A stretch of DNA of 64,000 nucleotides from Marinosulfonomonas sp. (lineage in GTDB: Bacteria > Pseudomonadota > Alphaproteobacteria > Rhodobacterales > Rhodobacteraceae). The DNA is taken from assembly GCA_026984915.1 (NCBI GenBank), contig JALSRG010000056.1, positions 1 through 64,000 of the forward strand. Direction: 5' to 3'. Of this stretch, positions 1-64,000 are shown one piece after another. The notes under the pieces were generated by a model. It was not told the DNA's origin. It was given only the letters and a program-made list of their open reading frames with translations, and searched no databases. Position 1 is the stretch's first letter. The number at the start of each line of letters is the position of its first letter. The translations under genes were made by a program, and so were the position numbers.

Positions 1-52
1 AGCTCGCAAGGCTGGCGATGATCAAGCAAACTGAACATGTTGAAAGGCAAGC

Positions 53-691
53 ATGAGGAAACCCGCAACCGTTACCGCACTGAATAATCTCGGGCGCGTG
101 CGCCTGTCGCAATCCTTCTTCATGCGCAAATTTCTCTACAGCGAAGTCGCCGCCCTTCACGGTATCCCGAACATCCCCGACGACCCGGATCTTGCCATCG
201 CCGCCGGCCGTGGCTTGTGCGAAAACCTGCTGGAGCCGTTGCAGGCCACCTTCGGCAAGATCGTCATCCGTTCGGCCTATCGCTCCTGCACGCTCAACCG
301 GTTCTGCAACGAACAGCAAAAGGCCGGGAAGAAAGGTTACAGCTGCGCTTCGAACGAGGCCAACTATGCAGGACACATCTGGGACCGGCGCGATGCGCAG
401 GGCTGCATGGGCGCCACCGCCTGCATCGTCATCCCGTGGTTTGCCGACCGCTATGCGCAGGGGCAGGACTGGCGCAGCCTCGCCTGGTGGATACATGACC
501 ACCTGCCCTATTCGGCGCTGTTCTTCTTTCCCAGGCTGGCGGCGTTCAACATCACCTGGCACGACAACCCCGAGCGGCGGATTTCCAGCTACATCAAGCC
601 CAGGGGCATCCTGACAAGGCCGGGGATGGACAACCACGACGGGGATCACTCCGCCTTCTATGAAGGCTTCCCTGCGCTCCGGCAGAGCTGA
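53..691 (+). CDS. M15-like peptidase-family protein, hypothetical
   Basis: A 212-residue soluble protein without a signal peptide. The middle part has the pattern of the D-Ala-D-Ala carboxypeptidase/hedgehog-like (M15) fold: SAYRS near residue 74, then an asparagine-rich stretch and GHIWD around residue 108, which could supply a metal-binding His and Asp, and WWIHDHLPYS around residue 142. Related proteins are known to me as conserved hypotheticals in proteobacteria, so peptidase activity is inference. The start has a modest AAGGC ribosome site. It stands alone on the plus strand; what lies upstream is outside the window. Confidence 0.7.
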   Translation: MRKPATVTALNNLGRVRLSQSFFMRKFLYSEVAALHGIPNIPDDPDLAIAAGRGLCENLLEPLQATFGKIVIRSAYRSCTLNRFCNEQQKAGKKGYSCASNEANYAGHIWDRRDAQGCMGATACIVIPWFADRYAQGQDWRSLAWWIHDHLPYSALFFFPRLAAFNITWHDNPERRISSYIKPRGILTRPGMDNHDGDHSAFYEGFPALRQS

Positions 692-1050
692 TACCCCCTT
701 TTCCGGCTTATTCTGTGTCTTTTACTTCCGCCATAACCCCTGCCGCAGCGATTTCTTGCAACGGGTTGCAACGCGGGGGCGGCATTCTCGCTTCTCCCCG
801 AACATCAGATCGCGCACTCCGGCTGCTTCCGGGCACAGGGTGAAGCCCCGGGCCGGTCATCAAACAGACTGACATGGAGCGTTTCCGGGCTGGTTGCGGC
901 ATCCTCCCGCCCGGGGAATGCGCGGTCGGACAGCTTCTGCACAGCCCGCCGCACGCCGGGCAACCAGAGCCATGGGGTGGGCAGAAAGGTGGACGGAAAT
1001 TTCGCCCCTTCCATCAATATACTGATATTATATAATTTTCTGGAAAAGAA
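692..1050. other. Gene-poor stretch between the M15-like gene and tRNA-Phe
   Basis: No convincing gene is seen. A minus-strand frame beginning with ATG at 1044 or, more plausibly, at about 1011 runs to 805 (about 69 residues), but it lacks a ribosome binding site and matches no family I recognise. The 40 bases next to the tRNA 3' end (about 1010-1050) are strongly AT-rich compared with the GC-rich remainder. Confidence 0.4.
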
Positions 1051-1125
1051 TGGTGCCCGGGGGCGGATTTGAACCACCGACACGAGGATTTTCAGTCCAC
1101 TGCTCTACCCCTGAGCTACCCGGGC
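1051..1125 (-). tRNA. tRNA-Phe (anticodon GAA)
   Basis: Read on the minus strand, a 75-nt cloverleaf is complete: acceptor GCCCGGG pairs with CCCGGGC, discriminator A and an encoded CCA follow (1051-1053). The anticodon loop is CTGAAAA, giving GAA for phenylalanine. The T arm reads GGTGGTTCAAATCCGCC. The anticodon stem contains one T-T mismatch. It lies just upstream of nothing on its own strand and just downstream of yacG, the usual Rhodobacterales order. Confidence 0.97.
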
Positions 1126-1205
1126 ACGGGTGAACGCATCAACGTTCGGGTCGCGGTGTTCTATTCGCGCGGGGGGCGGCTGTCCAGAGGGGAATCGCGA
1201 AAAAA

Positions 1206-1400
1206 TCAGTTGGAGCGAAAAGGGGAAGAGGCTTCATCCTGCGTGGCATCGCGGCCAGGCTCCTGATCGGGCGGCGCTTCGCTGGCGGGAATCGCATAAC
1301 CACCGCTCATCCAGCGCCCGAGATCGATATCGGCGCAGCGCTTCGAGCAGAAGGGGCGATATTTTCGATCACTGTCTTTTGTGCATATCGGGCAGGTCAT
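1206..1400 (-). CDS. yacG: DNA gyrase inhibitor YacG (zinc-binding)
   Basis: A 64-residue protein beginning MTCPIC with the YacG zinc site CPIC...CSKRC, followed by the family's DLGRWMSGGYAIP segment. YacG binds GyrB and blocks gyrase DNA binding in characterised homologues. I chose the ATG directly before TCPIC; an upstream in-frame start would add 11 non-conserved residues. In relatives yacG normally follows the RNase G-like gene directly, but here an unrelated 288-residue gene separates them. Confidence 0.9.
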   Translation of the reverse strand: MTCPICTKDSDRKYRPFCSKRCADIDLGRWMSGGYAIPASEAPPDQEPGRDATQDEASSPFRSN

Positions 1401-1498
1401 GTGGTGATCGGTCCTCGGGTTGCATTGGCGCACCAGATGGCAATACGCCCGTGATGAGGGGGGGCGTCAACCGGGGCGAAGGCAGGACCGCAGAGCAT

Positions 1499-2365
1499 TC
1501 AGCGGCCGCCGGTGAAAAACTGCCGCATGCTTTCGCCCACGATCGTTGCACCTTCCTTGAGGGCGCGCCCTGTCGCAACGGCCTGATCACCAACCCATGC
1601 AGCGCCTTTCACCGTGCCATCCACGATAGCCGCGCTGCCATCCTTCACTCCGTTCCACACCGCACCGGGCGCCGCCCTGACCCGGGCCAGGATCTCGGCC
1701 CGTGTCGGCACGCGCAACGAGCAGACGGTCATGACATCGGGATCGGGCGCCGCCGAAGGATCATGAAGCTGTTCGAGCAACGACATGTCCCGCATCGTAT
1801 CGCAGGCATCCTTCACGTCGAGGGTCGTTCCGGCCACGATCACGGCGATCCCGAGATACGGCACGGCTTCCCCGAACATCTCGCCGACATTGCGCACGGC
1901 CTTGCGTGCCGTGCGCCGCGAGATCCGGCGGATAATGCGACGCGCCTGCTCGCGCAGGGCCTTTCGCGATGCGCGGGCAGCGCCGAACTCCCTTTTCAGC
2001 CCCGACATCTTCCTTTCCATCCCGGCGATACGGCGCTCCTGCTGAGATACCCGGCGCGAGAGCCTAATCGTCCTGCCCTGCAATTGCCGCCGCAGGCGGT
2101 GTTCTTCAGCCAGTTCGGCCTTGGTGCGGCTCACGATCGTTTGTCGGCCGATCAATCCCTCGGCCGCCAGGGTTGCCAGAGAAAAGAGCTTGCCCCCGGT
2201 AAACATGGCCCCGTTCAGCGTCAGGGAAAACAGCAGCAATGCAACGACCAGAAAGGACCGCAGCGCTCCCACCACACGCCAGATAGTCCTGAAGAAAATG
2301 CCGAACGCTCTGTAAAGCGGCCTTGCCATCCGCAGCGGATTCGCCCACCTCTTTCCCGTACCCAT
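1499..2365 (-). CDS. Unrecognised membrane protein with coiled coil
   Basis: I do not recognise this 288-residue protein. It starts with a basic stretch, has one hydrophobic membrane segment around residues 35-55 (LRSFLVVALLLFSLTLNGAM), then a long, strongly charged heptad-like region (about 80-160) rich in Arg, Glu and Lys, a second hydrophobic patch (VPYLGIAVIVAG), and a tail with alternating Gly/Ala/Val repeats that could be amphipathic (GAVWNGVKDGSAAIVDG). The ATG at 2365 follows AGGAGGAATAGG. It interrupts the conserved order of RNase G-like gene, yacG and tRNA-Phe, so it is likely an accessory insertion. The Arg-rich helices could bind nucleic acid or membrane; this is speculation. Confidence 0.75.
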   Translation of the reverse strand: MGTGKRWANPLRMARPLYRAFGIFFRTIWRVVGALRSFLVVALLLFSLTLNGAMFTGGKLFSLATLAAEGLIGRQTIVSRTKAELAEEHRLRRQLQGRTIRLSRRVSQQERRIAGMERKMSGLKREFGAARASRKALREQARRIIRRISRRTARKAVRNVGEMFGEAVPYLGIAVIVAGTTLDVKDACDTMRDMSLLEQLHDPSAAPDPDVMTVCSLRVPTRAEILARVRAAPGAVWNGVKDGSAAIVDGTVKGAAWVGDQAVATGRALKEGATIVGESMRQFFTGGR

Positions 2366-2531
2366 CACCCTATTCCTCCTCAGATGCCCTTATCATGCCG
2401 GGAGGGCATTCACGTCCCCAAACCATATCCGGTCGGGTTCACGTTTCGCGCTCGGTAGTGCGCAACTCTCCTATATCTGATGATAAATAAACTTCGGCCA
2501 CAAAATTCTCAATTGCCGAACACTGTTGCAG

Positions 2532-3569
2532 TCAGCCAGCGATGGCATCCCGCACCGGCAGGCGCTCACGCTTGCGCTGCAGTTCGTAATGGCCGAGGGG
2601 CGTCCAGCCAACAAGGGCGGTTTCGATCACATCCGCACGGAAGGCAGAACGCAATGCATTCTCGACAGTGCGGCGTTCCTTTTTTGCCATTGGGGCAAAA
2701 TCAATTGTCACCTGTCCGCCTAGTCCGCGCAGGCGCAACTGACGCGGCAGTTCCCTTGCACAGGCCAGATTGGCCTTCAGCCCCGCCGCGGGCGAGGTGT
2801 CGGCACCGGTATTAACATCCACCGCAACCAGTGCGCGTGTCGGTTCGACATAAAGTGACGCCCCACTACTCAAGGGCACATCCACATGCATCAATGCATC
2901 CATGGCATCCAGCACCCCATGATCTTCAAATGATCCTGACTGATTTGCAACCAGATCCGGCTGATCCCAGTCACGCCAGGCCAAAGCGTGTGGTGTAGGA
3001 CCTTCCAGTAGTAATTTGGCTGTTTTCCCGTCACCGTCCTGCAAAATCTGTGCGGCCTGATCTCGCATAGCGGCAATATCCTCTGCGATATCCACCTCAT
3101 CGGCATCTTCACATGCCGATCGCAGAATCAGGCCAAACGCGACATCCTGCATCTCGTCATGTGCAATGACCAACAATTCATCGCGCCGCACATCATCGCG
3201 AATACTGCGTGATATGTTCAGGCCCCTGGCAAATGGGGTCACGATCGCATAGCGGCTTTTGAACAGCACTTTCGCCGTTACCGGCACGGCCTTCCCCGGT
3301 TCGGCATATCCTGTCACCTGCACCAAGAGGGATTGACCGGGAGCAAGGCCCTTGCTCTGCCGCAAGAACCCTGACCCATTCGGCAGGCGCACAATCGCCC
3401 CCCCCTGCCCTTTCATTGGGCGATCAAAAACAGCCCGGAAAACCGACCCCGGAACCGGGGGCGCGTCACTTTCAGGCGCAATCAGAAGATCCTGCAGACG
3501 CCCGTCAACCATCAGGGCCGCTGCTTCGCGACCATCCAGATGGTCCAGTGCGACAAGTGTTCCTTTCAT
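2532..3569 (-). CDS. Ribonuclease E/G family protein, short form
   Basis: A 345-residue RNase E/G-type endoribonuclease core. An S1-like N-terminal part is followed by the catalytic region with [10 protein letters not shown] (first metal-binding Asp) and [11 protein letters not shown] (second Asp) about 45 residues later. It ends in [13 protein letters not shown], without the CPxC zinc-link and without any long C-terminal scaffold, so it is much shorter than E. coli RNase G or E. Its ATG overlaps the maf stop codon by four bases (ATGA), showing translational coupling. The usual partner YacG is two genes away. Likely role is rRNA or mRNA processing. Confidence 0.88.
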
Positions 3570-4144
3570 GGACACAGACCTGGCAGGGGATATCCTGCGG
3601 CACGCAACAGCCCGGCTGTTTCGGCCAGCGGCAGTCCGACAACGCCGGTATAAGAGCCTTCTATCCAGGGAATGAACTGCGCGGCATATCCTTGTATTGC
3701 ATAGCCGCCGGCCTTGCCCTGCCATTCACCGCTGTTCAGATATGCTTCTATCTCGGCTTGCTCAAGGCGCTTCATCTTCAGAATGGTAACGCTTTCACGC
3801 TCCCAGATCCTGTCATGTTTTCGCACAGCAACTGCCGTAACAACGCGGTGCCGCCTTCCTGATAAACGGCGCAGAAACTCTGCTGCTTCCTCGCGGTTTT
3901 CCGGTTTTCCCAGCATCCGGCGACCCAGCGCCACGATCGTGTCTGCACACAGGACAATCTCATCCGCAGCCAATGTGATGGCCTGGGCTTTTTCGCGTGC
4001 CAGTCGTGCGCAATAGGGGCGCGGGAGCTCATCTTTCAAAGCAGTTTCGTCAACGTCGGCCGGGCGCACAGCATCAGCCACAACGCCGATCTGCGCCAAC
4101 AGTTCGGCCCGTCTTGGGCTGGCAGAGCCCAGAATCAACCTCAT
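3566..4144 (-). CDS. maf: Maf-like nucleotide pyrophosphatase
   Basis: A 192-residue Maf/HAM1-like protein. It opens with the family signature [10 protein letters not shown] for binding the nucleotide phosphates, and has the conserved [16 protein letters not shown] segment and the [10 protein letters not shown] motif. Maf proteins hydrolyse non-canonical or methylated nucleoside triphosphates to monophosphates. It lies six bases downstream of infA and overlaps the RNase G-like gene, in the standard Rhodobacterales operon. Confidence 0.95.
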
Positions 4145-4150
4145 GTTCGG

Positions 4151-4369
4151 TTACTTGAACCGATAGTTGATGCGGCCCTTGGTCAGGTCATAAGGGGTCA
4201 TTTCAACCTGCACCTTGTCACCTGCCAGAACACGAATCCGGTTCTTGCGCATTTTTCCTGCCGTATGGGCGATAATTTCATGGCCGTTTTCCAGCTCGAC
4301 CCGAAACGTCGCATTTGGCAGGAGTTCCTTTACGACACCGGGGAATTCGAGCAATTCTTCCTTGGCCAT
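4151..4369 (-). CDS. infA: Translation initiation factor IF-1
   Basis: Exactly 72 residues, starting [11 protein letters not shown] and ending INYRFK, with the complete OB-fold sequence of IF-1 ([32 protein letters not shown]). It occupies the ribosomal A site during initiation with IF-2 and IF-3. I used the ATG before AKEEL; two residues further upstream another start codon is in frame but departs from the family. About 180 bases separate it from the phosphatase gene upstream, so it may have its own promoter. Confidence 0.98.
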
Positions 4370-4549
4370 GGTCACTCCTATCTGTTACGTTCTGCCGATG
4401 CAAAAGCACCTGCGCGCCACAAATGGGCCGTTTGAAGTGGAAAATCAAGCCAAAAGCCCGCAGTTTCCTTCAATTGTGTCTTCCCGGCAGGAAAGAAACT
4501 GTCTGCACGACGGCAGAACAGGCGGTTGCTCCAGACTCCGACCGTTATG

Positions 4550-5011
4550 CTAATCTGCCGTTTCCGGTTCGCCGAACCTGGCCAGTATCCTGTGCAAAAT
4601 CTGGTCGCGCGTCTGCCGGTATGAATCAAGCCTCTGTTCCCGGCTGTCACCCAGTCCAGTCGGATCAAGGACCGGCCAATACTCCACCTCAAGATGATGC
4701 AAACGTGTCAAATCCAATACCCTGCGTTGGCTGGCAGGCGAAAGGGCGACGATCAGATCAAACCCGGACAGGTCATCGCCCCACTGCTCCATTTCATCGA
4801 ATGAACGCGCCCGGTGCCGCGAAAGCTCCACCCCTAATTCCTGACAGACGGCAATGCTGAAGCCATCAATCTCAAGGTCATTTTTCACGCCTGCTGATTG
4901 CACGTAAATCTTTTGACCGTAGAGTTTTTTCATAATCCCCTCGGCCATGGGCGAGCGCACGGCATTGTGGTCACAGCAAAACAGAACAGACGTAGGCTGC
5001 GACGCGTCCAT
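4550..5011 (-). CDS. Low-molecular-weight phosphatase / arsenate reductase-like protein
   Basis: A 153-residue protein with the LMW phosphotyrosine phosphatase P-loop near the N-terminus, CDHNAVRSP (C-X5-R-S), and a late DPTGLGDS segment supplying the general-acid Asp. This fold covers protein tyrosine phosphatases and thioredoxin-type arsenate reductases; the context is housekeeping with no ars genes, so a phosphatase role is more likely. It is the conserved partner of UPF0262 and infA in Rhodobacterales, starting two bases after the UPF0262 stop. Confidence 0.9.
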   Translation of the reverse strand: MDASQPTSVLFCCDHNAVRSPMAEGIMKKLYGQKIYVQSAGVKNDLEIDGFSIAVCQELGVELSRHRARSFDEMEQWGDDLSGFDLIVALSPASQRRVLDLTRLHHLEVEYWPVLDPTGLGDSREQRLDSYRQTRDQILHRILARFGEPETAD

Positions 5012-5013
5012 GC

Positions 5014-5496
5014 CTATCCTCCGAAATGCAGAACACAGATCAGTGTAAACAGCCGGCGGGCTGTATCTCTGTCTACTTCAGCCTTTCCAAGCAAGCGTTC
5101 CTGCAATACACGCGATCCTTCATCGTGAATGCCCCGCCGGGCCATATCGATGGTCTCGATCTGGCTGGGTGGAAGCTTTTTCACCGCATCAAAATAGCTT
5201 TCGCAGATCTGAAAGTAATCCTTCACGACCTGACGAAAAGGACCCAGTGCCAAGTGGAATTCTGCCGCAGGCTCGTCTTTCTCGGTTTTAATATCAAACA
5301 CCAGCCGACGATCCCGGATCGCCAATGTCAGATGGTACGGCCCGGAAGGGGCAGGCCTTTCGCCGCGGGCAGGCAAGGTGAAACTGTTGTCCTCCAGCAG
5401 ATCAAAAACCGCAACTTTCCTTTCCTGCTCTATTTCCGGAGTAGGAGGGGCCAGACCGCTGTCATCAATATGAATTTGACTAATTCTGTTACTCAT
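5014..5496 (-). CDS. UPF0262 family protein
   Basis: A 160-residue protein of the UPF0262 family, which is found only in alphaproteobacteria as far as I know and has no assigned function. Typical segments are FDLLEDNSF, the HLALGPFRQVVKDYFQICESY helix region and IDMARRGIHDEGS. No signal peptide or membrane segment. Its ATG overlaps the hisD stop by four bases, and the phosphatase gene follows after two bases, so these three are co-translated. Confidence 0.92.
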   Translation of the reverse strand: MSNRISQIHIDDSGLAPPTPEIEQERKVAVFDLLEDNSFTLPARGERPAPSGPYHLTLAIRDRRLVFDIKTEKDEPAAEFHLALGPFRQVVKDYFQICESYFDAVKKLPPSQIETIDMARRGIHDEGSRVLQERLLGKAEVDRDTARRLFTLICVLHFGG

Positions 5497-6797
5497 TCTT
5501 CGTTCAGCCCGTCCAATCGTGCGCGAACACTCAACCCATGCGCCTGCAAGCTCTCAGAGCGCGCCAGAACCTCTGCCGCCGGGCCGATTCTGGCCAGAGA
5601 TTGCGGCGTCATTCTGCTCAACGTCGTTCGTTTCAGAAAATCCATCACTGACAACCCGGAACTGAACCGGGCTGAACGGGCCGTGGGCAAGACATGATTT
5701 GGCCCGCCAACGTAATCACCAATGGCCTCGGGGGTCCAATGCCCTAGAAAAATCGCGCCGGCATGATTTACCCGCGCGGCAAGCGCGTCTGGATCTGCCA
5801 CACATAGTTCAAGATGTTCGGGGGCAATCCTGTCTGACAGCATCGCGGCTTCATCCATGTCCCGAACAATAATGACTGCGCCAAAATCACGCCAGCTGGC
5901 CGCCGCGATTTTCCCGCGCTCAAGCATTTGCAAACGCGCCTCCACGGCTTTTACCACGGTTTGGGCGAACCGGGGGTCATCGGTGATCAGAATGGATTGC
6001 GCACTTTCATCATGTTCCGCCTGAGACAGCAAATCCAGTGCAATCCAATCCGGGTCGTTTTCGCGGTCGGCAATAACCAGTATCTCGCTGGGTCCGGCAA
6101 TCATATCAATCCCGACCTTGCCAAATACCCGCCGTTTGGCGGCGGCCACATAAGCGTTGCCGGGACCAGTAATTTTATCAACCGGCGCGATGGACCGGGT
6201 CCCATAGGCCATTGCGGCAATCGCCTGTGCACCGCCAATACGATAGACTTCGTCCACCCCGGCAATTCTTGCGGCCAACAGCACCAGAGGATTGATCACG
6301 CCGTCTGGCGTCGGAACACAGACAGCCAGTCGCTTTACGCCAGCGACCTTGGCCGGAATTGCATTCATCAAGACACTGGACGGGTAGGATGCAAGCCCGC
6401 CGGGCACATATAGCCCGGCTGCCGAAACCGGCCCCCACCGCCATCCAAGCATCGCGCCGCTGTCATCCGTCCAACTCTCATCCACGGGCAATTGCCGGGA
6501 GTGATAGGTGCGGATCCGGTCGGCGGCGAGTTCAAGTGCCGCGCGTTCCTGCGCCGGTACGCGGGCGCATTCTGCCTCGATCTCTTCTGCAGAAAACGCC
6601 ATGCCTTCCGGGGTCAGCCTCAGCCGGTCGAATTTCTCTGTCAGTTCGATCAGCGCGGCATCACCGCGTTTTCGCACATCCTCGATAATCTTCGCCACGA
6701 TGGCATCAACGTCCGGCGAATCCTCACGCTTGGTCGTCAGAAAGCCGGTAAAGCTGGCATTGAAATCAGCGTCAGCGGTGGACAGAAACAACGTCAC
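5493..6797 (-). CDS. hisD: Histidinol dehydrogenase
   Basis: A 434-residue HisD, which oxidises histidinol to histidine in two NAD-dependent steps. The family segments are all present: YVPGGLASYPSSVLMNAIPA, GPGNAYVAAAKR, the zinc-site AEHDESAQ and APEHLEL, and GGPNHVLPT near the end. The start is GTG (VTLFLSTADADF), chosen because it lies four bases after the DUF2948 stop, has a GGAG site eight bases upstream and matches the family N-terminus; an in-frame upstream start would add 20 unrelated residues. Confidence 0.96.
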   Translation of the reverse strand: MTLFLSTADADFNASFTGFLTTKREDSPDVDAIVAKIIEDVRKRGDAALIELTEKFDRLRLTPEGMAFSAEEIEAECARVPAQERAALELAADRIRTYHSRQLPVDESWTDDSGAMLGWRWGPVSAAGLYVPGGLASYPSSVLMNAIPAKVAGVKRLAVCVPTPDGVINPLVLLAARIAGVDEVYRIGGAQAIAAMAYGTRSIAPVDKITGPGNAYVAAAKRRVFGKVGIDMIAGPSEILVIADRENDPDWIALDLLSQAEHDESAQSILITDDPRFAQTVVKAVEARLQMLERGKIAAASWRDFGAVIIVRDMDEAAMLSDRIAPEHLELCVADPDALAARVNHAGAIFLGHWTPEAIGDYVGGPNHVLPTARSARFSSGLSVMDFLKRTTLSRMTPQSLARIGPAAEVLARSESLQAHGLSVRARLDGLNEE

Positions 6798-6801
6798 GTT
6801 C

Positions 6802-7302
6802 TTACTCCGGGTGATGGGGGGCTTTGCGCGAGGGGGCAACGTAGGGTTTCGTGACATCCTTCAGGGTAACATTCAGCGACTCCACCTCCAGGGCAATAGC
6901 CCCGTCCCCCGCCAGTGTCAGGATCAATCTCCCACTGCCATCTTCGCCCGCCTCAAACGATATATCCAGCAGGGACAGAACCAGTTCCTTGTCATTTCGG
7001 GCAATTCCCTGGGATGAAACCTTTTGCACATCATCAAATATCATCAGGGCCTGTACCCGCTCATAGGGGCGGTTCTGACGCTCGGCGGCAGGTTGGTCTT
7101 CCCAGCGAAACCGGTTCAGCAAGATGGCAAAGCGGCGCTGTCCGGCCAGCCACTTCATCTCACCGGCCGGAAAAATGGCATCCTGCACCAACGCGGCAAT
7201 CACGGCCAGATCCTCGGCATCCACTGCCATCAAATGCAGCGGAGCCTCGCCACCTTCTTCAAAGGTAGCATCGCGCAGTTCCTGATTTCTGTCGCTTGTC
7301 AT
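6802..7302 (-). CDS. DUF2948 family protein
   Basis: A 166-residue soluble protein of DUF2948, a family fixed between murA and hisD in Rhodobacterales and without known function. Recognisable parts are LMAVDAEDLAVIAALVQDA, GEMKWLAGQRRFAILLNRFR and a C-terminal LNVTLKDVTKPYVAPS. The ATG overlaps the murA stop by one base (TAATG). The position suggests co-expression only; no functional link to histidine or cell-wall synthesis is shown. Confidence 0.92.
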   Translation of the reverse strand: MTSDRNQELRDATFEEGGEAPLHLMAVDAEDLAVIAALVQDAIFPAGEMKWLAGQRRFAILLNRFRWEDQPAAERQNRPYERVQALMIFDDVQKVSSQGIARNDKELVLSLLDISFEAGEDGSGRLILTLAGDGAIALEVESLNVTLKDVTKPYVAPSRKAPHHPE

Positions 7303-8567
7303 TATGTTTTCACCCGTTCTATGCGGGCGCCACAGGCTCCCAGTTTTTCCTCGACACGCTCATAACCACGATCAAGATGGTATACGCGGCTGACCACTGT
7401 TTCTCCTTCCGCTGCCAGCGCAGCCAGGATCAGCGACACGGAAGCCCGCAGGTCGGTTGCCATGACGGGGGCGCCTTTTAGCCGCTCAACCCCGGTGACC
7501 GTTGCCGTCCCCCCCTGAACATCTATTTGTGCGCCCATGCGGATCAGTTCTGGTGCGTGCATGAACCGGTTTTCGAAAATGGTTTCTTCCAGTACACTCT
7601 CGCCATCTGCCGTGCACAACAGTGCCATCATCTGTGCCTGCAAATCTGTTGGGAACCCCGGAAAAACCCCGGTTTTTACATTCACCGCCCGCACACGTCC
7701 ATTCTTGCACGAAACCCTTAGTCCGTTTTTCGTTTCGCTCACCGAAATCCCGGCCTCATCCAGCTTTTCACAGAATGATTCCAGCAGGCCGATGCGCCCA
7801 CCCAGCAATTCCACTTCACCACCGGCGATCACCGGGGCCAGCATATAGGTTCCCAGTTCGATCCGATCGGCAATCACCGGATGGGTGGCACCATGCAGCC
7901 TGTCGACACCCTCGATCGTGATCGTCCCTGACCCTGCGCCTTCAATTTCAGCCCCCATCGCGCGCAAACAATTCGCCAGATCGACGATTTCCGGCTCGCG
8001 CGCAGCATTGACCAGTTCGGTTGTGCCTTTCGCCAGAGACGCCGCCATCATGATGTTTTCGGTTGCGCCGACCGACGCAAACCTCAGTGCAATTCTTGCA
8101 CCTTTCAAACCTTTCGGAGCGTCGGCGTGCAAATATCCGTCCTTCAGTTCTATTTTCGCACCCAGGGCTTCCAGCCCATGGATATGCAAATCCATCGGAC
8201 GAGCACCAATGGCACAGCCACCGGGAAGCGAGACAACCGCCCGACCGTGCCGTGCCAGCAATGGCCCCAGCACCAGGTTTGAGGCCCGCATCTTGCGCAC
8301 GATCTCATAATCGGCCACCGGGTTATCAGCCCCGTGGCTGGACATGGCGACGACCTGCCCGTCAGCCAGACTGCTGACCTCGGCCCCCAGCGACTGCAAC
8401 AGTTGTGACATGGTCGCAATATCAGACAGCCGCGGCACATTGGTCAGCGTCAACGGCTCCTCGCTTAACAGCGTTGCCGGCATCAGCGTGAGGCAGGCGT
8501 TCTTTGCCCCCGCTATCGGGATCTGGCCCTGCAACTCACCGCCGCCCTGAATGATGATCGAATCCAT
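7302..8567 (-). CDS. murA: UDP-N-acetylglucosamine 1-carboxyvinyltransferase
   Basis: A 421-residue MurA, the first committed enzyme of peptidoglycan synthesis, adding enolpyruvate from PEP to UDP-GlcNAc. It shows the N-terminal GAKNACL substrate loop, the reactive cysteine in [13 protein letters not shown] (the fosfomycin target), [12 protein letters not shown] and a C-terminal [14 protein letters not shown]. An AGGA site precedes the ATG. It leads the housekeeping operon that continues through DUF2948, hisD and infA to yacG. Confidence 0.98.
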
Positions 8568-8594
8568 TACTTCTGTCCTGCTCTCACATTTACC

Positions 8595-8750
8595 CTAGTT
8601 GGGTTTTTCTGTTTTGCCGTCTGATTTGCGTGCCCGCGCCTGGGCCTTACGGCGCGCCATATTGGCCTTTAACGCCGCCTTCAATCGTTCCTCGCGGGTT
8701 TCCGGGGTTTTGCCAACCGGTATTTTTTGTGGTTCGGATTTGCTGTTCAT
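8595..8750 (-). CDS. Small basic conserved protein upstream of murA
   Basis: A 51-residue frame from an ATG at 8750 to TAG at 8595. It reads MNSKSEPQKIPVG, then a charged helix containing TREERLKAALKANMARRKAQ and a Lys/Arg-rich end. I recall similar tiny basic proteins upstream of murA in Rhodobacterales, with the ALKANLARRKAQ core kept. It ends 27 bases before murA starts, so it may be the first gene of the operon. Function unknown; the basic helix would suit nucleic-acid or ribosome binding. Confidence 0.75.
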   Translation of the reverse strand: MNSKSEPQKIPVGKTPETREERLKAALKANMARRKAQARARKSDGKTEKPN

Positions 8751-8846
8751 GCACTCTCTGTAACGCAGGGGGCAAAGAGGGTCCAGATTGCGCTTGCGTC
8801 ATATTGAATTTACGCGTAATCAGCCGCCCACACGCCATGTGTCCGG

Positions 8847-8921
<75 letters not shown>

Positions 8922-8964
8922 TTTCCCCGCCGTTGGTTTTTGCTTGTCCGCATCACTGTGCGTT

Positions 8965-9516
8965 CTATTTCGAGGCCGGTTTGGCGCCGGCCAGTGCAGC
9001 ATCGCAACCAATCAGTTCGGTCAGAGCGGATTTTGAACCCCGGAGAGACCACTCTTTCAATGCGGCCCCTTTCCTGTTCAGCAATACAAGGCGGTTTCCT
9101 GCCATGACCTGGCGCAGAAATCCCGAGCCGTTTTTATCTCGCGGCAACTCAAAAACCGCAGTTTGCCCTGCCAGTTGTGCATTGTCCAGTTTCCACTGTG
9201 GCCGCTTGTCGATGCGCACGCGCAAATCAGCCGCCGCACGCCCGAACTTCCAATCCTGGGCACTGAACACCAGCCGAACCGTGCCGCGCCCATTGGTCCA
9301 GATGGAAAACGCACTCTTTTTCTGCCGCACATCCGCCAGACAAAAGGTGCCCCCATCAGCAAAGCTGATAACCTGAACACGCCAGTCCCCGGATTTGAAA
9401 ATCACCCGGCCGAGCGCTTTTGGCTCTGCAACGGCAGCGTTGGGCAGCCCGATCAGGACCGCACCGGACACCAGCAAGCAAAGGCACAGCCAACACAGGC
9501 GCGAAACCCCGCGCAT
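8965..9516 (-). CDS. Exported protein of unknown function
   Basis: About 183 residues. The chosen ATG at 9516 gives a clean Sec signal peptide: MRGVSR, a hydrophobic core rich in Leu, Cys and Val, and a likely cleavage after NAAVA. ATG at 9537 and TTG at 9567 are also in frame and none has a strong ribosome site. The mature part is beta-rich (GRVIFKSGDWRVQVISFADG, then a single Cys in GTFCLADV) and vaguely recalls IalB-type periplasmic proteins, but I would not assign it. It follows the acyl-CoA synthetase gene with at most eight bases between, so the two are probably co-transcribed. Confidence 0.75.
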   Translation of the reverse strand: MRGVSRLCWLCLCLLVSGAVLIGLPNAAVAEPKALGRVIFKSGDWRVQVISFADGGTFCLADVRQKKSAFSIWTNGRGTVRLVFSAQDWKFGRAAADLRVRIDKRPQWKLDNAQLAGQTAVFELPRDKNGSGFLRQVMAGNRLVLLNRKGAALKEWSLRGSKSALTELIGCDAALAGAKPASK

Positions 9517-9524
9517 ACCGACAA

Positions 9525-11420
9525 TCAGGATTTCCATTGCCACGGGCGGGTGAACTCTCCCAGGCAATGCTCGACCTCAACTTCGTTTACCTCGCTGGTT
9601 GGCGCCAAAACGGCAACGAGTCCGCGTTTCTTGCTGTCAATGACATCGCAAACCTCGGCTGCCAGGCCCTTCTCTGCCAATGCGGCATTATAGACGCGCT
9701 TGATGGCCCTTTTGCGAAGATCCGGCTTGAAGACCTTCCCCACGGCGGTCTTGGGCAACTCGTCGAGAATTTCGATGTGTTTCGGACAGGCGGCGCGCTC
9801 ATGCACATGTTCTTTTGCATAGGCCATCAGTTCTTCCACGCTGACATCGGCCCCGTCCACCAGTTCAACATAGGCGCAGGGCAATTCTCCGGCAAAAGCG
9901 TCAGGTTGGCCAATGGCGCCGACCATGGCCACGGCCGGATGGCCTGCCAGGGCCTCTTCAATCTCGGCCGGGTCAATGTTGTGGCCACCGCGAATGATCA
10001 AATCCTTTGCCCGGCCGGTGATCCACAGATAGCCATCACTGTCCAACCGCCCCAGATCGCCGGTACGCAGGTATTTCCCATCGGCAAACAGTCCGACGTT
10101 CTTTTCCTCTTCGGTGTAGGTATGGCCGGGATAGACACCGGGATTATAGACGCAAATTTCGCCTACTTCATCGATATTGCATTCTTTTTTGATGCTGCCG
10201 TCCGGGGCGCAATCCAATATGCGCACCTCCGTATAGGGAAAAGGCAGGCCGACCGAGCCTATCTTCTTCTGCCCGTCCGGTGGATTGATCGACACCAGAC
10301 ATGTGGCCTCCGTCAAACCATAGCCTTCAACCAGTGTGACACCTGTGGCCTTTTCAAACCGGTTGTACAGTTCGACCGGCAGCGGTGCGGACCCGGAAAA
10401 CGCCACCTTCAGGCTGGAGACATCAGCATCCACCGGGCGTTGCATCAGGGCGGAAATGGCTGTCGGGACAGTGATGACAAACGTCACCTTCCAGCGCTCG
10501 ATCAATTTCCAGAAATTGTCAAATACCCCTTCACCACGATAGCCGGCCGGGGTCGGAAATACGACATGCGCGCCGGACGCGACAACCGCCATCAAAACCA
10601 CCTGCACCGCAAATACGTGAAACAGCGGCAAGGGACAGATCAACACATCTTCGGGGGTAAACAACAGCTTGTTTCCCAGCCAGCCGTTATAGACCATGCC
10701 AGAGTATTTATGCTGCGCCACTTTGGGCATTCCGGTTGTGCCGCCGGTGTGGAAATAGGCGGCAACGCGGTCGCCTTTACTGTCGGCAAAGGCCAGTTTG
10801 TCAGATGGGTATTTTGCCACCTCGCGGTTGAAATCCAGAACGGGAACGTTGTGGCTGACAGGGGTTTTGGGGCGGATGAATGGCACGATCCAGGATTTTG
10901 GCGGGCTGAGATACCTGTTCAGATCCACCTCAAGCACTGTTTCGACATTGGGTGCCAGTGCAACGGCTTCGGCCGCTTTTTGCGCTACATCGGTTTTCGG
11001 GAATGATTTCAGCGTAACCAGTATCTTGGCCCCGGTTTCACGCAGGATCGAAGCTATCTGTTCCGCGTCAAGCAATGGGTTGATCGGATTGACAATGCCG
11101 GCGATCGAGCCGCCAAGCAACGTTAAAACCGTTTCGTTGGCGTTTGGCAGCAGATAGGCAACAACGTCCTTTTCTCCGACCCCCAGCGAACGGAACATAT
11201 TTGCGGCTTGCGTGGATTTTGCCAGCATATCCGACCAGGTCAGGGTTTCGGCTTTATCACCCGGCCCCGAAGTAATCTGATAACTGACCGCCGGACGCGC
11301 CCCGTGCTTCTGGGCCACTTCGGCAAGAAACTGGTACATGGTTGTCGGTGTATTGCGTGCTTCCCATGGCTTTTCCGCCTCAATCGCATTGCGATCATCG
11401 ACCGTGGCATAAGGCGCCAT
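9525..11420 (-). CDS. Acyl-CoA synthetase (AMP-forming), about 630-residue type
   Basis: A 631-residue ANL-superfamily ligase. It carries the ATP-binding loop YFHTGGTTGMPKVAQ, the core motif YGLTEATC, the DGYLWITGRAKDLIIRGGHNID hinge region, and the C-terminal catalytic lysine in LPKTAVGKVFKPDLR. It would activate a carboxylic acid, probably a fatty acid, to acyl-CoA; the substrate cannot be read from sequence. GGAGGAA precedes the ATG by about seven bases. An exported protein gene is fused to its 3' side in the same operon. Confidence 0.92.
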   Translation of the reverse strand: MAPYATVDDRNAIEAEKPWEARNTPTTMYQFLAEVAQKHGARPAVSYQITSGPGDKAETLTWSDMLAKSTQAANMFRSLGVGEKDVVAYLLPNANETVLTLLGGSIAGIVNPINPLLDAEQIASILRETGAKILVTLKSFPKTDVAQKAAEAVALAPNVETVLEVDLNRYLSPPKSWIVPFIRPKTPVSHNVPVLDFNREVAKYPSDKLAFADSKGDRVAAYFHTGGTTGMPKVAQHKYSGMVYNGWLGNKLLFTPEDVLICPLPLFHVFAVQVVLMAVVASGAHVVFPTPAGYRGEGVFDNFWKLIERWKVTFVITVPTAISALMQRPVDADVSSLKVAFSGSAPLPVELYNRFEKATGVTLVEGYGLTEATCLVSINPPDGQKKIGSVGLPFPYTEVRILDCAPDGSIKKECNIDEVGEICVYNPGVYPGHTYTEEEKNVGLFADGKYLRTGDLGRLDSDGYLWITGRAKDLIIRGGHNIDPAEIEEALAGHPAVAMVGAIGQPDAFAGELPCAYVELVDGADVSVEELMAYAKEHVHERAACPKHIEILDELPKTAVGKVFKPDLRKRAIKRVYNAALAEKGLAAEVCDVIDSKKRGLVAVLAPTSEVNEVEVEHCLGEFTRPWQWKS

Positions 11421-11536
11421 ATCCAGTTCCTCCCCTAAGGCCCGTTATCTGGGCTGTTGGCAAAGAAAATGGTCGGTTTTTCACGTTTAAGCAACACTAA
11501 CGCTGCGAAATCACAGAAACATGCAGCAAAATAACA

Positions 11537-13330
11537 CTATTCGGCGGCGACGCCATCCGTGAATTGCAGCCGGGCGAGGCGTGCGTACAATCCGCCTTCA
11601 CTCACCAGTTCGTTATGACGGCCCTGCGCAACAATCCGTCCGTGATCAAAAACCACAATCCGGTCGGCTTTCTTGACGGTTGCAAGTCTGTGGGCGACAA
11701 TGATCGTCGTGCGCTCGCGTGACATGGCCTCGACGGCCTGCTGCACAGCGCGTTCGCTTTCCGCATCCAGCGCTGATGTCGCCTCATCCAGCAGAAGAAT
11801 CGGTGCGTCACGCAATATGGCCCGGGCAATGGCTATGCGTTGTTTCTGGCCGCCTGACAGCATGACACCACGCTCTCCAACAAAGGTATCATATCCATTT
11901 GGCAGGGCGCGCAGAAATTCATCAGCCGCCGCCGCACGCGCCGCAGCTTCCACCTCTTCATCCGTTGCACCGGGGCGCCCGAAACGAATGTTTTCGCGTG
12001 CCGATGTGGCAAAAATTACCGGATCCTGAGGCACCAGCGAAATTTCCTGCCGAAAATCCTGCCGTGAAAGGCTGCTGAGTTCCTGCCCGTCGATACAGAC
12101 ACAGCCCTTGTCCGGGTCATAAAACCGCAACAGCAACTGGATGATCGTTGACTTGCCGGCTCCGGACGGGCCGACAAGCGCCACCGTCTCCCCCGGATTG
12201 ACCGTCAGGGAAACATTGGCAATGGCAGCTTGTTCAGGACGCGAAGGATAATGAAACGTGACGTCTTCAAACGCAACAGCCCCCTTGACCGGTCGCGCCA
12301 AAGGCACCGGATTGGCCGGGTCTTTCACGCTATCATCCGTGTGCAGCAATTCAACCAGACGTTCAGTTGCGCCAGCGGCACGCTGCAACTCGCCCCATAT
12401 TTCCGAAAGCGCCCCGACAGCACCGGCAACCAGCACCGCATAAATGACAAACTGCACAAGTTGCCCCGGTGTCATGTTTCCGGCATTGACGTCGTGGGCG
12501 CCGATCCAAAGCACGCCGACAACACCCGAGAAGATCAGAAAAATGACAATCACGGTCATGACCGCGCGCGTGCCGATCCGGCGCTTGGCGGATAGATAGC
12601 TTTTTTCCGTAATGTCGGTGAATTTCTGCGCGACGGCTTCCTCTTGGGTAAAGGCCTGCACCGTCTGGACGGCCGTCAACGCTTCGGAGGCACTTCCGGA
12701 ACTGTTGGCAATCCAGTCCTGGTTTTCGCGGCCCAGTTTGCGCAGGCGGCGTCCCAACAGGATAATCGGGATAATGACTGCCGGCACCAGAAGCAAAACC
12801 AGACCCGTCAGCTTGGCGCTGGTAAACAACATCAACCCCATGCCACCGATAAACAAGAGGACGTTGCGCAGGGCGACAGAAACAGATGATCCGATGACTG
12901 AAAGTATCAGTGTCGTATCCGTGGTCAGCCGTGACAGTACCTCACCCGTCATGATGCGTTCATAAAACGCCGGGCTAAGCGAAATAACCCGGGCAAAAAC
13001 CGCTTCGCGGATGTCCGCGACAACCCGTTCTCCCAGCCGTGTTACCAGATAATAACGCAGCCCGGTCCCCAGAGCGAGCAACCCGGCTATCGCCAGGGCC
13101 GCCCCAAAATACTGGTCAAGCAGTGATGTCTCACCCGCCCCAAAACCGTCAACGACCCGGCGCACGGCCATGGGCAGGATAAGCGAAAGTGCCGCCGTCA
13201 GGATAAGCGCCAAAAGAGACAGGACAAGCAACCCGCGATACGGTCGCAAAAATGGCACCAATCCCCGCAGCGCGCTGACTTTTTTTGATTTGGGCCGATC
13301 TTCGTCGACTATTGTTCCGCGTCTTGCCAT
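11537..13330 (-). CDS. ABC exporter, fused permease and ATPase
   Basis: A 597-residue half-transporter. Six membrane segments in the first ~330 residues (beginning LLVLSLLALILTAALSLILP) precede an ATPase with Walker A GPSGAGKST, signature LSGGQKQR, Walker B ILLLDEATSALD and the switch His in VAHRLAT. This is the MsbA/multidrug/lipid exporter type; substrate unknown. The ATG at 13330 (MARRGTIVDEDRPKSKK) has CAGGA five bases upstream; the frame stays open 159 bases further, into the region next to tRNA-Gly, but that part is not conserved-looking. Confidence 0.93.
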   Translation of the reverse strand: MARRGTIVDEDRPKSKKVSALRGLVPFLRPYRGLLVLSLLALILTAALSLILPMAVRRVVDGFGAGETSLLDQYFGAALAIAGLLALGTGLRYYLVTRLGERVVADIREAVFARVISLSPAFYERIMTGEVLSRLTTDTTLILSVIGSSVSVALRNVLLFIGGMGLMLFTSAKLTGLVLLLVPAVIIPIILLGRRLRKLGRENQDWIANSSGSASEALTAVQTVQAFTQEEAVAQKFTDITEKSYLSAKRRIGTRAVMTVIVIFLIFSGVVGVLWIGAHDVNAGNMTPGQLVQFVIYAVLVAGAVGALSEIWGELQRAAGATERLVELLHTDDSVKDPANPVPLARPVKGAVAFEDVTFHYPSRPEQAAIANVSLTVNPGETVALVGPSGAGKSTIIQLLLRFYDPDKGCVCIDGQELSSLSRQDFRQEISLVPQDPVIFATSARENIRFGRPGATDEEVEAAARAAAADEFLRALPNGYDTFVGERGVMLSGGQKQRIAIARAILRDAPILLLDEATSALDAESERAVQQAVEAMSRERTTIIVAHRLATVKKADRIVVFDHGRIVAQGRHNELVSEGGLYARLARLQFTDGVAAE

Positions 13331-13461
13331 TTGTCCTGTTTCCCTTTTCGTCTGCGCAGCTTCATAGTCCCTGCCCCGACCATCGACAAGCGCCGGATCG
13401 TCACAGGGAACAGATCGGCATTCGCAGATAAAGCCCTGCCAGCCGGAAGATTTCTGGAAAA

Positions 13462-13535
<74 letters not shown>

Positions 13536-13748
13536 ATGGGGTCGATATATGTATGAAAACAGGGTCGATGCAACCCCTCGCGCGCCCTTGAACGGGTTTG
13601 GTTAGTAACACATTGAAAACAAACTGTATCTTATGTGGAAACAGACCATGATTCAGCCAAGTTTCGCCACAGTCTTGCCTTATTTACCTTTCATAAAGTA
13701 GTTTGAGAATCGTTCCGGGTGGGGCGTATTGGCATCCAGGAGGCTCTG

Positions 13749-14102
13749 ATGCTCACAAAAACTATAGTTTCCGCCGCTCTTGTCGGCATCTTTGCTGCTG
13801 GCGCAGCTTTCGCGGAAGAGATCGAAGTATCGATTTACGATAACGACTTCATGCCGCCGTTGATTTATGCGCACCCCGGCGACACAATCATCTTCCTCAA
13901 CGAAGATGAAGTTACCCGCCAGGCGACTGCCGATGATGATTCGTGGACGACCGGCCCGATCGCGCCAAGCGAAACGGCCGAGCTTCCGGTCACCTCGGCA
14001 ATGGCGCTCAATTTCAAAAGTGTCGACACATCGCAAGACGAAGACGGAAATACCGTTACACCGACAGCAGAAGTAACATTTGCTTCGCCGCCAACGGAAT
14101 AA
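13749..14102 (+). CDS. Cupredoxin-like periplasmic protein lacking copper ligands
   Basis: A 117-residue exported protein: MLTKTIVSAALVGIFAAGAA then cleavage near AFA, followed by a domain with amicyanin/plastocyanin spacing (VSIYDNDFMPPLIYAHPGDTIIFLNED). The first copper His, expected after the NED turn, is replaced by Arg-Gln, and no Cys-X-His-X-Met type cluster exists at the C-terminus; the mature chain has no Cys or His suited to type 1 copper apart from one His in HPGD. AGGAGG precedes the ATG by five bases, suggesting strong expression. A structural or chaperone role is possible but unproven. Confidence 0.8.
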   Translation: MLTKTIVSAALVGIFAAGAAFAEEIEVSIYDNDFMPPLIYAHPGDTIIFLNEDEVTRQATADDDSWTTGPIAPSETAELPVTSAMALNFKSVDTSQDEDGNTVTPTAEVTFASPPTE

Positions 14103-14136
14103 ACTGTCAGGCGGGCCTTTGGGCAACAACAAGAAT

Positions 14137-14835
14137 TCAGGCCATCCGGTTCGGGTGGCCTTTTCTTGTGGGCTGTTTCCCGATTGGCGTTATCAACTGC
14201 GGTCTCTGGGCCCGATTTGAGTTTATGTCCGTGCTTACTCGATAGGCACAAAGCATATCCTCTGGCGGAGCATGCATGAGCAATGCGGCGCCCTTTCCCT
14301 TTTCGCCCAGCCACAAGCCCCAGTCTTCCGAATCCAGCACCACCGGAATCCTATCATGAATTTTCGACAGACTTTTGTTGGCGTTTGTCGTGACAATCGC
14401 ACAGGTTGTCAGCACTTTCCCGTCGCCTTCCCATTTCTGCCAGATCCCGGCAAAAACCAGGGGCTCGCCATCGGGACGGCAAATATACCAGGGCAAGCGC
14501 TTTCCATCTTCCCCCACGGTCCATTCATAAAAACCCGAGGCGGGAATCAAACAGCGCCTTTCTCTTGCTGCAGAACGAAAGGCCGGTTTTTCTGCCAGAG
14601 TCTCGGCCCGGGCGTTTATCAGCAGCGGCCGATCGTCCGGTGATTTGTACCAATGCGGCATAAATCCCCAGCGCATGGCAATCAGTCGCCTTTGGTCCGT
14701 ATGAATGACCGTACAAATATCATTTGTCGGGCAGATATTATAGCTTGGCAGTGGTGGCAGGTTGTTTGCCGGTACAGCCGAAAACAGCTGCGCCATCGCA
14801 TCCACCGGCAGGGTCAGGGCAAAACGTCCGCACAT
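14137..14835 (-). CDS. SOS response-associated peptidase (SRAP, YedK/HMCES family)
   Basis: A 232-residue SRAP protein. After removal of Met the N-terminal residue is the catalytic Cys of CGRFAL, which forms a covalent bond with abasic sites in single-stranded DNA. The other family residues are present: LLINARAETL (Asn), PASGFYEW (Glu) and LLMHAPPEDM (His). The ATG at 14835 is adjacent to another ATG at 14838; the later one places Cys at position 2 as required. Its last codons overlap the terminator hairpin of the convergent cupredoxin-like gene. Confidence 0.95.
   Translation of the reverse strand: MCGRFALTLPVDAMAQLFSAVPANNLPPLPSYNICPTNDICTVIHTDQRRLIAMRWGFMPHWYKSPDDRPLLINARAETLAEKPAFRSAARERRCLIPASGFYEWTVGEDGKRLPWYICRPDGEPLVFAGIWQKWEGDGKVLTTCAIVTTNANKSLSKIHDRIPVVLDSEDWGLWLGEKGKGAALLMHAPPEDMLCAYRVSTDINSNRAQRPQLITPIGKQPTRKGHPNRMA
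14140..14165 (+). terminator. Rho-independent terminator of the cupredoxin-like gene
   Basis: GGCCATCC and GGGTGGCC form an eight-pair stem (one G-T pair) with a GGTTC loop, followed directly by TTTTCTTG. It lies 38 bases after the cupredoxin-like stop codon and inside the 3' end of the convergent SRAP gene, so the hairpin also encodes the last SRAP residues. Confidence 0.85.
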
Positions 14836-14916
14836 CATTTCAACCTAATAGCCCTGGGCCGGAATGCAATACGGCTGACGCTTGACCATTCTTCTGACAA
14901 AAGGCATGTCACACCC

Positions 14917-15255
14917 ATGTTGATCTACAAGATACTCCGAGCCCCGGAATGGGAAGACCTGCAAGCCAATGGCATAACAGTGGGGGCGCCTGTCGACATC
15001 AAAGACGGGTTTATCCACTTTTCCACCGCCGCACAGGCCGGCGAGACCGCGGCCAGACATTTTCAGGCGGCTGAGGGTTTGATGCTGGTTGCCGTCGATG
15101 CCGAAAAACTGGGGACTGAACTGAAATGGGAGCCTTCGCGCGGCGGCGCGCTGTTTCCCCACCTGTACCGGACCCTGGCCTTATCAGACGTTGTCTGGTA
15201 CAAACCTTTGCCGCTGGGGCCAAACGGCCACGTATTTCCCAAGGACATGCCGTGA
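14917..15255 (+). CDS. DUF952 domain-containing protein
   Basis: A 112-residue protein of the DUF952 family ([49 protein letters not shown]). The family has a fold related to ADP-ribosyl-transfer proteins in some predictions, but no established reaction. The stop codon overlaps the pyrD GTG start (GTGA), so the pair is translationally coupled; this DUF952-pyrD order is common in Rhodobacterales. The ATG is taken at the family N-terminus because the open frame extends far upstream through the SRAP promoter region. Confidence 0.9.
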
Positions 15256-16310
15256 AACTGACCGAGCGCATAGGCCTTGGCATTCTGCACCGGTTCGATC
15301 CCGAGCGAGCCCACGAACTTTCATTGCTTGCCCTTAACCTTGGCCTTGCGCCCTTGCCGGGGCGCTTGACCAGCCCCCGCCTTCGGACACAGCTTGCCGG
15401 GTTGGAGATTTGCAATCCTGTCGGGCTGGCCGCGGGCTATGACAAGAATGCCCGAGCCCTGAAACCGCTTGCCCGCGCCGGTTTCGGCTTTATCGAAGTC
15501 GGCGCCGCCACGCCACGCCCGCAACCGGGCAATCCGCGCCCACGTCTGTTTCGTCTGCCGTCCGATCAGGCCATCATCAATCGGTTCGGCTTTAACAATG
15601 AGGGGATGGAGGCGATTGCCGCGCGCCTGGAAAGACGCCCGCAAAACGCCGTTATCGGCCTCAATCTTGGCGCCAACAAAGACAGCCCGGACCGCGCCGC
15701 CGATTTTGCCGCTGTTCTTGCACGATGTGGCGATTTCCTGGATTTTGCCACAGTGAACGTGTCATCTCCAAACACCGAGCACCTGCGTGATCTGCAAGGG
15801 TATGCCGCACTGACGGCGCTACTGACCGGTGTCATGCAGGCACGCCGCAGCCTTGCCCGGCCAGTTCCGATTTTCCTCAAGATCGCACCGGATCTGGAGA
15901 ATGATGCGCTGCACGACATTGCCGCCGCCGCGCACGAAACCGGTATTGACGGGATCATCGCCACAAACACCACCCTTTCCCGCCATGGGCTCACCAGCGC
16001 CCAACGGGGGCAAAACGGCGGGCTTTCCGGGCAACCCCTGTTTGAAATGTCGACGCGTGTTCTGGCCCGGCTTCATCAGATGACCCGCGGCGAAATACCG
16101 CTGATTGGGGTCGGGGGTGTTGGCTCTGCCCAACAGGCCTACGAAAAAATTCGTGCCGGGGCGAGTGCGGTGCAGCTCTATAGCGCCATGGTCTATCAGG
16201 GTTTGTCTGTCGTTGGCGATATCGTTCGCGGTCTGGACAAATTGCTTGAACGCGACGGGTTTGGCAATGTATTGCAAGCTGTCGGAACAACCCGAGAGAA
16301 ATGGCTATGA
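15252..16310 (+). CDS. pyrD: Dihydroorotate dehydrogenase (quinone), class 2
   Basis: A 352-residue class-2 enzyme that oxidises dihydroorotate to orotate at the membrane with quinone as acceptor. The N-terminal amphipathic helix ([20 protein letters not shown]) is the class-2 membrane/quinone anchor. The catalytic Ser is in [22 protein letters not shown]-binding parts are [13 protein letters not shown] and LIGVGGVGS. The start is GTG overlapping the DUF952 stop. The arsenate reductase-like gene follows with another stop/start overlap. Confidence 0.97.
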
Positions 16311-16654
16311 AACCCCTGATCCTGTGGCATAATCCAAGATGCTCGAAATCGCGTCAGACGCTTCACCTGTTGCAGGATCGCGGATACGATCCACAGATCA
16401 GGCTTTACCTTACCAATCCGCCAACGGTTGCGGAAATCCGGGCTGTTCAGATGGCCCTGGGTTGTCGGATGATTGAAATGATGCGCCCGAAAGAAGCATT
16501 GTTCAAGGAACTGGGACTTGCCAAAGACGACGATGAGGAAACCCTGGCAGAGGCAATGGCCGCACATCCGAAACTGATTGAGCGGCCCATTCTGATAGAA
16601 GGCGAACACGCCGCCATCGGCCGCCCGCCCGAAGCCGTGTTGAAACTGCTTTAA
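16307..16654 (+). CDS. ArsC/YffB-family thioredoxin-fold protein
   Basis: A 115-residue protein with [17 protein letters not shown], the single-Cys loop of glutaredoxin-dependent arsenate reductases, and later [17 protein letters not shown], close to the family RPI...GRP signature. Residues needed for true arsenate reduction cannot be decided by eye and no other ars genes are near, so YffB-like is equally possible. The ATG at 16307 overlaps the pyrD TGA and has GAGAG eight bases upstream; another ATG six bases earlier is less well placed. Its TAA shares TTAA with the convergent MATE gene stop. Confidence 0.88.
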
Positions 16655-17982
16655 TCGGCCAGCGCCTCCAGCGCCGGATAACGCATACCCAGCGTCACAC
16701 CGCGCGCGATGAAAGAAATCAGCAACGCCATCCATAGCCCGTGGTTGCCGAAAAACGGAATAAGCGCCAGCAGCGCCAGCAAGTACACCACAAGCGACAG
16801 AAACATCATGTTGCGCATGTCCCGGCCACGGGTGGCGCCAACGAAAATCCCGTCAAGCATCCAGGCTCCCAGCCCTACCAGCGGTGACAGCACCATATAA
16901 GGCAGATAAAGCCGCGCCTCAGATCGCACTTCGGGCGAAGTGGTCATGATATCAATGATGTCACCGCCCCAAACGGCAAAGACAAACGCCATCAGAATTG
17001 CAACCACAGCCCCCCAGAAACTGGTCAGCAATGCGGCCTGGCGCAAACGCATGCGTGCCTTGCCTCCCAGGGCCTGCCCGACAAGCGTTTCGGCTGCCAG
17101 AGCAAACCCTCCCATGGAATAGGCAGTGATTTCGAGAAACTGCAACAGCACCTGATTGGCCGCCAGCTTTACATCTCCGAACCGCGCGCCGAGAAACAGG
17201 AATGAGACGAAAATACCCTGCAACATCAGGGATCGCAACAGAATGTCGCTATTCACCGATGCCATATGGCGCAGCGCATCCGCATCAAACACCCGCGCCC
17301 AATCGCGCCAGGCACCACCCAGCAAACCATTGCGGCACAGCCAAAGCCCCAGCAGGGTGCCGCTTGTTTCCGCCAGCAGAGTGGCAATTGCAACACCTTC
17401 AATGCCCCAGCCAAGCCCAAGAACAAACCACAGGTCCAACACAACGTTCAGCCCGTTCATCCAGAACTGAACGACAAAAACAGCGCGCGTGCGTTCCTGC
17501 GCCACCAGCCACCCGGTTATACCGTATATCGCAATGGCCGCTGGCGCCGACCAGATCCGGATATGCATATAGCTGCGCGCCATGGTCTCGACTTCGGCCG
17601 AGGCCGGCGAGAACTGAAACGCCATCCAGAAAAGCGGGATCTGCAAAAGGATGATTGCCAGACCGGCCGTGCCCCCAATCATGAGCACACGCATCAACAG
17701 CGCTGAAACCTCGGCCTTGTCACCGGCCCCGATTGCCTGGCTGGTCAGCCCGGCTGTCCCCATGCGCAGAAAACCAAACATCCAGTAGAGCGCGGACAGG
17801 ATAATCGCACCAATGCCCACGGCCCCGATTGGCGCGGCCAGCCCCAGTTGCCCGACAACACCGGTATCCACCGCCCCCAATATCGGCACAGTTGCGCTTG
17901 ACAATACAACGGGAAACGCAATTTTCAGCACCCGCGCGTGGCTCAGGGTATTACCCCGGTCCAGGGCTGCGCCCTCAGCCAT
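16651..17982 (-). CDS. MATE-family efflux transporter (DinF-like)
   Basis: A 443-residue polytopic membrane protein with about 12 hydrophobic segments in two halves, and the MATE hallmarks ILGAVDTGVVGQLG in helix 1-2 and ALAAETLVGQALGGK in the second half. It matches the DinF branch. Cation-driven export of organic compounds or oxidants is the family role; the substrate is unknown. Its start overlaps the preceding thioesterase stop by eight bases, making a three-gene unit with both thioesterases. Confidence 0.93.
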   Translation of the reverse strand: MAEGAALDRGNTLSHARVLKIAFPVVLSSATVPILGAVDTGVVGQLGLAAPIGAVGIGAIILSALYWMFGFLRMGTAGLTSQAIGAGDKAEVSALLMRVLMIGGTAGLAIILLQIPLFWMAFQFSPASAEVETMARSYMHIRIWSAPAAIAIYGITGWLVAQERTRAVFVVQFWMNGLNVVLDLWFVLGLGWGIEGVAIATLLAETSGTLLGLWLCRNGLLGGAWRDWARVFDADALRHMASVNSDILLRSLMLQGIFVSFLFLGARFGDVKLAANQVLLQFLEITAYSMGGFALAAETLVGQALGGKARMRLRQAALLTSFWGAVVAILMAFVFAVWGGDIIDIMTTSPEVRSEARLYLPYMVLSPLVGLGAWMLDGIFVGATRGRDMRNMMFLSLVVYLLALLALIPFFGNHGLWMALLISFIARGVTLGMRYPALEALAD

Positions 17983-18496
17983 CGTTCTGCGGCATCAGGA
18001 AATGACCTGTTGCCTGGGCAAACAGTCGTTGCCGGTTATCCTGCCAGGCCTCGACATGCACACTGGCATAACGCCGCCCCGAACGATTGATCCGCGCGCG
18101 CGCATAAGCATCACGCGGCAGGCCCGAACGCAGGTAATCAATGGTGAAATCAATGGTTTTGGGCATGCGCGGCAGGTTCTCGGCGTTCAGGTCATCTGCA
18201 TCCAACTCACCACTTTCGATCTCCTGCCACAACCGGACCCATGCAAGTTCGATAATCGCAGTTACCTCCAGAAAAGAGGCGGTGGCCCCGCCGTGCAAGG
18301 CCGGTAGCACAGGGTTGCCGATCAGCTTTTCGCTATAGGGCATGACGGCCGTCAGCTCATCACCGCGCCGGTCAAACCCGATACCCAGAAAGCCGGCATA
18401 GGGGACAGCCGCAACAAGGGCCGTCAGGGCGGCATCCCGGCGTTGCTTGACAACCTGAACCGGTTCGGGGCGGGGGTGCTTTGGTGCCTTGCTCAT
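17975..18496 (-). CDS. PaaI-type hotdog thioesterase, paralogue 1
   Basis: A 173-residue hotdog-fold protein. LPALHGGATASFLEVTAIIEL corresponds to the HGG-containing active-site helix of PaaI/YbgC-like acyl-CoA thioesterases, and PKTIDFTIDYLRSG to the central strand. A longer insert (ESGELDADDLNAENLP) distinguishes it from its neighbour. The usual Asp/Glu in the helix is Glu in SFLEVT. Substrate unknown, probably small or aromatic acyl-CoA. It overlaps both neighbours (ATGA with the upstream paralogue). Confidence 0.88.
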   Translation of the reverse strand: MSKAPKHPRPEPVQVVKQRRDAALTALVAAVPYAGFLGIGFDRRGDELTAVMPYSEKLIGNPVLPALHGGATASFLEVTAIIELAWVRLWQEIESGELDADDLNAENLPRMPKTIDFTIDYLRSGLPRDAYARARINRSGRRYASVHVEAWQDNRQRLFAQATGHFLMPQNDG

Positions 18497-18942
18497 GAAC
18501 CAATCCCTTTGAAATCCGGCTTGGCGCCCTCAACCGTAAATGCCCCTGTTGCAATCGCAACCGGGCGGTTTTCGTCCTCGTCTATTGCCGTTGCACGCAC
18601 AAAGGCCACCGTTCTGGTCATATGATAGCATTCCGCATGGGCCCTGATCCTCTGCGCCGGAGTCGCGGGGCGCATATAATCAATACGCAAATCCAGCGTG
18701 GCCGTTCCTTTCGGTGCCGTTGGATGGCTCATGACAGCGGCACCGCAACACGTATCCATAAGGGCCGAAACAGCCCCCCCGTGCACAACACCGGTTCCCG
18801 GATCTCCGATCAGACGGGCATCATAGGGCATCGATACTTCGGCGATCCCGTCTTCCAGCATGTCCATGCGCATATTGAGCGTGCGTGCAAATGGAAGGGC
18901 CTCGATAAACTGCTGCGCGACCTTTACCTTGTGATCCGTCAT
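18493..18942 (-). CDS. PaaI-type hotdog thioesterase, paralogue 2
   Basis: A 149-residue hotdog thioesterase with GTGVVHGGAVSALMDTCCGAAVM, the canonical HGG and helix Asp, and TLDLRIDYMRPATP on the central strand. The ATG before TDHKVKVAQQF has a TCGGA site; the frame extends 30 more residues upstream without conservation. It is first in the unit with paralogue 1 and the MATE exporter. Confidence 0.9.
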   Translation of the reverse strand: MTDHKVKVAQQFIEALPFARTLNMRMDMLEDGIAEVSMPYDARLIGDPGTGVVHGGAVSALMDTCCGAAVMSHPTAPKGTATLDLRIDYMRPATPAQRIRAHAECYHMTRTVAFVRATAIDEDENRPVAIATGAFTVEGAKPDFKGIGS

Positions 18943-19156
18943 TTCCGAGATTCCCTTTTCCTGTTCGCAAGAGTTATTGGAGCAGTTGCATCCGGGTGCA
19001 AGGCAAATCTCTTGTTGGCGCAGGTGAGTCAAAGGCGCCGCAGGCCTGTTGCAAACCGGGCTGACAAACCATTTTCACCTGCGACATAATCACTCCTCTC
19101 CGTCCAGACAAATCATATCCATCTGTAATATAACAATTATTAATGCTGTTCAGAAT

Positions 19157-19198
19157 GATTCGCAAATCCTTGACACGCGACTCCAATAATCTTAGCAA
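19157..19198 (+). promoter_or_regulatory. Possible promoter and operator of the metal exporter
   Basis: A perfect -35 hexamer TTGACA lies at 19170-19175, with a weak TTAGCA 17 bases later as -10. Just upstream, 19157-19168 is an imperfect palindrome (GATTCGCAAATC, ten of twelve positions symmetric). The location 70 bases before the start codon suits a metal-responsive repressor or activator, but the site is not a recognised Fur, Mur or Zur box. Confidence 0.35.
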
Positions 19199-19236
19199 AT
19201 AAGTCAGGTATTATCCGAATCCCGCTGCGAGGAACC

Positions 19237-20385
19237 ATGTCATCCGATCTGCCGATATCCGTTCCACCCCGGGCGCGTTTGCTTCCGCCCTTTGATGCAA
19301 AACGCCTGCCGCGGTTTCTGCTCATCGCCTTGCTCGTCGTTCTGGCCCTGTGGCCGGGTGAGCTTGGGCGTGTCACCCGCGGATTGTTTCATGATGCCTA
19401 TGTGGGCGTTTCGGTTTTTGTCGCGGCCACGCTATTGCTTGTCTATGGCGGAGAGCGCCTCTTCAACCTCAATCTGGGCGACATGCTGCGCACACACCAG
19501 CGTATACAGATCCCCGTTGCCGCCCTGTTGGGCATGTCGCCGGGTTGTGCTGGCGCGATCGTGGTAACGGCCGCCTATTCTGCCGGAAATGTTTCGCTGG
19601 GCGCTCTGGTTGCGGCGCTGACCGGCACCATGGGCGATGCCGCCTTTTTGCTGATTGCCACCCGCCCCGAAGCCGCAGCCGTCATTCTGCCTGTGTCGCT
19701 GGTGGCGGGCATTGCCACCGGTTATCTGGTCGATCGTTTTCACAAGAAACGCTATGCGGGGCGCGTCGATGCCAGTTGCAACATCAGCGTCCGGATCGGC
19801 ACAATTCGCCCGCGCGACATTGCGTTTGCCATGATTGCAGTCCCCGGCCTTGGCCTGGGGGTTTTGGACGCCTTTCAGGTAACACTTGGCCCAGGCGCAG
19901 ACCGCTATGCCCAGATCATTGCCTGGGTCGGAATCGCGGTTGTTTTCTGGATCTGGGCCAATTCGCCGGTAAAAGCCATCACCGACCCATCCGACCCACC
20001 TCTGCCCCGCGTCGCCGAGGAAACATCCTTTATCACAATGTGGGTTTTGGGCGCTTATCTGGCCTATGGATATGTCTCGGCCTTTTCCGGGCTGGATCTG
20101 GCCGCTGCATTTTCGACAGTCGGCATAGCCCTGCCACTGATCGGCGTGCTGATCGGTTTCATCCCCGGCTGCGGGCCGCAAATTCTGGTAGCCACACTAT
20201 ATATCAATGGGCTGATTCCCTTTTCCGCCCTGTTGGCGAACGCCATATCCAATGATGGCGACGCCTTGTTTCCGGCCATTGCACTCAATCCGCGCGCGGC
20301 CCTGATCGCGACGATATACACATCCTTCCCTGCCCTGATCCTTGGATATGCATTTTACTTTTTTGCACCCGGTTTTCTAAATTGA
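19237..20385 (+). CDS. Putative 10TM heavy-metal exporter (ArsP_2 / manganese transporter type)
   Basis: A 382-residue membrane protein with about ten hydrophobic segments and two symmetrical signature loops: LLGMSPGCAGAIVVTAAYSAGNVSLGAL split here as GMSPGCAGA in the first half and GFIPGCGPQILVATLYINGL in the second. The PGC motifs and the late NAISNDGDALFPAIALNPRAA are those of the ArsP_2/putative manganese transporter family. A periplasm-directed divalent metal export role is inferred from family annotation. The ATG has GAGGA eight bases upstream. Confidence 0.85.
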   Translation: MSSDLPISVPPRARLLPPFDAKRLPRFLLIALLVVLALWPGELGRVTRGLFHDAYVGVSVFVAATLLLVYGGERLFNLNLGDMLRTHQRIQIPVAALLGMSPGCAGAIVVTAAYSAGNVSLGALVAALTGTMGDAAFLLIATRPEAAAVILPVSLVAGIATGYLVDRFHKKRYAGRVDASCNISVRIGTIRPRDIAFAMIAVPGLGLGVLDAFQVTLGPGADRYAQIIAWVGIAVVFWIWANSPVKAITDPSDPPLPRVAEETSFITMWVLGAYLAYGYVSAFSGLDLAAAFSTVGIALPLIGVLIGFIPGCGPQILVATLYINGLIPFSALLANAISNDGDALFPAIALNPRAALIATIYTSFPALILGYAFYFFAPGFLN

Positions 20386-20401
20386 TCAGACACAGGATTT
20401 A

Positions 20402-20418
20402 CGGATGCGGTACATCCG
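20402..20418. promoter_or_regulatory. Perfect inverted repeat before the first MerR gene
   Basis: CGGATG and CATCCG are exact inverted copies separated by CGGTA. It lies between the exporter stop and the first MerR start, 40 bases from that start, and no T-run follows, so an operator is somewhat more likely than a terminator. Confidence 0.35.
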
Positions 20419-20458
20419 ACTAGGATGACAGCGGACAGTAATTGCAGGATAGGCTCGG

Positions 20459-20830
20459 ATGTCTGATGACAAACTGACCTTCAAAGAGATGTGCGCAAAG
20501 TTTGACGTGACGCCGCGCACGCTTCGTTATTACGAATATATCGAATTGCTACAGCCGGAACGTGAAGGCCGCAGTCGCTTCTACGGCCCCCGCGAATCTG
20601 CCCGAATGGTACTCATTCTGCGCGGTCGCCGGTTTGGGTTTTCTCTGGAAGAGATCCGGCAATGGCTGGAAATCTATGAGGAAAAAGGAACTCAGGCCCA
20701 GATGGAGGCCTTGGTCGAGATGGCTGACCGACAACTGAAGGAACTGTCGAAACAGAAAAACCAACTCGAAGCCTCGATCCAGGAGTTGCAAAAATTGCGC
20801 GACGATGTCTCGGCTGACCTGAATTCCTGA
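20459..20830 (+). CDS. MerR-family regulator, paralogue 1
   Basis: A 123-residue regulator. The N-terminal winged helix reads FKEMCAKFDVTPRTLRYYEYIELL with [16 protein letters not shown] behind it, then a coiled coil to the end (about residues 75-123) for dimerisation. No cysteine cluster for metal sensing. It belongs to the LiuR-like group of MerR regulators that control acyl-CoA and branched-chain amino-acid degradation in proteobacteria, which fits the acyl-CoA dehydrogenase two genes downstream. About 45% similar by eye to paralogue 2. Confidence 0.88.
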   Translation: MSDDKLTFKEMCAKFDVTPRTLRYYEYIELLQPEREGRSRFYGPRESARMVLILRGRRFGFSLEEIRQWLEIYEEKGTQAQMEALVEMADRQLKELSKQKNQLEASIQELQKLRDDVSADLNS

Positions 20831-20979
20831 GCCACAGCAAGACGCCATTCACCGGATTCCCCGATGATTTCAGCGGGTTCCGGCAATTGTCTTTCTGTTC
20901 AGCACCGCAGTTCTGCGCTTGCTGAGAACCATTCAAATCTTATGACGTTTGGTCAAATCGTGAATGACGTGACGTTTTA

Positions 20980-20995
20980 TTTACGTAAACGTCAA
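20980..20995. promoter_or_regulatory. Probable MerR (LiuR-like) operator
   Basis: TTTACGTAAACGTCAA is a near-palindrome with the form TTxACGTxxACGTxAA. Two further ACGT-containing half sites (GTGACGTTTTA) lie just upstream at 20966-20979. The ACGT pair with this spacing resembles published LiuR operators as I remember them. It lies 31 bases before the second MerR start and would control that gene and the acyl-CoA dehydrogenase operon, or be autoregulatory. Confidence 0.6.
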
Positions 20996-21025
20996 CCCAT
21001 CTTGTAGGAAGAAAGAAGGCATCGC

Positions 21026-21484
21026 ATGTCATGGCCAGAACAGGTGTCTTGCATATTAAAGAGGATGAAAAGCGCCATGAAGGACATTTTGATAACCATT
21101 CGTGAAATGTGCGCGGAATTTGGTGTGACGCCGCGTACCCTTCGGTTTTACGAATCCAAAGAACTGCTCGCGCCTTTGCGCGAAGGGCAAAAGCGGCTTT
21201 ACAACAAACGCGACCGCGCCCGCATGAAGCTTATACTGCGCGGCAAAAAATTTGGCTTCAGTCTGGAAGAAATACGCCAGTTGCTCGATTTATACGATAT
21301 AGGCGATCAACAGCTGACGCAGTATACCCGTACCTACGAACTGGCCCAGAAACGGCTTCAGGAAATGGAGCGCCAGCAGGCCGAATTGCAGGAAGCCATC
21401 AAAGAGCTGAAAGAGCAGCTGAACCAGGGCGCGGCAATGATTGAACAGATGCAAAAACGCGCCGCGTCCACAAACGCCGCCTGA
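21026..21484 (+). CDS. MerR-family regulator, paralogue 2
   Basis: A 152-residue MerR regulator: [24 protein letters not shown], then [15 protein letters not shown], then a long coiled coil (ARTYELAQ-type heptads, Glu/Gln-rich) and an Ala-rich tail. AGAAGG lies well before the ATG at 21026. A start at 21077 ([12 protein letters not shown]) aligns exactly with paralogue 1 and may be the true one. It ends 23 bases before the acyl-CoA dehydrogenase and probably shares its transcript. Confidence 0.88.
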
Positions 21485-21507
21485 CAAACGATCCAGGGAG
21501 AAAACAA

Positions 21508-23286
21508 ATGCCAAGCTACACAGCCCCAACCCAGGACATGCAATTCCTGCTGCACGAGGTGCTTGACGTCACCGCCAGCGGCATTCCTGGTTATGATGAA
21601 TTGGAACCGGATTTTACCAAGGCCGTTCTGGAAGAAGCCGGCAAGATATCCAGCGAGGTGCTAGAGCCCCTCAACATGGTCGGAGATCGGGAAGGCTGCG
21701 TGCTGGAAAATGGCGTGGTGCGCACACCAAAGGGTTTCAAGGAAGCATTTGACCAGATGCGCGATGGTGGCTGGACGGCCCTCGACTGCGACCCCGAATA
21801 TGGTGGCCAGGGCATGCCCTATATCCTGAACACGGCTGTGGGCGAGATGTTTGTTTCTTCCAACATGGCATTCAACATGTACCAGGGCCTGACCCACGGT
21901 GCCTATTCTGCCATTCACGCCCATGGCACTGACCAGCAGAAACAAACCTTTCTGCCAAAAATGGTCACCTGCGAATGGGGCGGCACCATGAATCTGACCG
22001 AGCCGCATTGCGGCACGGATCTGGGAATGCTGCGCACCAGGGCCGAGCCCCAGCCTGATGGCACCTACAAGATCACCGGCACCAAGATTTTCATCTCTGC
22101 CGGAGATCAGGACCTGACTGAAAATGTAATCCATCTGGTGCTTGCCCGCATTCCCGGCGCGCCTGACGGTACCAAAGGTATTTCACTCTTCATTGTCCCC
22201 AAGATAGCCGTCAACGAAGACGGCACACTTGGCGAACCCAATGGGGTGAGTGTGGGTAAGCTCGAGGAAAAAATGGGCATCCACGGCAACGCCACCTGCG
22301 TCATGAATTTCGAAAATGCGACCGGGACACTTCTCGGGCAGGAGAACAAGGGCATGCGGGCCATGTTCACGATGATGAACGAAGCCCGGCTTGGCGTCGG
22401 ATTGCAAGGTTATGCACAGGCCGAGGCCGCCTATCAGAATGCGGTCGAATACGCCCGTGAGCGTCTGCAGGGACGCGCCGTCACGGGCGCTCAAAATCCG
22501 GATGGCCCGGCTGACCCGCTGATTGTCCATCCGGACATTCGCCGCAGCCTCATGGACCAGAAGAGCTTTGTCGAAGCGGCCAGAGCACTGGTGTTCTGGG
22601 GGGCCAATCTGATTGATCGGGGCCATCTTCTGGGTGACAAGGATGCCGAAGGCCTGATCAGTCTGATCACACCGGTGATCAAGGGATTCCTCTCTGACAG
22701 GGGCTTCGACATGACCGTTCAGGCCCAGCAGATCTATGGCGGACATGGCTATATCGAAGAAACCGGCATGTCCCAGTTCGTACGCGATGCACGGATCACC
22801 ATGATTTACGAAGGGGCGAACGGTGTGCAGGCCCTTGATCTGGTCGGGCGCAAGCTGGCCCAGGATGGCGGCAGACATGTGATGGCATTCTTTGAGATGA
22901 TCAAAGATTTTCTCAAGGAAAACGAGACCAACACCGAACTGAAAGAAGCCTTTCTCGACCCGCTGAAACAAGCCAGCAAAGATCTTCAGGCGGCGGGTAT
23001 GTTCTTTATGCAGAACGGTATGAAAAACCCCGATGCCGCCTTGGCCGGAAGCTATGATTTCATGCACCTCTTCGGCCATACGATACTCGGCCTGATGTGG
23101 GCAAAAATGGCGCGTGCAGCTACGGCTGCGCTTGAAAGGGGAACGGGCAATGCAGATTTCTACAAGACAAAGCTGGCCACAGGGCGCTACTATATGGCAC
23201 GCCAGTTGCCAATGACCCGCACGCATCTTGCGCGCATTGAAACAGGTGCTGACCCGGTCATGACTCTGTCAGCCGACCAGTTCTGA
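21508..23286 (+). CDS. Acyl-CoA dehydrogenase, long form (DmdC-like group)
   Basis: A 592-residue flavoprotein that introduces a trans-2 double bond into acyl-CoA. It has the N-terminal extension and C-terminal extra domain of the ~590-residue group that includes methylmercaptopropionyl-CoA dehydrogenase DmdC. Visible parts: [17 protein letters not shown] (substrate/FAD binding), [39 protein letters not shown] with the Glu-containing [14 protein letters not shown] catalytic region. Paralogues act on fatty acids, so substrate is open; the adjacent FadB and thiolase favour general beta-oxidation. First enzyme gene after the MerR pair. Confidence 0.92.
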
Positions 23287-23309
23287 ACACATACAGGAAA
23301 GGACAGCCA

Positions 23310-23522
23310 ATGCCAAAACGCCTGCGCCTGACCCGCCGATTTCCTGTGGCAATGACCGAAGATGGCTATCGCCGCTTGCGCCGCTTTGCACGAGACTCTG
23401 GCCTTGACGAGGGCGAAGCGCTGTCCTTTCTGTTCGAAAATTTCGACAGCGTCACGGATCATGAAAACCTTACACACCGCCTGCGCCTGTTCAATTCCGA
23501 ACTGGAGGCTCGTAAACGGTGA
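23310..23522 (+). CDS. Small conserved-looking protein after the acyl-CoA dehydrogenase
   Basis: A 70-residue basic protein, 23 bases after the dehydrogenase stop with a good AGGAAAGG ribosome site. It has a helical DGYRRLRRFARDSGLDEGEALSFLFEN-type layout (Asp/Glu in the middle, Arg at both ends) with no Cys, signal or membrane segment. The start TRRFPVAMTEDGYRRLRRFA looks like a ribbon-helix-helix or similar small DNA-binding fold, but I cannot assign it. Probably co-transcribed with the dehydrogenase. Confidence 0.7.
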   Translation: MPKRLRLTRRFPVAMTEDGYRRLRRFARDSGLDEGEALSFLFENFDSVTDHENLTHRLRLFNSELEARKR

Positions 23523-23560
23523 TGGCAGCACGGGGGGAAAGGCCGGATCGCCTCCGGCGG

Positions 23561-23771
23561 AGGTATTTAGGGCAAGAAGAAGGGGCAAATGGATTGACCC
23601 CGCTTCAACCGGCACGAATGGCGGGGTGTCGCGGGGTCTTCTCCTTGCGCGGTCATCGGCTCCTCAGCCTGTACCGCACGCATCTATCTGAAGCATTAAC
23701 CTTAATATATTCTTACCGCCCCCCTTCTTCTTGCTTCAAATACCTTGGGGGTGCGGGGGTGAAACCCCCGC
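23561..23771. repeat. Inverted-repeat pair with hairpin, extragenic
   Basis: The 283-base gap between the small gene and GST holds AGGTATTTAGGGCAAGAAGAAGGGG at 23561-23585 (first 20 bases given in two parts: AGGTATTTAGGGCAAGAAGA and the continuing AGGGG) and its inverted counterpart at 23721-23746. Between them the DNA carries no gene. At 23753-23771 a perfect eight-pair hairpin GCGGGGGT-GAA-ACCCCCGC follows. Such AGGTATTT/GCAAGAAGAAG sequences are familiar to me from intergenic regions of Rhodobacteraceae, so this is a dispersed palindromic repeat. Confidence 0.7.
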
Positions 23772-23805
23772 TTGGGCCGGCAGGGCAAACAACGGGGGCA
23801 GCAAT

Positions 23806-24462
23806 ATGACGATCCGGCTTTACTGTTTTGGCGAAAGCGGCAATGCCTACAAGGCGGCGCTGGCACTGGAACTGTCCGGTCTGGACTGGAAACCGGTCTA
23901 TGTCGACTTTTTCAACGGCGAAACCCGCAGCCCCGAATTCCGCGCCCTGAATGAAATGGGCGAAGCCCCCGTGATGGTCGATGGCAATCTGGTTTTGTCC
24001 CAATCCGGCGTCATTCAGGATTATGTGGTAGAGAAATCGGGCCAACTGGGCGGCACTACGCCCGAAGAACGCCGTGAAATCCTGCGCTGGATACTGTGGG
24101 ACAATCACAAGCTGTCCTCGCCCGCCGGCATGACACGGTTCCTGATTCATTTCCTCCCCGAAGACAAACAGCCCCAAGGCGTGATCCCCTTCACCCAGGC
24201 TCGCCTGAAGGCCGCCTACAAAACCCTGAACCAACATCTGGAAAACCGCGATTGGGTCGCCGCCGATCATCTGACCATCGCCGATCTGTCCTGTTGCAGC
24301 TACCTTTATTACCCCGAGCCTTTCGGGTTCGTGCGCAAGGACTGGCCCCACATCGATGCCTGGCTAAGCCGCATCAGCGACATGCCCGGCTGGAAGCACC
24401 CTTATGACCTGATGCCCGGCAGCCCCGCTGACCGTGCAAGCCAAGAAGGAAAAACCACATGA
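23806..24462 (+). CDS. Glutathione S-transferase family protein
   Basis: A 218-residue GST. The N-terminal thioredoxin-like domain begins RLYCFGESGNAYKAALALEL, with MGEAPVMVDGN and the LSQSGVIQDY glutathione-binding Gln-Ser; the helical C-terminal domain carries DWVAADHLTIADLSC (N-capping box). Its role among beta-oxidation genes is unclear; such GSTs may remove reactive enals or act as an acyl-thiol handling enzyme. A GGGGG stretch precedes the ATG. Its stop overlaps the thiolase ATG (ATGA). Confidence 0.9.
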   Translation: MTIRLYCFGESGNAYKAALALELSGLDWKPVYVDFFNGETRSPEFRALNEMGEAPVMVDGNLVLSQSGVIQDYVVEKSGQLGGTTPEERREILRWILWDNHKLSSPAGMTRFLIHFLPEDKQPQGVIPFTQARLKAAYKTLNQHLENRDWVAADHLTIADLSCCSYLYYPEPFGFVRKDWPHIDAWLSRISDMPGWKHPYDLMPGSPADRASQEGKTT

Positions 24463-25670
24463 CCGAAGCCTATATCTATGATGCCGTCCGCTCGCCTCGT
24501 GGCAAGGGCCGCAAGGATGGCGCCCTGCATGAAGTCACCGCCGTACGCCTGTCGGCGCAAATCCTGAATGCCATCAAAAGCCGCAACAACCTGCAAGGCC
24601 ATGCGGTCGAGGACGTAATCTGGGGCAATGTCACGCAGGTCAAGGAACAGGGCGGGTGCCTGGCCCGGTCTGCCGTTCTGGCCTCGGAACTGGATGAATC
24701 CATCCCCGGTCTGGCCATCAACCGGTTTTGTGCTTCGGGCATGGAAGCCGTCAACCTGGCGGCCAATCAGGTAAAAGCCGGCGCAGGCAGCGCCTATATT
24801 GCCGGCGGTGTTGAAATGATGGGTCGGGTTCCCATGGGCTCCGACGGCGCCGCAATCGCCGTTGACCCGACACTGGCCATGGGAACCTATTTCGTACCAC
24901 AAGGCATTTCCGCTGATCTGATCGCCACCAAATTCGGCTTTTCACGTGACGATGTCGACAGTCTGGCGGTTGAAAGCCAGCGCCGGGCTGCCGAAGCCTG
25001 GGCCGATGGGCGTTTTGAAAAATCGATCATCGATATCCGCGATCAGAATGGCCTGCTTATTCTCGATCGTGATGAATACATGCGTCCTGGCACAGATATG
25101 CAGACCCTCGGCGCGCTCAAGGCCAGTTTCAAGGACATGGGCGAAGTCATGCCCGGCTTTGACAAGGTTGCGCTGATGAAATACCCGGAATTTGAGCGCA
25201 TCAACCATGTACACCATGCCGGGAACAGTTCCGGAATCGTCGATGGATCCGCAGCCATTCTTGTCGGCAGCAAGGAATTTGGCGAATCCCACGGCCTAAC
25301 CCCCCGTGCGCGCATCCGCGCCACCTCAAAAATCGGCACAGAACCGACAATCATGCTGACCGGCCCGGTGCCGGTGACGGAAAAGATCATGAAAGACAAC
25401 GGCATGAAGATCAGCGATATTGATCTGTTTGAGGTGAACGAAGCCTTTGCCGCGGTTGTGCTGCGCTTCATGCAGGCCTTTGATGTGGATCCTTCCATTG
25501 TCAACGTTAATGGCGGCGCAATTGCCATGGGTCACCCGCTGGGCGCCACCGGCGCCATGATCATTGGCACATTGCTGGACGAGATGGAGCGGCAGGACAA
25601 AGAGCTTGGCCTCGCCACGCTTTGCATTGCCTCTGGCATGGGCGTTGCCACCATCATCGAGCGCGTCTGA
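24459..25670 (+). CDS. fadA: Acetyl-CoA C-acyltransferase (thiolase)
   Basis: A 403-residue thiolase closing the beta-oxidation cycle by cleaving 3-ketoacyl-CoA. The nucleophilic Cys91 lies in NRFCASGMEAV; the second set is NVNGGAIAMGHPLGATGAM (His) and LCIASGMG (acid/base Cys). VFEVNEAFAAVVLRF-type segment present as FEVNEAFAAV. It starts inside the GST stop and ends one base into the cupin start, so GST, thiolase, cupin and FadB form one tightly coupled operon. Confidence 0.95.
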   Translation: MTEAYIYDAVRSPRGKGRKDGALHEVTAVRLSAQILNAIKSRNNLQGHAVEDVIWGNVTQVKEQGGCLARSAVLASELDESIPGLAINRFCASGMEAVNLAANQVKAGAGSAYIAGGVEMMGRVPMGSDGAAIAVDPTLAMGTYFVPQGISADLIATKFGFSRDDVDSLAVESQRRAAEAWADGRFEKSIIDIRDQNGLLILDRDEYMRPGTDMQTLGALKASFKDMGEVMPGFDKVALMKYPEFERINHVHHAGNSSGIVDGSAAILVGSKEFGESHGLTPRARIRATSKIGTEPTIMLTGPVPVTEKIMKDNGMKISDIDLFEVNEAFAAVVLRFMQAFDVDPSIVNVNGGAIAMGHPLGATGAMIIGTLLDEMERQDKELGLATLCIASGMGVATIIERV

Positions 25671-26146
25671 TGCCAAAGCTTGATCTGAACAAAATCCCGC
25701 TCAAAACCGGCTCGATCTATCCCGCACCATATGCCGCCGAGATGGGAGGGCGTTCCTCTCTGCGTCTGGGGGATGCCGGGGGCCTGACGCAATTTGGCGC
25801 CAATCTGGTAATCCTTCAGCCTGGTGCCAAATCATCGCTGCGGCACTGGCACGTGAATGAGGATGAATTCGTCATGGTCACACAGGGCACATGTACACTG
25901 GTGGATGATGACGGAGAACATGAAATGCAGGCCGGTGATTGCGCCGCCTTTCCGGCGAATGACGGCAATGGCCATCATTTCGTCAACAATTCCGGTGCCG
26001 AGGCCCGCTTTCTGGTCATTGGCAGCCGCGCACCAGAGGAAACCGCCTATTATTCCGACATCGACATGATGGTGAATATTGGGGGCGGCAAAGCCGTATT
26101 CAGCCACAAAGACGGCACACCTTATCAAGAGGATGAAACCAAATGA
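25670..26146 (+). CDS. Cupin-domain protein in the beta-oxidation operon
   Basis: A 158-residue single-domain cupin. Cupin motif 1 is seen as RHWHVNEDEFVMVTQG (two His, one Glu for metal) and motif 2 as GDCAAFPANDGNGHHFVNNSG (His). TGATG links it to the thiolase stop and ATGA to fadB. The family includes sugar-binding, dioxygenase and unassigned members; no substrate can be inferred, but the coupling suggests a role tied to acyl-CoA breakdown. Confidence 0.88.
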   Translation: MPKLDLNKIPLKTGSIYPAPYAAEMGGRSSLRLGDAGGLTQFGANLVILQPGAKSSLRHWHVNEDEFVMVTQGTCTLVDDDGEHEMQAGDCAAFPANDGNGHHFVNNSGAEARFLVIGSRAPEETAYYSDIDMMVNIGGGKAVFSHKDGTPYQEDETK

Positions 26147-28347
26147 GCGATTTTTCCTATTCCGTAGACAGCGATGGCGTCGCCACGATCACCTGGGATG
26201 TGCCGGGCAAATCCATGAATGTCATGTCTCTCGAAGGCTTTCGCGAACTGAATGATCACATCGACAATGCCTTGGCTGACGACAAGGTAAAAGGCATTGT
26301 CATCACCTCTGGCAAAGACAGCTTTGCCGGGGGGATGGATCTGAACATCATTGCCGGCATGAAGGAATCGGGCGGCAAAAACCCGGCTCAGGGGATCTTT
26401 GATGGCGTCATGTCCATGCATATGATCCTGCGCAAGATCGAGCGCGCGGGCATGGACCCGAAAACCAACAAGGGCGGCAAGCCGGTTGCAGCGGCACTGC
26501 CGGGTACTGCTCTGGGCATCGGGCTCGAACTGCCGCTCGCCTGTCACCGCATTTTTGCCGCTGATAACCCCAAGGCCAAAATCGGCTTGCCCGAAATCAT
26601 GGTGGGTATTTTTCCCGGTGGTGGCGGCACAACCCGACTTGTACGCAAACTGGGTGTGATGGCAGCCTCTCCCCTGTTGCTCGAAGGAAAACTCAACGAT
26701 CCCCTGCGCGCCAAATCGGCCGGTGTGATTGACGAGGTCGTTCCCGCCGAAGACCTGCTTTCGGCAGCAAAAGACTGGGTATTGAAGGCAACGGATAGCG
26801 ATATCGTCAAACCCTGGGATCAGAAGGGCTATAAATTTCCCGGCGGGGCGCCTTACCACCCGGCCGGATATATGACCTTTGTCGGGGCAAACGCCATGGT
26901 CAACGGCAAGACCATGGGGGTTTATCCGGCACCAAAGGCGCTGCTTTCCGCAGTGTATGAGGGGGCGTTGGTGCCCTTTGACACGGCCATCAGGATCGAG
27001 GCACGCTGGTTTACCAACCTGTTGATGAACCCGTCCTCCAGTGCCATGATCCGCAGCCTGTTCATCAACAAGGAAGCGCTGGAAAAAGGTGCCAACCGGC
27101 CCAGGGAAATTGCGCCGCAACAGGTGAAGAAACTCGGGGTCATGGGGGCCGGCATGATGGGGGCCGGTATTGCACTTGTCTCCGCCATGGCCGGAATAGA
27201 TGTGGTGCTGATCGACCAGGCGCAGGAAGCTGCGGACCGCGGCAAGGCTTACTCGGAAAGCTATCTCGACAAGGGAATCGCCCGAAAGAAAACCACACCC
27301 GAAAAGAAAAAAGAGGTGCTGGAACGGATCAATGCCACGACAGATTATGCTGCCCTGAAAGGCTGCGACCTGATCGTCGAGGCTGTGTTTGAAGACCCGA
27401 AGATCAAGGCCGAAGTCACCAAAGCTGTTGAAGCCGTGGTTGGCGACGATTGCATCTTCGCCACCAACACCTCTACCCTGCCGATTTCCGATCTGGCCAA
27501 GGCCAGCAAGCGCCCAGAGCAGTTCATCGGCATTCATTTCTTTTCGCCGGTCGAAAAGATGCTGCTGGTGGAAATCATCAAGGGCAGGGAAACCGGTGAC
27601 CGGGCCGTGGCCAAGGCGCTGGATTTCGTGCGCCAAATCCGCAAAACCCCGATCGTGGTCAACGATGCGCGCTTCTTTTACGCCAACCGCTGCATCATCC
27701 CCTATATCAACGAAGGCATTCGCATGGTGAAAGAAGGGGTGAAACCGCCGCTGGTGGAAAACGCCGCCAAGCTGGTGGGCATGCCCTTGGGGCCTTTGCA
27801 ACTCGTTGATGAAACCTCGATTGATCTGGGGGTGAAAATCGCCAAGGCGACCCGTGCCGCCATGGGGGATGCCTATCCTGATGGTGCTGTGGACGAAGTT
27901 CTGTTCTGGATGGCTGACGAGGGCCGTTTGGGCCGCAAGACAAAGGCCGGGTTTTATGCCTATGACGAAAAAGGCAAGCGGATCGGCCTCTGGGACGGGC
28001 TGGCCAAGAAATATCCGCCTGCCGACGTGCAACCCGATGTCCACGAGGTTCAGCATCGTTTGCTGATGGCGCAGGTTCTGGAGGCCGTGCGCGCGCTGGA
28101 GGAAGGCGTGCTGGAAGACATCCGCGAGGGCGACGTCGGCGCAATCCTCGGTTGGGGCTTTGCACCCTGGTCGGGCGGGCCATTCAGCTGGCTTGACATG
28201 ATCGGAGCTGGCAAGGCTGTGGAAATCTGCGATCATCTCAGCAAAACCTATGGGGAACGGTTCACCGCACCGGCCCTGCTGCGGGAAATGGCAGAAAAAG
28301 GGGAAACCTTCTATGGTCGGTTCGCCCCTCAGGCCAAAGCGGCCTGA
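26143..28347 (+). CDS. fadB: Multifunctional FadB/FadJ-type enoyl-CoA hydratase and 3-hydroxyacyl-CoA dehydrogenase
   Basis: A 734-residue two-part enzyme. Residues ~1-290 are a crotonase domain (GKDSFAGGMDLN oxyanion region, GLPEIMVGIFPGGGGTTRL), hydrating trans-2-enoyl-CoA. From ~325 an NAD-binding Rossmann motif KLGVMGAGMMGAGIALVSAM begins the dehydrogenase, with FATNTSTLPISDLA, GIHFFSPVEKMLLVEII and a C-terminal dimer domain ending in GWGFAPWSGGPFSWLD. It acts with the thiolase as the trifunctional beta-oxidation complex. Coupled to the cupin by ATGA. Confidence 0.96.
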   Translation: MSDFSYSVDSDGVATITWDVPGKSMNVMSLEGFRELNDHIDNALADDKVKGIVITSGKDSFAGGMDLNIIAGMKESGGKNPAQGIFDGVMSMHMILRKIERAGMDPKTNKGGKPVAAALPGTALGIGLELPLACHRIFAADNPKAKIGLPEIMVGIFPGGGGTTRLVRKLGVMAASPLLLEGKLNDPLRAKSAGVIDEVVPAEDLLSAAKDWVLKATDSDIVKPWDQKGYKFPGGAPYHPAGYMTFVGANAMVNGKTMGVYPAPKALLSAVYEGALVPFDTAIRIEARWFTNLLMNPSSSAMIRSLFINKEALEKGANRPREIAPQQVKKLGVMGAGMMGAGIALVSAMAGIDVVLIDQAQEAADRGKAYSESYLDKGIARKKTTPEKKKEVLERINATTDYAALKGCDLIVEAVFEDPKIKAEVTKAVEAVVGDDCIFATNTSTLPISDLAKASKRPEQFIGIHFFSPVEKMLLVEIIKGRETGDRAVAKALDFVRQIRKTPIVVNDARFFYANRCIIPYINEGIRMVKEGVKPPLVENAAKLVGMPLGPLQLVDETSIDLGVKIAKATRAAMGDAYPDGAVDEVLFWMADEGRLGRKTKAGFYAYDEKGKRIGLWDGLAKKYPPADVQPDVHEVQHRLLMAQVLEAVRALEEGVLEDIREGDVGAILGWGFAPWSGGPFSWLDMIGAGKAVEICDHLSKTYGERFTAPALLREMAEKGETFYGRFAPQAKAA

Positions 28348-28353
28348 TTACCC

Positions 28354-28392
28354 GCGGGCCTGACGATCCGGCAACACCTTCGTCGGGCCCGC
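28354..28392. terminator. Large stem-loop after fadB
   Basis: GCGGGCCTGACGA pairs with TCGTCGGGCCCGC over 13 positions (one G-T) around a 13-base loop, seven bases after the fadB stop. There is no U-run, so it may act as a rho-linked or mRNA-end stabilising structure, or serve as a bidirectional barrier to the convergent Hint-like gene. A second hairpin (GGAGGGGC/GCCCCTCC, 28596-28620) lies just beyond that gene's stop. Confidence 0.6.
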
Positions 28393-28637
28393 TGCATCCA
28401 TGTCATTAAAGCCTGTTGACGTTCACCGGATACGGAAATTTCTGCGCGCATTCAGGCAGTAGAAACCACGCCAATTGTTCGCTAATTCGCAACAGTTTAG
28501 AGGCAAATTTAATAAAAATAAGGCACATTCCGGCCGAGTTGGAAGGTGTTCACAGGATAACTGGCCACTTTGCACCCTCGGCGGCCTTCGCCTTCGGAGG
28601 GGCAGTGAGGCCGCCCCTCCCGAAAGATCACAGCGTT

Positions 28638-29306
28638 TCAGGCCGCGATCTTCTGTTGCTTCAACCAATCAAATGCGCCTGGCATGGTTTCACGTTCTGC
28701 CATGATGCGTTGCAACAGGGTCTGCGCCGATTTCGGCCCGAGTTGGGTGAAGAAATCGCTGTTTACATCCGGTTTCACCGCGCAGTGAAACAACACCCCA
28801 CTGTTGGCGTAAATCAGTTCCTCATCGGCAAAGCCAAGCGAAACAGCACAGGTGCGATGCCCTCCAAAGAAACGGCGGATGCCGCAATAGCCGTCCATTG
28901 CCTGTGCCGGTACCAGAACACTTGTTCCGCCAAAATATTTTTCAACAACCGGATCTTCAATCATAACCTGTTGATTATCCAGCAAGAAAAGCGCGTCGCA
29001 GTTTCCAAGCGCACCACCCGGAACATGCAGAACACCCCGGCGGGCCATCGCTTCGGCCGAAATTGCGATCCGTTGCAGGCGGGTTATTGACTGAAGACCA
29101 CCGTCATAGGTCTGGACACGCTCACCCAGCCGCAAGGTTTCCACTGGCTGCCAGCCGCAATCGGTCTCAACGAGCGTTCCGGCAACCAGCCCCGTCAGCC
29201 CGTCGCTGTGGGGCATGCTGCGCACCGACACTTGCTGATCCTGATGAGCATGGGCTTCGGTTGCAGGGGCACAATTTTCAAAACTGTCTTGTTTGGCAAC
29301 GAACAT
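28638..29306 (-). CDS. Hint-domain (hedgehog/intein-like) protein, probably non-splicing
   Basis: A 222-residue protein with a Hint_2-type domain: TGLVAGTLVETDCGWQPVETLRLGERVQTYDGG is block A (here only its core GLVAGTLVET and WQPVETLRLGERV are noted), followed by a mixed beta region and FGGTSVLVPAQAMDG, then an AGRTC-like patch. The position of the catalytic first Cys is Gly, and no N/C-terminal Asn-Cys pair follows, so autoprocessing looks lost. The chosen ATG has AAGGAGAT seven bases upstream; upstream in-frame starts have none. Stands alone on the minus strand amid plus-strand fatty-acid genes. Confidence 0.82.
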   Translation of the reverse strand: MFVAKQDSFENCAPATEAHAHQDQQVSVRSMPHSDGLTGLVAGTLVETDCGWQPVETLRLGERVQTYDGGLQSITRLQRIAISAEAMARRGVLHVPGGALGNCDALFLLDNQQVMIEDPVVEKYFGGTSVLVPAQAMDGYCGIRRFFGGHRTCAVSLGFADEELIYANSGVLFHCAVKPDVNSDFFTQLGPKSAQTLLQRIMAERETMPGAFDWLKQQKIAA

Positions 29307-29591
29307 TTCATATCTCCTTGGTTTCATTTCCGCGTTGTCTGCCGAGGTCGTTAGGACCTGTGGCGATACACTCAAGCAAGCGACCAGAATTCGCCGTAAT
29401 TTCGTCATACTTGCGGCGTTGCCAAGGCAGTGTTTCCAGATCATGAACAATTGGCGCGACCGAACCGGCATGAATGCGGGAATGCAAACGCCCGTTAAGC
29501 AGGCGCTAACCATAATAGGGTTGATGCAAGTGTATCGTTGCGGTGAATACACGTGATTCGGGCGGTTTACACGCCGGCCCAAGCCCCGAAA

Positions 29592-30242
29592 CTATCCAAA
29601 CCGGTAACCAAACCGGGCGATGTCAGCGCCACACAGTTCAGCAACAAGCCGCGCGTCTGCGTCGTTATAATATTCCCGATAGTCTTTCTTGCGCTCGGAG
29701 GCATTCACATGTTGCAGCGGGCCAATCTGAAACCCCAGATGTTCTTGCAACGGCTTTATATCCTCTTCCAGGTGCTCCAGCCGGACAAACAGATCACACC
29801 GTTCCTTGCCGGACCGGTCACGCACATAGTGGCCATATGGCGAAGCACGCGTGGTCAGGCCTATGTACTCATGGTTCAGAAAATCACTGAAATCATGCTT
29901 CCGGGCCAGCGAAACCGCCGGATGATCGAAATTTTGCCTGCGCAGCCAGTGGTAATAACTGACCATCCGGTCCCACGGGTTGCGCACCAGGGTAAAGATG
30001 AAAAAACTGTCAATTTCCTCGGGCTCCAGCAACCCATAGATGTCGGTCAGCCGCGCGTGTTTCCACAAACGGCCGGCGCTTGTGACCCCGTGCAAACGCT
30101 TGCGCCTCTTCTTTGCCTTTGGCGTATCCCCGATCAGAATATCGTCTTTCATCGCTCGCCCCTCCAGCGCCAGCGTCAGGGATGTGCCGCCGGTTTTCGG
30201 AATATGAACAAAAATATAGCGACGTCCGCGCGAAATGATCAT
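29592..30242 (-). CDS. Sulfotransferase family 2 domain protein
   Basis: A 216-residue PAPS-dependent sulfotransferase of the carbohydrate type. The 5'-phosphosulfate loop is FVHIPKTGGTSL at residues ~11-22, and the 3'-phosphate site is FTLVRNPWDRMVSYYHWLR. Such enzymes sulfate polysaccharides or small molecules; in Rhodobacterales they are often associated with surface polysaccharides. It begins just upstream of the Hint-like gene on the same strand, with a 285-base gap. A third-generation partner (export or glycan gene) is not seen. Confidence 0.9.
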   Translation of the reverse strand: MIISRGRRYIFVHIPKTGGTSLTLALEGRAMKDDILIGDTPKAKKRRKRLHGVTSAGRLWKHARLTDIYGLLEPEEIDSFFIFTLVRNPWDRMVSYYHWLRRQNFDHPAVSLARKHDFSDFLNHEYIGLTTRASPYGHYVRDRSGKERCDLFVRLEHLEEDIKPLQEHLGFQIGPLQHVNASERKKDYREYYNDADARLVAELCGADIARFGYRFG

Positions 30243-30358
30243 GCTCCATCCCTACCCCAGCAATTCTGGCGTGACCAGCCGACGATAGCATTTGCATTTC
30301 GCCCCGCATGGTTATTAATCTTTGTGCCACAACACCTGCGATTAATGGGAGGGATGAT

Positions 30359-31990
30359 ATGGGCTGGCTTGCTGATGAAACCGGGCTTGAAAAGACGCAG
30401 GCAAATTTTGTGGCCCTGACCCCGCTGTCCCACCTCAGGCGGGCGGCCATCATTTACCCCGAACACGAGGCTGTCGTGTACCGCGACACCAGCCTGACCT
30501 ACAGCGAATACCACACGCGGGTCAGCCGTCTGGCCTCTGCTCTGACGAACCTGGGCATTTGCCCGGGGGACGTGGTTGCCACCATCCTGCCGAATGTCCC
30601 GGCCCAGGCCGAGGCACATTTTGGCGTCCCGGCCGCAGGGGCCGTGCTCAATACGATCAACACCCGGCTCGATGCCGATACGGTGGCCTATATTCTGGAT
30701 CATGGCGGGGCAAAACTGTTGCTGGTCGACACCCAGTTCCTGCCGATGGCACTTCAGGCCATTTCCAGGATGGACGGGCCGCCGCCGGCGGTTATCGAGG
30801 TTGCCGATGCTGCCGCCGGCCATCCTGCCGCCGGCAACCATACGGAATATGAGCAAATGCTGGCCGCCGCCGATCCGCAATTCGAATGGATCATGCCGCA
30901 GGACGAATGGGAAAGCCTCGCACTCAACTATACATCGGGCACCACGGGACGCCCCAAAGGCGTGGTCTACCATCACCGTGGCGCATATCTGATGACCATG
31001 GGCACCGCCGTTTGCTGGCCGGTTCCCAACGGGGCACGCTATCTGGCAATCGTGCCGCTGTTTCATTGCAACGGCTGGAACCATACCTGGATGATGCCGA
31101 TGGTCGGCGGCACACTTGTTTGCCTGCGCGATATTACCGCCGCAGCAATTTACGATGCCATTGCCGATCATGGCGTTACCCATTTCGGGGCGGCGCCGAT
31201 CGTTCTCAACACCATCATAAATGCCGATGACAGCGACCGCCGCCCGTTCAGCCATGTGGTCGAGGTGTTCACCGCCGGCGCCCCACCCCCCGCGGCAACG
31301 CTGAAGGCGATCGAGCCGCTGGGGTTTCACGTGACCCAGGTTTACGGGCTGACCGAAACCTATGGTGCGGTCACCGAATGCCTGTGGCAGGGCGACAAAT
31401 GGGATGATCTGCCGGACGAGGAAAAATACGCGATCAAGGCACGCACCGGTGTTGCCATGCCGATGATGGAGCACATCACCGTGAAAGACCCCGAAACCAT
31501 GCAGCAGGTGCCCATGGACGGCGAAACCACCGGCGAGGTGATGATCCGCGGCAATTGCGTCATGAAGGGCTATCTGAAAAATCCGCAGGCCACGGCCGAG
31601 GCGTTTGAAGGTGGCTATTTCCACTCTGGTGACATCGCCTATCAGTTTCCCGACAGCTACATAAAGATCACCGACCGTTCAAAAGACATCATCATTTCCG
31701 GCGGTGAAAACATCAGTTCGGTCGAGGTCGAGGGCGCCTTGATGCACCATCCGGCTGTCAGCATCTGCGCCGTCGTTGCCAAACCCGACGAAAAGTGGGG
31801 CGAGGTGCCTTGCGCCTTTGTCGAACTCAAGCCCGGCGAGACCGTGACAGAGGCGGATCTGATCGCCTTCGTGCGGGCCAGCCTGGCCGGGTTCAAGACA
31901 CCAAAGCGGGTTGTGTTTCAGGAACTGCCAAAGACCTCGACCGGTAAAATCCAGAAATTCGAGCTGCGCAAGGCCGCAAAAAATCTGTGA
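30359..31990 (+). CDS. Acyl-CoA ligase (AMP-forming), DmdB-like
   Basis: A 543-residue ANL-superfamily ligase: ALNYTSGTTGRPKGVVYHH (P-loop), FGAAPIVLNTI, VYGLTETYGA, DRSKDIIISGGENISSVEVE and the catalytic lysine in LPKTSTGKIQKFELRK. The size and motifs match the medium-chain/methylmercaptopropionate CoA ligase group. GGGAGGGA lies before the ATG. It is divergent from the sulfotransferase, 56 bases downstream of a shared promoter area, and supplies acyl-CoA for the neighbouring beta-oxidation genes. Confidence 0.92.
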   Translation: MGWLADETGLEKTQANFVALTPLSHLRRAAIIYPEHEAVVYRDTSLTYSEYHTRVSRLASALTNLGICPGDVVATILPNVPAQAEAHFGVPAAGAVLNTINTRLDADTVAYILDHGGAKLLLVDTQFLPMALQAISRMDGPPPAVIEVADAAAGHPAAGNHTEYEQMLAAADPQFEWIMPQDEWESLALNYTSGTTGRPKGVVYHHRGAYLMTMGTAVCWPVPNGARYLAIVPLFHCNGWNHTWMMPMVGGTLVCLRDITAAAIYDAIADHGVTHFGAAPIVLNTIINADDSDRRPFSHVVEVFTAGAPPPAATLKAIEPLGFHVTQVYGLTETYGAVTECLWQGDKWDDLPDEEKYAIKARTGVAMPMMEHITVKDPETMQQVPMDGETTGEVMIRGNCVMKGYLKNPQATAEAFEGGYFHSGDIAYQFPDSYIKITDRSKDIIISGGENISSVEVEGALMHHPAVSICAVVAKPDEKWGEVPCAFVELKPGETVTEADLIAFVRASLAGFKTPKRVVFQELPKTSTGKIQKFELRKAAKNL

Positions 31991-32062
31991 TTGTTGTGAT
32001 GCGCGCCTTCTCGCGCTATTGTGCCGCATAACGAGGCAAACGAGCAGGGCCCGCACGGCAAA

Positions 32063-33142
32063 ATGACCGCGCTTTCGCAATATGAACGGCTGGAAAGTAC
32101 CGGCCTCTGGCGGCCGCCATCCAACCCGCAGGGAGAGGGTGACGGCAGCAGTGCTGCACCCGCGAGCGGCACGCACACCACCCCGCAAAGGCGTGAGGTT
32201 TTCGTGTCCTTCGGCAGTGCCACGCTTGTGCTGAGTGACAAGAACGGCACCGCCCTGACGCATTGGTCTTTGCCGGCGATCGACCGGCTCAACCCCGGCA
32301 AGCACCCCGCCCTGTTCACGCCCGACCCCAATTCGGGCGAAACACTGGAGCTTGAAGACAGCGATATGATCTCGGCCATTGAAAAAGTGCGCCGGGCCAT
32401 TTCCCGGACGCAACCGCGATCCGGACGCCTGCGGTTTTTTCTGACAGCCGCATTTTTGCTGCTTGTTCTGGGGCTTGCCGTATTCTGGCTGCCCGGTGCC
32501 TTGATCCGGCAAACGGCCAGGGTCGTGCCGGACGCCAAGCGCACTGAAATCGGCAAGGCCCTGCTGGCCAACATTACCCGGGTTTCCGGCGCCCCATGCA
32601 GCGGGCGCTACAGCGACAAGGCCCTTGCGCAATTGTCGGCCCGTCTCACCATGACCGGAACCCGCCCGCAGCGGCTTCTTGTGTTACCGGCCGGCGTCAC
32701 CGCAACCCAGCACCTTCCGGGCAATATCATGATCCTGAACCGGTCTCTGGTCGAAGACTATGACGATCCCGATGTCGTGGCCGGATACATACTGGCCGAG
32801 CAACTGCGCGCCCAAAAGCTGGACCCGTTGCAGCGGCTTTTGCATTCCGTCGGCCTGATCCCCACCGTGCAACTCCTGACGACGGGCGAATTGCCAAAGG
32901 ACGCGCTGGAACGCTATGCGGAAACGCTGCTGACCGTGCCCGCTACCCCGATCAGCGATCAGGCGCTTCTGGCACGATTTGAGCAAACCGGGCTGCGCAG
33001 CGCGCCCTATGCGTATGCACTTGATATAACCGGGGAAACGACGCTTGGTCTGATCGAGGCGGACCCCTATCGCACAAAACCCGAGAAACCGGTGCTGTCA
33101 GATGATGACTGGGTCAGCCTGCAGGGCATTTGCGGTGAATAG
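32063..33142 (+). CDS. Membrane protein resembling an inactive M48 peptidase
   Basis: A 359-residue protein. The N-terminal ~95 residues are polar, then one transmembrane segment FFLTAAFLLLVLGLAVFWLP, then a domain of ~230 residues. In it NIMILNRSLVEDYDDPDVVAGYILAEQLRAQKLD has the layout of M48 zinc peptidases (position of the HExxH helix), but HELGH is replaced by AEQLR, so the metal site is lost. The start at 32063 precedes the conserved-looking MTALSQYERLES; a weak earlier GTG exists. Probably a conserved Rhodobacterales protein, function unknown. Confidence 0.78.
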   Translation: MTALSQYERLESTGLWRPPSNPQGEGDGSSAAPASGTHTTPQRREVFVSFGSATLVLSDKNGTALTHWSLPAIDRLNPGKHPALFTPDPNSGETLELEDSDMISAIEKVRRAISRTQPRSGRLRFFLTAAFLLLVLGLAVFWLPGALIRQTARVVPDAKRTEIGKALLANITRVSGAPCSGRYSDKALAQLSARLTMTGTRPQRLLVLPAGVTATQHLPGNIMILNRSLVEDYDDPDVVAGYILAEQLRAQKLDPLQRLLHSVGLIPTVQLLTTGELPKDALERYAETLLTVPATPISDQALLARFEQTGLRSAPYAYALDITGETTLGLIEADPYRTKPEKPVLSDDDWVSLQGICGE

Positions 33143-33405
33143 GCCGACAGGGAACGCGTCACTCACACCCCGCAACCGGCTGCGACCAAAGCCGCTGGCC
33201 GGAGAACAATAACATCTTCCAGATACATAAGGCTCAGAACCTGTTGATCCATGGTTCGCATCATTGGACGGCAAGCCACCCTGGATTGCCCGCAATCCGG
33301 TTCGCGCCCGACTCCGCCCCCGCCCCCCGACTTCGCCCCAAGGCGTAGACCCATAAACCACACGCCACCGGTTTGCCGGTTTATGAGGCAAGGCGCTGGT
33401 TATTA
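33143..33405. other. Gene-free DNA left of the inverted-repeat element
   Basis: Together with the element to its right this forms a 510-base stretch without a convincing gene. It has a C-rich patch (33305-33330, GACTCCGCCCCCGCCCCCCG) and several short frames on both strands, none with a ribosome binding site or family resemblance. Confidence 0.4.
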
Positions 33406-33676
33406 CCCAGGGTCAGGCCCCATTAATCCTGCGCCGTTGGTTTGACAGATTTTTCTTCTGACCAGGCACATCTGCGCAGTAATAGTGGTTCTATTCCAAG
33501 CAGATGTAACGCAGTCAGAGGGAAAATCCGTCAAATCCGCCAGGACGCTGTTTTCCCTTCATCTCAGCGGCGTGACGCGCTTGACAATGGAACCACCATT
33601 GGCGGCGTGTGTCAAACCCCTGATACTTCAGGAAAACAGCGCCAACTGTGCAGGATTAATGGGTCCTGACCCTGGG
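33406..33676. mobile_element. MITE-like structured element, 271 bp with 27-bp inverted ends
   Basis: The left end (33406-33432) begins CCCAGGGTCAGGCCCCATTA and the right end (33650-33676) is its inverted copy with 26 of 27 positions identical. Inside are successive hairpins: CATCTGC/GCAGATG (33469-33506) enclosing AATAG/CTATT; AGGGAAAA/TTTTCCCT (33519-33558); TTGACA/TGTCAA (33581-33615) enclosing AATGG/CCATT; CCTGA/TCAGG (33619-33632). CGCTGTTTTCC (33546-33556) can instead pair with GGAAAACAGCG (33631-33641), so two folds compete. No transposase gene. No target-site duplication is evident. Confidence 0.75.
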
Positions 33677-34123
33677 CCGGGCCATCAGACGGCGCGGAAC
33701 GGTTCTGGCCCAGATCCTGTCCATCTGCACGTCACCTTGCGCCGTGCGCGGCCCGCGTTCAGGGTTGAGCCGCCCATCATTCCAGGCCCGGATATATCCC
33801 GGTGGCAGACGGTATTTCGCCCTGTAGGAGGAACCCGGTGCGCTTTGGCGGATCTGGTGCTGCGACGCGGGGCTTTTCATGGCCCGTGGCCGGCGGCATA
33901 GCTGTTTGTGATCCCGTCCCGCGCGGGCAACCCAGCCGGTTTTGCCATTCACCGAAACACGCACGTAAACGCAGCCGCGGCTGTCTACATATTCCTTGCC
34001 GGTATAACCCGCAGGAGGAAATTCAGCCGGAGGCGTCACACCGCCGCGTGATCCGGCATTGGCCAGGCCGCCTGCCAGAGAGGTCAGAAACAGTATTGTT
34101 GCGGCTACCTTCAACCGGTGCAT
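33656..34123 (-). CDS. Exported protein of the SPOR-linked Rhodobacterales type
   Basis: A 155-residue exported protein: a signal peptide (MHRLKVAATILFLTSLAGGL) with cleavage near ANAG, then EFPPAGYTGKEYVDSRGCVYVRV and GKTGWVARAGRDHKQLCRRP (two Cys likely disulfide-bonded), and a C-terminal PPGYIRAWNDGRLNPERGPRT. This pattern recalls Rhodobacterales SPOR-domain proteins, though the SPOR part itself is missing or shortened. The ATG at 34123 has GGAG six bases upstream. The last residues (ARPRVRTH) and the TAA stop lie inside the right end of the inverted-repeat element, so the 3' end was probably remodelled by it. Confidence 0.78.
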   Translation of the reverse strand: MHRLKVAATILFLTSLAGGLANAGSRGGVTPPAEFPPAGYTGKEYVDSRGCVYVRVSVNGKTGWVARAGRDHKQLCRRPRAMKSPASQHQIRQSAPGSSYRAKYRLPPGYIRAWNDGRLNPERGPRTAQGDVQMDRIWARTVPRRLMARPRVRTH

Positions 34124-34190
34124 CGGGGTCTCCATGGTTTTTGGGAAACATGCCGTTTCGGCTCCGGTTAGTAAAGTAAAGAGTTTTCAA

Positions 34191-34823
34191 CTATTTCGTA
34201 CCAAACATCCGGTCCCCGGCATCTCCCAGCCCCGGTACGATATAGCCGTGCTCGTTCAGCTTTTCATCGACAGCGGCGGTGACAATCGGCACATCCGGGT
34301 GCGCTTCCTTCATGCGGGCGATCCCCTCAGGGGCCGCCAGCAGACACAGAAAGCGGATGTTTTTTGCGCCGGCCTCTTTCAAAAGATCAATCGCCGCCAC
34401 CGAACTGTTGCCGGTTGCCAGCATCGGGTCGACCGCAATCACCAGACGGTCCTCCAGTTCGGTCGGCACCTTGAAATAGTATTGCACCGGTTGCAGGGTT
34501 TTTTCATCGCGGTAAAGGCCGACAAAACCGACCCGGGCCAGTGGGATCAGCTCCAGCACCCCGTCCAGAAGCCCGTTTCCGGCGCGCAGAATGGAAATCA
34601 GCGCCAGTTTCTTGCCCGCCAGAACCGGCGCATCCATCGCCTGTATCGGGGTTTCGATATGTTTTGTCGTCATGTCCAGTTCGCGTGTCACCTCATAGGC
34701 CAGCAACTGGCTGATTTCGCGCAGAAGCTGGCGAAACACCGCCGTCGAGGTTTCCTTTTCACGCATCAGCGTCAGTTTGTGCTGCACCAGCGGATGGGTA
34801 ACGACAGTCAGGTGTTCACTCAT
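34191..34823 (-). CDS. upp: Uracil phosphoribosyltransferase
   Basis: A 210-residue Upp converting uracil and PRPP to UMP. The PRPP loop is seen as [20 protein letters not shown], with the uracil-binding [16 protein letters not shown] at the C-terminus and [13 protein letters not shown] in the middle. It overlaps add by ATGA and ends the deoB-add-upp unit. Confidence 0.97.
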
Positions 34824-35803
34824 TGGCTCGACTCCAGTTTCTTCAGCAGAATGTCCCGCATGGCCGCGTCACAAAAGGCCGCTTCGGCGGCGGTTCTGTT
34901 CAGGTTTGTAAACACTTCTTCATCCCAGTGAAAGGCCCGTTCAAGCGCATCATATTCCCGCGTCATGCTGGTGTGGAAAAATGGCGGATCATCTGTCGAG
35001 ACGGTCACCTTCACTCCGGCGTCCCGCAGTGGTTTGATCGGATGCGCGGCCCAGTCCGGGTATAGCCCCAGCGCTATGTTTGAGCCGGGACAAACCTCCA
35101 GCACAATGGCTTTTTCGACCAGTTCGGCAACCAGTGCCGGGTCTTCGATTGCCCGCACCCCATGTCCGATCCGTTCAACCCGCAACTCACGCAGGCTGTC
35201 GCGCACCGATTGTGGTCCGCCAAATTCGCCCGCATGCGTGGTCAGGCGCAGCCCGGCCTCGCGTGCCATGTCAAACGCATAGGCGAAATCGCCCGGCCTG
35301 CCGGCGTTCTCGTCACCTCCCATGCCGAACCCGACAACCCAGTCTCCGGCGGTTTCCTGCGCGCAACGTGCCACCTGCCTGGCCTTCTCGGGGCCGAAAT
35401 GCCGCACGGGTGTGATGATCCCGCGCAAGACAATCCCGCTCAGCCGTTCCTCGGCATCCGCAGCTTCCCGGATCGCATGCAGGTACTCCTTCCAGGCCGC
35501 AACATCACCGCCGCCGCAGAAATCGGGTGACAGGAAGGTTTCACTATAGATCACCCCATGATCTGCCGATTGCGCCAGCACCGCGCGCGTCAGCCGGTGA
35601 TAATCCTCGGGGGTTTTCAGGGTTTCGGTGGCCGCCTCATAGACCTTCAGAAAATCGAGAAAACCCGAATAGGCATAGTTGCCCGCCGCATCGAAAATGC
35701 CGCCCAGATCAATGTTTTTCTCTGCCGCCAGCCGCCGGATGAACTCCGGCGGGGCCGCGCCCTCCAGATGCAGGTGCAGTTCGATTTTTTGCATGGGTTT
35801 CAT
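34820..35803 (-). CDS. add: Adenosine deaminase
   Basis: A 327-residue metal-dependent deaminase of the amidohydrolase fold: [14 protein letters not shown] (metal His pair near the N-terminus), [21 protein letters not shown] with the catalytic His, and [11 protein letters not shown] with the metal Asp. It converts adenosine or deoxyadenosine to inosine. Its start overlaps deoB and its stop overlaps upp, each by four bases. Confidence 0.95.
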
Positions 35804-37029
35804 AGAAAACTGGCCCCGCTGCCTTGTGACGGCACCCCCAGATGCGCCGCCACGCTGGCCCCGACATCAACAAAGGCGCGCAATCCCAGTTCTTTTCCTC
35901 CGGCGCCAATGATCCGCCCCACCACCGGCACGCGCTCGCGGGTGTGGTCCCCGCCAACCCAGGTCGGGTCATTGCCGTGGTCGGCAGTGAACAGGATCAG
36001 GTCGCCATGCCTCAGATGCCGCATCATGCTGGGCAGACAACTGTCAAACCACTCCAGCGCGCGGGCATATCCGGCAACGTCGCGCCGGTGGCCGAACTTG
36101 CTGTCAAATTCGACAAAATTGGCGAATGTCAGCGTGCCGGCCCCGGCGGTTTTTGCCAGATCAATCAACGCGGTCATCAGGTCAGCATCGGCGCCTTTTC
36201 TGACATCATCAATCCCCTGCATCGAGAAAATATCACCGATCTTGCCCACCGCATGCACCTGCCGCCCGACGTCATGCACCCAGTCGCACAATGTGGGGGC
36301 CGGGGGGGCGATGGCGTAATCATGGCGGTTGGTGGTGCGGGTAAACCCCTGTTGCGCATCGCCAATGAAAGGTCGGGCAATGACCCTGCCCACCTTCATC
36401 GCGTGCAACATGGGCGCCAGCGTTTCACACAGGTTCAGCAACCGCTCCAGCCCGAATGTGTCTTCATGTGCGGCGATCTGGTAAACACTGTCCGCCGAGG
36501 TATAGCAGATCGGCCAGCCGGTGCGCATGTGTTCCTCGCCCAACTCTTCGATGATCTGCGTGCCCGAGGCGTGGCGATTGCCCAGAATACCCTCGGTTCC
36601 TGCCGCTTTGCAGGTCGCCTGGACCAGTTCTTCGGGGAAACATGGCTGTGTGTCGGGGAAATAGTGCCACTCCCAGGGCACTGGCACGCCGGCCAGCTCC
36701 CAATGCCCCGAGGGTGTGTCCTTGCCATGTGAAACCTCGGTTGCCGCCCCCCAAAGGCCGTCCGGTTTCCCCTCCAGCCCCGGTATCTGCGCCCCCGAGG
36801 CCAGCCGCACCGCCGCCCCCAGCCCCATTGCATCCAGATTGGGCAGCCGCAGCGGCCCGCTGCGGCCGGTATCGGCCTTGCCCGCAGCGCAGGCCTGGGC
36901 AATATGCGCCAGGGTATTGGCGCCCGTATCCGGCACGCCATCATTGAAAAAGCTGCCGGCATCGGGGGCACCTCCGCAGCCAACGCTATCCATTACAATC
37001 AGAAAGGCCCGCCGCCCTGTCTTTGCCAT
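35800..37029 (-). CDS. deoB: Phosphopentomutase
   Basis: A 409-residue DeoB of the alkaline phosphatase superfamily, interconverting (deoxy)ribose 1- and 5-phosphate. The metal motifs are present: RAFLIVMDSVGCGGAPDA, DTPSGHWELAG, FADHGNDPTW seen as FTADHGNDPTW, and the DSKFGHRRD segment. It is the first gene of deoB-add-upp on the minus strand, divergent from the MocR gene across 276 bases. Confidence 0.95.
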   Translation of the reverse strand: MAKTGRRAFLIVMDSVGCGGAPDAGSFFNDGVPDTGANTLAHIAQACAAGKADTGRSGPLRLPNLDAMGLGAAVRLASGAQIPGLEGKPDGLWGAATEVSHGKDTPSGHWELAGVPVPWEWHYFPDTQPCFPEELVQATCKAAGTEGILGNRHASGTQIIEELGEEHMRTGWPICYTSADSVYQIAAHEDTFGLERLLNLCETLAPMLHAMKVGRVIARPFIGDAQQGFTRTTNRHDYAIAPPAPTLCDWVHDVGRQVHAVGKIGDIFSMQGIDDVRKGADADLMTALIDLAKTAGAGTLTFANFVEFDSKFGHRRDVAGYARALEWFDSCLPSMMRHLRHGDLILFTADHGNDPTWVGGDHTRERVPVVGRIIGAGGKELGLRAFVDVGASVAAHLGVPSQGSGASFL

Positions 37030-37065
37030 CGCTTTATCCTTTGATGAAGAACCACATGACCTGCC

Positions 37066-37087
37066 GGTACAAATCGCGGTTTGTGCC
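37066..37087. promoter_or_regulatory. Inverted repeat near the deoB start
   Basis: GGTACAAA and TTTGTGCC form a near-perfect inverted repeat (seven of eight) around TCGCGG, 37 bases upstream of the deoB ATG. It resembles the GTACAx half sites of the second repeat at 37253-37296, so the MocR-type regulator next to it may bind both. Confidence 0.4.
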
Positions 37088-37252
37088 AGAGTCTGTGGCT
37101 TGTCTGGCCGTGATCATCTTGCAGCCGCACAGTAATCGCCGCCTTTGCAATCCGCAAAGCCTTTTCCTGCCGCCAGCCAATGGATCCTCTGCAGGCGGAT
37201 CTGCAACAGGCTGGATGTCGGGACTATCCGGTGTTTTGCAAGCCACGCGTCA

Positions 37253-37296
37253 CTGTACCCATGCAACGCTTGATCCGTTTGAAAAAATGGGTACAG
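37253..37296. promoter_or_regulatory. Probable MocR operator with inverted CTGTACCCAT repeats
   Basis: CTGTACCCAT (37253-37262) and ATGGGTACAG (37287-37296) are perfect inverted copies, 24 bases apart, ending ten bases before the MocR ATG. MocR/GntR regulators commonly bind paired GTAC-type sites in their own promoters, so autoregulation is likely. Confidence 0.6.
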
Positions 37297-37305
37297 ATAC
37301 TTCAC

Positions 37306-38859
37306 ATGAGGGGGACAAACGGAGACCAGCGGCCGAAAATTGCCTGCTTGCGAAAGAGCGGACAGTTGCCAATTTCCGTTGATCCATCCATGGCCGACAA
37401 CCTGCAGACGCAAATTTTCCGGGCGATTCAAAAGCTGATCATCGGCGGCCAGCTCAAGGCCGGCATGATCCTGCCCTCCATCCGTGAAATGGCGGCGCAG
37501 CTCGGGGTCTCCAAAAACACCGTGATCCTGTCTTACGAGCGGCTGAACTGCGAAGGCTACCTTGTGACAGAACGCGGTGTTGGCTCTTATGTCTCGCCGC
37601 ATCTTCCGGAACAGGCGCTGCGGGTGTCGCAGCATTCACCCACCCGCAAGGAAAAGAAAGACCTGCTGGCCCGGCGTCATCCGGTGCTGTTCCACGGGCA
37701 TCTGCACGGCATTTTCTCTGACCCGCAAAACCAGCCGTACTGTAACTTTGTACCAGGGCGACCCGAACCTTCGACATTCCCCACCCGGACTTGGAAACGC
37801 CTGATCAGCCAGAAACTGGAACACGGCCAGCAGGCCCTGACCCAGTACCGGGAACCTCAGGGGCTGCGCGCCCTGCGCGTGGCCATCGCTGACCATCTGG
37901 GCCCGGCCCGCGGAATTGTGGCAGACCCGGATCAGATTATCATCACCGGCGGCATTCAAGAGGCCCTGACTCTGGTTGCCAGGGCCCTGGTGGCCTCGGA
38001 AACAAGGGTCGCCATCGAGAACCCCTGTTATCAGGGGGCCGATTATGTGTTCAACGCCGCGCGGGCAGAAATCGTTGAGGTTCCGGTAGATGACGAGGGG
38101 CTGGAGACCCGCCACCTGCCGGTTGACCCGGTCAGCCTGATATACGTAACCCCCTCGCATCAGTATCCGCTCGGCGCGACCCTGTCGCTGAAACGGCGGT
38201 TCGAGTTGCTCGAATGGGCCTGGCATTCCGGCGCCTATATCGTCGAGGATGACTACGACAGTGATTTTCACTATCGGGGCTCGCCACTGTCTGCACTGGC
38301 GGGGCTGGACCAGCATGAAAGCGTTATCTATCTGGGCACTTTCTCCAAGTCCATCGGGCCGGGGATCCGCACCGGTTACATGGTGGCACCCTGGGCCCTG
38401 GTCGCGCCGCTGAAAGCCCTGAAAGGGTTGATGAACAACGGCAACCCCTGGCTGGAGCAGGCCGTATTGGCCGCGTTCATTTCCGAGGGCGGGTTTGCGC
38501 GGCATTTGCGCAAAACACTTCAGCTCTATGCAGAACGCCAGACCGCGCTGATTGACGCCCTGACCCGGTATTTTGACAGCGCCAATGTGACGGGGGCAGA
38601 CAGCGGCATGCATCTGCTCTGGACCATGCCCGAGGGCCGGATGACAGCAACGGAACTGGCCCGACGGGCCTTGCAGAAAGGTATCGGCATTTATCCCCTG
38701 GCCAGCAGTGCAACCCCCTTTGCCACCGCTGATCCCCGGCATGACCGCATGCTTATGCTGGGCTTTCCTTCGGTCTCGTCGACCCTGATCCGCAAAGCGG
38801 TCAAATCGCTTGCGCACATCCTCGCTCAACCGGAAATGGAAACTGCGCCCCGGCGCTAG
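37306..38859 (+). CDS. MocR-family (GntR/aminotransferase) regulator
   Basis: A 517-residue regulator: a winged helix near residues 30-95 (FRAIQKLIIGGQLKAGMILP, REMAAQLGVSKNTV), then a type I aminotransferase-like domain with ITGGIQEALTLVARAL, the YIVEDDYDSDFHYRG cofactor-binding Asp and the PLP lysine in YLGTFSKSIGPGIRTG. Such regulators bind PLP with an amino compound as effector. The ATG at 37306 was chosen because inverted operator-like repeats cover an earlier ATG. It lies just upstream of the Tat-exported molybdoenzyme and probably controls it, though this is inference. Confidence 0.88.
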   Translation: MRGTNGDQRPKIACLRKSGQLPISVDPSMADNLQTQIFRAIQKLIIGGQLKAGMILPSIREMAAQLGVSKNTVILSYERLNCEGYLVTERGVGSYVSPHLPEQALRVSQHSPTRKEKKDLLARRHPVLFHGHLHGIFSDPQNQPYCNFVPGRPEPSTFPTRTWKRLISQKLEHGQQALTQYREPQGLRALRVAIADHLGPARGIVADPDQIIITGGIQEALTLVARALVASETRVAIENPCYQGADYVFNAARAEIVEVPVDDEGLETRHLPVDPVSLIYVTPSHQYPLGATLSLKRRFELLEWAWHSGAYIVEDDYDSDFHYRGSPLSALAGLDQHESVIYLGTFSKSIGPGIRTGYMVAPWALVAPLKALKGLMNNGNPWLEQAVLAAFISEGGFARHLRKTLQLYAERQTALIDALTRYFDSANVTGADSGMHLLWTMPEGRMTATELARRALQKGIGIYPLASSATPFATADPRHDRMLMLGFPSVSSTLIRKAVKSLAHILAQPEMETAPRR

Positions 38860-39002
38860 AACCGGTCGGCTTTACCCACGGGAATCTGCTCTCCTGTGCC
38901 TAAGGGAGCAGGCGGCAAAGGTGTAAAATTGTCCTCGGGGAAAACCTGTGTTGCACCATGAAACGGCTGCAACACCGGACGTTTCGGATGAGGAGAACGA
39001 TC

Positions 39003-41432
39003 ATGACCAGACTGACACGACGGAGTTTCATCGGAACCGGCGCCGCCATTGGCGGGCTTGCCACATTGCCGGGGCTTGCGGATGCGCACACCTTGCTGAC
39101 AGCGCCGCTCCTGGATGCAACATCCGGCATGACCGCAACCCACTGGGGGATCATCAAGGCCTATGTCGAGGCCGGGCGCCTGACACGGGTTGAGCCCTAT
39201 GAGAAAGACCCGGCCGCGCCTTCACCCGTCATTCAGGCATTTGCCGACCGGGTCTATTCCCGCGATCGCGTCAAATACCCGATGGTACGCGAAGGCTTTC
39301 TGAAGCACGGCGCGAAAAGCGATACCAGCGAACGGGGCAAAGGCAAATTTGTCCGCGTCAGTTGGGAAAAGGCATTTGAACTGGTTGCCACGGAGCTGAA
39401 GCGGGTGAAATCCGCCTATGGCAACGACGCCATTCATTCCGGCTCTGTCGACTGGCACTCGGTCGGCAAGTTGCACAATTCTCCGGTGCTGCTGCGGCGT
39501 TTGCTGGGGCAATTCGGCGGGTTTGTTGACAATTCCGGCGATTTTTCCATTGCCGCCGCCATGGTGATCCTGCCGCATGTGATCGGCGGCACTGAGGTCT
39601 ATGACCAGCCCACCGCTTGGGAAACGGTACTCAGCGATACCGATACGGTGGTTCTTTGGGGCGCAACCCTGTTCAAAAACAACCAGATCGGATGGGAACC
39701 AACCGACCACTCAGCCTATCAATACATCAAACGGCTGAAAGCGGCGGGCAAGAAGATCATCTCGATTGATCCGCGCATCACCGACACCGCCAAATATCTG
39801 GATGCCGATTGGGTGGCGATCCGCCCCAACACCGACACGGCCCTGATGCTGGGGCTGATGCACACGCTCTATACCGAAGGCCTGTATGACGAAAACTTTG
39901 TCAAGAAATATACGGTCGGTTTCAAGAAATTCCTGCCCTATCTGCTGGGCAAGGACGGCTCGCCCGCCAAAACCGCGGATTGGGCCGCCGAAATCACCAC
40001 CATCCCGGCCGACACAATCCGCGATCTGGCCCGCAGCATGGCCAAGGGCCGCACCATGCTGATGAGCGGCTGGGCCATCCAGCGGCAGGACCATGGCGAA
40101 CAGTCCTATTGGGCCTTGGTCACCCTGGCGGCAATGCTGGGCGATATCGGTCTGCCCGGCGGCGGTTTCGGACTCAGCTATCACTATGCCAACGGCGGAT
40201 CCCTCACCGCCGACGGTGCGGCCCTGGGTGGCATCTCGGCCGGGGAAAACCCGGTTGAAACCGCCGTTCCCTATGCCCGCGGTCTGAGTGACATGTTGCT
40301 CAACCCCGGCAAAGAGGTCGATTATAACGGCGAGAAAATCACCTATCCGGATATCAAGTTGGTCTATTGGGCCGGCGGCAACCCGCTCAGCCACCAGATG
40401 GACCGAAACCGGCAGATCAAAGCCTGGCAAAAGCCGGAAACCATCATCGTGAACGAGATTTTCTGGACCAATACCGCCCGGTTTGCCGATATCGTCCTGC
40501 CGGTGAACACCACGTTCGAGCGCAACGATGTCATTTCGGTCAGTGAATACAGCGGCCGCTTTATTTCCGCCATGCCAAAGCTGGTCGAATCCCGGTTTGA
40601 ATCGCGTAGCGACTATGAAATTTTCACCGGCATTGCCGATAAACTGGGGCTGAAAGACACCTATACCGAAGGTAAATCCGAAATGGACTGGGTCCGCAGC
40701 TTCTATGAGGAAGCCGTGGCAGACGGCAAGACAAAAGGCCTTGATATGCCTGATTTCGATACGTTCTGGAACAAGGAACAGGTGATCGAATTCCCGATCC
40801 CGGACAGCGCCAAATCCTATGTGCGGTTCTCGAAGTTTCGCGAAAACCCGATCGAAAATGCGATCGGCACACCCTCCGGCAAGATCCACATCTTCTCACG
40901 CGAAATCGAGGGGTTTGGCTATGATGATTGCCCGGCACACCCGACTTGGCTTGAGCCGGTCGAATGGCTGGGGTCCGACAAGGCCGGTAAGCACCCGCTG
41001 CATATCGTATCGCCACATCCGAAATACCGGCTGCATTCGCAGATGGACAATACCTGGCTGCGCGAAACCTACGAAGTGGCCGGGCGCGAACCGCTCTGGA
41101 TCAATCCGGCGGATGCCGAGGCCCGCAGGATTGCCGACGGGCAGGTGGTCAAAGTGTTCAACGACCGCGGCGCCACACTGGCAGGTGCGATTGTGACCGA
41201 CCGCATTCGCAAGGGTGTTGTCATGCTGCAGGAAGGCGCCTGGTATGATCCGGACAAGCCCGGCGAAGCCGGTGCAATGTGCAAACACGGCAATATCAAC
41301 CTTGTGACCATCGACAAAGGCACGTCAAAACTGGCGCAGGGCAATATTGCCAACACCGCCCTGGTCGAGGTGGCACCCTATGCAGGTGACCCCCCCGAGA
41401 TCACCGCATTTACGCCACCGCTGAACGCATAG
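39003..41432 (+). CDS. DorA/TorA-type molybdopterin oxidoreductase, Tat-exported
   Basis: An 809-residue enzyme of the bis-MGD DMSO/TMAO reductase family. A twin-arginine signal (LTRRSFIGTGAAIGG) starts the chain. The molybdenum ligand Ser182 lies in NSGDFSIAAA, matching the reductase GDYS site. The active-site pattern GSYGW of DMSO reductase reads GSVDW here (Val149, Trp151): the tyrosine characteristic of DMSO reductase is absent, as it is in TMAO reductases. GTSKLAQGN near the end fits the family. GGAG precedes the ATG. Substrate probably a S- or N-oxide, not proven. No TorD-type chaperone gene lies nearby. Confidence 0.92.
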   Translation: MTRLTRRSFIGTGAAIGGLATLPGLADAHTLLTAPLLDATSGMTATHWGIIKAYVEAGRLTRVEPYEKDPAAPSPVIQAFADRVYSRDRVKYPMVREGFLKHGAKSDTSERGKGKFVRVSWEKAFELVATELKRVKSAYGNDAIHSGSVDWHSVGKLHNSPVLLRRLLGQFGGFVDNSGDFSIAAAMVILPHVIGGTEVYDQPTAWETVLSDTDTVVLWGATLFKNNQIGWEPTDHSAYQYIKRLKAAGKKIISIDPRITDTAKYLDADWVAIRPNTDTALMLGLMHTLYTEGLYDENFVKKYTVGFKKFLPYLLGKDGSPAKTADWAAEITTIPADTIRDLARSMAKGRTMLMSGWAIQRQDHGEQSYWALVTLAAMLGDIGLPGGGFGLSYHYANGGSLTADGAALGGISAGENPVETAVPYARGLSDMLLNPGKEVDYNGEKITYPDIKLVYWAGGNPLSHQMDRNRQIKAWQKPETIIVNEIFWTNTARFADIVLPVNTTFERNDVISVSEYSGRFISAMPKLVESRFESRSDYEIFTGIADKLGLKDTYTEGKSEMDWVRSFYEEAVADGKTKGLDMPDFDTFWNKEQVIEFPIPDSAKSYVRFSKFRENPIENAIGTPSGKIHIFSREIEGFGYDDCPAHPTWLEPVEWLGSDKAGKHPLHIVSPHPKYRLHSQMDNTWLRETYEVAGREPLWINPADAEARRIADGQVVKVFNDRGATLAGAIVTDRIRKGVVMLQEGAWYDPDKPGEAGAMCKHGNINLVTIDKGTSKLAQGNIANTALVEVAPYAGDPPEITAFTPPLNA

Positions 41433-41450
41433 TTTGGCATAACCACACGA

Positions 41451-41473
41451 GGCTCCGGAACTCTGCCGGAGTC
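41451..41473 (+). promoter_or_regulatory. Hairpin between the molybdoenzyme and cytochrome genes
   Basis: GGCTCCGG and CCGGAGTC form an eight-pair stem (one G-T) around AACTCTG, followed by CCGTTCTTTCTT. It sits in the 76-base gap and could partly terminate transcription, giving less cytochrome than enzyme. Confidence 0.5.
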
Positions 41474-41508
41474 CCGTTCTTTCTTCTCAGTTTGCAATGG
41501 GGACAGAT

Positions 41509-42468
41509 ATGTTTTCACTGGCGCGCCTGGTCAATTGCATGCGCGGTGCATTTGCGCCTGCGGTTGTGGCTTGTGTATGGATGACGCTTTCCGCCTGGCC
41601 CGCTCTGGCCGAAGACACGGTTTACACGGCGGTGCTGACCGATCTTTATGATGCGCCCGCAGGGGGTGCGAAACTGGCCAGCATTCCCCCCGGTGTTCCG
41701 CTCGCTGTCCTGCAAGAGGACGGCGACGCCCTGAAAGTGGCCGTAACCGGCTGGTCGCCGCAGGGCGGCGAAACCTATCTGTTTCGCGAAATCGGCCAGC
41801 GGATTCGCCGGGCGGTTCTGACCGAACAGGCACAGGATCTGCGCGAAATCATTGATGAGAAAGAAGATTATTACGAAAATACCTGGCAGGATGTGCGCCT
41901 GACAGGCTGGGTGGCGCGCACCGATGTATCCGGCGACATTGCCGGAATATGGAAAGACGCCAGCAGCCTGTTTCATCAGCGCTGCACCCGTTGCCACGCG
42001 CTGCACCGGCCAACGGAATTCAAGGCCAACCAGTGGCCGGCCATCCTGAAGATCATGACGGTGCGGGCTGGGCTTTCCGCCAGTGATGCGGCCCTTGTCA
42101 CGCAGTTTCTGCAGACCCATGCCAAAGATCAGGAAACCGCCGGTGATGTTATCGAGGCGACAGCCGATGCGGATCAGGCCGACCCGACGATCCCCATCAT
42201 CACCGGCGATGCCGCGCTGGCGAAGGCGGGGGCTGCGGTGTTTGCCGATAACGGTTGCGGCGCCTGCCACGGAGACAATGCCAAAACCCCGGTTCTGCCC
42301 GCCTATCCGGTGCTGGCCGGCCAGCAGGCAGACTATGTTTTCAAACAACTTCAGGATTTCAGATCCGGCGCCAGAACCAACGACGAATACAACGTCATGC
42401 GGGATAGTCTGACAGACCTGTCCGAGGCTGATCTCAAGGCCGTCTCATATTGGCTGTCAACGCTGTAG
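41509..42468 (+). CDS. Dihaem cytochrome c partner of the molybdoenzyme
   Basis: A 319-residue periplasmic protein with a Sec signal (cleavage after WPALA) and two haem motifs, CTRCH near residue 158 and CGACH near residue 250. Residues ~35-220, around CTRCHALHRPTEFKANQW, resemble the monohaem C-terminal domain of TorC (CxxCHxxHxPxxFxANQW); the last ~95 residues are a class I cytochrome c domain (DNGCGACHGDNA, PVLAGQQADYVFKQL). There is no NapC/TorC tetrahaem part or membrane anchor. Expected to pass electrons to the DorA-like enzyme. ATG at 41509 has GGGGAC upstream. Confidence 0.9.
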   Translation: MFSLARLVNCMRGAFAPAVVACVWMTLSAWPALAEDTVYTAVLTDLYDAPAGGAKLASIPPGVPLAVLQEDGDALKVAVTGWSPQGGETYLFREIGQRIRRAVLTEQAQDLREIIDEKEDYYENTWQDVRLTGWVARTDVSGDIAGIWKDASSLFHQRCTRCHALHRPTEFKANQWPAILKIMTVRAGLSASDAALVTQFLQTHAKDQETAGDVIEATADADQADPTIPIITGDAALAKAGAAVFADNGCGACHGDNAKTPVLPAYPVLAGQQADYVFKQLQDFRSGARTNDEYNVMRDSLTDLSEADLKAVSYWLSTL

Positions 42469-42519
42469 CGCGCCGTCGCAGGTCCGGAACGACCACCGTC
42501 CGCACGGTACAATCGCCAA

Positions 42520-43830
42520 TCAGCCCCCGACCCTTTGCAGCACAAGCGGCAGCTCGGCCGGTCTGGCGTCTGCAATGGTGATGGCGCGGCGCAAATCGGC
42601 CGCCGCCGCATCCGCATCGGCGTCATTGGCCGCGTGGACCACCGTCAGGACGGTATCCGGTGCAACCTCTGTGCCCAGCCTCTGAATGCCGGAAAGGCCG
42701 ACACGCGGATCTATCGCCGCGCCTTCAACTGCGCGCCCGCCACCCAGCCGCACCACCGCCAGCCCCAGCGCCTCGCCATCCATCGCCGCAACATAGCCCG
42801 CCTTGCCGGCCAGTACCGGGCGCTGCACCGGGGCCTGGGGCAGTTGCACGCGCCAGTTTTCCACAAAATCCGGCGGGCCACCCAGCATGGCCACCATCCG
42901 GCCGAACCGTTCGGCCGCCCGCCCGTCCGTCAGTGCCGCGCGGATTTTCTGTTCGCCGGCACCGGTCGTCTTTTCAGCCCCTGACAGCGCCAGCAACGCG
43001 CCGCCCAGCGCAACGGTCAGTCTGGCCAATGGCGTGTCCAGCGCGCCTTGCGTCATCATTTCCATGCAGTCGGCCACCTCCAGCGCGTTGCCCATGCTGT
43101 GGGCCAGCGGCTGGTTCATATCTGTCAACAGCGCCTGCGTCCGACACCCGGCGCCATTTGCGGTTTCAACCAATGATCGCGCCAGCGCCCCGGCATCCGC
43201 AATCGTTTTCATGAAGGCCCCCGAGCCGCATTTCACATCCAGAATCAGCGCATCCAGTCCGGCAGCCAGCTTTTTGGAAAGGATCGACGCAGTGATCAGA
43301 TCAATGCTCTCGACCGTGGCCGTCACGTCACGGATTGCATAGAGCCGCTTGTCGGCCGGGGCGATCTTTCCGGTGGCCGAGACAATGGCACAACCGGTCG
43401 CGCCGACAATCCCGCGAAACCGCGCCTCATCCACTTCCGTCTGCAGGCCGGGGATGGCTTCCAGCTTGTCCAGCGTACCACCCGTGTGCCCCAAACCGCG
43501 CCCCGAAACCATCGGGTTGAACACGCCGCAGGCCGCCAGAGCGGGGGCCAGTGGCAGCGAGGTGCAGTCGCCAACCCCGCCGGTGGAATGTTTGTCCACC
43601 ACCGGCCCCGGCAAATCCCACGCCAGAACATCGCCACTGTCGCGCATCGCACGGGTCAGGGCCACGCGCCCCGCCGCGCCCAACCCGTTCAGCAAGGCCG
43701 CCATGGCAAAGGCACCGGCCTGCGCATCGCTCACCACACCCGACGCCAACCCGTTGGCAAACCACGATATTTCTTCCTGGCTGAGGGTTTCCTTGTCGCG
43801 TAGCCGGGCGATGATACTGCGGGCATCCAT
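42520..43830 (-). CDS. deoA: Thymidine phosphorylase
   Basis: A 436-residue DeoA, releasing thymine and deoxyribose 1-phosphate. The phosphate-binding DKHSTGGVGDCTSLPLAPAL and MVSGRGLGHTGGTLDKLEAI are conserved, as is the N-terminal helical domain and a C-terminal alpha/beta region. It is coupled to cdd (four-base gap) and ends convergently with the cytochrome gene, 51 bases apart. Normally it would be followed by deoB, which here lies on the far side of the molybdoenzyme cassette. Confidence 0.96.
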   Translation of the reverse strand: MDARSIIARLRDKETLSQEEISWFANGLASGVVSDAQAGAFAMAALLNGLGAAGRVALTRAMRDSGDVLAWDLPGPVVDKHSTGGVGDCTSLPLAPALAACGVFNPMVSGRGLGHTGGTLDKLEAIPGLQTEVDEARFRGIVGATGCAIVSATGKIAPADKRLYAIRDVTATVESIDLITASILSKKLAAGLDALILDVKCGSGAFMKTIADAGALARSLVETANGAGCRTQALLTDMNQPLAHSMGNALEVADCMEMMTQGALDTPLARLTVALGGALLALSGAEKTTGAGEQKIRAALTDGRAAERFGRMVAMLGGPPDFVENWRVQLPQAPVQRPVLAGKAGYVAAMDGEALGLAVVRLGGGRAVEGAAIDPRVGLSGIQRLGTEVAPDTVLTVVHAANDADADAAAADLRRAITIADARPAELPLVLQRVGG

Positions 43831-43833
43831 TCG

Positions 43834-44226
43834 CTAACCCTTGTCCATATGTTGCGGGGAAAACGCGCCGGGCAACAGCTCTTCCAGCCGCAGGGTCTCG
43901 CTCTTTCCGGCCACTGTCGCCATGGTGACCGGCACGTTTGCCGCGCCGAATTCCGCCATTTTCTGGCGGCAGCCGCCACAGGGTGACACCGGCAACGGGC
44001 TGTCGGCGATCACCAGCGCCTCGACCAGTTCGGTTTCGCCCGCGGCCACCATCGCCGCGATGGCACCCGCTTCGGCGCAAGTGCCTTCGGGATAGGCGAC
44101 GTTCTCGACGTTGCATCCCACATATATCTTGCCCGACACCGCCCGAACCGCCGCCCCCACCTTGAAGTTGGAATAGGGGGCGTGGGCGTTTTCTCGCACG
44201 GTTCTGGCGGCTTTGAGCAGGGGCAC
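43834..44226 (-). CDS. cdd: Cytidine deaminase
   Basis: A 130-residue tetrameric-type Cdd: NVENVAYPEGTCAEAGAI holds the zinc Cys and proton-shuttle Glu, and SPCGGCRQKMAEF the other two Cys ligands. It converts cytidine and deoxycytidine to uridine forms. First gene of the cdd-deoA pair on the minus strand. Confidence 0.97.
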   Translation of the reverse strand: MPLLKAARTVRENAHAPYSNFKVGAAVRAVSGKIYVGCNVENVAYPEGTCAEAGAIAAMVAAGETELVEALVIADSPLPVSPCGGCRQKMAEFGAANVPVTMATVAGKSETLRLEELLPGAFSPQHMDKG

Positions 44227-44304
44227 GGGATATCCTTTACTTTTCAGTCAGATTTTGCGCCCGCCCCGCCGATGATGCAAGGCCATACGCAAATCAATTG
44301 GCCC

Positions 44305-45012
44305 TCATTTCCCCAACACGGCCTGCCAGGCTTTACGCACCACGCGCTTTGCATCGGCATCGATCAGGTCGCCGTGCGCCAGAATGACCCGTAGGAAATC
44401 CCATTCCAGAATCCGTTCCAGCGAGGTCCGCGCCGCCGCCTTGTCCCGCCATCCCAGGCGATACTCAGGCGCTGGCAAAGGCCGGTTCCACATGTGGAAC
44501 ACGATTTTCCACCAGAATTTCAGCCCCCAGTTGGTCCGCGGCGTGGCATCGGTGATATTCTCGATCAAATCCACCAGGATCAGCGTTTTGCTTGCCTTGT
44601 GAAAAAACGCCACCTCGCGCATCCATCGGCTGCCATGGACCAGAACCTGATCCAGATCGTCGGCCCAATCAGGGGGCACAACATCCCCCAGCTCCGCGTC
44701 ATAGTTCATTTGCGGCATCTTCTTCTCGACCCCCGGGCAGATATAGGTTTTTGCCGCCGAAAAGGCCGCCTGCGCCGAAGGCACATGCAGATAATGGAAG
44801 TTCCCCGGCGCAAGGATCGCGACAACCGGCCCCAACGCAGCAATTTCCTGTTTGAGCTTTTCGGTTATCTCGCAGGGGGAGTGCAGAATGAGCCGCCCGT
44901 CAGCAAGCCGGATCACCGTCATCCGGGCCTCAAGCGCGCAACCGAAATACCGCACCCCGTAGCGGCACAGCCAGATTGCGCCGGGCACATATTCCCGCAA
45001 AAGCGGCCTCAT
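44305..45012 (-). CDS. DUF4336 (metallo-beta-lactamase-fold) protein
   Basis: A 235-residue protein of the DUF4336 family. It opens with MRPLLREYVPGAIWLC and has the segments LADGRLILHSPCEI, HYLHVPSAQAAF and DVVPPDWADDLDQVLVHG; LAHGDLIDAD near the end is a candidate metal His-Asp. The fold is metallo-hydrolase-like with reduced metal ligands; function unknown. Its ATG overlaps the bicupin stop (ATGA), so the two are one unit. Confidence 0.88.
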   Translation of the reverse strand: MRPLLREYVPGAIWLCRYGVRYFGCALEARMTVIRLADGRLILHSPCEITEKLKQEIAALGPVVAILAPGNFHYLHVPSAQAAFSAAKTYICPGVEKKMPQMNYDAELGDVVPPDWADDLDQVLVHGSRWMREVAFFHKASKTLILVDLIENITDATPRTNWGLKFWWKIVFHMWNRPLPAPEYRLGWRDKAAARTSLERILEWDFLRVILAHGDLIDADAKRVVRKAWQAVLGK

Positions 45013-46106
45013 GCACCCTGCCCCTTCAGGGTGGTTTCAAAAACCCCCGGCAGGCTCACTTCCAGAATTTCCAGATCATCCGTGGGGTCAGCGTAACGCG
45101 TTGCCATGCCGGGCGGAATGACGAAAGCATCCCCTGCGGTCAGCGCGCATGGCTCTTTGCCCTCACCTTCAAGGGTCATGCCGCCCTCCATCACGAAGCT
45201 GAACAGGATATCACTGTCATGCGTTGTCCAGGGTGCTGCCTTGCCGTTGGGGCGCACCACCTGCACCCCGGCCACGCCTTTGGTGTTTTCGGCAATCGTG
45301 GTGTCGCGGCAGGTAAACCCCGGAATGCGGAACGGTTGCCACATGGCATCCGCAGCCTTGTTGTTTACAAATTTCTGCCCCTGCCATTCGCGATCCGGGT
45401 TGATCACCCCGTTGGGTAGTTCCATTTCATGATCAATTTCGGTGATATGTTCGGCCGGCACACCAATCTCGATCACCTCGATATTGTCACTGGCATACAT
45501 CACCCGGTGGCGGATTTCCGGCGGCTGAATGAAACAATCCCCGGCGTGCAGCCGGATCACATCGCCCTGATCCTCATACAGAACATCGACCCAGCCGCGA
45601 TAGCAGAATATCAGCTGAAACCCGACCTTGTGATAATGCACCATGTCCGGCACCGGCCCGCCATCGGGAATGCGGATATGGCTGGCGATAATCGACCCGC
45701 CCAGCCGGGACGGGATCAGATCACGGTATTGCATGCCCGCACGCCCGATGATCCAGGGGGCCTGATCCGCCAGCCGGCGCACAACAAAGGCGTGTTCCGT
45801 TTCCGGCAAAACCAGTGGCGGGTTCAGTTCGTCAATGACAATGCGTGTGCCGTTTGGTGCGGTCAACTCGCGCTGACCCTCTGCAAAACTGTCCGGATCA
45901 TCCGTCAGAATTCGCAGCGTTCCGGGCGGTTCCGCAGCCTGTGCATCCAGCCGCAACCGCACCCCGTGCCCGGAAAAAACCGCCACCTGCGGGTTGTCCG
46001 CCGGATAAATCATATCCATGCGCATTTTCAGAACCTTGGTGAAGAAAGCAATGTCATCCGGAATTTTCCGGCTTGGCAGACATATTTCAGCGCGTGTTTG
46101 GTTCAT
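45009..46106 (-). CDS. Bicupin with VOC-like N-terminal domain
   Basis: A 365-residue protein. Residues ~10-110 look like a vicinal-oxygen-chelate (glyoxalase/dioxygenase) domain (KIPDDIAFFTKVLKMRMDM, VAVFSGHGVRLRLD). Two cupin barrels follow: HYHKVGFQLIFCYRGWVDVLY with HAGDCFIQPPEIRH, and HDSDILFSFVMEGGMTLEGEG with AGDAFVIPPGMATRYADP. This layout occurs near gentisate/homogentisate pathways in some Rhodobacterales. The second cupin lost part of the His set. The ATG at 46106 has GGAGAGGGGAAAAGG upstream. Divergent from malic enzyme across a palindromic operator. Confidence 0.85.
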   Translation of the reverse strand: MNQTRAEICLPSRKIPDDIAFFTKVLKMRMDMIYPADNPQVAVFSGHGVRLRLDAQAAEPPGTLRILTDDPDSFAEGQRELTAPNGTRIVIDELNPPLVLPETEHAFVVRRLADQAPWIIGRAGMQYRDLIPSRLGGSIIASHIRIPDGGPVPDMVHYHKVGFQLIFCYRGWVDVLYEDQGDVIRLHAGDCFIQPPEIRHRVMYASDNIEVIEIGVPAEHITEIDHEMELPNGVINPDREWQGQKFVNNKAADAMWQPFRIPGFTCRDTTIAENTKGVAGVQVVRPNGKAAPWTTHDSDILFSFVMEGGMTLEGEGKEPCALTAGDAFVIPPGMATRYADPTDDLEILEVSLPGVFETTLKGQGA

Positions 46107-46212
46107 CCTTTTCCCCTCTCCATGACGGCACCCACAGAGTGCTTCGGCCATGCCGAATTTGCAAGTGCCGGAGAAGCGCTTATAAAGAAGGCGGTTCCAA
46201 CGTCCAGAAAAG

Positions 46213-46230
46213 TAGTTTAATGTTAAACTA
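46213..46230. promoter_or_regulatory. Perfect palindrome, MarR-type operator between bicupin and maeB
   Basis: TAGTTTAA-TG-TTAAACTA is an exact inverted repeat in the 148-base divergent gap, 25 bases before the maeB ATG. AGTTTAAxxTTAAACT matches the style of MarR-family operators, for example those of aromatic-acid catabolism regulators. It would cover the maeB promoter or the bicupin promoter. The regulator gene is not in the window. Confidence 0.65.
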
Positions 46231-46254
46231 GTTTTTCAGAAGAGAGGATTCGCC

Positions 46255-48534
46255 ATGAGTAACAGCAAAAAAGACAGCCGGAAAAACGCTGCCCTGCATT
46301 ACCACGAATTTCCCAAACCTGGAAAACTGGAAATCCGCGCCACCAAACCGATGGCAAACGGCCGCGATCTCTCGCTGGCCTATTCGCCGGGGGTTGCCGA
46401 TGCCTGCCTTGAAATCGAGAAAAACCCGGCCGACGCCGGCCGCTACACCGCGCGGGGCAATCTGGTGGCGGTTGTCACCAACGGCACCGCCGTGCTGGGG
46501 CTGGGCAACATCGGCGCGCTTGCCTCCAAACCGGTGATGGAGGGCAAGGCGGTTCTGTTCAAGAAATTCGCCAATATTGACTGCTTTGATCTGGAACTGA
46601 ACGAAACCGACCCCGAGAAACTGGCCGAAATCGTTTGCGCAATGGAGCCGGGTTTCGGTGCGATCAATCTTGAGGACATCAAGGCGCCCGACTGCTTCAT
46701 TGTCGAAAAGATTTGCCGCGAGCGGATGAACATCCCGGTGTTTCACGACGATCAGCATGGCACAGCCATTGTTGTCGGGGCGGCCGCAACCAACGCGCTG
46801 AAGGTCGTTGGCAAGAAATTCGAAGACATCAAGGTGGTCTCTACCGGGGGCGGAGCGGCCGGCATTGCCTGTCTCGACATGCTGCTGAAACTTGGGGTCA
46901 AACGCGAAAATGTCTGGCTCTGCGATATTCACGGCCTGGTCTACAAGGGCCGCAAGCAGGATATGACACCGCAGAAAGCAGCCTATGCGCAAGCGACCGA
47001 CCTGCGCACACTGGATCAGGTGATCAAAGGTGCTGACCTGTTTCTGGGTCTGTCCGGCGGCGGGGTTCTGAAACCCGAGATGGTGAAAAAGATGGCGCAG
47101 CCGCCGATCGTTTTTGCCTTGGCCAATCCGACGCCGGAAATCATGCCGGACGAGGTGAAATCGGTGGCGCCCGACGCCATCATTGCCACAGGGCGTTCGG
47201 ATTATCCCAATCAGGTCAACAACGTACTGTGCTTTCCCTTCATCTTTCGCGGCGCGCTTGATGTTGGCGCGACCGAAATCAACATCGCCATGGAACTGGC
47301 CTGTATCGAGGGCATCGCCGCCCTGGCCCGCGCCACCACCAGCGCCGAGGCCGCAGCCGCCTACAAGGGCGAACAGATGACATTTGGCCCCGACTATCTG
47401 ATCCCGAAACCCTTTGATCCGCGTCTGATGGGGGTTGTGGCCAGCGCTGTTGCCAAGGCGGCGATGCAGAGCAAGGTCGCGACCAAACCCATCACGGATC
47501 TTGCCGCCTACAAGGAACGGCTTGACGGCTCGGTCTTCAAATCCGCCCTGATCATGCGGCCGGTGTTTGAGGCCGCTGCCACTGCCAGCCGCCGCATCGT
47601 ATTCTCCGAGGGCGAGGACGAGCGCGTGCTGCGTGCCGCTAATGCCATGCTCGAGGAAACCATCGACAAACCCATCCTTATCGGCCGTCCCGATGTCATT
47701 GAGCAACGACTGGAACGCGCGGGCCTGGCCATCCGTCCCGGCAAGGATTTTGCGATTGTCAATCCGGAAAACGATCCGCGTTATCGCGACTACTGGCAAA
47801 GCTATCACAGCCTGATGGCGCGGCGCGGCATCACCCCCGATCTGGCCAAGGCCATCATGCGCACCAATACCACGGCGATCGGTGCGGTCATGGTGCATCG
47901 AGACGATGCCGACAGCCTGATCTGCGGCACCTTCGGCCAGTATCTGTGGCACCTCAACTATGTCAGCCAGGTTCTGGGGCGCGGCGGGCTGCACCCGGTT
48001 GGTGCCCTGTCGCTGATGATCCTTGAGGACGGGCCGCTGTTCATTGCCGACACCCACGTCCATCCGGAACCAAATGCAGATCAGATCGCCGAAACCGCCA
48101 TTGCTGCCGCACGCCATGTGCGCCGCTTTGGCATGAATCCGAAAATCGCCATCTGTTCCTATTCGCAGTTCGGCAATCTGAATTGCCAGACCGGTGTTGT
48201 CGCCCGGGGCGCACTGGCCATTCTCGACAGCGAGCCGCGTGATTTTGCCTATGAGGGCGAAATGCATATTGATGCCGCGCTCGATCCCGAACTGCGGGCC
48301 CGGCTTCTGCCCTGCGGTCGCTTTGCCGGCCCGGCCAATGTGCTGGTCTTCACCAATACCGACGCGGCCAGCGGTGTGCGCAACGTGCTGAAGATGAAGG
48401 CAAACGGTCTTGAGGTCGGCCCGATCCTCATGGGCATGGGCAACCGCGCGCATATCGTCACCCCCTCGATCACCGCGCGCGGGCTCTTGAACATGTCAGC
48501 CCTGGCCGGAACACCGGTGGCGCAATACGGGTAA
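46255..48534 (+). CDS. maeB: NADP-dependent malic enzyme with PTA-like C-terminal domain
   Basis: A 759-residue MaeB. Residues ~1-420 are the malic enzyme ([43 protein letters not shown]), oxidatively decarboxylating malate to pyruvate. Residues ~430-759 resemble phosphotransacetylase ([36 protein letters not shown]), in this family regulatory rather than catalytic. Starts just after the MarR-type palindrome and AGAGAGG site. Supplies NADPH and pyruvate for the fatty-acid and propionate pathways nearby. Confidence 0.96.
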
Positions 48535-48576
48535 TACGCCTCTGCTGTTGCCGTGAACCGCCGCTGAATATTCAAA

Positions 48577-48616
48577 TTTGCAATTCGCCAGTGTTCTGTT
48601 GCCAAGTGTTTGCAAA
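48577..48616 (+). promoter_or_regulatory. Candidate PccR/ScfR boxes upstream of prpE
   Basis: TTTGCAAT (48577-48584) and the perfect palindrome TTTGCAAA (48609-48616) lie 100-140 bases before the prpE start, 32 bases apart. PccR of Rhodobacter sphaeroides recognises TTTGCAAA-type repeats in the promoter of propionyl-CoA carboxylase, so control by propionyl-CoA status is plausible. The paired copy with four-base spacing is not present. Confidence 0.5.
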
Positions 48617-48715
48617 TATTCTGAAATGCGCTTTGTACTTTGTCCCTGCGCGTATATCTTGCCCGCACGGCTTTCCGGCAACCGTCGGCAACAGCAACAA
48701 CACAGGGAGAAACCG

Positions 48716-50614
48716 ATGACCTATGCAGACATCTACAATAGCTGGAAATCGGACCCCGAGGCGTTCTGGATGCAGGCGGCCGAGGCCATCGATTGGGTGG
48801 AAAAGCCCTCACGTGCCCTGTTTGACGAAAACGCGCCCTTCTATGAATGGTTCAAGGATGCGCGCGTCAATACCTGCTACAACGCCGTTGACCGCCATGT
48901 GCTGGCCGGGCGCGGCGATCAGACGGCCATCATCCATGACAGTCCTGTCACCCATACCAAACACACGATCAGCTATCGTGAACTGCAAACGCGGGTTGCC
49001 TCGCTCGCAGGGGCGCTGCGGGCCAGGGGCGTCGGCAAAGGCGACCGGGTCATCATCTACATGCCCATGGTCCCCGAGGCGCTCGAGGCCATGCTGGCCT
49101 GTGCGCGACTGGGGGCCATTCATTCTGTCGTCTTTGGCGGATTTGCCGCGCATGAACTGGCGGTGCGCATCGATGACGCCACGCCAAAGGCGATCATCGC
49201 CGCCTCCTGCGGCATCGAACCCAACCGCGTCATCCATTACAAACCCCTGCTGGACGGCGCCATTGAACAGGCCGGCCACAAACCGGATTTCTGCGTGATT
49301 TTTCAGCGTGAACAAGAGGTTGCAACCCTGACCGAAGGGCGTGATTACGACTGGCACGCCTTTCAGGCCGGTGTCACCCCGGCCGAATGCGTTCCGGTCG
49401 AGGGCGACCATCCGGTCTATATCCTCTACACCTCGGGCACCACCGGCCAGCCCAAGGGCGTCGTGCGCCCCACAGCCGGCAATCTGGTGGCGCTGAACTG
49501 GACCATGAAAAACGTCTATGGCGTTGATCCGGGCGATGTCTATTGGGCCGCCTCTGATGTCGGCTGGGTGGTTGGCCACAGCTATATCTGTTACGGGCCG
49601 CTGATCCACGGCAACACCACCGTGGTGTTTGAGGGCAAACCCGTCGGCACGCCTGACGCCGGCACCTTCTGGCGGATGATCGAGGAATACAGGATCAAGG
49701 CGCTGTTCACCGCCCCCACCGCCTTTCGTGCCATCAAGCGCGAGGATCCCACCGGTGAACTGGTCAGAAAATATGATACCAGTTCCCTGAAAACCCTGTT
49801 TCTGGCGGGCGAGCGCGCCGACCCCGACACCATCACCTGGGCTCAGGATCAGCTTGGCGTGCCGGTCATTGACCACTGGTGGCAGACCGAAACCGGCTGG
49901 GCCATTGCCGCCAATCCTGTCGGAATCGAGCAGCTACCGGTAAAGCTTGGCAGCCCCTCGGTGCCGATGCCGGGCTATGACGTACACATCCTTGATGAGG
50001 GCGGCCACGAAATGCCGGCGGGGGACCTCGGTGCCATCACCATCAAACTGCCGCTGCCGCCCGGAACCCTCTCAACCCTTTGGCACGCGGGCGACAGATA
50101 TCTGAAATCCTATCTCACCACCTTCCCCGGTTACTACGAAACCGGCGACGCGGGGTTCAAGGATGAAGACGGCTATCTCTACATCATGGCGCGCACCGAT
50201 GACGTGATCAACGTCGCCGGCCACCGGCTGTCGACCGGCGCCATGGAAGAGGTTCTCGCCAATCATCCCGACGTGGCCGAATGCGCGGTGATCGGGGTTG
50301 CGGATGCACTCAAGGGGCAGATGCCGCTGGGCTTCCTTTGTCTGAATGCAGGCTGCGAAAAGAACCACGCCGAGGTGGTGCGCGAAACCGTCGCCATGGT
50401 GCGTGAAACCATCGGGCCGGTCGCCGCCTTCAAGCTTGCCGTGGTGGTGGAGCGCCTGCCGAAAACCCGTTCCGGCAAAATCCTGCGCGGCACCATGGCG
50501 AAAATCGCCGACGGGCAGGATTTCAAGATGCCGGCCACCATCGACGACCCGGCCATTCTGGATGAAATCCGCGCCGCACTGGCAACACTCGGCTACCCCG
50601 GCCAGCCGGGGTAA
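48716..50614 (+). CDS. prpE: Propionyl-CoA synthetase
   Basis: A 632-residue acetyl/propionyl-CoA synthetase. Motifs: YILYTSGTTGQPKGVVRP (ATP loop), DHWWQTETGWAI, the YETGDAGFKDEDGYLYIMAR hinge, DVINVAGHRLSTG and the catalytic lysine in LPKTRSGKILRGTM. The starting sequence YADIYNSWKSDPEAFWMQAAE is that of PrpE rather than Acs. GGGAGAAACCG precedes the ATG. Converts propionate to propionyl-CoA, with putative PccR boxes in the upstream region. Confidence 0.93.
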   Translation: MTYADIYNSWKSDPEAFWMQAAEAIDWVEKPSRALFDENAPFYEWFKDARVNTCYNAVDRHVLAGRGDQTAIIHDSPVTHTKHTISYRELQTRVASLAGALRARGVGKGDRVIIYMPMVPEALEAMLACARLGAIHSVVFGGFAAHELAVRIDDATPKAIIAASCGIEPNRVIHYKPLLDGAIEQAGHKPDFCVIFQREQEVATLTEGRDYDWHAFQAGVTPAECVPVEGDHPVYILYTSGTTGQPKGVVRPTAGNLVALNWTMKNVYGVDPGDVYWAASDVGWVVGHSYICYGPLIHGNTTVVFEGKPVGTPDAGTFWRMIEEYRIKALFTAPTAFRAIKREDPTGELVRKYDTSSLKTLFLAGERADPDTITWAQDQLGVPVIDHWWQTETGWAIAANPVGIEQLPVKLGSPSVPMPGYDVHILDEGGHEMPAGDLGAITIKLPLPPGTLSTLWHAGDRYLKSYLTTFPGYYETGDAGFKDEDGYLYIMARTDDVINVAGHRLSTGAMEEVLANHPDVAECAVIGVADALKGQMPLGFLCLNAGCEKNHAEVVRETVAMVRETIGPVAAFKLAVVVERLPKTRSGKILRGTMAKIADGQDFKMPATIDDPAILDEIRAALATLGYPGQPG

Positions 50615-50652
50615 CCGAACCACAGTCCTTGTGCTGAGATCCCGGCCTGGGA

Positions 50653-50670
50653 CCCAGGGTCAGGCCCCAT
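50653..50670. repeat. Third copy of the MITE-like end sequence
   Basis: CCCAGGGTCAGGCCCCAT is identical to the first 18 bases of the left end of the 271-bp element at 33406. It stands alone between two convergent genes (prpE and the propeller gene). Because GGCCT/AGGCC flanks it and CGTTTTT follows, the same sequence may also work as a terminator. Confidence 0.65.
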
Positions 50671-50688
50671 AGCGTTTTTCACCAGCCA

Positions 50689-52581
50689 TCATTCGACGGG
50701 CGGTGTGATGACGTTGTCGCGCGAAAAGCGGACAAAATAGGGTTCAAACCGGTAACCCGCCGTTGTTGCTGCATCCGCCAGGATGACATAGCCAAACCCG
50801 GCAAAAACCCGTCCATCGGGCGATGCCTGGCGCACCGAAACATAATCACCCCAACGCGTGTGGGTCCAGGTGCTTTCGTCGCGGAAATAGACCACGTAAT
50901 CACCCATGAACCCGACTGCACTGTTTGCGTTGCGGTTTCCGCCGCCACCCCAACCCAGGGCAACGCCCACTTCATTGTCGGAATTGGTGGCAAAGCACGG
51001 ATAGCCAAAGGCGAAATCCTCATTCCAGATCGTCATCTGTTCCACCAGCTCATAAGAGCCAACCCGGACTTTCGCGACCTGCACATGCGGATGTGGAAAG
51101 TTGAACCCGCCGTTGCCACCGTCACCGGAACTTGCCATCCAGGCGAACCAGATCAGGTCATTCTGACGCGTGACGCCGATGACAGCATTGTTCGGAAACA
51201 CCTTCTGAAACCAGTTGTTACCATTTGGCCCCAGCGATGTGCGTGTACCGTTCGGCCAGTTCGCCACTTCGACAGAGCGCCAGAAATAAGTTGTCGAATC
51301 TTCGTGCCAACTGAATACACGCATCGTTGAATTATCGATATGACCTGCCCAAAATACTTCGTCCCCGGTGTTCTGGCTGGCGTTGCTGCCCCAGGCCACG
51401 AGACTGTCTGCCGGGCTCGTGAACCAAAAGTTAATGGTCGCGGATGCTGCGATGGCATCAAGCGGCAGGCGGGCGATCACCAGCCCATTGTCGGCCGTGT
51501 TGTCGGCAACCGTGTCGAGCACATCGAAAGACAGATATAGCGAATTGTCGCCAACCCCAAGGCTGGGATAATCCATCCAGTCTGTGCCGAACCCGAATAT
51601 TGCCGAGGTAAAATCCCAATAGGTCCATTGTGTGCAGTTGGAATCAATGATGTCCTGCGGACTTGCCGCCGCAAGCCGGTATGCGTTGTCCCCGGCACCG
51701 GTGGACCGGTACTGCATCAGCCAGACGAAGCGGTTGATTGAAGGTATATACTGAACGACCTGATCGCAGCAGAAACCGCCCGCCAACGTATTTGGAAATA
51801 CCGCCGTCGGGTTGATGGACGTGAAAGTCTGGCCGCCATCGGTTGAATAATCAGCGTAAAAGTTGCCGGTTATCATCACCACCTCACCAGCATCCGCGCC
51901 GCTGATATCCGCAGCATTGGTGCTTGCGGGGGTGACGTTCGGGTCCGAAGTCCACGGGTCGAAATCCAGCCCGCTGCCAGGGTCATCAGCCCCCGCCGGA
52001 TCAGACGATGGTGTTTCGCGCAATATCCCCCTGAACGGTCCCTGCGGCACAATGTTATATGGCCGTTCATTCGGTGGGGTATGCGGATGTGCAGTTGGGT
52101 CAATCGGCTTGTAAGGGGCGCCTTTTATCCGGTGCGGATGGCATACACCAGGCTTCGCCTCACCATTGCCGGGCGCGTCCTCTTTGCGTTTGCCACACCG
52201 GCGATAATGGCAGATCGCCGGATGATCATCCTTGGGCGGGCAACAGGCTTCGACCTGACGTTTCAGCCGCGCCTGCTCGTCGAGTAGCCTGGCAATGGCG
52301 GGCTCTTTGGCCTCGGCGATCGCAACAAACCTTGACAGGTCTTTCGCCATTGAGGCCTGCAAGGCTGTCTGCCAGTGAAGTTCGTTGAGCGCGTGACAGG
52401 TCTGATGGGCAATCTTTTCCAGATTGCAGTTCACCAGGTCGAGCTGTTTCAGGATACCCGCGAGAAGGTCAGTTTGATAGCGGTCTTCCTCGCAGCACCT
52501 TTCACGTTTGTTTGGGCGCTTCTCTTGGCCGGTTTTCGCAGTTGTCTTTGCGCGTTTATCGGACTTGTTCTTGTTCTCCAT
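50689..52581 (-). CDS. Predicted beta-propeller (sialidase-like) protein with coiled-coil, Cys-rich N-terminus
   Basis: A 630-residue protein of unknown function. Residues 1-35 are Lys/Glu-rich; 35-130 form a charged helix with paired Cys (RCCEED, EACCPPKDD, CHYRRC) and regular heptads (LLAGILKQLDLVNCNLEKIA). Residues ~180-630 are aromatic, Asp/Gly-rich repeats with BNR-like sequences (YSTDGGQTFTSI, FWAGHIDNSTMRVFSW), typical of a beta-propeller. There is no signal peptide. The ATG has AGGAG seven bases upstream. It follows a tiny membrane protein gene by 40 bases. Codon use looks less GC-rich than the neighbours. Confidence 0.72.
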   Translation of the reverse strand: MENKNKSDKRAKTTAKTGQEKRPNKRERCCEEDRYQTDLLAGILKQLDLVNCNLEKIAHQTCHALNELHWQTALQASMAKDLSRFVAIAEAKEPAIARLLDEQARLKRQVEACCPPKDDHPAICHYRRCGKRKEDAPGNGEAKPGVCHPHRIKGAPYKPIDPTAHPHTPPNERPYNIVPQGPFRGILRETPSSDPAGADDPGSGLDFDPWTSDPNVTPASTNAADISGADAGEVVMITGNFYADYSTDGGQTFTSINPTAVFPNTLAGGFCCDQVVQYIPSINRFVWLMQYRSTGAGDNAYRLAAASPQDIIDSNCTQWTYWDFTSAIFGFGTDWMDYPSLGVGDNSLYLSFDVLDTVADNTADNGLVIARLPLDAIAASATINFWFTSPADSLVAWGSNASQNTGDEVFWAGHIDNSTMRVFSWHEDSTTYFWRSVEVANWPNGTRTSLGPNGNNWFQKVFPNNAVIGVTRQNDLIWFAWMASSGDGGNGGFNFPHPHVQVAKVRVGSYELVEQMTIWNEDFAFGYPCFATNSDNEVGVALGWGGGGNRNANSAVGFMGDYVVYFRDESTWTHTRWGDYVSVRQASPDGRVFAGFGYVILADAATTAGYRFEPYFVRFSRDNVITPPVE

Positions 52582-52621
52582 GTCAAATCTCCTAAATTGT
52601 AATTTCCCGGAAACGCGAAGA

Positions 52622-52822
52622 TCAGTCTTCGCGTTGGTTATTGGGAAGCACCCATTGGAGCACGGCATCGAGAACGTACCAGGTCAGCAGAAATGCAGCG
52701 CATTCCAAAGCAAAACTGTGAAATTTGTAGAAAAATTCAGCGATCAGGAATGATGTGCTAAAAACGGGAAGTTGCTGGCGAAGTAGTGCGCCCGTCGAAA
52801 GGTTGTGAAGCAATTGGTACAT
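52622..52822 (-). CDS. Small membrane protein upstream of the propeller gene
   Basis: A 66-residue frame starting MYQLLHNLSTGALL with an AAGGGA site eight bases before the ATG. Two hydrophobic stretches (FLIAEFFYKF and LECAAFLLTWYVLDAVLQWV) suggest a helical hairpin or single segment plus amphipathic helix. It lies directly upstream of the propeller gene on the same strand and may help anchor or export it. The frame is open 44 residues further upstream, without a ribosome site. No family recognised. Confidence 0.6.
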   Translation of the reverse strand: MYQLLHNLSTGALLRQQLPVFSTSFLIAEFFYKFHSFALECAAFLLTWYVLDAVLQWVLPNNQRED

Positions 52823-53564
52823 TTTTGAAATCCCTTGATGATTGTGCGTAATTGCTGAAAAGTCTTGTGTGATATCCAGCCCTGCTGCACCGCTACAAAG
52901 ATGCGCAGATATGTCTTGTGTTTGGGCTGATAGTTCTTGGTAAATTAGCTTCAAATAGCAGTTTGTGTTTTCTCAGAAATACTGAATATGTGCCGTTCAA
53001 TATATCAGAAACAGGCGATTCGCACAATTGCGGTGACCGGCCGGTTCGATACATTGGTCTGACTGAGCGGTATTTCGCAACCCCAGCGAATGTTAGGGCG
53101 TAGACCTAGCAAATGTCCGGCAAAACCGACCTTGGGCAATCCTTGAATGGGCTGGCTTTGAATGGGCTGGCCTTGAATGGGTTGGTGTCGTCGGTCAGTT
53201 CACCGTATGGCCAATGGCGGTTTTCTGGCCAGAATGGTACCCATTGCTGACCTTATACCCGCCGGTTTCAGTAGAGCGTTTCGACGATTGTTTGAAACAC
53301 CAGGCAGCACTCTTCCCATTTGCGCGCAAGCGAAAGACCGGCAAGGGCGTTTCAATATGAGGTCGCCAGGCTTTCATAAAGCCACCGTTCGCGGCGTTAA
53401 CCTGGGTTTTCCGGGCAAACCAGCCATACGTTTTCCATACGAAATCCATACGTTTTCCATATCGCGGGAAATCGCGGATTCCCCTGTGTTTACGAATGAT
53501 TCGCTCCAAAATGCACAGATCCGGCAAAAGATACCTTTCGCCCCCGAAACCGGCTTTTGCCGCG
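52823..53564. repeat. Non-coding, AT-richer region with tandem repeats
   Basis: A 740-base stretch with no gene I can support. It contains three 15-bp tandem copies of TTGAATGGGCTGGCT at 53143-53187 (the third ends GTTGGTG) and two 16-bp direct copies of CCATACGTTTTCCATA at 53424-53439 and 53446-53461. A minus-strand frame over 53195-53572 (125 codons) has no ribosome site or family resemblance. The stretch upstream of 53100 is markedly AT-rich. Confidence 0.5.
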
Positions 53565-54332
53565 TCAGGCAAACTGCTCCAGAATCAGCCGTTCTTCCAA
53601 CCCGTGTCCGGGATCAAACAGTATATGATGTTCGATTTTGGGTTCCGACCGGATTTCGACCCATAGCACATTTTCAACCGACCGACTGTCGGCCTCGGCC
53701 ATGACAGGGCGTTTTTCCGGCTGCAATACATCAAATCGAACCTTTGCTGATTTTGGCAGCAAGGCACCGCGCCAGCGCCGGGGCCGAAATGCCGCCACCG
53801 CAGTCAGCGCCAGCACGTCTGATCCGATCGGCAGAATGGGCCCGTGCGCCGAGTAGTTATAGGCGGTTGACCCGGCTGGTGTGCTCAGCAGCGCCCCGTC
53901 GCAAACCAGTTCCTTCAGGCGCACGGTATCATCCACCGTAATTTGCAGTTTCGCCGCCTGAGGGCCAGACCGCAGCAGCGAAACTTCGTTGATTGCCAAT
54001 GCGTTATCAATGGTTCCGTCCGCGCGTTCAGCCCGCATGGACAGCGGGTTCAGCACCGCTTCTTCTGCCCCGGCCAGCCGTTCGGGCAAGTCGTCCTCGC
54101 TATAGGCATTCATCAGAAACCCGACGGTTCCCCTGTTCATGCCATAAACCGGTGCTTTCAGATCCTGCGTTGCATGCAGCGTCTGCAGCATGAATCCATC
54201 CCCCCCCAAGGCAACGATCGCCTCAGCCGATTCCAGCGGTGCGTTGCCGTAGCGCTCGACCAATCGCGCCAGCGACTTCTGTGCAATGGGGATGTCCGAG
54301 GCGGTAAAGGCTATTTTTACAGGCTTGTTCAT
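53565..54332 (-). CDS. nadK: NAD kinase
   Basis: A 255-residue NadK, making NADP from NAD and ATP. The GGDG nucleotide-binding motif is at residues 43-46 (IVALGGDGFML), NE at the second site is in LAINEVSLLR, and DGALLSTPAGSTAYNYSAHGP is the catalytic loop. Small form without the N-terminal extension of eukaryotic enzymes. Divergent from glyA. Confidence 0.96.
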   Translation of the reverse strand: MNKPVKIAFTASDIPIAQKSLARLVERYGNAPLESAEAIVALGGDGFMLQTLHATQDLKAPVYGMNRGTVGFLMNAYSEDDLPERLAGAEEAVLNPLSMRAERADGTIDNALAINEVSLLRSGPQAAKLQITVDDTVRLKELVCDGALLSTPAGSTAYNYSAHGPILPIGSDVLALTAVAAFRPRRWRGALLPKSAKVRFDVLQPEKRPVMAEADSRSVENVLWVEIRSEPKIEHHILFDPGHGLEERLILEQFA

Positions 54333-54505
54333 CGGCTTTCCTCGTCTGGTCTGGTTTCATCGCCCGCCCGAAATAAAAATACAAGGCTCGTTTTCTTCAA
54401 TACATACCGCAACTTTGGTCTATAGCGTCGTTTTCCCGGCTTTCGGATTCATTTCATTTGGTCTAAGAGGCCCTAACCCGCCATTCCCGCCAAGGAGACG
54501 CTCGA

Positions 54506-55798
54506 ATGACATCAGATCAGAACACCGCATTTTTCACGGAAACCCTGTCCGCCCGCGATCCGGAGATCTTCGAATCTATTGAAAAGGAACTGGGCCGTCA
54601 GCGAACCGAAATTGAGCTGATCGCCAGCGAAAACATTGTCTCTCTCGCGGTTATGGAGGCGCAAGGCACTGTTTTGACGAACAAATATGCCGAGGGCTAT
54701 CCGGGGCGGCGCTACTATGGTGGCTGCCAGTATGTGGACGAGGTGGAAACCCTGGCCATTGAACGCGCGAAAAAGCTGTTTGATTGTGCCTTTGCCAATG
54801 TGCAGCCCAATTCGGGCAGTCAGATGAATCAGGCCGTGTTTCTGGCGCTGCTGAAACCGGGTGATACCTTCATGGGGCTTGATCTGAATTCCGGCGGCCA
54901 CCTCACGCATGGCTCCCCAGTGAACATGTCGGGCAAATGGTTTCACGTGGTGTCCTATGGGGTGCGTCAGCAGGACGAACTGCTTGACATGGAGGCCATC
55001 CGCGCCACAGCACGGGAACACAAACCGAAACTGATCGTGGCCGGCGGCACTGCCTATTCGCGCATCTGGGATTGGCAGGCCTTTCGCGAAATTGCTGACG
55101 AGGTGGGCGCCTATCTGATGGTGGACATGGCCCATATCGCCGGGCTGGTGGCTGGCGGACAGCACCCCTCGCCGCTGCCCCACGCTCATGTGGTGACGAC
55201 CACAACCCACAAATCCCTGCGTGGACCCCGTGGCGGCATGGTGCTGACCAATGATGCCGACATCGCCAAAAAGATCAACTCAGCGGTGTTTCCCGGCCTT
55301 CAGGGCGGCCCGCTGATGCATGTGATTGCCGCCAAGGCCGTCGCCTTTGGCGAGGCCCTGCGCCCTGATTTCAAGGACTATGCCGCGCAGGTCGTGAAAA
55401 ACGCCAGGGCGATGGCAGACCAACTGATGAAGGGTGGCATCAACATCGTATCCGGCGGCACCGACAACCATCTGATGCTGGCCGACCTGCGTCTCAAGGG
55501 TGTCACCGGCAAGGCCGCCGAGGCCGCGCTTGGCCGCGCCAACATCACCTGCAACAAGAACGGTGTACCGTTTGACCCGGAAAAACCCTTTGTCACTTCG
55601 GGCATCCGTCTGGGCACCCCGGCCGGCACCACGCGGGGATTTGGCGAGGAAGAATTCCGCCAGATTGCCGACTGGATCGTCGAGGTGGTCGATGGGCTGG
55701 CCGCCAATGGGGATGAGGGCAACGGTAAAATCGAGGACGCTGTAAAAGCAAAAGTCCTGGATCTCTGCGCGCGCTTCCCGATCTATCCGGGCCTTTGA
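54506..55798 (+). CDS. glyA: Serine hydroxymethyltransferase
   Basis: A 430-residue PLP enzyme converting serine and tetrahydrofolate to glycine and methylene-THF. PLP lysine lies in [17 protein letters not shown]; other features are [25 protein letters not shown] and [13 protein letters not shown]. The start has AAGGAG nine bases before the ATG. No riboswitch was recognised in the 170-base leader between nadK and glyA. Confidence 0.98.
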
Positions 55799-55808
55799 AA
55801 CAAAGACC

Positions 55809-55844
55809 CGCACCATCGGGTGCGCCGGAGTAACCTTTTATTTT
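55809..55844 (+). terminator. Weak terminator after glyA
   Basis: CGCACC and GGTGCG form a six-pair stem around ATCG, ten bases after the glyA stop, and a T-rich stretch (CCTTTTATTTT) begins about eleven bases later. The gap before the T-run makes this less certain than the cupredoxin terminator. Confidence 0.4.
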
Positions 55845-55910
55845 GCTTTGGCGCATATCCTGTACATAGCGAAGCCTTCCGGCAAACAGGCCCGCGGAAA
55901 AATTCAGCCG

Positions 55911-56282
55911 CTAAAGATACCCGCGCCACAAAAGAATGACCACCACGAGCGCAAACACCACAATGAGGCTCAGGGCCAGCCCGCCGAGAATAGAGAGAAC
56001 CGTCCCCAGACGTCGCTGCACGGGGTCTTGCGTTTCCAGATACTGCACGCAGGCGCGAAAAGCGTGATCGACACTGCCAAAATCGACCATCTTCAGCAAT
56101 CGCGGGTTCTGCGCCAGCCGTTCAGCCTCGATCAGAACCTGCGCCTCACGGCGAATGCGGCGGGGCAGCAACCGCCCGGCATGCTTTACGGCACTGGCCA
56201 GATCCCGGCCCCGCACACCCATGCGGTCTTTCAGCAGTTCGGCCACATTCTCGACCTTTGACACAATAGAATCACTTGTCAT
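55911..56282 (-). CDS. Small single-membrane-segment protein
   Basis: A 123-residue protein with an N-terminal soluble region (MTSDSIVSKVENVAELLKDR, basic helices RRIRREAQVLIEAERLAQ) and a C-terminal membrane segment (LGGLALSLIVVFALVVVILLW). Similar small proteins next to glyA are familiar to me in Rhodobacterales but without function. GAGGGGG precedes a double ATG; the second is chosen. It runs antiparallel to glyA and the esterase gene. Confidence 0.75.
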   Translation of the reverse strand: MTSDSIVSKVENVAELLKDRMGVRGRDLASAVKHAGRLLPRRIRREAQVLIEAERLAQNPRLLKMVDFGSVDHAFRACVQYLETQDPVQRRLGTVLSILGGLALSLIVVFALVVVILLWRGYL

Positions 56283-56372
56283 CATTTCCCCCTCGCGGCC
56301 CCACAAACTACCCGACAAAACCCATGCGTCAACCGCACTGGAATATCCATGCGGCCAAGGCTAAAAGAAACC

Positions 56373-57131
56373 ATGCTGCATTATGTCTTGACCGGCACGA
56401 AAACTGACAAACCACCCCTGCTGATCGCGCATGGCCTGTTTGGCTCGGCGCGCAATTGGCGGGCGATAGCCAAACGGCTGTCGGAAGATCGTCAAGTCAT
56501 CACCGTTGACATGCGCAATCATGGTGAAAGCCCGCGCGCACCCACCCAATCCTATCCTGAGATGGCCGAGGACCTTGCGGCGGTGATAGACAAAGCCGCC
56601 GGGCGCGCCGATGTTTTGGGCCATTCGATGGGCGGCAAGGCTGCTATGGTGCTGGCACTGCAGCACCCGGAGAAAGTGCGCAAGCTCATTGTCGCCGACA
56701 TTGCACCCGTGGCCTATGATCACAGCCACTCCGGATTGATTGAGGCCATGCAGTCGCTGGACCTAAAATCGCTTGCAACACGGTCAGAAGCTGACAAGGC
56801 TTTGGCGGAACGTATCAAAGAGCCGATGATCCGCGCATTTCTGCTGCAATCTCTTGATATGAAAGATAAAAAATGGCGAATTAATCTGGATGCCCTGGCG
56901 CGCGAAATGCCTGAAATCTCAGGATTCCCCGAGATTCATGGCGTTTTTCCCGGCCCCACGCTTTTTCTGTCCGGAGGCAACTCGGACTATGTTCTTCCGC
57001 AGTACCGCGATCAAATAAAACGATTTTTCCCAAAGGCCGTATTTGCACGTATTCCCGGCACCGGGCATTGGCTCCACGCTGAAAAACCTGTCGAATTCAC
57101 CGACACAGTACGCAGCTTTCTTGATGGATGA
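56373..57131 (+). CDS. Alpha/beta hydrolase (YbfF-like esterase)
   Basis: A 252-residue alpha/beta hydrolase: HGLFGSARNW (oxyanion loop), VDMRNHGESPRAP, the nucleophile in VLGHSMGGKAAM, and catalytic His in GTGHWLHAEKP. This YbfF-like group hydrolyses short or medium acyl esters, including acyl-CoA in some members. ATG at 56373 gives the family start; an in-frame ATG at 56349 would add eight residues. Convergent with a tiny membrane protein, 14 bases apart. Confidence 0.92.
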   Translation: MLHYVLTGTKTDKPPLLIAHGLFGSARNWRAIAKRLSEDRQVITVDMRNHGESPRAPTQSYPEMAEDLAAVIDKAAGRADVLGHSMGGKAAMVLALQHPEKVRKLIVADIAPVAYDHSHSGLIEAMQSLDLKSLATRSEADKALAERIKEPMIRAFLLQSLDMKDKKWRINLDALAREMPEISGFPEIHGVFPGPTLFLSGGNSDYVLPQYRDQIKRFFPKAVFARIPGTGHWLHAEKPVEFTDTVRSFLDG

Positions 57132-57145
57132 ACCGGGCCGATGGC

Positions 57146-57331
57146 TCAGCGCATCTCCGCGATTTTCTTGGCAACAATCCATGTCACCGGCACCGCCAGA
57201 ACAAGCCCGACAATAACCGCATAAATAATCGGCTTTGCCGTTCCCAAGCCGGCCGAAAGGACCACAATAATCGCTATCCCCATCAGGGTTGTCGATGCGA
57301 TGGTGAAAATCAAAAGGGAAATACGTACCAT
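57146..57331 (-). CDS. Small two-helix membrane protein
   Basis: A 61-residue protein with two hydrophobic segments (LLIFTIASTTLMGIAIIVVL and PIIYAVIVGLVLAVPVTWIV) and a basic end AKKIAEMR. GGAG lies eight bases before the ATG. Family not named by me, though similar proteins occur in Rhodobacterales. The gap to cydX downstream on this strand's opposite side makes it separate from the cyd operon. Confidence 0.75.
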   Translation of the reverse strand: MVRISLLIFTIASTTLMGIAIIVVLSAGLGTAKPIIYAVIVGLVLAVPVTWIVAKKIAEMR

Positions 57332-57488
57332 TTTCCGGTCTCCAAGGTTGAAGGCGCCCCATCAACGCATATGGCGGGAATTTCGGGTTTTGTCATTGAT
57401 CTGAATCAGAAAATTACAGTTCACGGCAAGCCATATCGGTGGGGCAATTCACGCATCGCACCTTATAATTTCCGGCTTGTTTTCACGT

Positions 57489-57608
57489 TCAGCTTTTGTC
57501 GTTTTCATCTGTCAACTTGCGGTCTTCCTGCAATTCCAGCCAGATCGCATTCACAACAGCTATAAGTGCCGCCAATGGCAGGCCCAAGGCCCAAGCGAAA
57601 TACCACAT
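57489..57608 (-). CDS. cydX: Cytochrome bd oxidase subunit X
   Basis: A 39-residue protein too short for ordinary gene calling. It starts MWYFAWALGLPLAALIAVVN, then AIWLELQ and a charged tail EDRKLTDENDKS; the MWYFAW start is the CydX/YbgT signature. It has an AGGAA site just before the ATG. It follows cydB by 15 bases. CydX is a single-helix accessory subunit needed for stable, active cytochrome bd in enterobacteria. Confidence 0.9.
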   Translation of the reverse strand: MWYFAWALGLPLAALIAVVNAIWLELQEDRKLTDENDKS

Positions 57609-57623
57609 TTCCTGCGTCCTTTC

Positions 57624-58775
57624 TCAGTATGCACTATGGCTGCTGTCTGTGACATCGGTCTCGGTCACTTTGCCCCACAGAACTTTGTAAACCCATGAAG
57701 TGTATGCCAAAATCAGGGGCAGAAAGATGATGGCCATCGCCAGCATGACAAACAGCGTCAGGTGTGATGATGAACTGTCCCATACTGTCAGCGATGATTT
57801 CGGATCGGTCGAAGACGGCAGGATGAACGGAAACATCGTCAGGCCAACACTCGCGATAATGCCGACAATCGACAGTTTGGAGGCAAGCAGCGTTGACAGT
57901 TCCCGCCCGGATTTCAACCCGCGCCAAGCCAACAAAGCGCCGCCAATCCCCATCAGCGGGGCAATGGCGATCCACGGGCGGACCGAATAGGCGGCCAACC
58001 ACGACCCCTCGCGCACAACGTCGTTGAAAAGCGGATTGGACGGACCATCATGCGCAACCACCCCGACAAAGTGATAACCGGTTATTCCAAAGGCCAGCCA
58101 GACCCCGGCCAGGATAAACCCGGCAACCGCAACCAAAGCCGCCCGGGCGCCATAGATCCGGGCGCGGTCCACGACCGGCCCTTCGGTTTTCAACTGAAGC
58201 CAGGCAGCGCCATGCATGACCATCATCGCCAATGAAACAATCCCGGCCAAGAGCGCAAAAGGATTGACCAAGCCAAAAAAGGAACCGCTGTAAACAGAGA
58301 GCAGATCATCCGTCAGATGAAACGGCACCCCCTGAATGACATTACCAACAGCCACCCCGAACATCAGCCCAGGCACCAGCCCGCCAATGAACTGGGCCCA
58401 GTCCCATCCGCTGCGCCAAATCTTGCTTTCGCGCTTTGAACGGTATTTGAAAGCGACGGGCCGCAGGATCATCGACGCCAGAATGATGAACATCGCCAGA
58501 TAGAAGCCCGAGAAGCTGACCCCGTAAAGGATTGGCCAGGCGGCAAAAATCGCGCCGCCCCCCAATACAAACCAGACCTGATTGCCTTCCCAGACCGGGC
58601 CGATCGTATTGATGACAATGCGGCGTTCGACATCAGTCCGGGCGACAAAGGGCAGCATCGCACCAATGCCAAAATCAAAACCGTCTGTGACCGCAAAGCC
58701 GATCAGTAGTATACCCAGCAGCCCCCACCAGACAACGCGCAGCAGTTCAAAGCTTATATACTCATGCAGGATCAT
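57624..58775 (-). CDS. cydB: Cytochrome bd ubiquinol oxidase subunit II
   Basis: A 383-residue membrane protein with eight to nine helices. The family start is seen as VVWWGLLGILLIGFAVTDGFDFGIGAML, here noted as GFAVTDGFDFGIG, then GPVWEGNQVWFVLGGG and FGLVNPFALLAG. It pairs with CydA in a quinol oxidase of high oxygen affinity in many bacteria; its four-base gap from cydA shows one operon. Confidence 0.97.
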   Translation of the reverse strand: MILHEYISFELLRVVWWGLLGILLIGFAVTDGFDFGIGAMLPFVARTDVERRIVINTIGPVWEGNQVWFVLGGGAIFAAWPILYGVSFSGFYLAMFIILASMILRPVAFKYRSKRESKIWRSGWDWAQFIGGLVPGLMFGVAVGNVIQGVPFHLTDDLLSVYSGSFFGLVNPFALLAGIVSLAMMVMHGAAWLQLKTEGPVVDRARIYGARAALVAVAGFILAGVWLAFGITGYHFVGVVAHDGPSNPLFNDVVREGSWLAAYSVRPWIAIAPLMGIGGALLAWRGLKSGRELSTLLASKLSIVGIIASVGLTMFPFILPSSTDPKSSLTVWDSSSSHLTLFVMLAMAIIFLPLILAYTSWVYKVLWGKVTETDVTDSSHSAY

Positions 58776-58779
58776 TTTC

Positions 58780-60390
58780 TTACTCCCCCGGAGTCAGGAT
58801 AACGTCATCGTCGCCGCAGGCGCGCAGGCGCTTTTGATGCCGCTTCATCCAGATATCGGTTTCTTCCACCTCTTCTACCGGGCCTTTGCGGACGTATTTG
58901 AACATCAGCCCCATCTCGACGATAAACAGAAAGGTGTACAACAGAACGAAACCGGCCAGCGTCAGCAAAACCTGTGAAACAGAAAGGTGACTGACCGACA
59001 GGGCCGTGGGCAGAACACCATCAACAGTCCATGGTTGTCGCCCGAATTCAGCAACGATCCAGCCCAGTTCGGCCGCGATCCAGGGCGTGGGAATAATCAG
59101 AACACCCAGACGCAGGGCCCAACGCGGAAACCGCATACCGCGAAAGCTGGCGGTAAAGAAAAAATAGGCCAGGACAGCGATAAAGGAAAACCCAAGGCCA
59201 ACCATTATACGAAAGCCCCAGAAGATCGGCCAAACAGTCGGCACCGTATCATTGGCCGCCTTGTCGATCAAATCTTCACCAGCCTGGCGAGGATCGTCTA
59301 TGTATCGCTTCAACAAAAGGGCAAAGCCCAGATCTGCGCTATGTTGTTCAAACTGCTCCTTGACATCCGGAGCCGGATTTCCGTTCGCCTCACGTATCTT
59401 CATCATCGCATCATAGGCGACAATTCCAGAGCGAATGCGGGTTCTGGCGTCATCAACGAGATCCTCGATCCCCGGAATTTCCTGGGTCAGGCTCCGCGTG
59501 CCGATCAAGCCCATTGCATAAGGAATATGCAGCGCATATTTGGTTTCACGCGCGTCCTGATCTGGCCAGCCAAACAGTGTAAAGGTGGCTGGTGCAGGTT
59601 CGGTTTCCCACATTGCCTCGATCGCCGCCAGTTTCATTTTTTGAGAATGGCCAGCATTATACCCGGATTCGTCGCCCAGAATGACCACGGACAACGCCGC
59701 CGCAAGCCCAAAGCTGGACGCAATTGTAATGGACCGCCTTGCCAATTCAAAATGCCGCCCCTTGAGCATATACCAGGACGAAACCCCCAGGACGAAAACC
59801 GACGCGGTGACATATCCGGCCGAAACCGTATGAACAAATTTTGCCTGAGCCACCTCGTTGAACAGAACATCAAAAAAGCTGGTCATTTCCATACGCATGG
59901 TCATCGGGTTGAATTCGGCCCCGACCGGATTTTGCATCCAGCCATTGGCGATCAGAATCCAGAGTGCAGAAAAATTTGACCCAATGGCGACCAGCCAGGC
60001 TACCATCAGATGCTGAACCTTGCTCAGCTTGTCCCAACCAAAAAAGAACAGCCCGACAAAGGTTGCCTCAAGGAAAAAGGCCATCATCCCTTCGATCGCC
60101 AGAGGCGCACCAAAAACATCACCAACATATTGACTGTAATAGCTCCAGTTCATGCCGAACTCGAACTCCATGGTCAGACCTGTTGCTACACCAATGGCAA
60201 AATTGATGCCAAACAGCATTCCCCAGAACTTTGTCATTTGCCGCCAGATCGGACGGTTTGTCATGACAAATACCGTTTCCATAATCGCGACGATTATCGA
60301 CAATCCCAAAGTGAGGGGAACAAAAAGGAAATGGAAAAGTGCTGTTGCCGCAAACTGCAATCGCGACAACTCTACGATGTCGATGTCCAT
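58780..60390 (-). CDS. cydA: Cytochrome bd ubiquinol oxidase subunit I
   Basis: A 536-residue haem-bearing subunit. The family start LSRLQFAATALFHFLFVPLT holds the first haem-ligand His; GLLGTRSL-type loop is seen as MGLIGTRSLTQEIPG, the quinol loop includes GYNAGHSQKMKLAAIEA, and GRQPWTVDG is the GRQPW motif near the haems. The second ATG (60390) was chosen because AAGGA sits at a proper distance; the ATG six bases earlier is also possible. cydC starts 118 bases upstream. Confidence 0.97.
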   Translation of the reverse strand: MDIDIVELSRLQFAATALFHFLFVPLTLGLSIIVAIMETVFVMTNRPIWRQMTKFWGMLFGINFAIGVATGLTMEFEFGMNWSYYSQYVGDVFGAPLAIEGMMAFFLEATFVGLFFFGWDKLSKVQHLMVAWLVAIGSNFSALWILIANGWMQNPVGAEFNPMTMRMEMTSFFDVLFNEVAQAKFVHTVSAGYVTASVFVLGVSSWYMLKGRHFELARRSITIASSFGLAAALSVVILGDESGYNAGHSQKMKLAAIEAMWETEPAPATFTLFGWPDQDARETKYALHIPYAMGLIGTRSLTQEIPGIEDLVDDARTRIRSGIVAYDAMMKIREANGNPAPDVKEQFEQHSADLGFALLLKRYIDDPRQAGEDLIDKAANDTVPTVWPIFWGFRIMVGLGFSFIAVLAYFFFTASFRGMRFPRWALRLGVLIIPTPWIAAELGWIVAEFGRQPWTVDGVLPTALSVSHLSVSQVLLTLAGFVLLYTFLFIVEMGLMFKYVRKGPVEEVEETDIWMKRHQKRLRACGDDDVILTPGE

Positions 60391-60508
60391 GGCCATTCCT
60401 TTCGCAAACTCAAAGCTACATTTTGAATACTGCTATCAAACCCTGTGTCTCAGCCCCAGGTTCAACGCAGCCTTGATATCGACACAAAAGATAGATTACA
60501 AATACATA

Positions 60509-62182
60509 TTATAAACAAATCCGATACACTGTGTCGCACCATTCTGTTTCCGCCGGGCGGTGTGTTGCAACCAGAATGGCTGCATTCGGGCAAATCCGTC
60601 GAACCCCTTGTAACACAATCCGTGCTGTTTTGTCGTCCAGGCCTTCGCAGGGTTCATCCAACAGCAAAATCTCGGGATGCCTGATCAGAACACGCGCCAG
60701 GGCCAGACGCCTTTGTTCACCACCGGAAAGGCCGGCGCCTGCCTCTCCCAATCGCATGGAAAGCCCACCGTGCGGCCCGATTACCTGCCTGAGAGCAACA
60801 GCCTTGAGAACCTCATTCATCTGTGCATCTGTGGCGTCCGGATTCGCCAACGCCAACGCTTCGCGGATCGTGCCGCTCATCAAGGCGGACCGCTGCATCA
60901 GCACACCCATCGCAACACGTAATTGCCGTTCTGGCCAATGGTCAATTTCCCGACCAAAAATCAGGATGCGCCCGTCCTGCGCAGAAACCAAACCCGCAAC
61001 TGCCGCCAGCAGGGTTGACTTTCCAGCGCCGCTTCTGCCGGTCAGCCCAACCGTTTTACCGGGCTCTACAGACAGATTCAGATCCTTGGACAGCGCACGC
61101 GCCTCCTCTCCCATACTGGCAATGTTCAGTGCCTGTATTTCCAAAGGCATTGCCGTATTCCGCACAGAAATTTCCGGCGGCCTTTCGCTCTCTGCCACCT
61201 GTTCCATTCTGCTGGAAACCCGGCGGGCCGCATCGCTCATCCTGCCCAGTTCCGCCATGCCCTTATGCAATGCCAGCACTGTCTCGCTCAGCCCCAAGGC
61301 CAGAAAGAACCCCATCGCAGCATAGGCCGCGCCCAGCGCACCGGCGCGCACCAGCTCCACGGAAAGAAACAGGGCAACCCCGGCAGAAACCGTTGCTGCG
61401 ACAGAAAGCATGAACCCTGCCTGCCGCTCTGCGCTGGCAACTTTCAGGGAGGCTGCGCGCATCCGCCGTTCTGCATCCAGCGCACTGTCAACCGAACGGG
61501 GCAACTGACCAGCAACGATCAGGGGCGTCTGCCCACGCATGAGGTCGACCACCCTGACCCGGAACGCCTGCAACGCATATTCCGACAATCTGGCCGGCTT
61601 TCTGGCGCGGCGCAGACTTATCCAGAAAGCTGCGGCAACCCCGGCCAGCAATGACGCGATCACCCCAAGAGCCACGCTTGATCCGATCATTCCCCAAAGC
61701 AAGAAAAACGCCAGAATCAAAACGGCGGTTCCGCCAATCAGCGGAATGATCAGCCGAAGCGCGATGCCGTCAAGCGCATCCACATCTGCAGTCAGCCGGT
61801 TCAAAGCCTCGGCGCCGCGTAAACGCAAGACCTTGCGATAGGACAGCCTGGAAAAGGAATGTAGAAGGTGCACGCGCAAGGCGGCCAAGGCCCTTAAGGT
61901 TGCATCATGTGTAAGCAACCTTTCCCCATATCGGGCAGCCGTTCGACCAAGCGCCAGCCCACGCACCCCGGCACTGGGCAAAAATACATTCATTCCGCTG
62001 GCCGCTGTCCCCGCGGCCCCCGAAATCAAACCGGCAACCCCGGTTGCCACGATGAACCACCCCGAGAGACCAAGCAAAGCCGCCCCCATCGAAAGCACCA
62101 GAACAGTCAGGGCAATACCACGCCACAACGCTTTTCTCTCTGACCGCCAGATAAACCGGAAGATATTGAAAAGGTGGATCAT
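60509..62182 (-). CDS. cydC: CydC, haem/thiol ABC exporter subunit
   Basis: A 557-residue half-transporter: six membrane segments in the first ~320 residues and an ATPase with GRSGAGKSTLLAAVAG, signature LSGGEQRRLALAR, Walker B ILLLDEP and VATHRP. CydDC exports cysteine/glutathione and supports cytochrome bd assembly. Its start overlaps cydD by four bases. About 118 bases separate its 3' end from cydA, and this gap is AT-rich with possible separate promoter signals. Confidence 0.95.
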   Translation of the reverse strand: MIHLFNIFRFIWRSERKALWRGIALTVLVLSMGAALLGLSGWFIVATGVAGLISGAAGTAASGMNVFLPSAGVRGLALGRTAARYGERLLTHDATLRALAALRVHLLHSFSRLSYRKVLRLRGAEALNRLTADVDALDGIALRLIIPLIGGTAVLILAFFLLWGMIGSSVALGVIASLLAGVAAAFWISLRRARKPARLSEYALQAFRVRVVDLMRGQTPLIVAGQLPRSVDSALDAERRMRAASLKVASAERQAGFMLSVAATVSAGVALFLSVELVRAGALGAAYAAMGFFLALGLSETVLALHKGMAELGRMSDAARRVSSRMEQVAESERPPEISVRNTAMPLEIQALNIASMGEEARALSKDLNLSVEPGKTVGLTGRSGAGKSTLLAAVAGLVSAQDGRILIFGREIDHWPERQLRVAMGVLMQRSALMSGTIREALALANPDATDAQMNEVLKAVALRQVIGPHGGLSMRLGEAGAGLSGGEQRRLALARVLIRHPEILLLDEPCEGLDDKTARIVLQGVRRICPNAAILVATHRPAETEWCDTVYRICL

Positions 62183-63882
62183 TTCTGATCTCCCGCCAGT
62201 TCAATCCGCCTGTCCATTCTTGCAGAAAGTTCCTGGTCATGGGTTGCGACAATCAGCGTTGTGCCTTTGGCCGCAAGTGTCATCAGCCCGCGTGTTACCG
62301 CCGCTGCCGTTTGCGCATCCAGATCCGCGGTCGGTTCATCTGCCAGGATAACATCACGCCCCGACAGAGCCGCCCTCGCAACAATCAACCGCCGGGCTTC
62401 GCCCCCGGAAACACCAGATCCGATTTCGCCCAGACGGGTCTGCAGCCCATTGGAAAGCCGGGCAATGATCCCGTCGGCCGCCACCAGAGACAGGGCCGCC
62501 TCAATCTGCTTTTCCGTAATGTTTTCGGCCCCCATGGTCAGATTCCAGCGCAGCGATCTGGCGAAAAAATGCGGGCGCTGCGGAACCCAGGCCAGCCGGG
62601 CCCGCCACCGGTCTGCCAAAGCTTCCGTCAGTTCTTCGCCGGCGACAGAAATGCACCCCCCGGAAGGGCGCAGCAACCCCGCCAACGCCGCAATCAATGC
62701 CGATTTTCCGGCACCACTTGGCCCTGTTATGGCAACGGTCTGACCAGCCTTGATATCAAAATCCGGATAGCAGAGTTTCTGGGAATTCCCCATCCGCAAG
62801 CACAGCCCCCGCACAGAAATATCGGCCTTCCCTGTCAGGGGGGCAGTCGCCTTGCCTTCACCCAGATACTTTGTCTCAAGCGTGCTTTCCATCTCCAGCA
62901 AATCACGGGCGACCGCACCGGCGGCCGCCTTGTCATGCCAGGCGGCCGCAACATCGCGCAGTGGTTGAAAGAAGGCAGGCGCCAGCATTAACAGGAACAC
63001 GCCCTGCCCTGCAGTCAGCGGCATCGAATAAGCGCCGAAATTCAGATCCCCCAGCAAGGAAAACCCGACGTAAATTGCCACCATTGCCACGCCCAAAGCA
63101 GCAAATAACTCCAGCACAGTCGACGACAGAAATGCGATGCGCAACACTGCCATTGTGCTTGCCCTCAGGCCCTCGGCGCGTTCACGAAACTGGTCCAGCA
63201 TCCGGTCTGTGGCATCGAGCAGCCTTATATCAACCAACGCCATCAGACGCTCCATCAACAAAGCATTCAAACCGGAAATCTCGTCCATCTGCCGTTCGCT
63301 TGCCGTCTGTGCCGCAATGCCAACAAGCGCCATGAACACCGGGATCAGCGGCCCCGCAAACAACAGGACAAGCGCGGCCACCCACGACTGTGTCGCCGAG
63401 ACTGCGACCAGAACCAGAGGCACAACGGCCGCCCGCAGATAGGCCGGCTGATAGCGGGCCAGATAGGGGCGCAGGTTATCAAGTTTTTCCGCAGCCAATG
63501 CCGCCAATGCGGCCGATGCCGGGCGCGCTGAATCCACGGGGGATCGCCGTACTTCGCCAGCCAGCAACCGGTGCCGTTCCTGCGCAATGACCTGATCGGC
63601 GGCCAATGTCACAACCCGGTCTGACCAGGCATCCAAACCTGCCCGGACGATACCGATAGCAACGAACATCGCCACCGCAATCAGGTTTTCCGCCCCGGCA
63701 GTTTTCCCTGCCAATAGCGCCGAAAACAGCCAGGCAACCGCTGCCGCCTGCCCGATCCACAGCAGGGAGGACACTATTGAGATCACCCCCGCCCGGGTCA
63801 ACCGCGCGCGAACCGGTGCAGCCGCCTGCGCCAGCCGTTGCCTTGATCTGGCTGCAGAGTATTTTTCACCTTGGCTGTTCAT
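62179..63882 (-). CDS. cydD: CydD, haem/thiol ABC exporter subunit
   Basis: A 567-residue partner of CydC: membrane domain (AGVISIVSSLLWIGQAAAVA onward), ATPase with GPSGAGKSALIAALAGLL, signature VSGGEARRLIVAR, Walker B VILADEPTADLD and VATHDQ. First gene of cydDCABX. ATG at 63882 has AGGTG before it; a GTG two codons upstream is also open. An inverted repeat GATGTAT/ATACGTC sits 14-32 bases further upstream, next to the window edge. Confidence 0.95.
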   Translation of the reverse strand: MNSQGEKYSAARSRQRLAQAAAPVRARLTRAGVISIVSSLLWIGQAAAVAWLFSALLAGKTAGAENLIAVAMFVAIGIVRAGLDAWSDRVVTLAADQVIAQERHRLLAGEVRRSPVDSARPASAALAALAAEKLDNLRPYLARYQPAYLRAAVVPLVLVAVSATQSWVAALVLLFAGPLIPVFMALVGIAAQTASERQMDEISGLNALLMERLMALVDIRLLDATDRMLDQFRERAEGLRASTMAVLRIAFLSSTVLELFAALGVAMVAIYVGFSLLGDLNFGAYSMPLTAGQGVFLLMLAPAFFQPLRDVAAAWHDKAAAGAVARDLLEMESTLETKYLGEGKATAPLTGKADISVRGLCLRMGNSQKLCYPDFDIKAGQTVAITGPSGAGKSALIAALAGLLRPSGGCISVAGEELTEALADRWRARLAWVPQRPHFFARSLRWNLTMGAENITEKQIEAALSLVAADGIIARLSNGLQTRLGEIGSGVSGGEARRLIVARAALSGRDVILADEPTADLDAQTAAAVTRGLMTLAAKGTTLIVATHDQELSARMDRRIELAGDQK

Positions 63883-63895
63883 TTGCACCTATATA

Positions 63896-63914
63896 GATGT
63901 ATTGAATATACGTC
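63896..63914. promoter_or_regulatory. Inverted repeat upstream of cydD
   Basis: GATGTAT-TGAAT-ATACGTC is an imperfect inverted repeat (six of seven positions) within a strongly AT-rich upstream region. It could be the operator of an Rrf2- or GntR-type regulator, which often precede cydD in alphaproteobacteria, but the regulator gene is beyond the window. Confidence 0.45.
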
Positions 63915-64000
63915 TTATGTGGATCTAGCTATTCGGATACTGATCTGAGTCAATGACGATCACGAATAAATAGGTAATTTTGTCGTAACTTAAAACCGAA

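Follow-up and report, generated by a model that had tools for sequence, protein, structure and literature searches.

A two-armed, non-coding element with IS5-type ends, probably a MITE, in the Rhodobacteraceae and other alphaproteobacteria

The structured element at positions 33408-33674 of the window, i.e., the stretch of 64,000 nt of Marinosulfonomonas sp. DNA (genome G000) analysed here, is very probably a MITE of alphaproteobacteria that IS5-family transposases (IS427-like group) move in trans. It resembles a parasite on IS5 elements with a structured interior, the two-armed fold being retained in numerous marine bacteria. Ends, target, and partner are given by the sequences themselves, and mobilisation in trans by the partner IS is what they suggest. 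According to this explanation, an IS5-family transposase would bind the ends of the element and insert it at YTAR with duplication of TA. The core would be kept by compensatory changes, and the termini would vary between lineages. In active copies, the folded DNA (a cruciform or a single strand) may be required for mobility or for host factors; once inserted, copies would presumably decay freely.

Positions 33406-33432 match the reverse complement of 33650-33676 with a single mismatch in 27 bases, in agreement with the near-identical inverted ends (26 of 27 bases) described in a sequence-only reading of this DNA. The inverted repeat of the window element extends to approximately 35 bp at 91% identity. 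By comparison with other copies the element proper was delimited to 33410-33672 (GGG...CCC). The following features are distinguished:

33340..33359, plus strand: remnant of a second type of terminus (type B, see below), AAGGCGTAGACCCATAAACC, 48 bp upstream of the element, with 1 mismatch (chance expectation 0.01)
33408..33674, no strand assigned: whole element including the target-site dinucleotides, based on about 60 paired copies, alignment A1, and empty sites in relatives
33410..33440, plus strand: left terminal inverted repeat, GGGTCAGG.CCCATTAATCCTGC..., IS5-like transposon end and 5' side of the terminal stem, pairing with 33642-33672
33441..33535, plus strand: arm 1, a long imperfect hairpin (helices 2-4; covariance model R1)
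33481..33495, plus strand: apical hairpin of arm 1, AATAG-TGGTT-CTATT, whose unpaired flanks are conserved (alignment A1)
33536..33545, plus strand: mini-hairpin that separates the arms, TCC-GCCA-GGA (helix 6, paired in 98.6% of cells)
33546..33641, plus strand: arm 2, a long imperfect hairpin (helices 7-10)
33587..33599, plus strand: apical hairpin of arm 2, ATGG-AACCA-CCAT (helix 10)
33642..33672, minus strand: right terminal inverted repeat, from its pairing with the left repeat and the comparison of ends

No coding ORF is present inside the approximately 262 bp of the element, as had been supposed, and a minus-strand ORF at 33656-34135 runs 21 nt into its right end. Covariance model R1, which describes arm 1, matches the window at 33434-33546 with 119.8 bits. 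A weak match of the same model (16 bits, E 0.015) lies on the minus strand at 23422-23508 and is perhaps a decayed copy, perhaps a chance hit. Elsewhere in the window, the minus-strand ORF at 28638-29582 resembles a Hint-domain protein by eye and adjoins a sulfotransferase-like ORF (29592-30242).

A search of the own genome, along the lines proposed with the earlier reading, yielded 17 matches, two of them full copies and many partial, and several are located at contig ends, as repeats would give. In named genomes the 22-nt end is present in 104 stretches. Judged by record title, nearly all hosts belong to the Roseobacter/Rhodobacteraceae group, e.g., Thiosulfatihalobacter, Sulfitobacter, Lentibacter MAGs, Marinosulfonomonas, and Thalassovita, and the element also occurs on Roseobacter-group plasmids. 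Ends are carried by 23 of 395 genomes of the same family, compared to 0 for a reversed control pattern. The copy set was collected via exact ends, and many of the genomes searched are drafts. Between the target TAs, paired copies most often measure 262 bp (modal length), and the copy closest to that of the window (90% identity) is found in G006. Phage and viral collections gave no matches, and a phage or viral origin was rejected; no previously described family matching the element was found in Rfam or in the literature consulted.

Shortened and rearranged forms were observed as well. Deletion derivatives of 30 bp, TAGGGTCAGGACCCATTAATCCTGACCCTA, occur at L022 (~1219-1248), L041 (~4965-4994), and L099 (~586-615, ending in TT), with the interior as if deleted between TCCTG direct repeats. 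Near-identical remnants of 28-30 bp, TAGGGTCAGGACCCATTAATCCTGCACC-TA, were seen in L077, L083, L101, and L188 (2501-2530); they point to recurrent deletion or to a minimal unit that is mobile. In a subfamily comprising L090 and L112, the arm sequences are wholly different, with the ends and the arm-1 apex (CATAG-TGGTT-CTATG) being the same. Two copies of genome G273 (L233 and L234) are split by other IS, namely an IS630-type IS at a TA in arm 1 and an IS3-type IS in arm 2. The apparent autonomous copies of 1317 and 1434 bp in G273 were accordingly rejected as elements interrupted by IS630-type and IS3-type IS.

With few exceptions, YTA precedes the left end of a copy and TAR follows the right end, which defines the target as YTAR. 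The joined flanks of six copies of Sulfitobacter sp. M05 match uninterrupted sites in other Sulfitobacter genomes. In case of L057, the empty allele CATCTAAT stands against the occupied CATCTA[element]TAAT, with a single TA when empty, and the empty sites of L029 and L093 are consistent with this rule. Due to the single TA in the empty sites of relatives, the alignments support a precise insertion of the element with duplication of the 2-bp TA. The window copy itself is an exception, since its target-site dinucleotides are CA (33408-33409) and TG (33673-33674) instead of the TA/TA found in nearly all other copies, and this was counted against the MITE reading.

The partner was approached via weak end matches in annotated plasmids, which led to an IS5-like transposase adjoining such an end in Cereibacter. 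A transposase search of element-carrying genomes then revealed four identical 851-bp IS copies in G006, a complete genome of the same family. The left end of this IS is TAGGGTCAGGACCCATTAAT / TAGGGTCAGGACCCATTAATATG and the right end TAGGCTCAGGACTCATTGATT; the left end is identical to the consensus end of the family at 20 of 20 bases, and the flanks (YTA...TAR) represent the same target as that of the element. Its two ORFs match PF13340, PF01609, and NF033580 (E 7e-46), i.e., the IS5 family. Similar IS bearing ends of this kind were found in G066, G273, G308, and G293 as well as on the plasmids L263-L266. A length of 832-865 bp, a 2-bp DR, and two overlapping ORFs are characteristic of the IS427 group (PMC3281130). 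Based on size, 2-bp duplication, and two ORFs, the G006 IS probably belongs to an IS427-like group.

Beyond the ends, no significant similarity was observed between the interior of the element and the IS. No intact partner IS was found in the window genome, a draft of 127 contigs from which a multi-copy IS is easily lost, nor in G061-G063, though some of these hold many near-identical copies. Two other partners were considered and rejected. An IS630 partner is disfavoured by the absence of PF13358 from G000, and what looks like an IS630 pair in G273 turned out to be a copy of the element with an IS inserted in it; a Y1 partner (REPIN/RAYT) is disfavoured by the absence of PF01797 from G000. 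The multiple copies, the TA target, the empty sites, and a partner of the IS5 family that shares its end favour the non-autonomous mobile element, one of the two options named in the sequence-only reading.

The window strand folds with an MFE of -155.1 kcal/mol compared to -81.9 for shuffles (z -14; 0 of 200 shuffles as good), and the opposite strand is nearly equal in stability (-152.2). In 49 aligned copies the conserved architecture consists of terminal stem, arm 1, mini-hairpin, and arm 2, so that the internal hairpins recognised earlier are real and conserved. Two-sided changes occur at 57 of 99 pairs with 95.4% of cells paired; the element is multi-copy and its hairpins carry compensatory base changes. 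The number of cells with two-sided changes (406) compares to 94 in shuffled and 42-69 in slid controls. The fold, as judged from these alignments, appears to be under demonstrable constraint despite an interior that is not derived from an IS. The apical motif of arm 1 is also retained in the distant relatives L244, L246, L251, and L253. The loop of arm 2 is complementary to that of arm 1 (91.8% of cells paired, only one two-sided change), and the two apical loops represent a candidate kissing contact. Competing folds had also been proposed for the interior. The underlying 8-base complementarity between 33519-33526 and 33546-33558 does exist, but the ensemble has 33546-33558 paired solely with 33631-33641; at a probability of ~1e-13 the alternative is unpopulated and, by eye, not kept in other copies of A1, so that the idea of two mutually exclusive folds has to be abandoned.

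Compensatory changes could also arise from hairpin-templated correction, i.e., template switching between the arms of the quasi-palindrome, with a passive core, which we consider unlikely. Such a process would fit the strand symmetry of the pair changes and the outermost target pair (2-274), which in two G000 copies changed on both sides from TA/TA to CA/TG. However, recent copies vary on one side of a pair only: across 15 T. marinus copies that are almost identical, the pairs that vary within terminal repeats and core were changed one-sidedly and 0 two-sidedly, and the outermost pair (flanking target sequence) varies freely. These one-sided changes argue against a fast arm-to-arm correction and fit a relaxed constraint after insertion. 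Furthermore, loops and unpaired flanks (GCAGG...TCAAGG) are kept across families with wholly different stems, for which correction alone would not account.

According to a simple codon-score gene finder, from which the gene context was derived, 122 of 163 ends face the 3' end of a gene and 39 a 5' end, and convergent gaps between genes are preferred by the copies. This strong preference, together with the very stable fold, would be expected of a structured RNA (attenuator, terminator, or small RNA) that owes its spread to a benefit for gene expression. We regard such an origin as improbable, since both strands are equally stable, the termini match an IS5 element, and no Rfam match was obtained. 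In addition, G-U pairs do not exceed A-C: for the pairs common to the folds of both strands, 23 G-U face 21 A-C, and in 20 clustered rows 25 face 41, which argues against selection on a single RNA strand. Insertion orientation is likewise unbiased, with the stop codon at the canonical left end in 13 cases and at the right end in 15. From the symmetric wobble counts and the unbiased orientation we infer that selection acts on folded DNA and not on RNA. The riboswitch or attenuator reading offered earlier fails on the same grounds, its alternative fold being neither populated nor conserved.

Stop codons are frequent insertion sites of the proposed MITE. In 35 of 56 paired copies (approximately 60%), one end lies exactly in a stop codon that is restored as TAG, compared to 16% of safe YTAR sites; stratified by tetranucleotide, 34 such ends were observed and 10.8 expected. 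In L188, a 28-bp remnant provides a further, independent case according to the RefSeq annotation. At either end the target TA is followed by GGG, so that a TAA or TAG stop hit by the element is re-formed as TAG, and stop-codon insertions are therefore harmless and common. A separate mechanism that recognises translation termini and targets stop codons as such is, in spite of this excess, very improbable and was rejected as explained by gap composition, since within the gap actually hit stop-codon use (33) hardly differs from chance (30.7), the stop usually being the sole YTAR site in a short gap. With YTAR targeting, the excess comes from the tolerance of short gaps, most of them convergent.

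The core is not confined to one type of end. In G000, arm-1 model R1 also matches copies with a second, type-B terminus TAGGGCGTAGACCTATAAACC, of which 47 ends are present in this genome. In G001, a type-B-related end adjoins an IS5 transposase fragment; plasmids were searched for type-B ends without result. Next to the window element, 33340-33399 comprises the type-B remnant listed above and, after it, GGTTTATGAGGC, a short inverted sequence; this stretch may be a second copy that has decayed. Type-B ends (first 20 bases plus G) were also seen at L223 (3073-3125) and L231 (2604 onward), that of L223 being fused to an apparent ordinary terminator hairpin (CGCACAGC...GCTGTGCGTTTTTT).

Outside the Rhodobacteraceae, R1 matches L244, L245, L248, and five G676 copies of other alphaproteobacterial families. 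Among the relatives read, L244 and L248 have TAGGGTCAGGCCCCATA-like ends and the G676 copies TAGAGCATAATCC-like ends, and the apex GCAGGAA-loop-TTTCAAGG is common to L244 and the G676 copies. Partners may thus have been switched between lineages. Somewhat short of an even chance, in our estimate, is the further idea that the core represents an independent two-armed DNA hairpin module with fixed apical and internal-loop sequences, which switches IS5-family termini and partners and depends on its fold for mobility.

Among known systems, the IS427 group of the IS5 family (ISRhsp4-like elements, IS1248, ISPaes1) shares the terminal sequence TAGGGTCAGGACCCATT.AT, the 2-bp TA target duplication, and alphaproteobacterial hosts, but in contrast to these IS the element is without transposase and its interior is dissimilar beyond the ends. 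ERIC / RU-1, RUP, and Correia, which are TA-flanked MITEs, are likewise non-coding imperfect palindromes with TA at both ends and intergenic locations, often at gene 3' ends. The element is set apart from ERIC (127 bp) by its hosts and approximately twofold length, and has a two-armed core and an IS5 partner. RUP is linked to IS630-Spn1 (PMC2229807), whereas the partner here is of the IS5 family. The Caulobacter CcrM-associated intergenic repeats (CIR) are alphaproteobacterial and have two hairpin arms (PMC2229807), as does the element. However, CIR lack its terminal stem, and membership in CIR was rejected, because GANTC, the marker of CIR loops, is found in only 5 of 49 copies of the element and at scattered positions. 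REPIN / RAYT systems are similar in that inverted palindromic units form a structured mini-element, but differ from it in the Y1 transposase (PF01797, absent from G000), the TA duplication, and the DDE transposase partner. MITEPye1 of Paracoccus yeei is a MITE of the same order with a predicted stem-loop structure; its ends match IS1182-family elements and it is present in 1-3 chromosomal copies (PMC11578231). The element is very probably an IS5-family MITE with an unusually constrained non-IS core, which the partner would mobilise in trans.

Bacterial MITEs are often described by their stable folds, and a partner, empty sites, and covariation are seldom shown jointly. With the partner IS now named, mobilisation in trans becomes testable. 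The stop-codon insertions illustrate how an element can spread through compact genomes with little damage. The constrained non-IS interior raises the question of whether a DDE transposase or a host factor uses the folded interior. If the core indeed is an independent module, it would represent a lineage of structured mini-elements whose mobility requires the fold, either as cruciform or as single strand.
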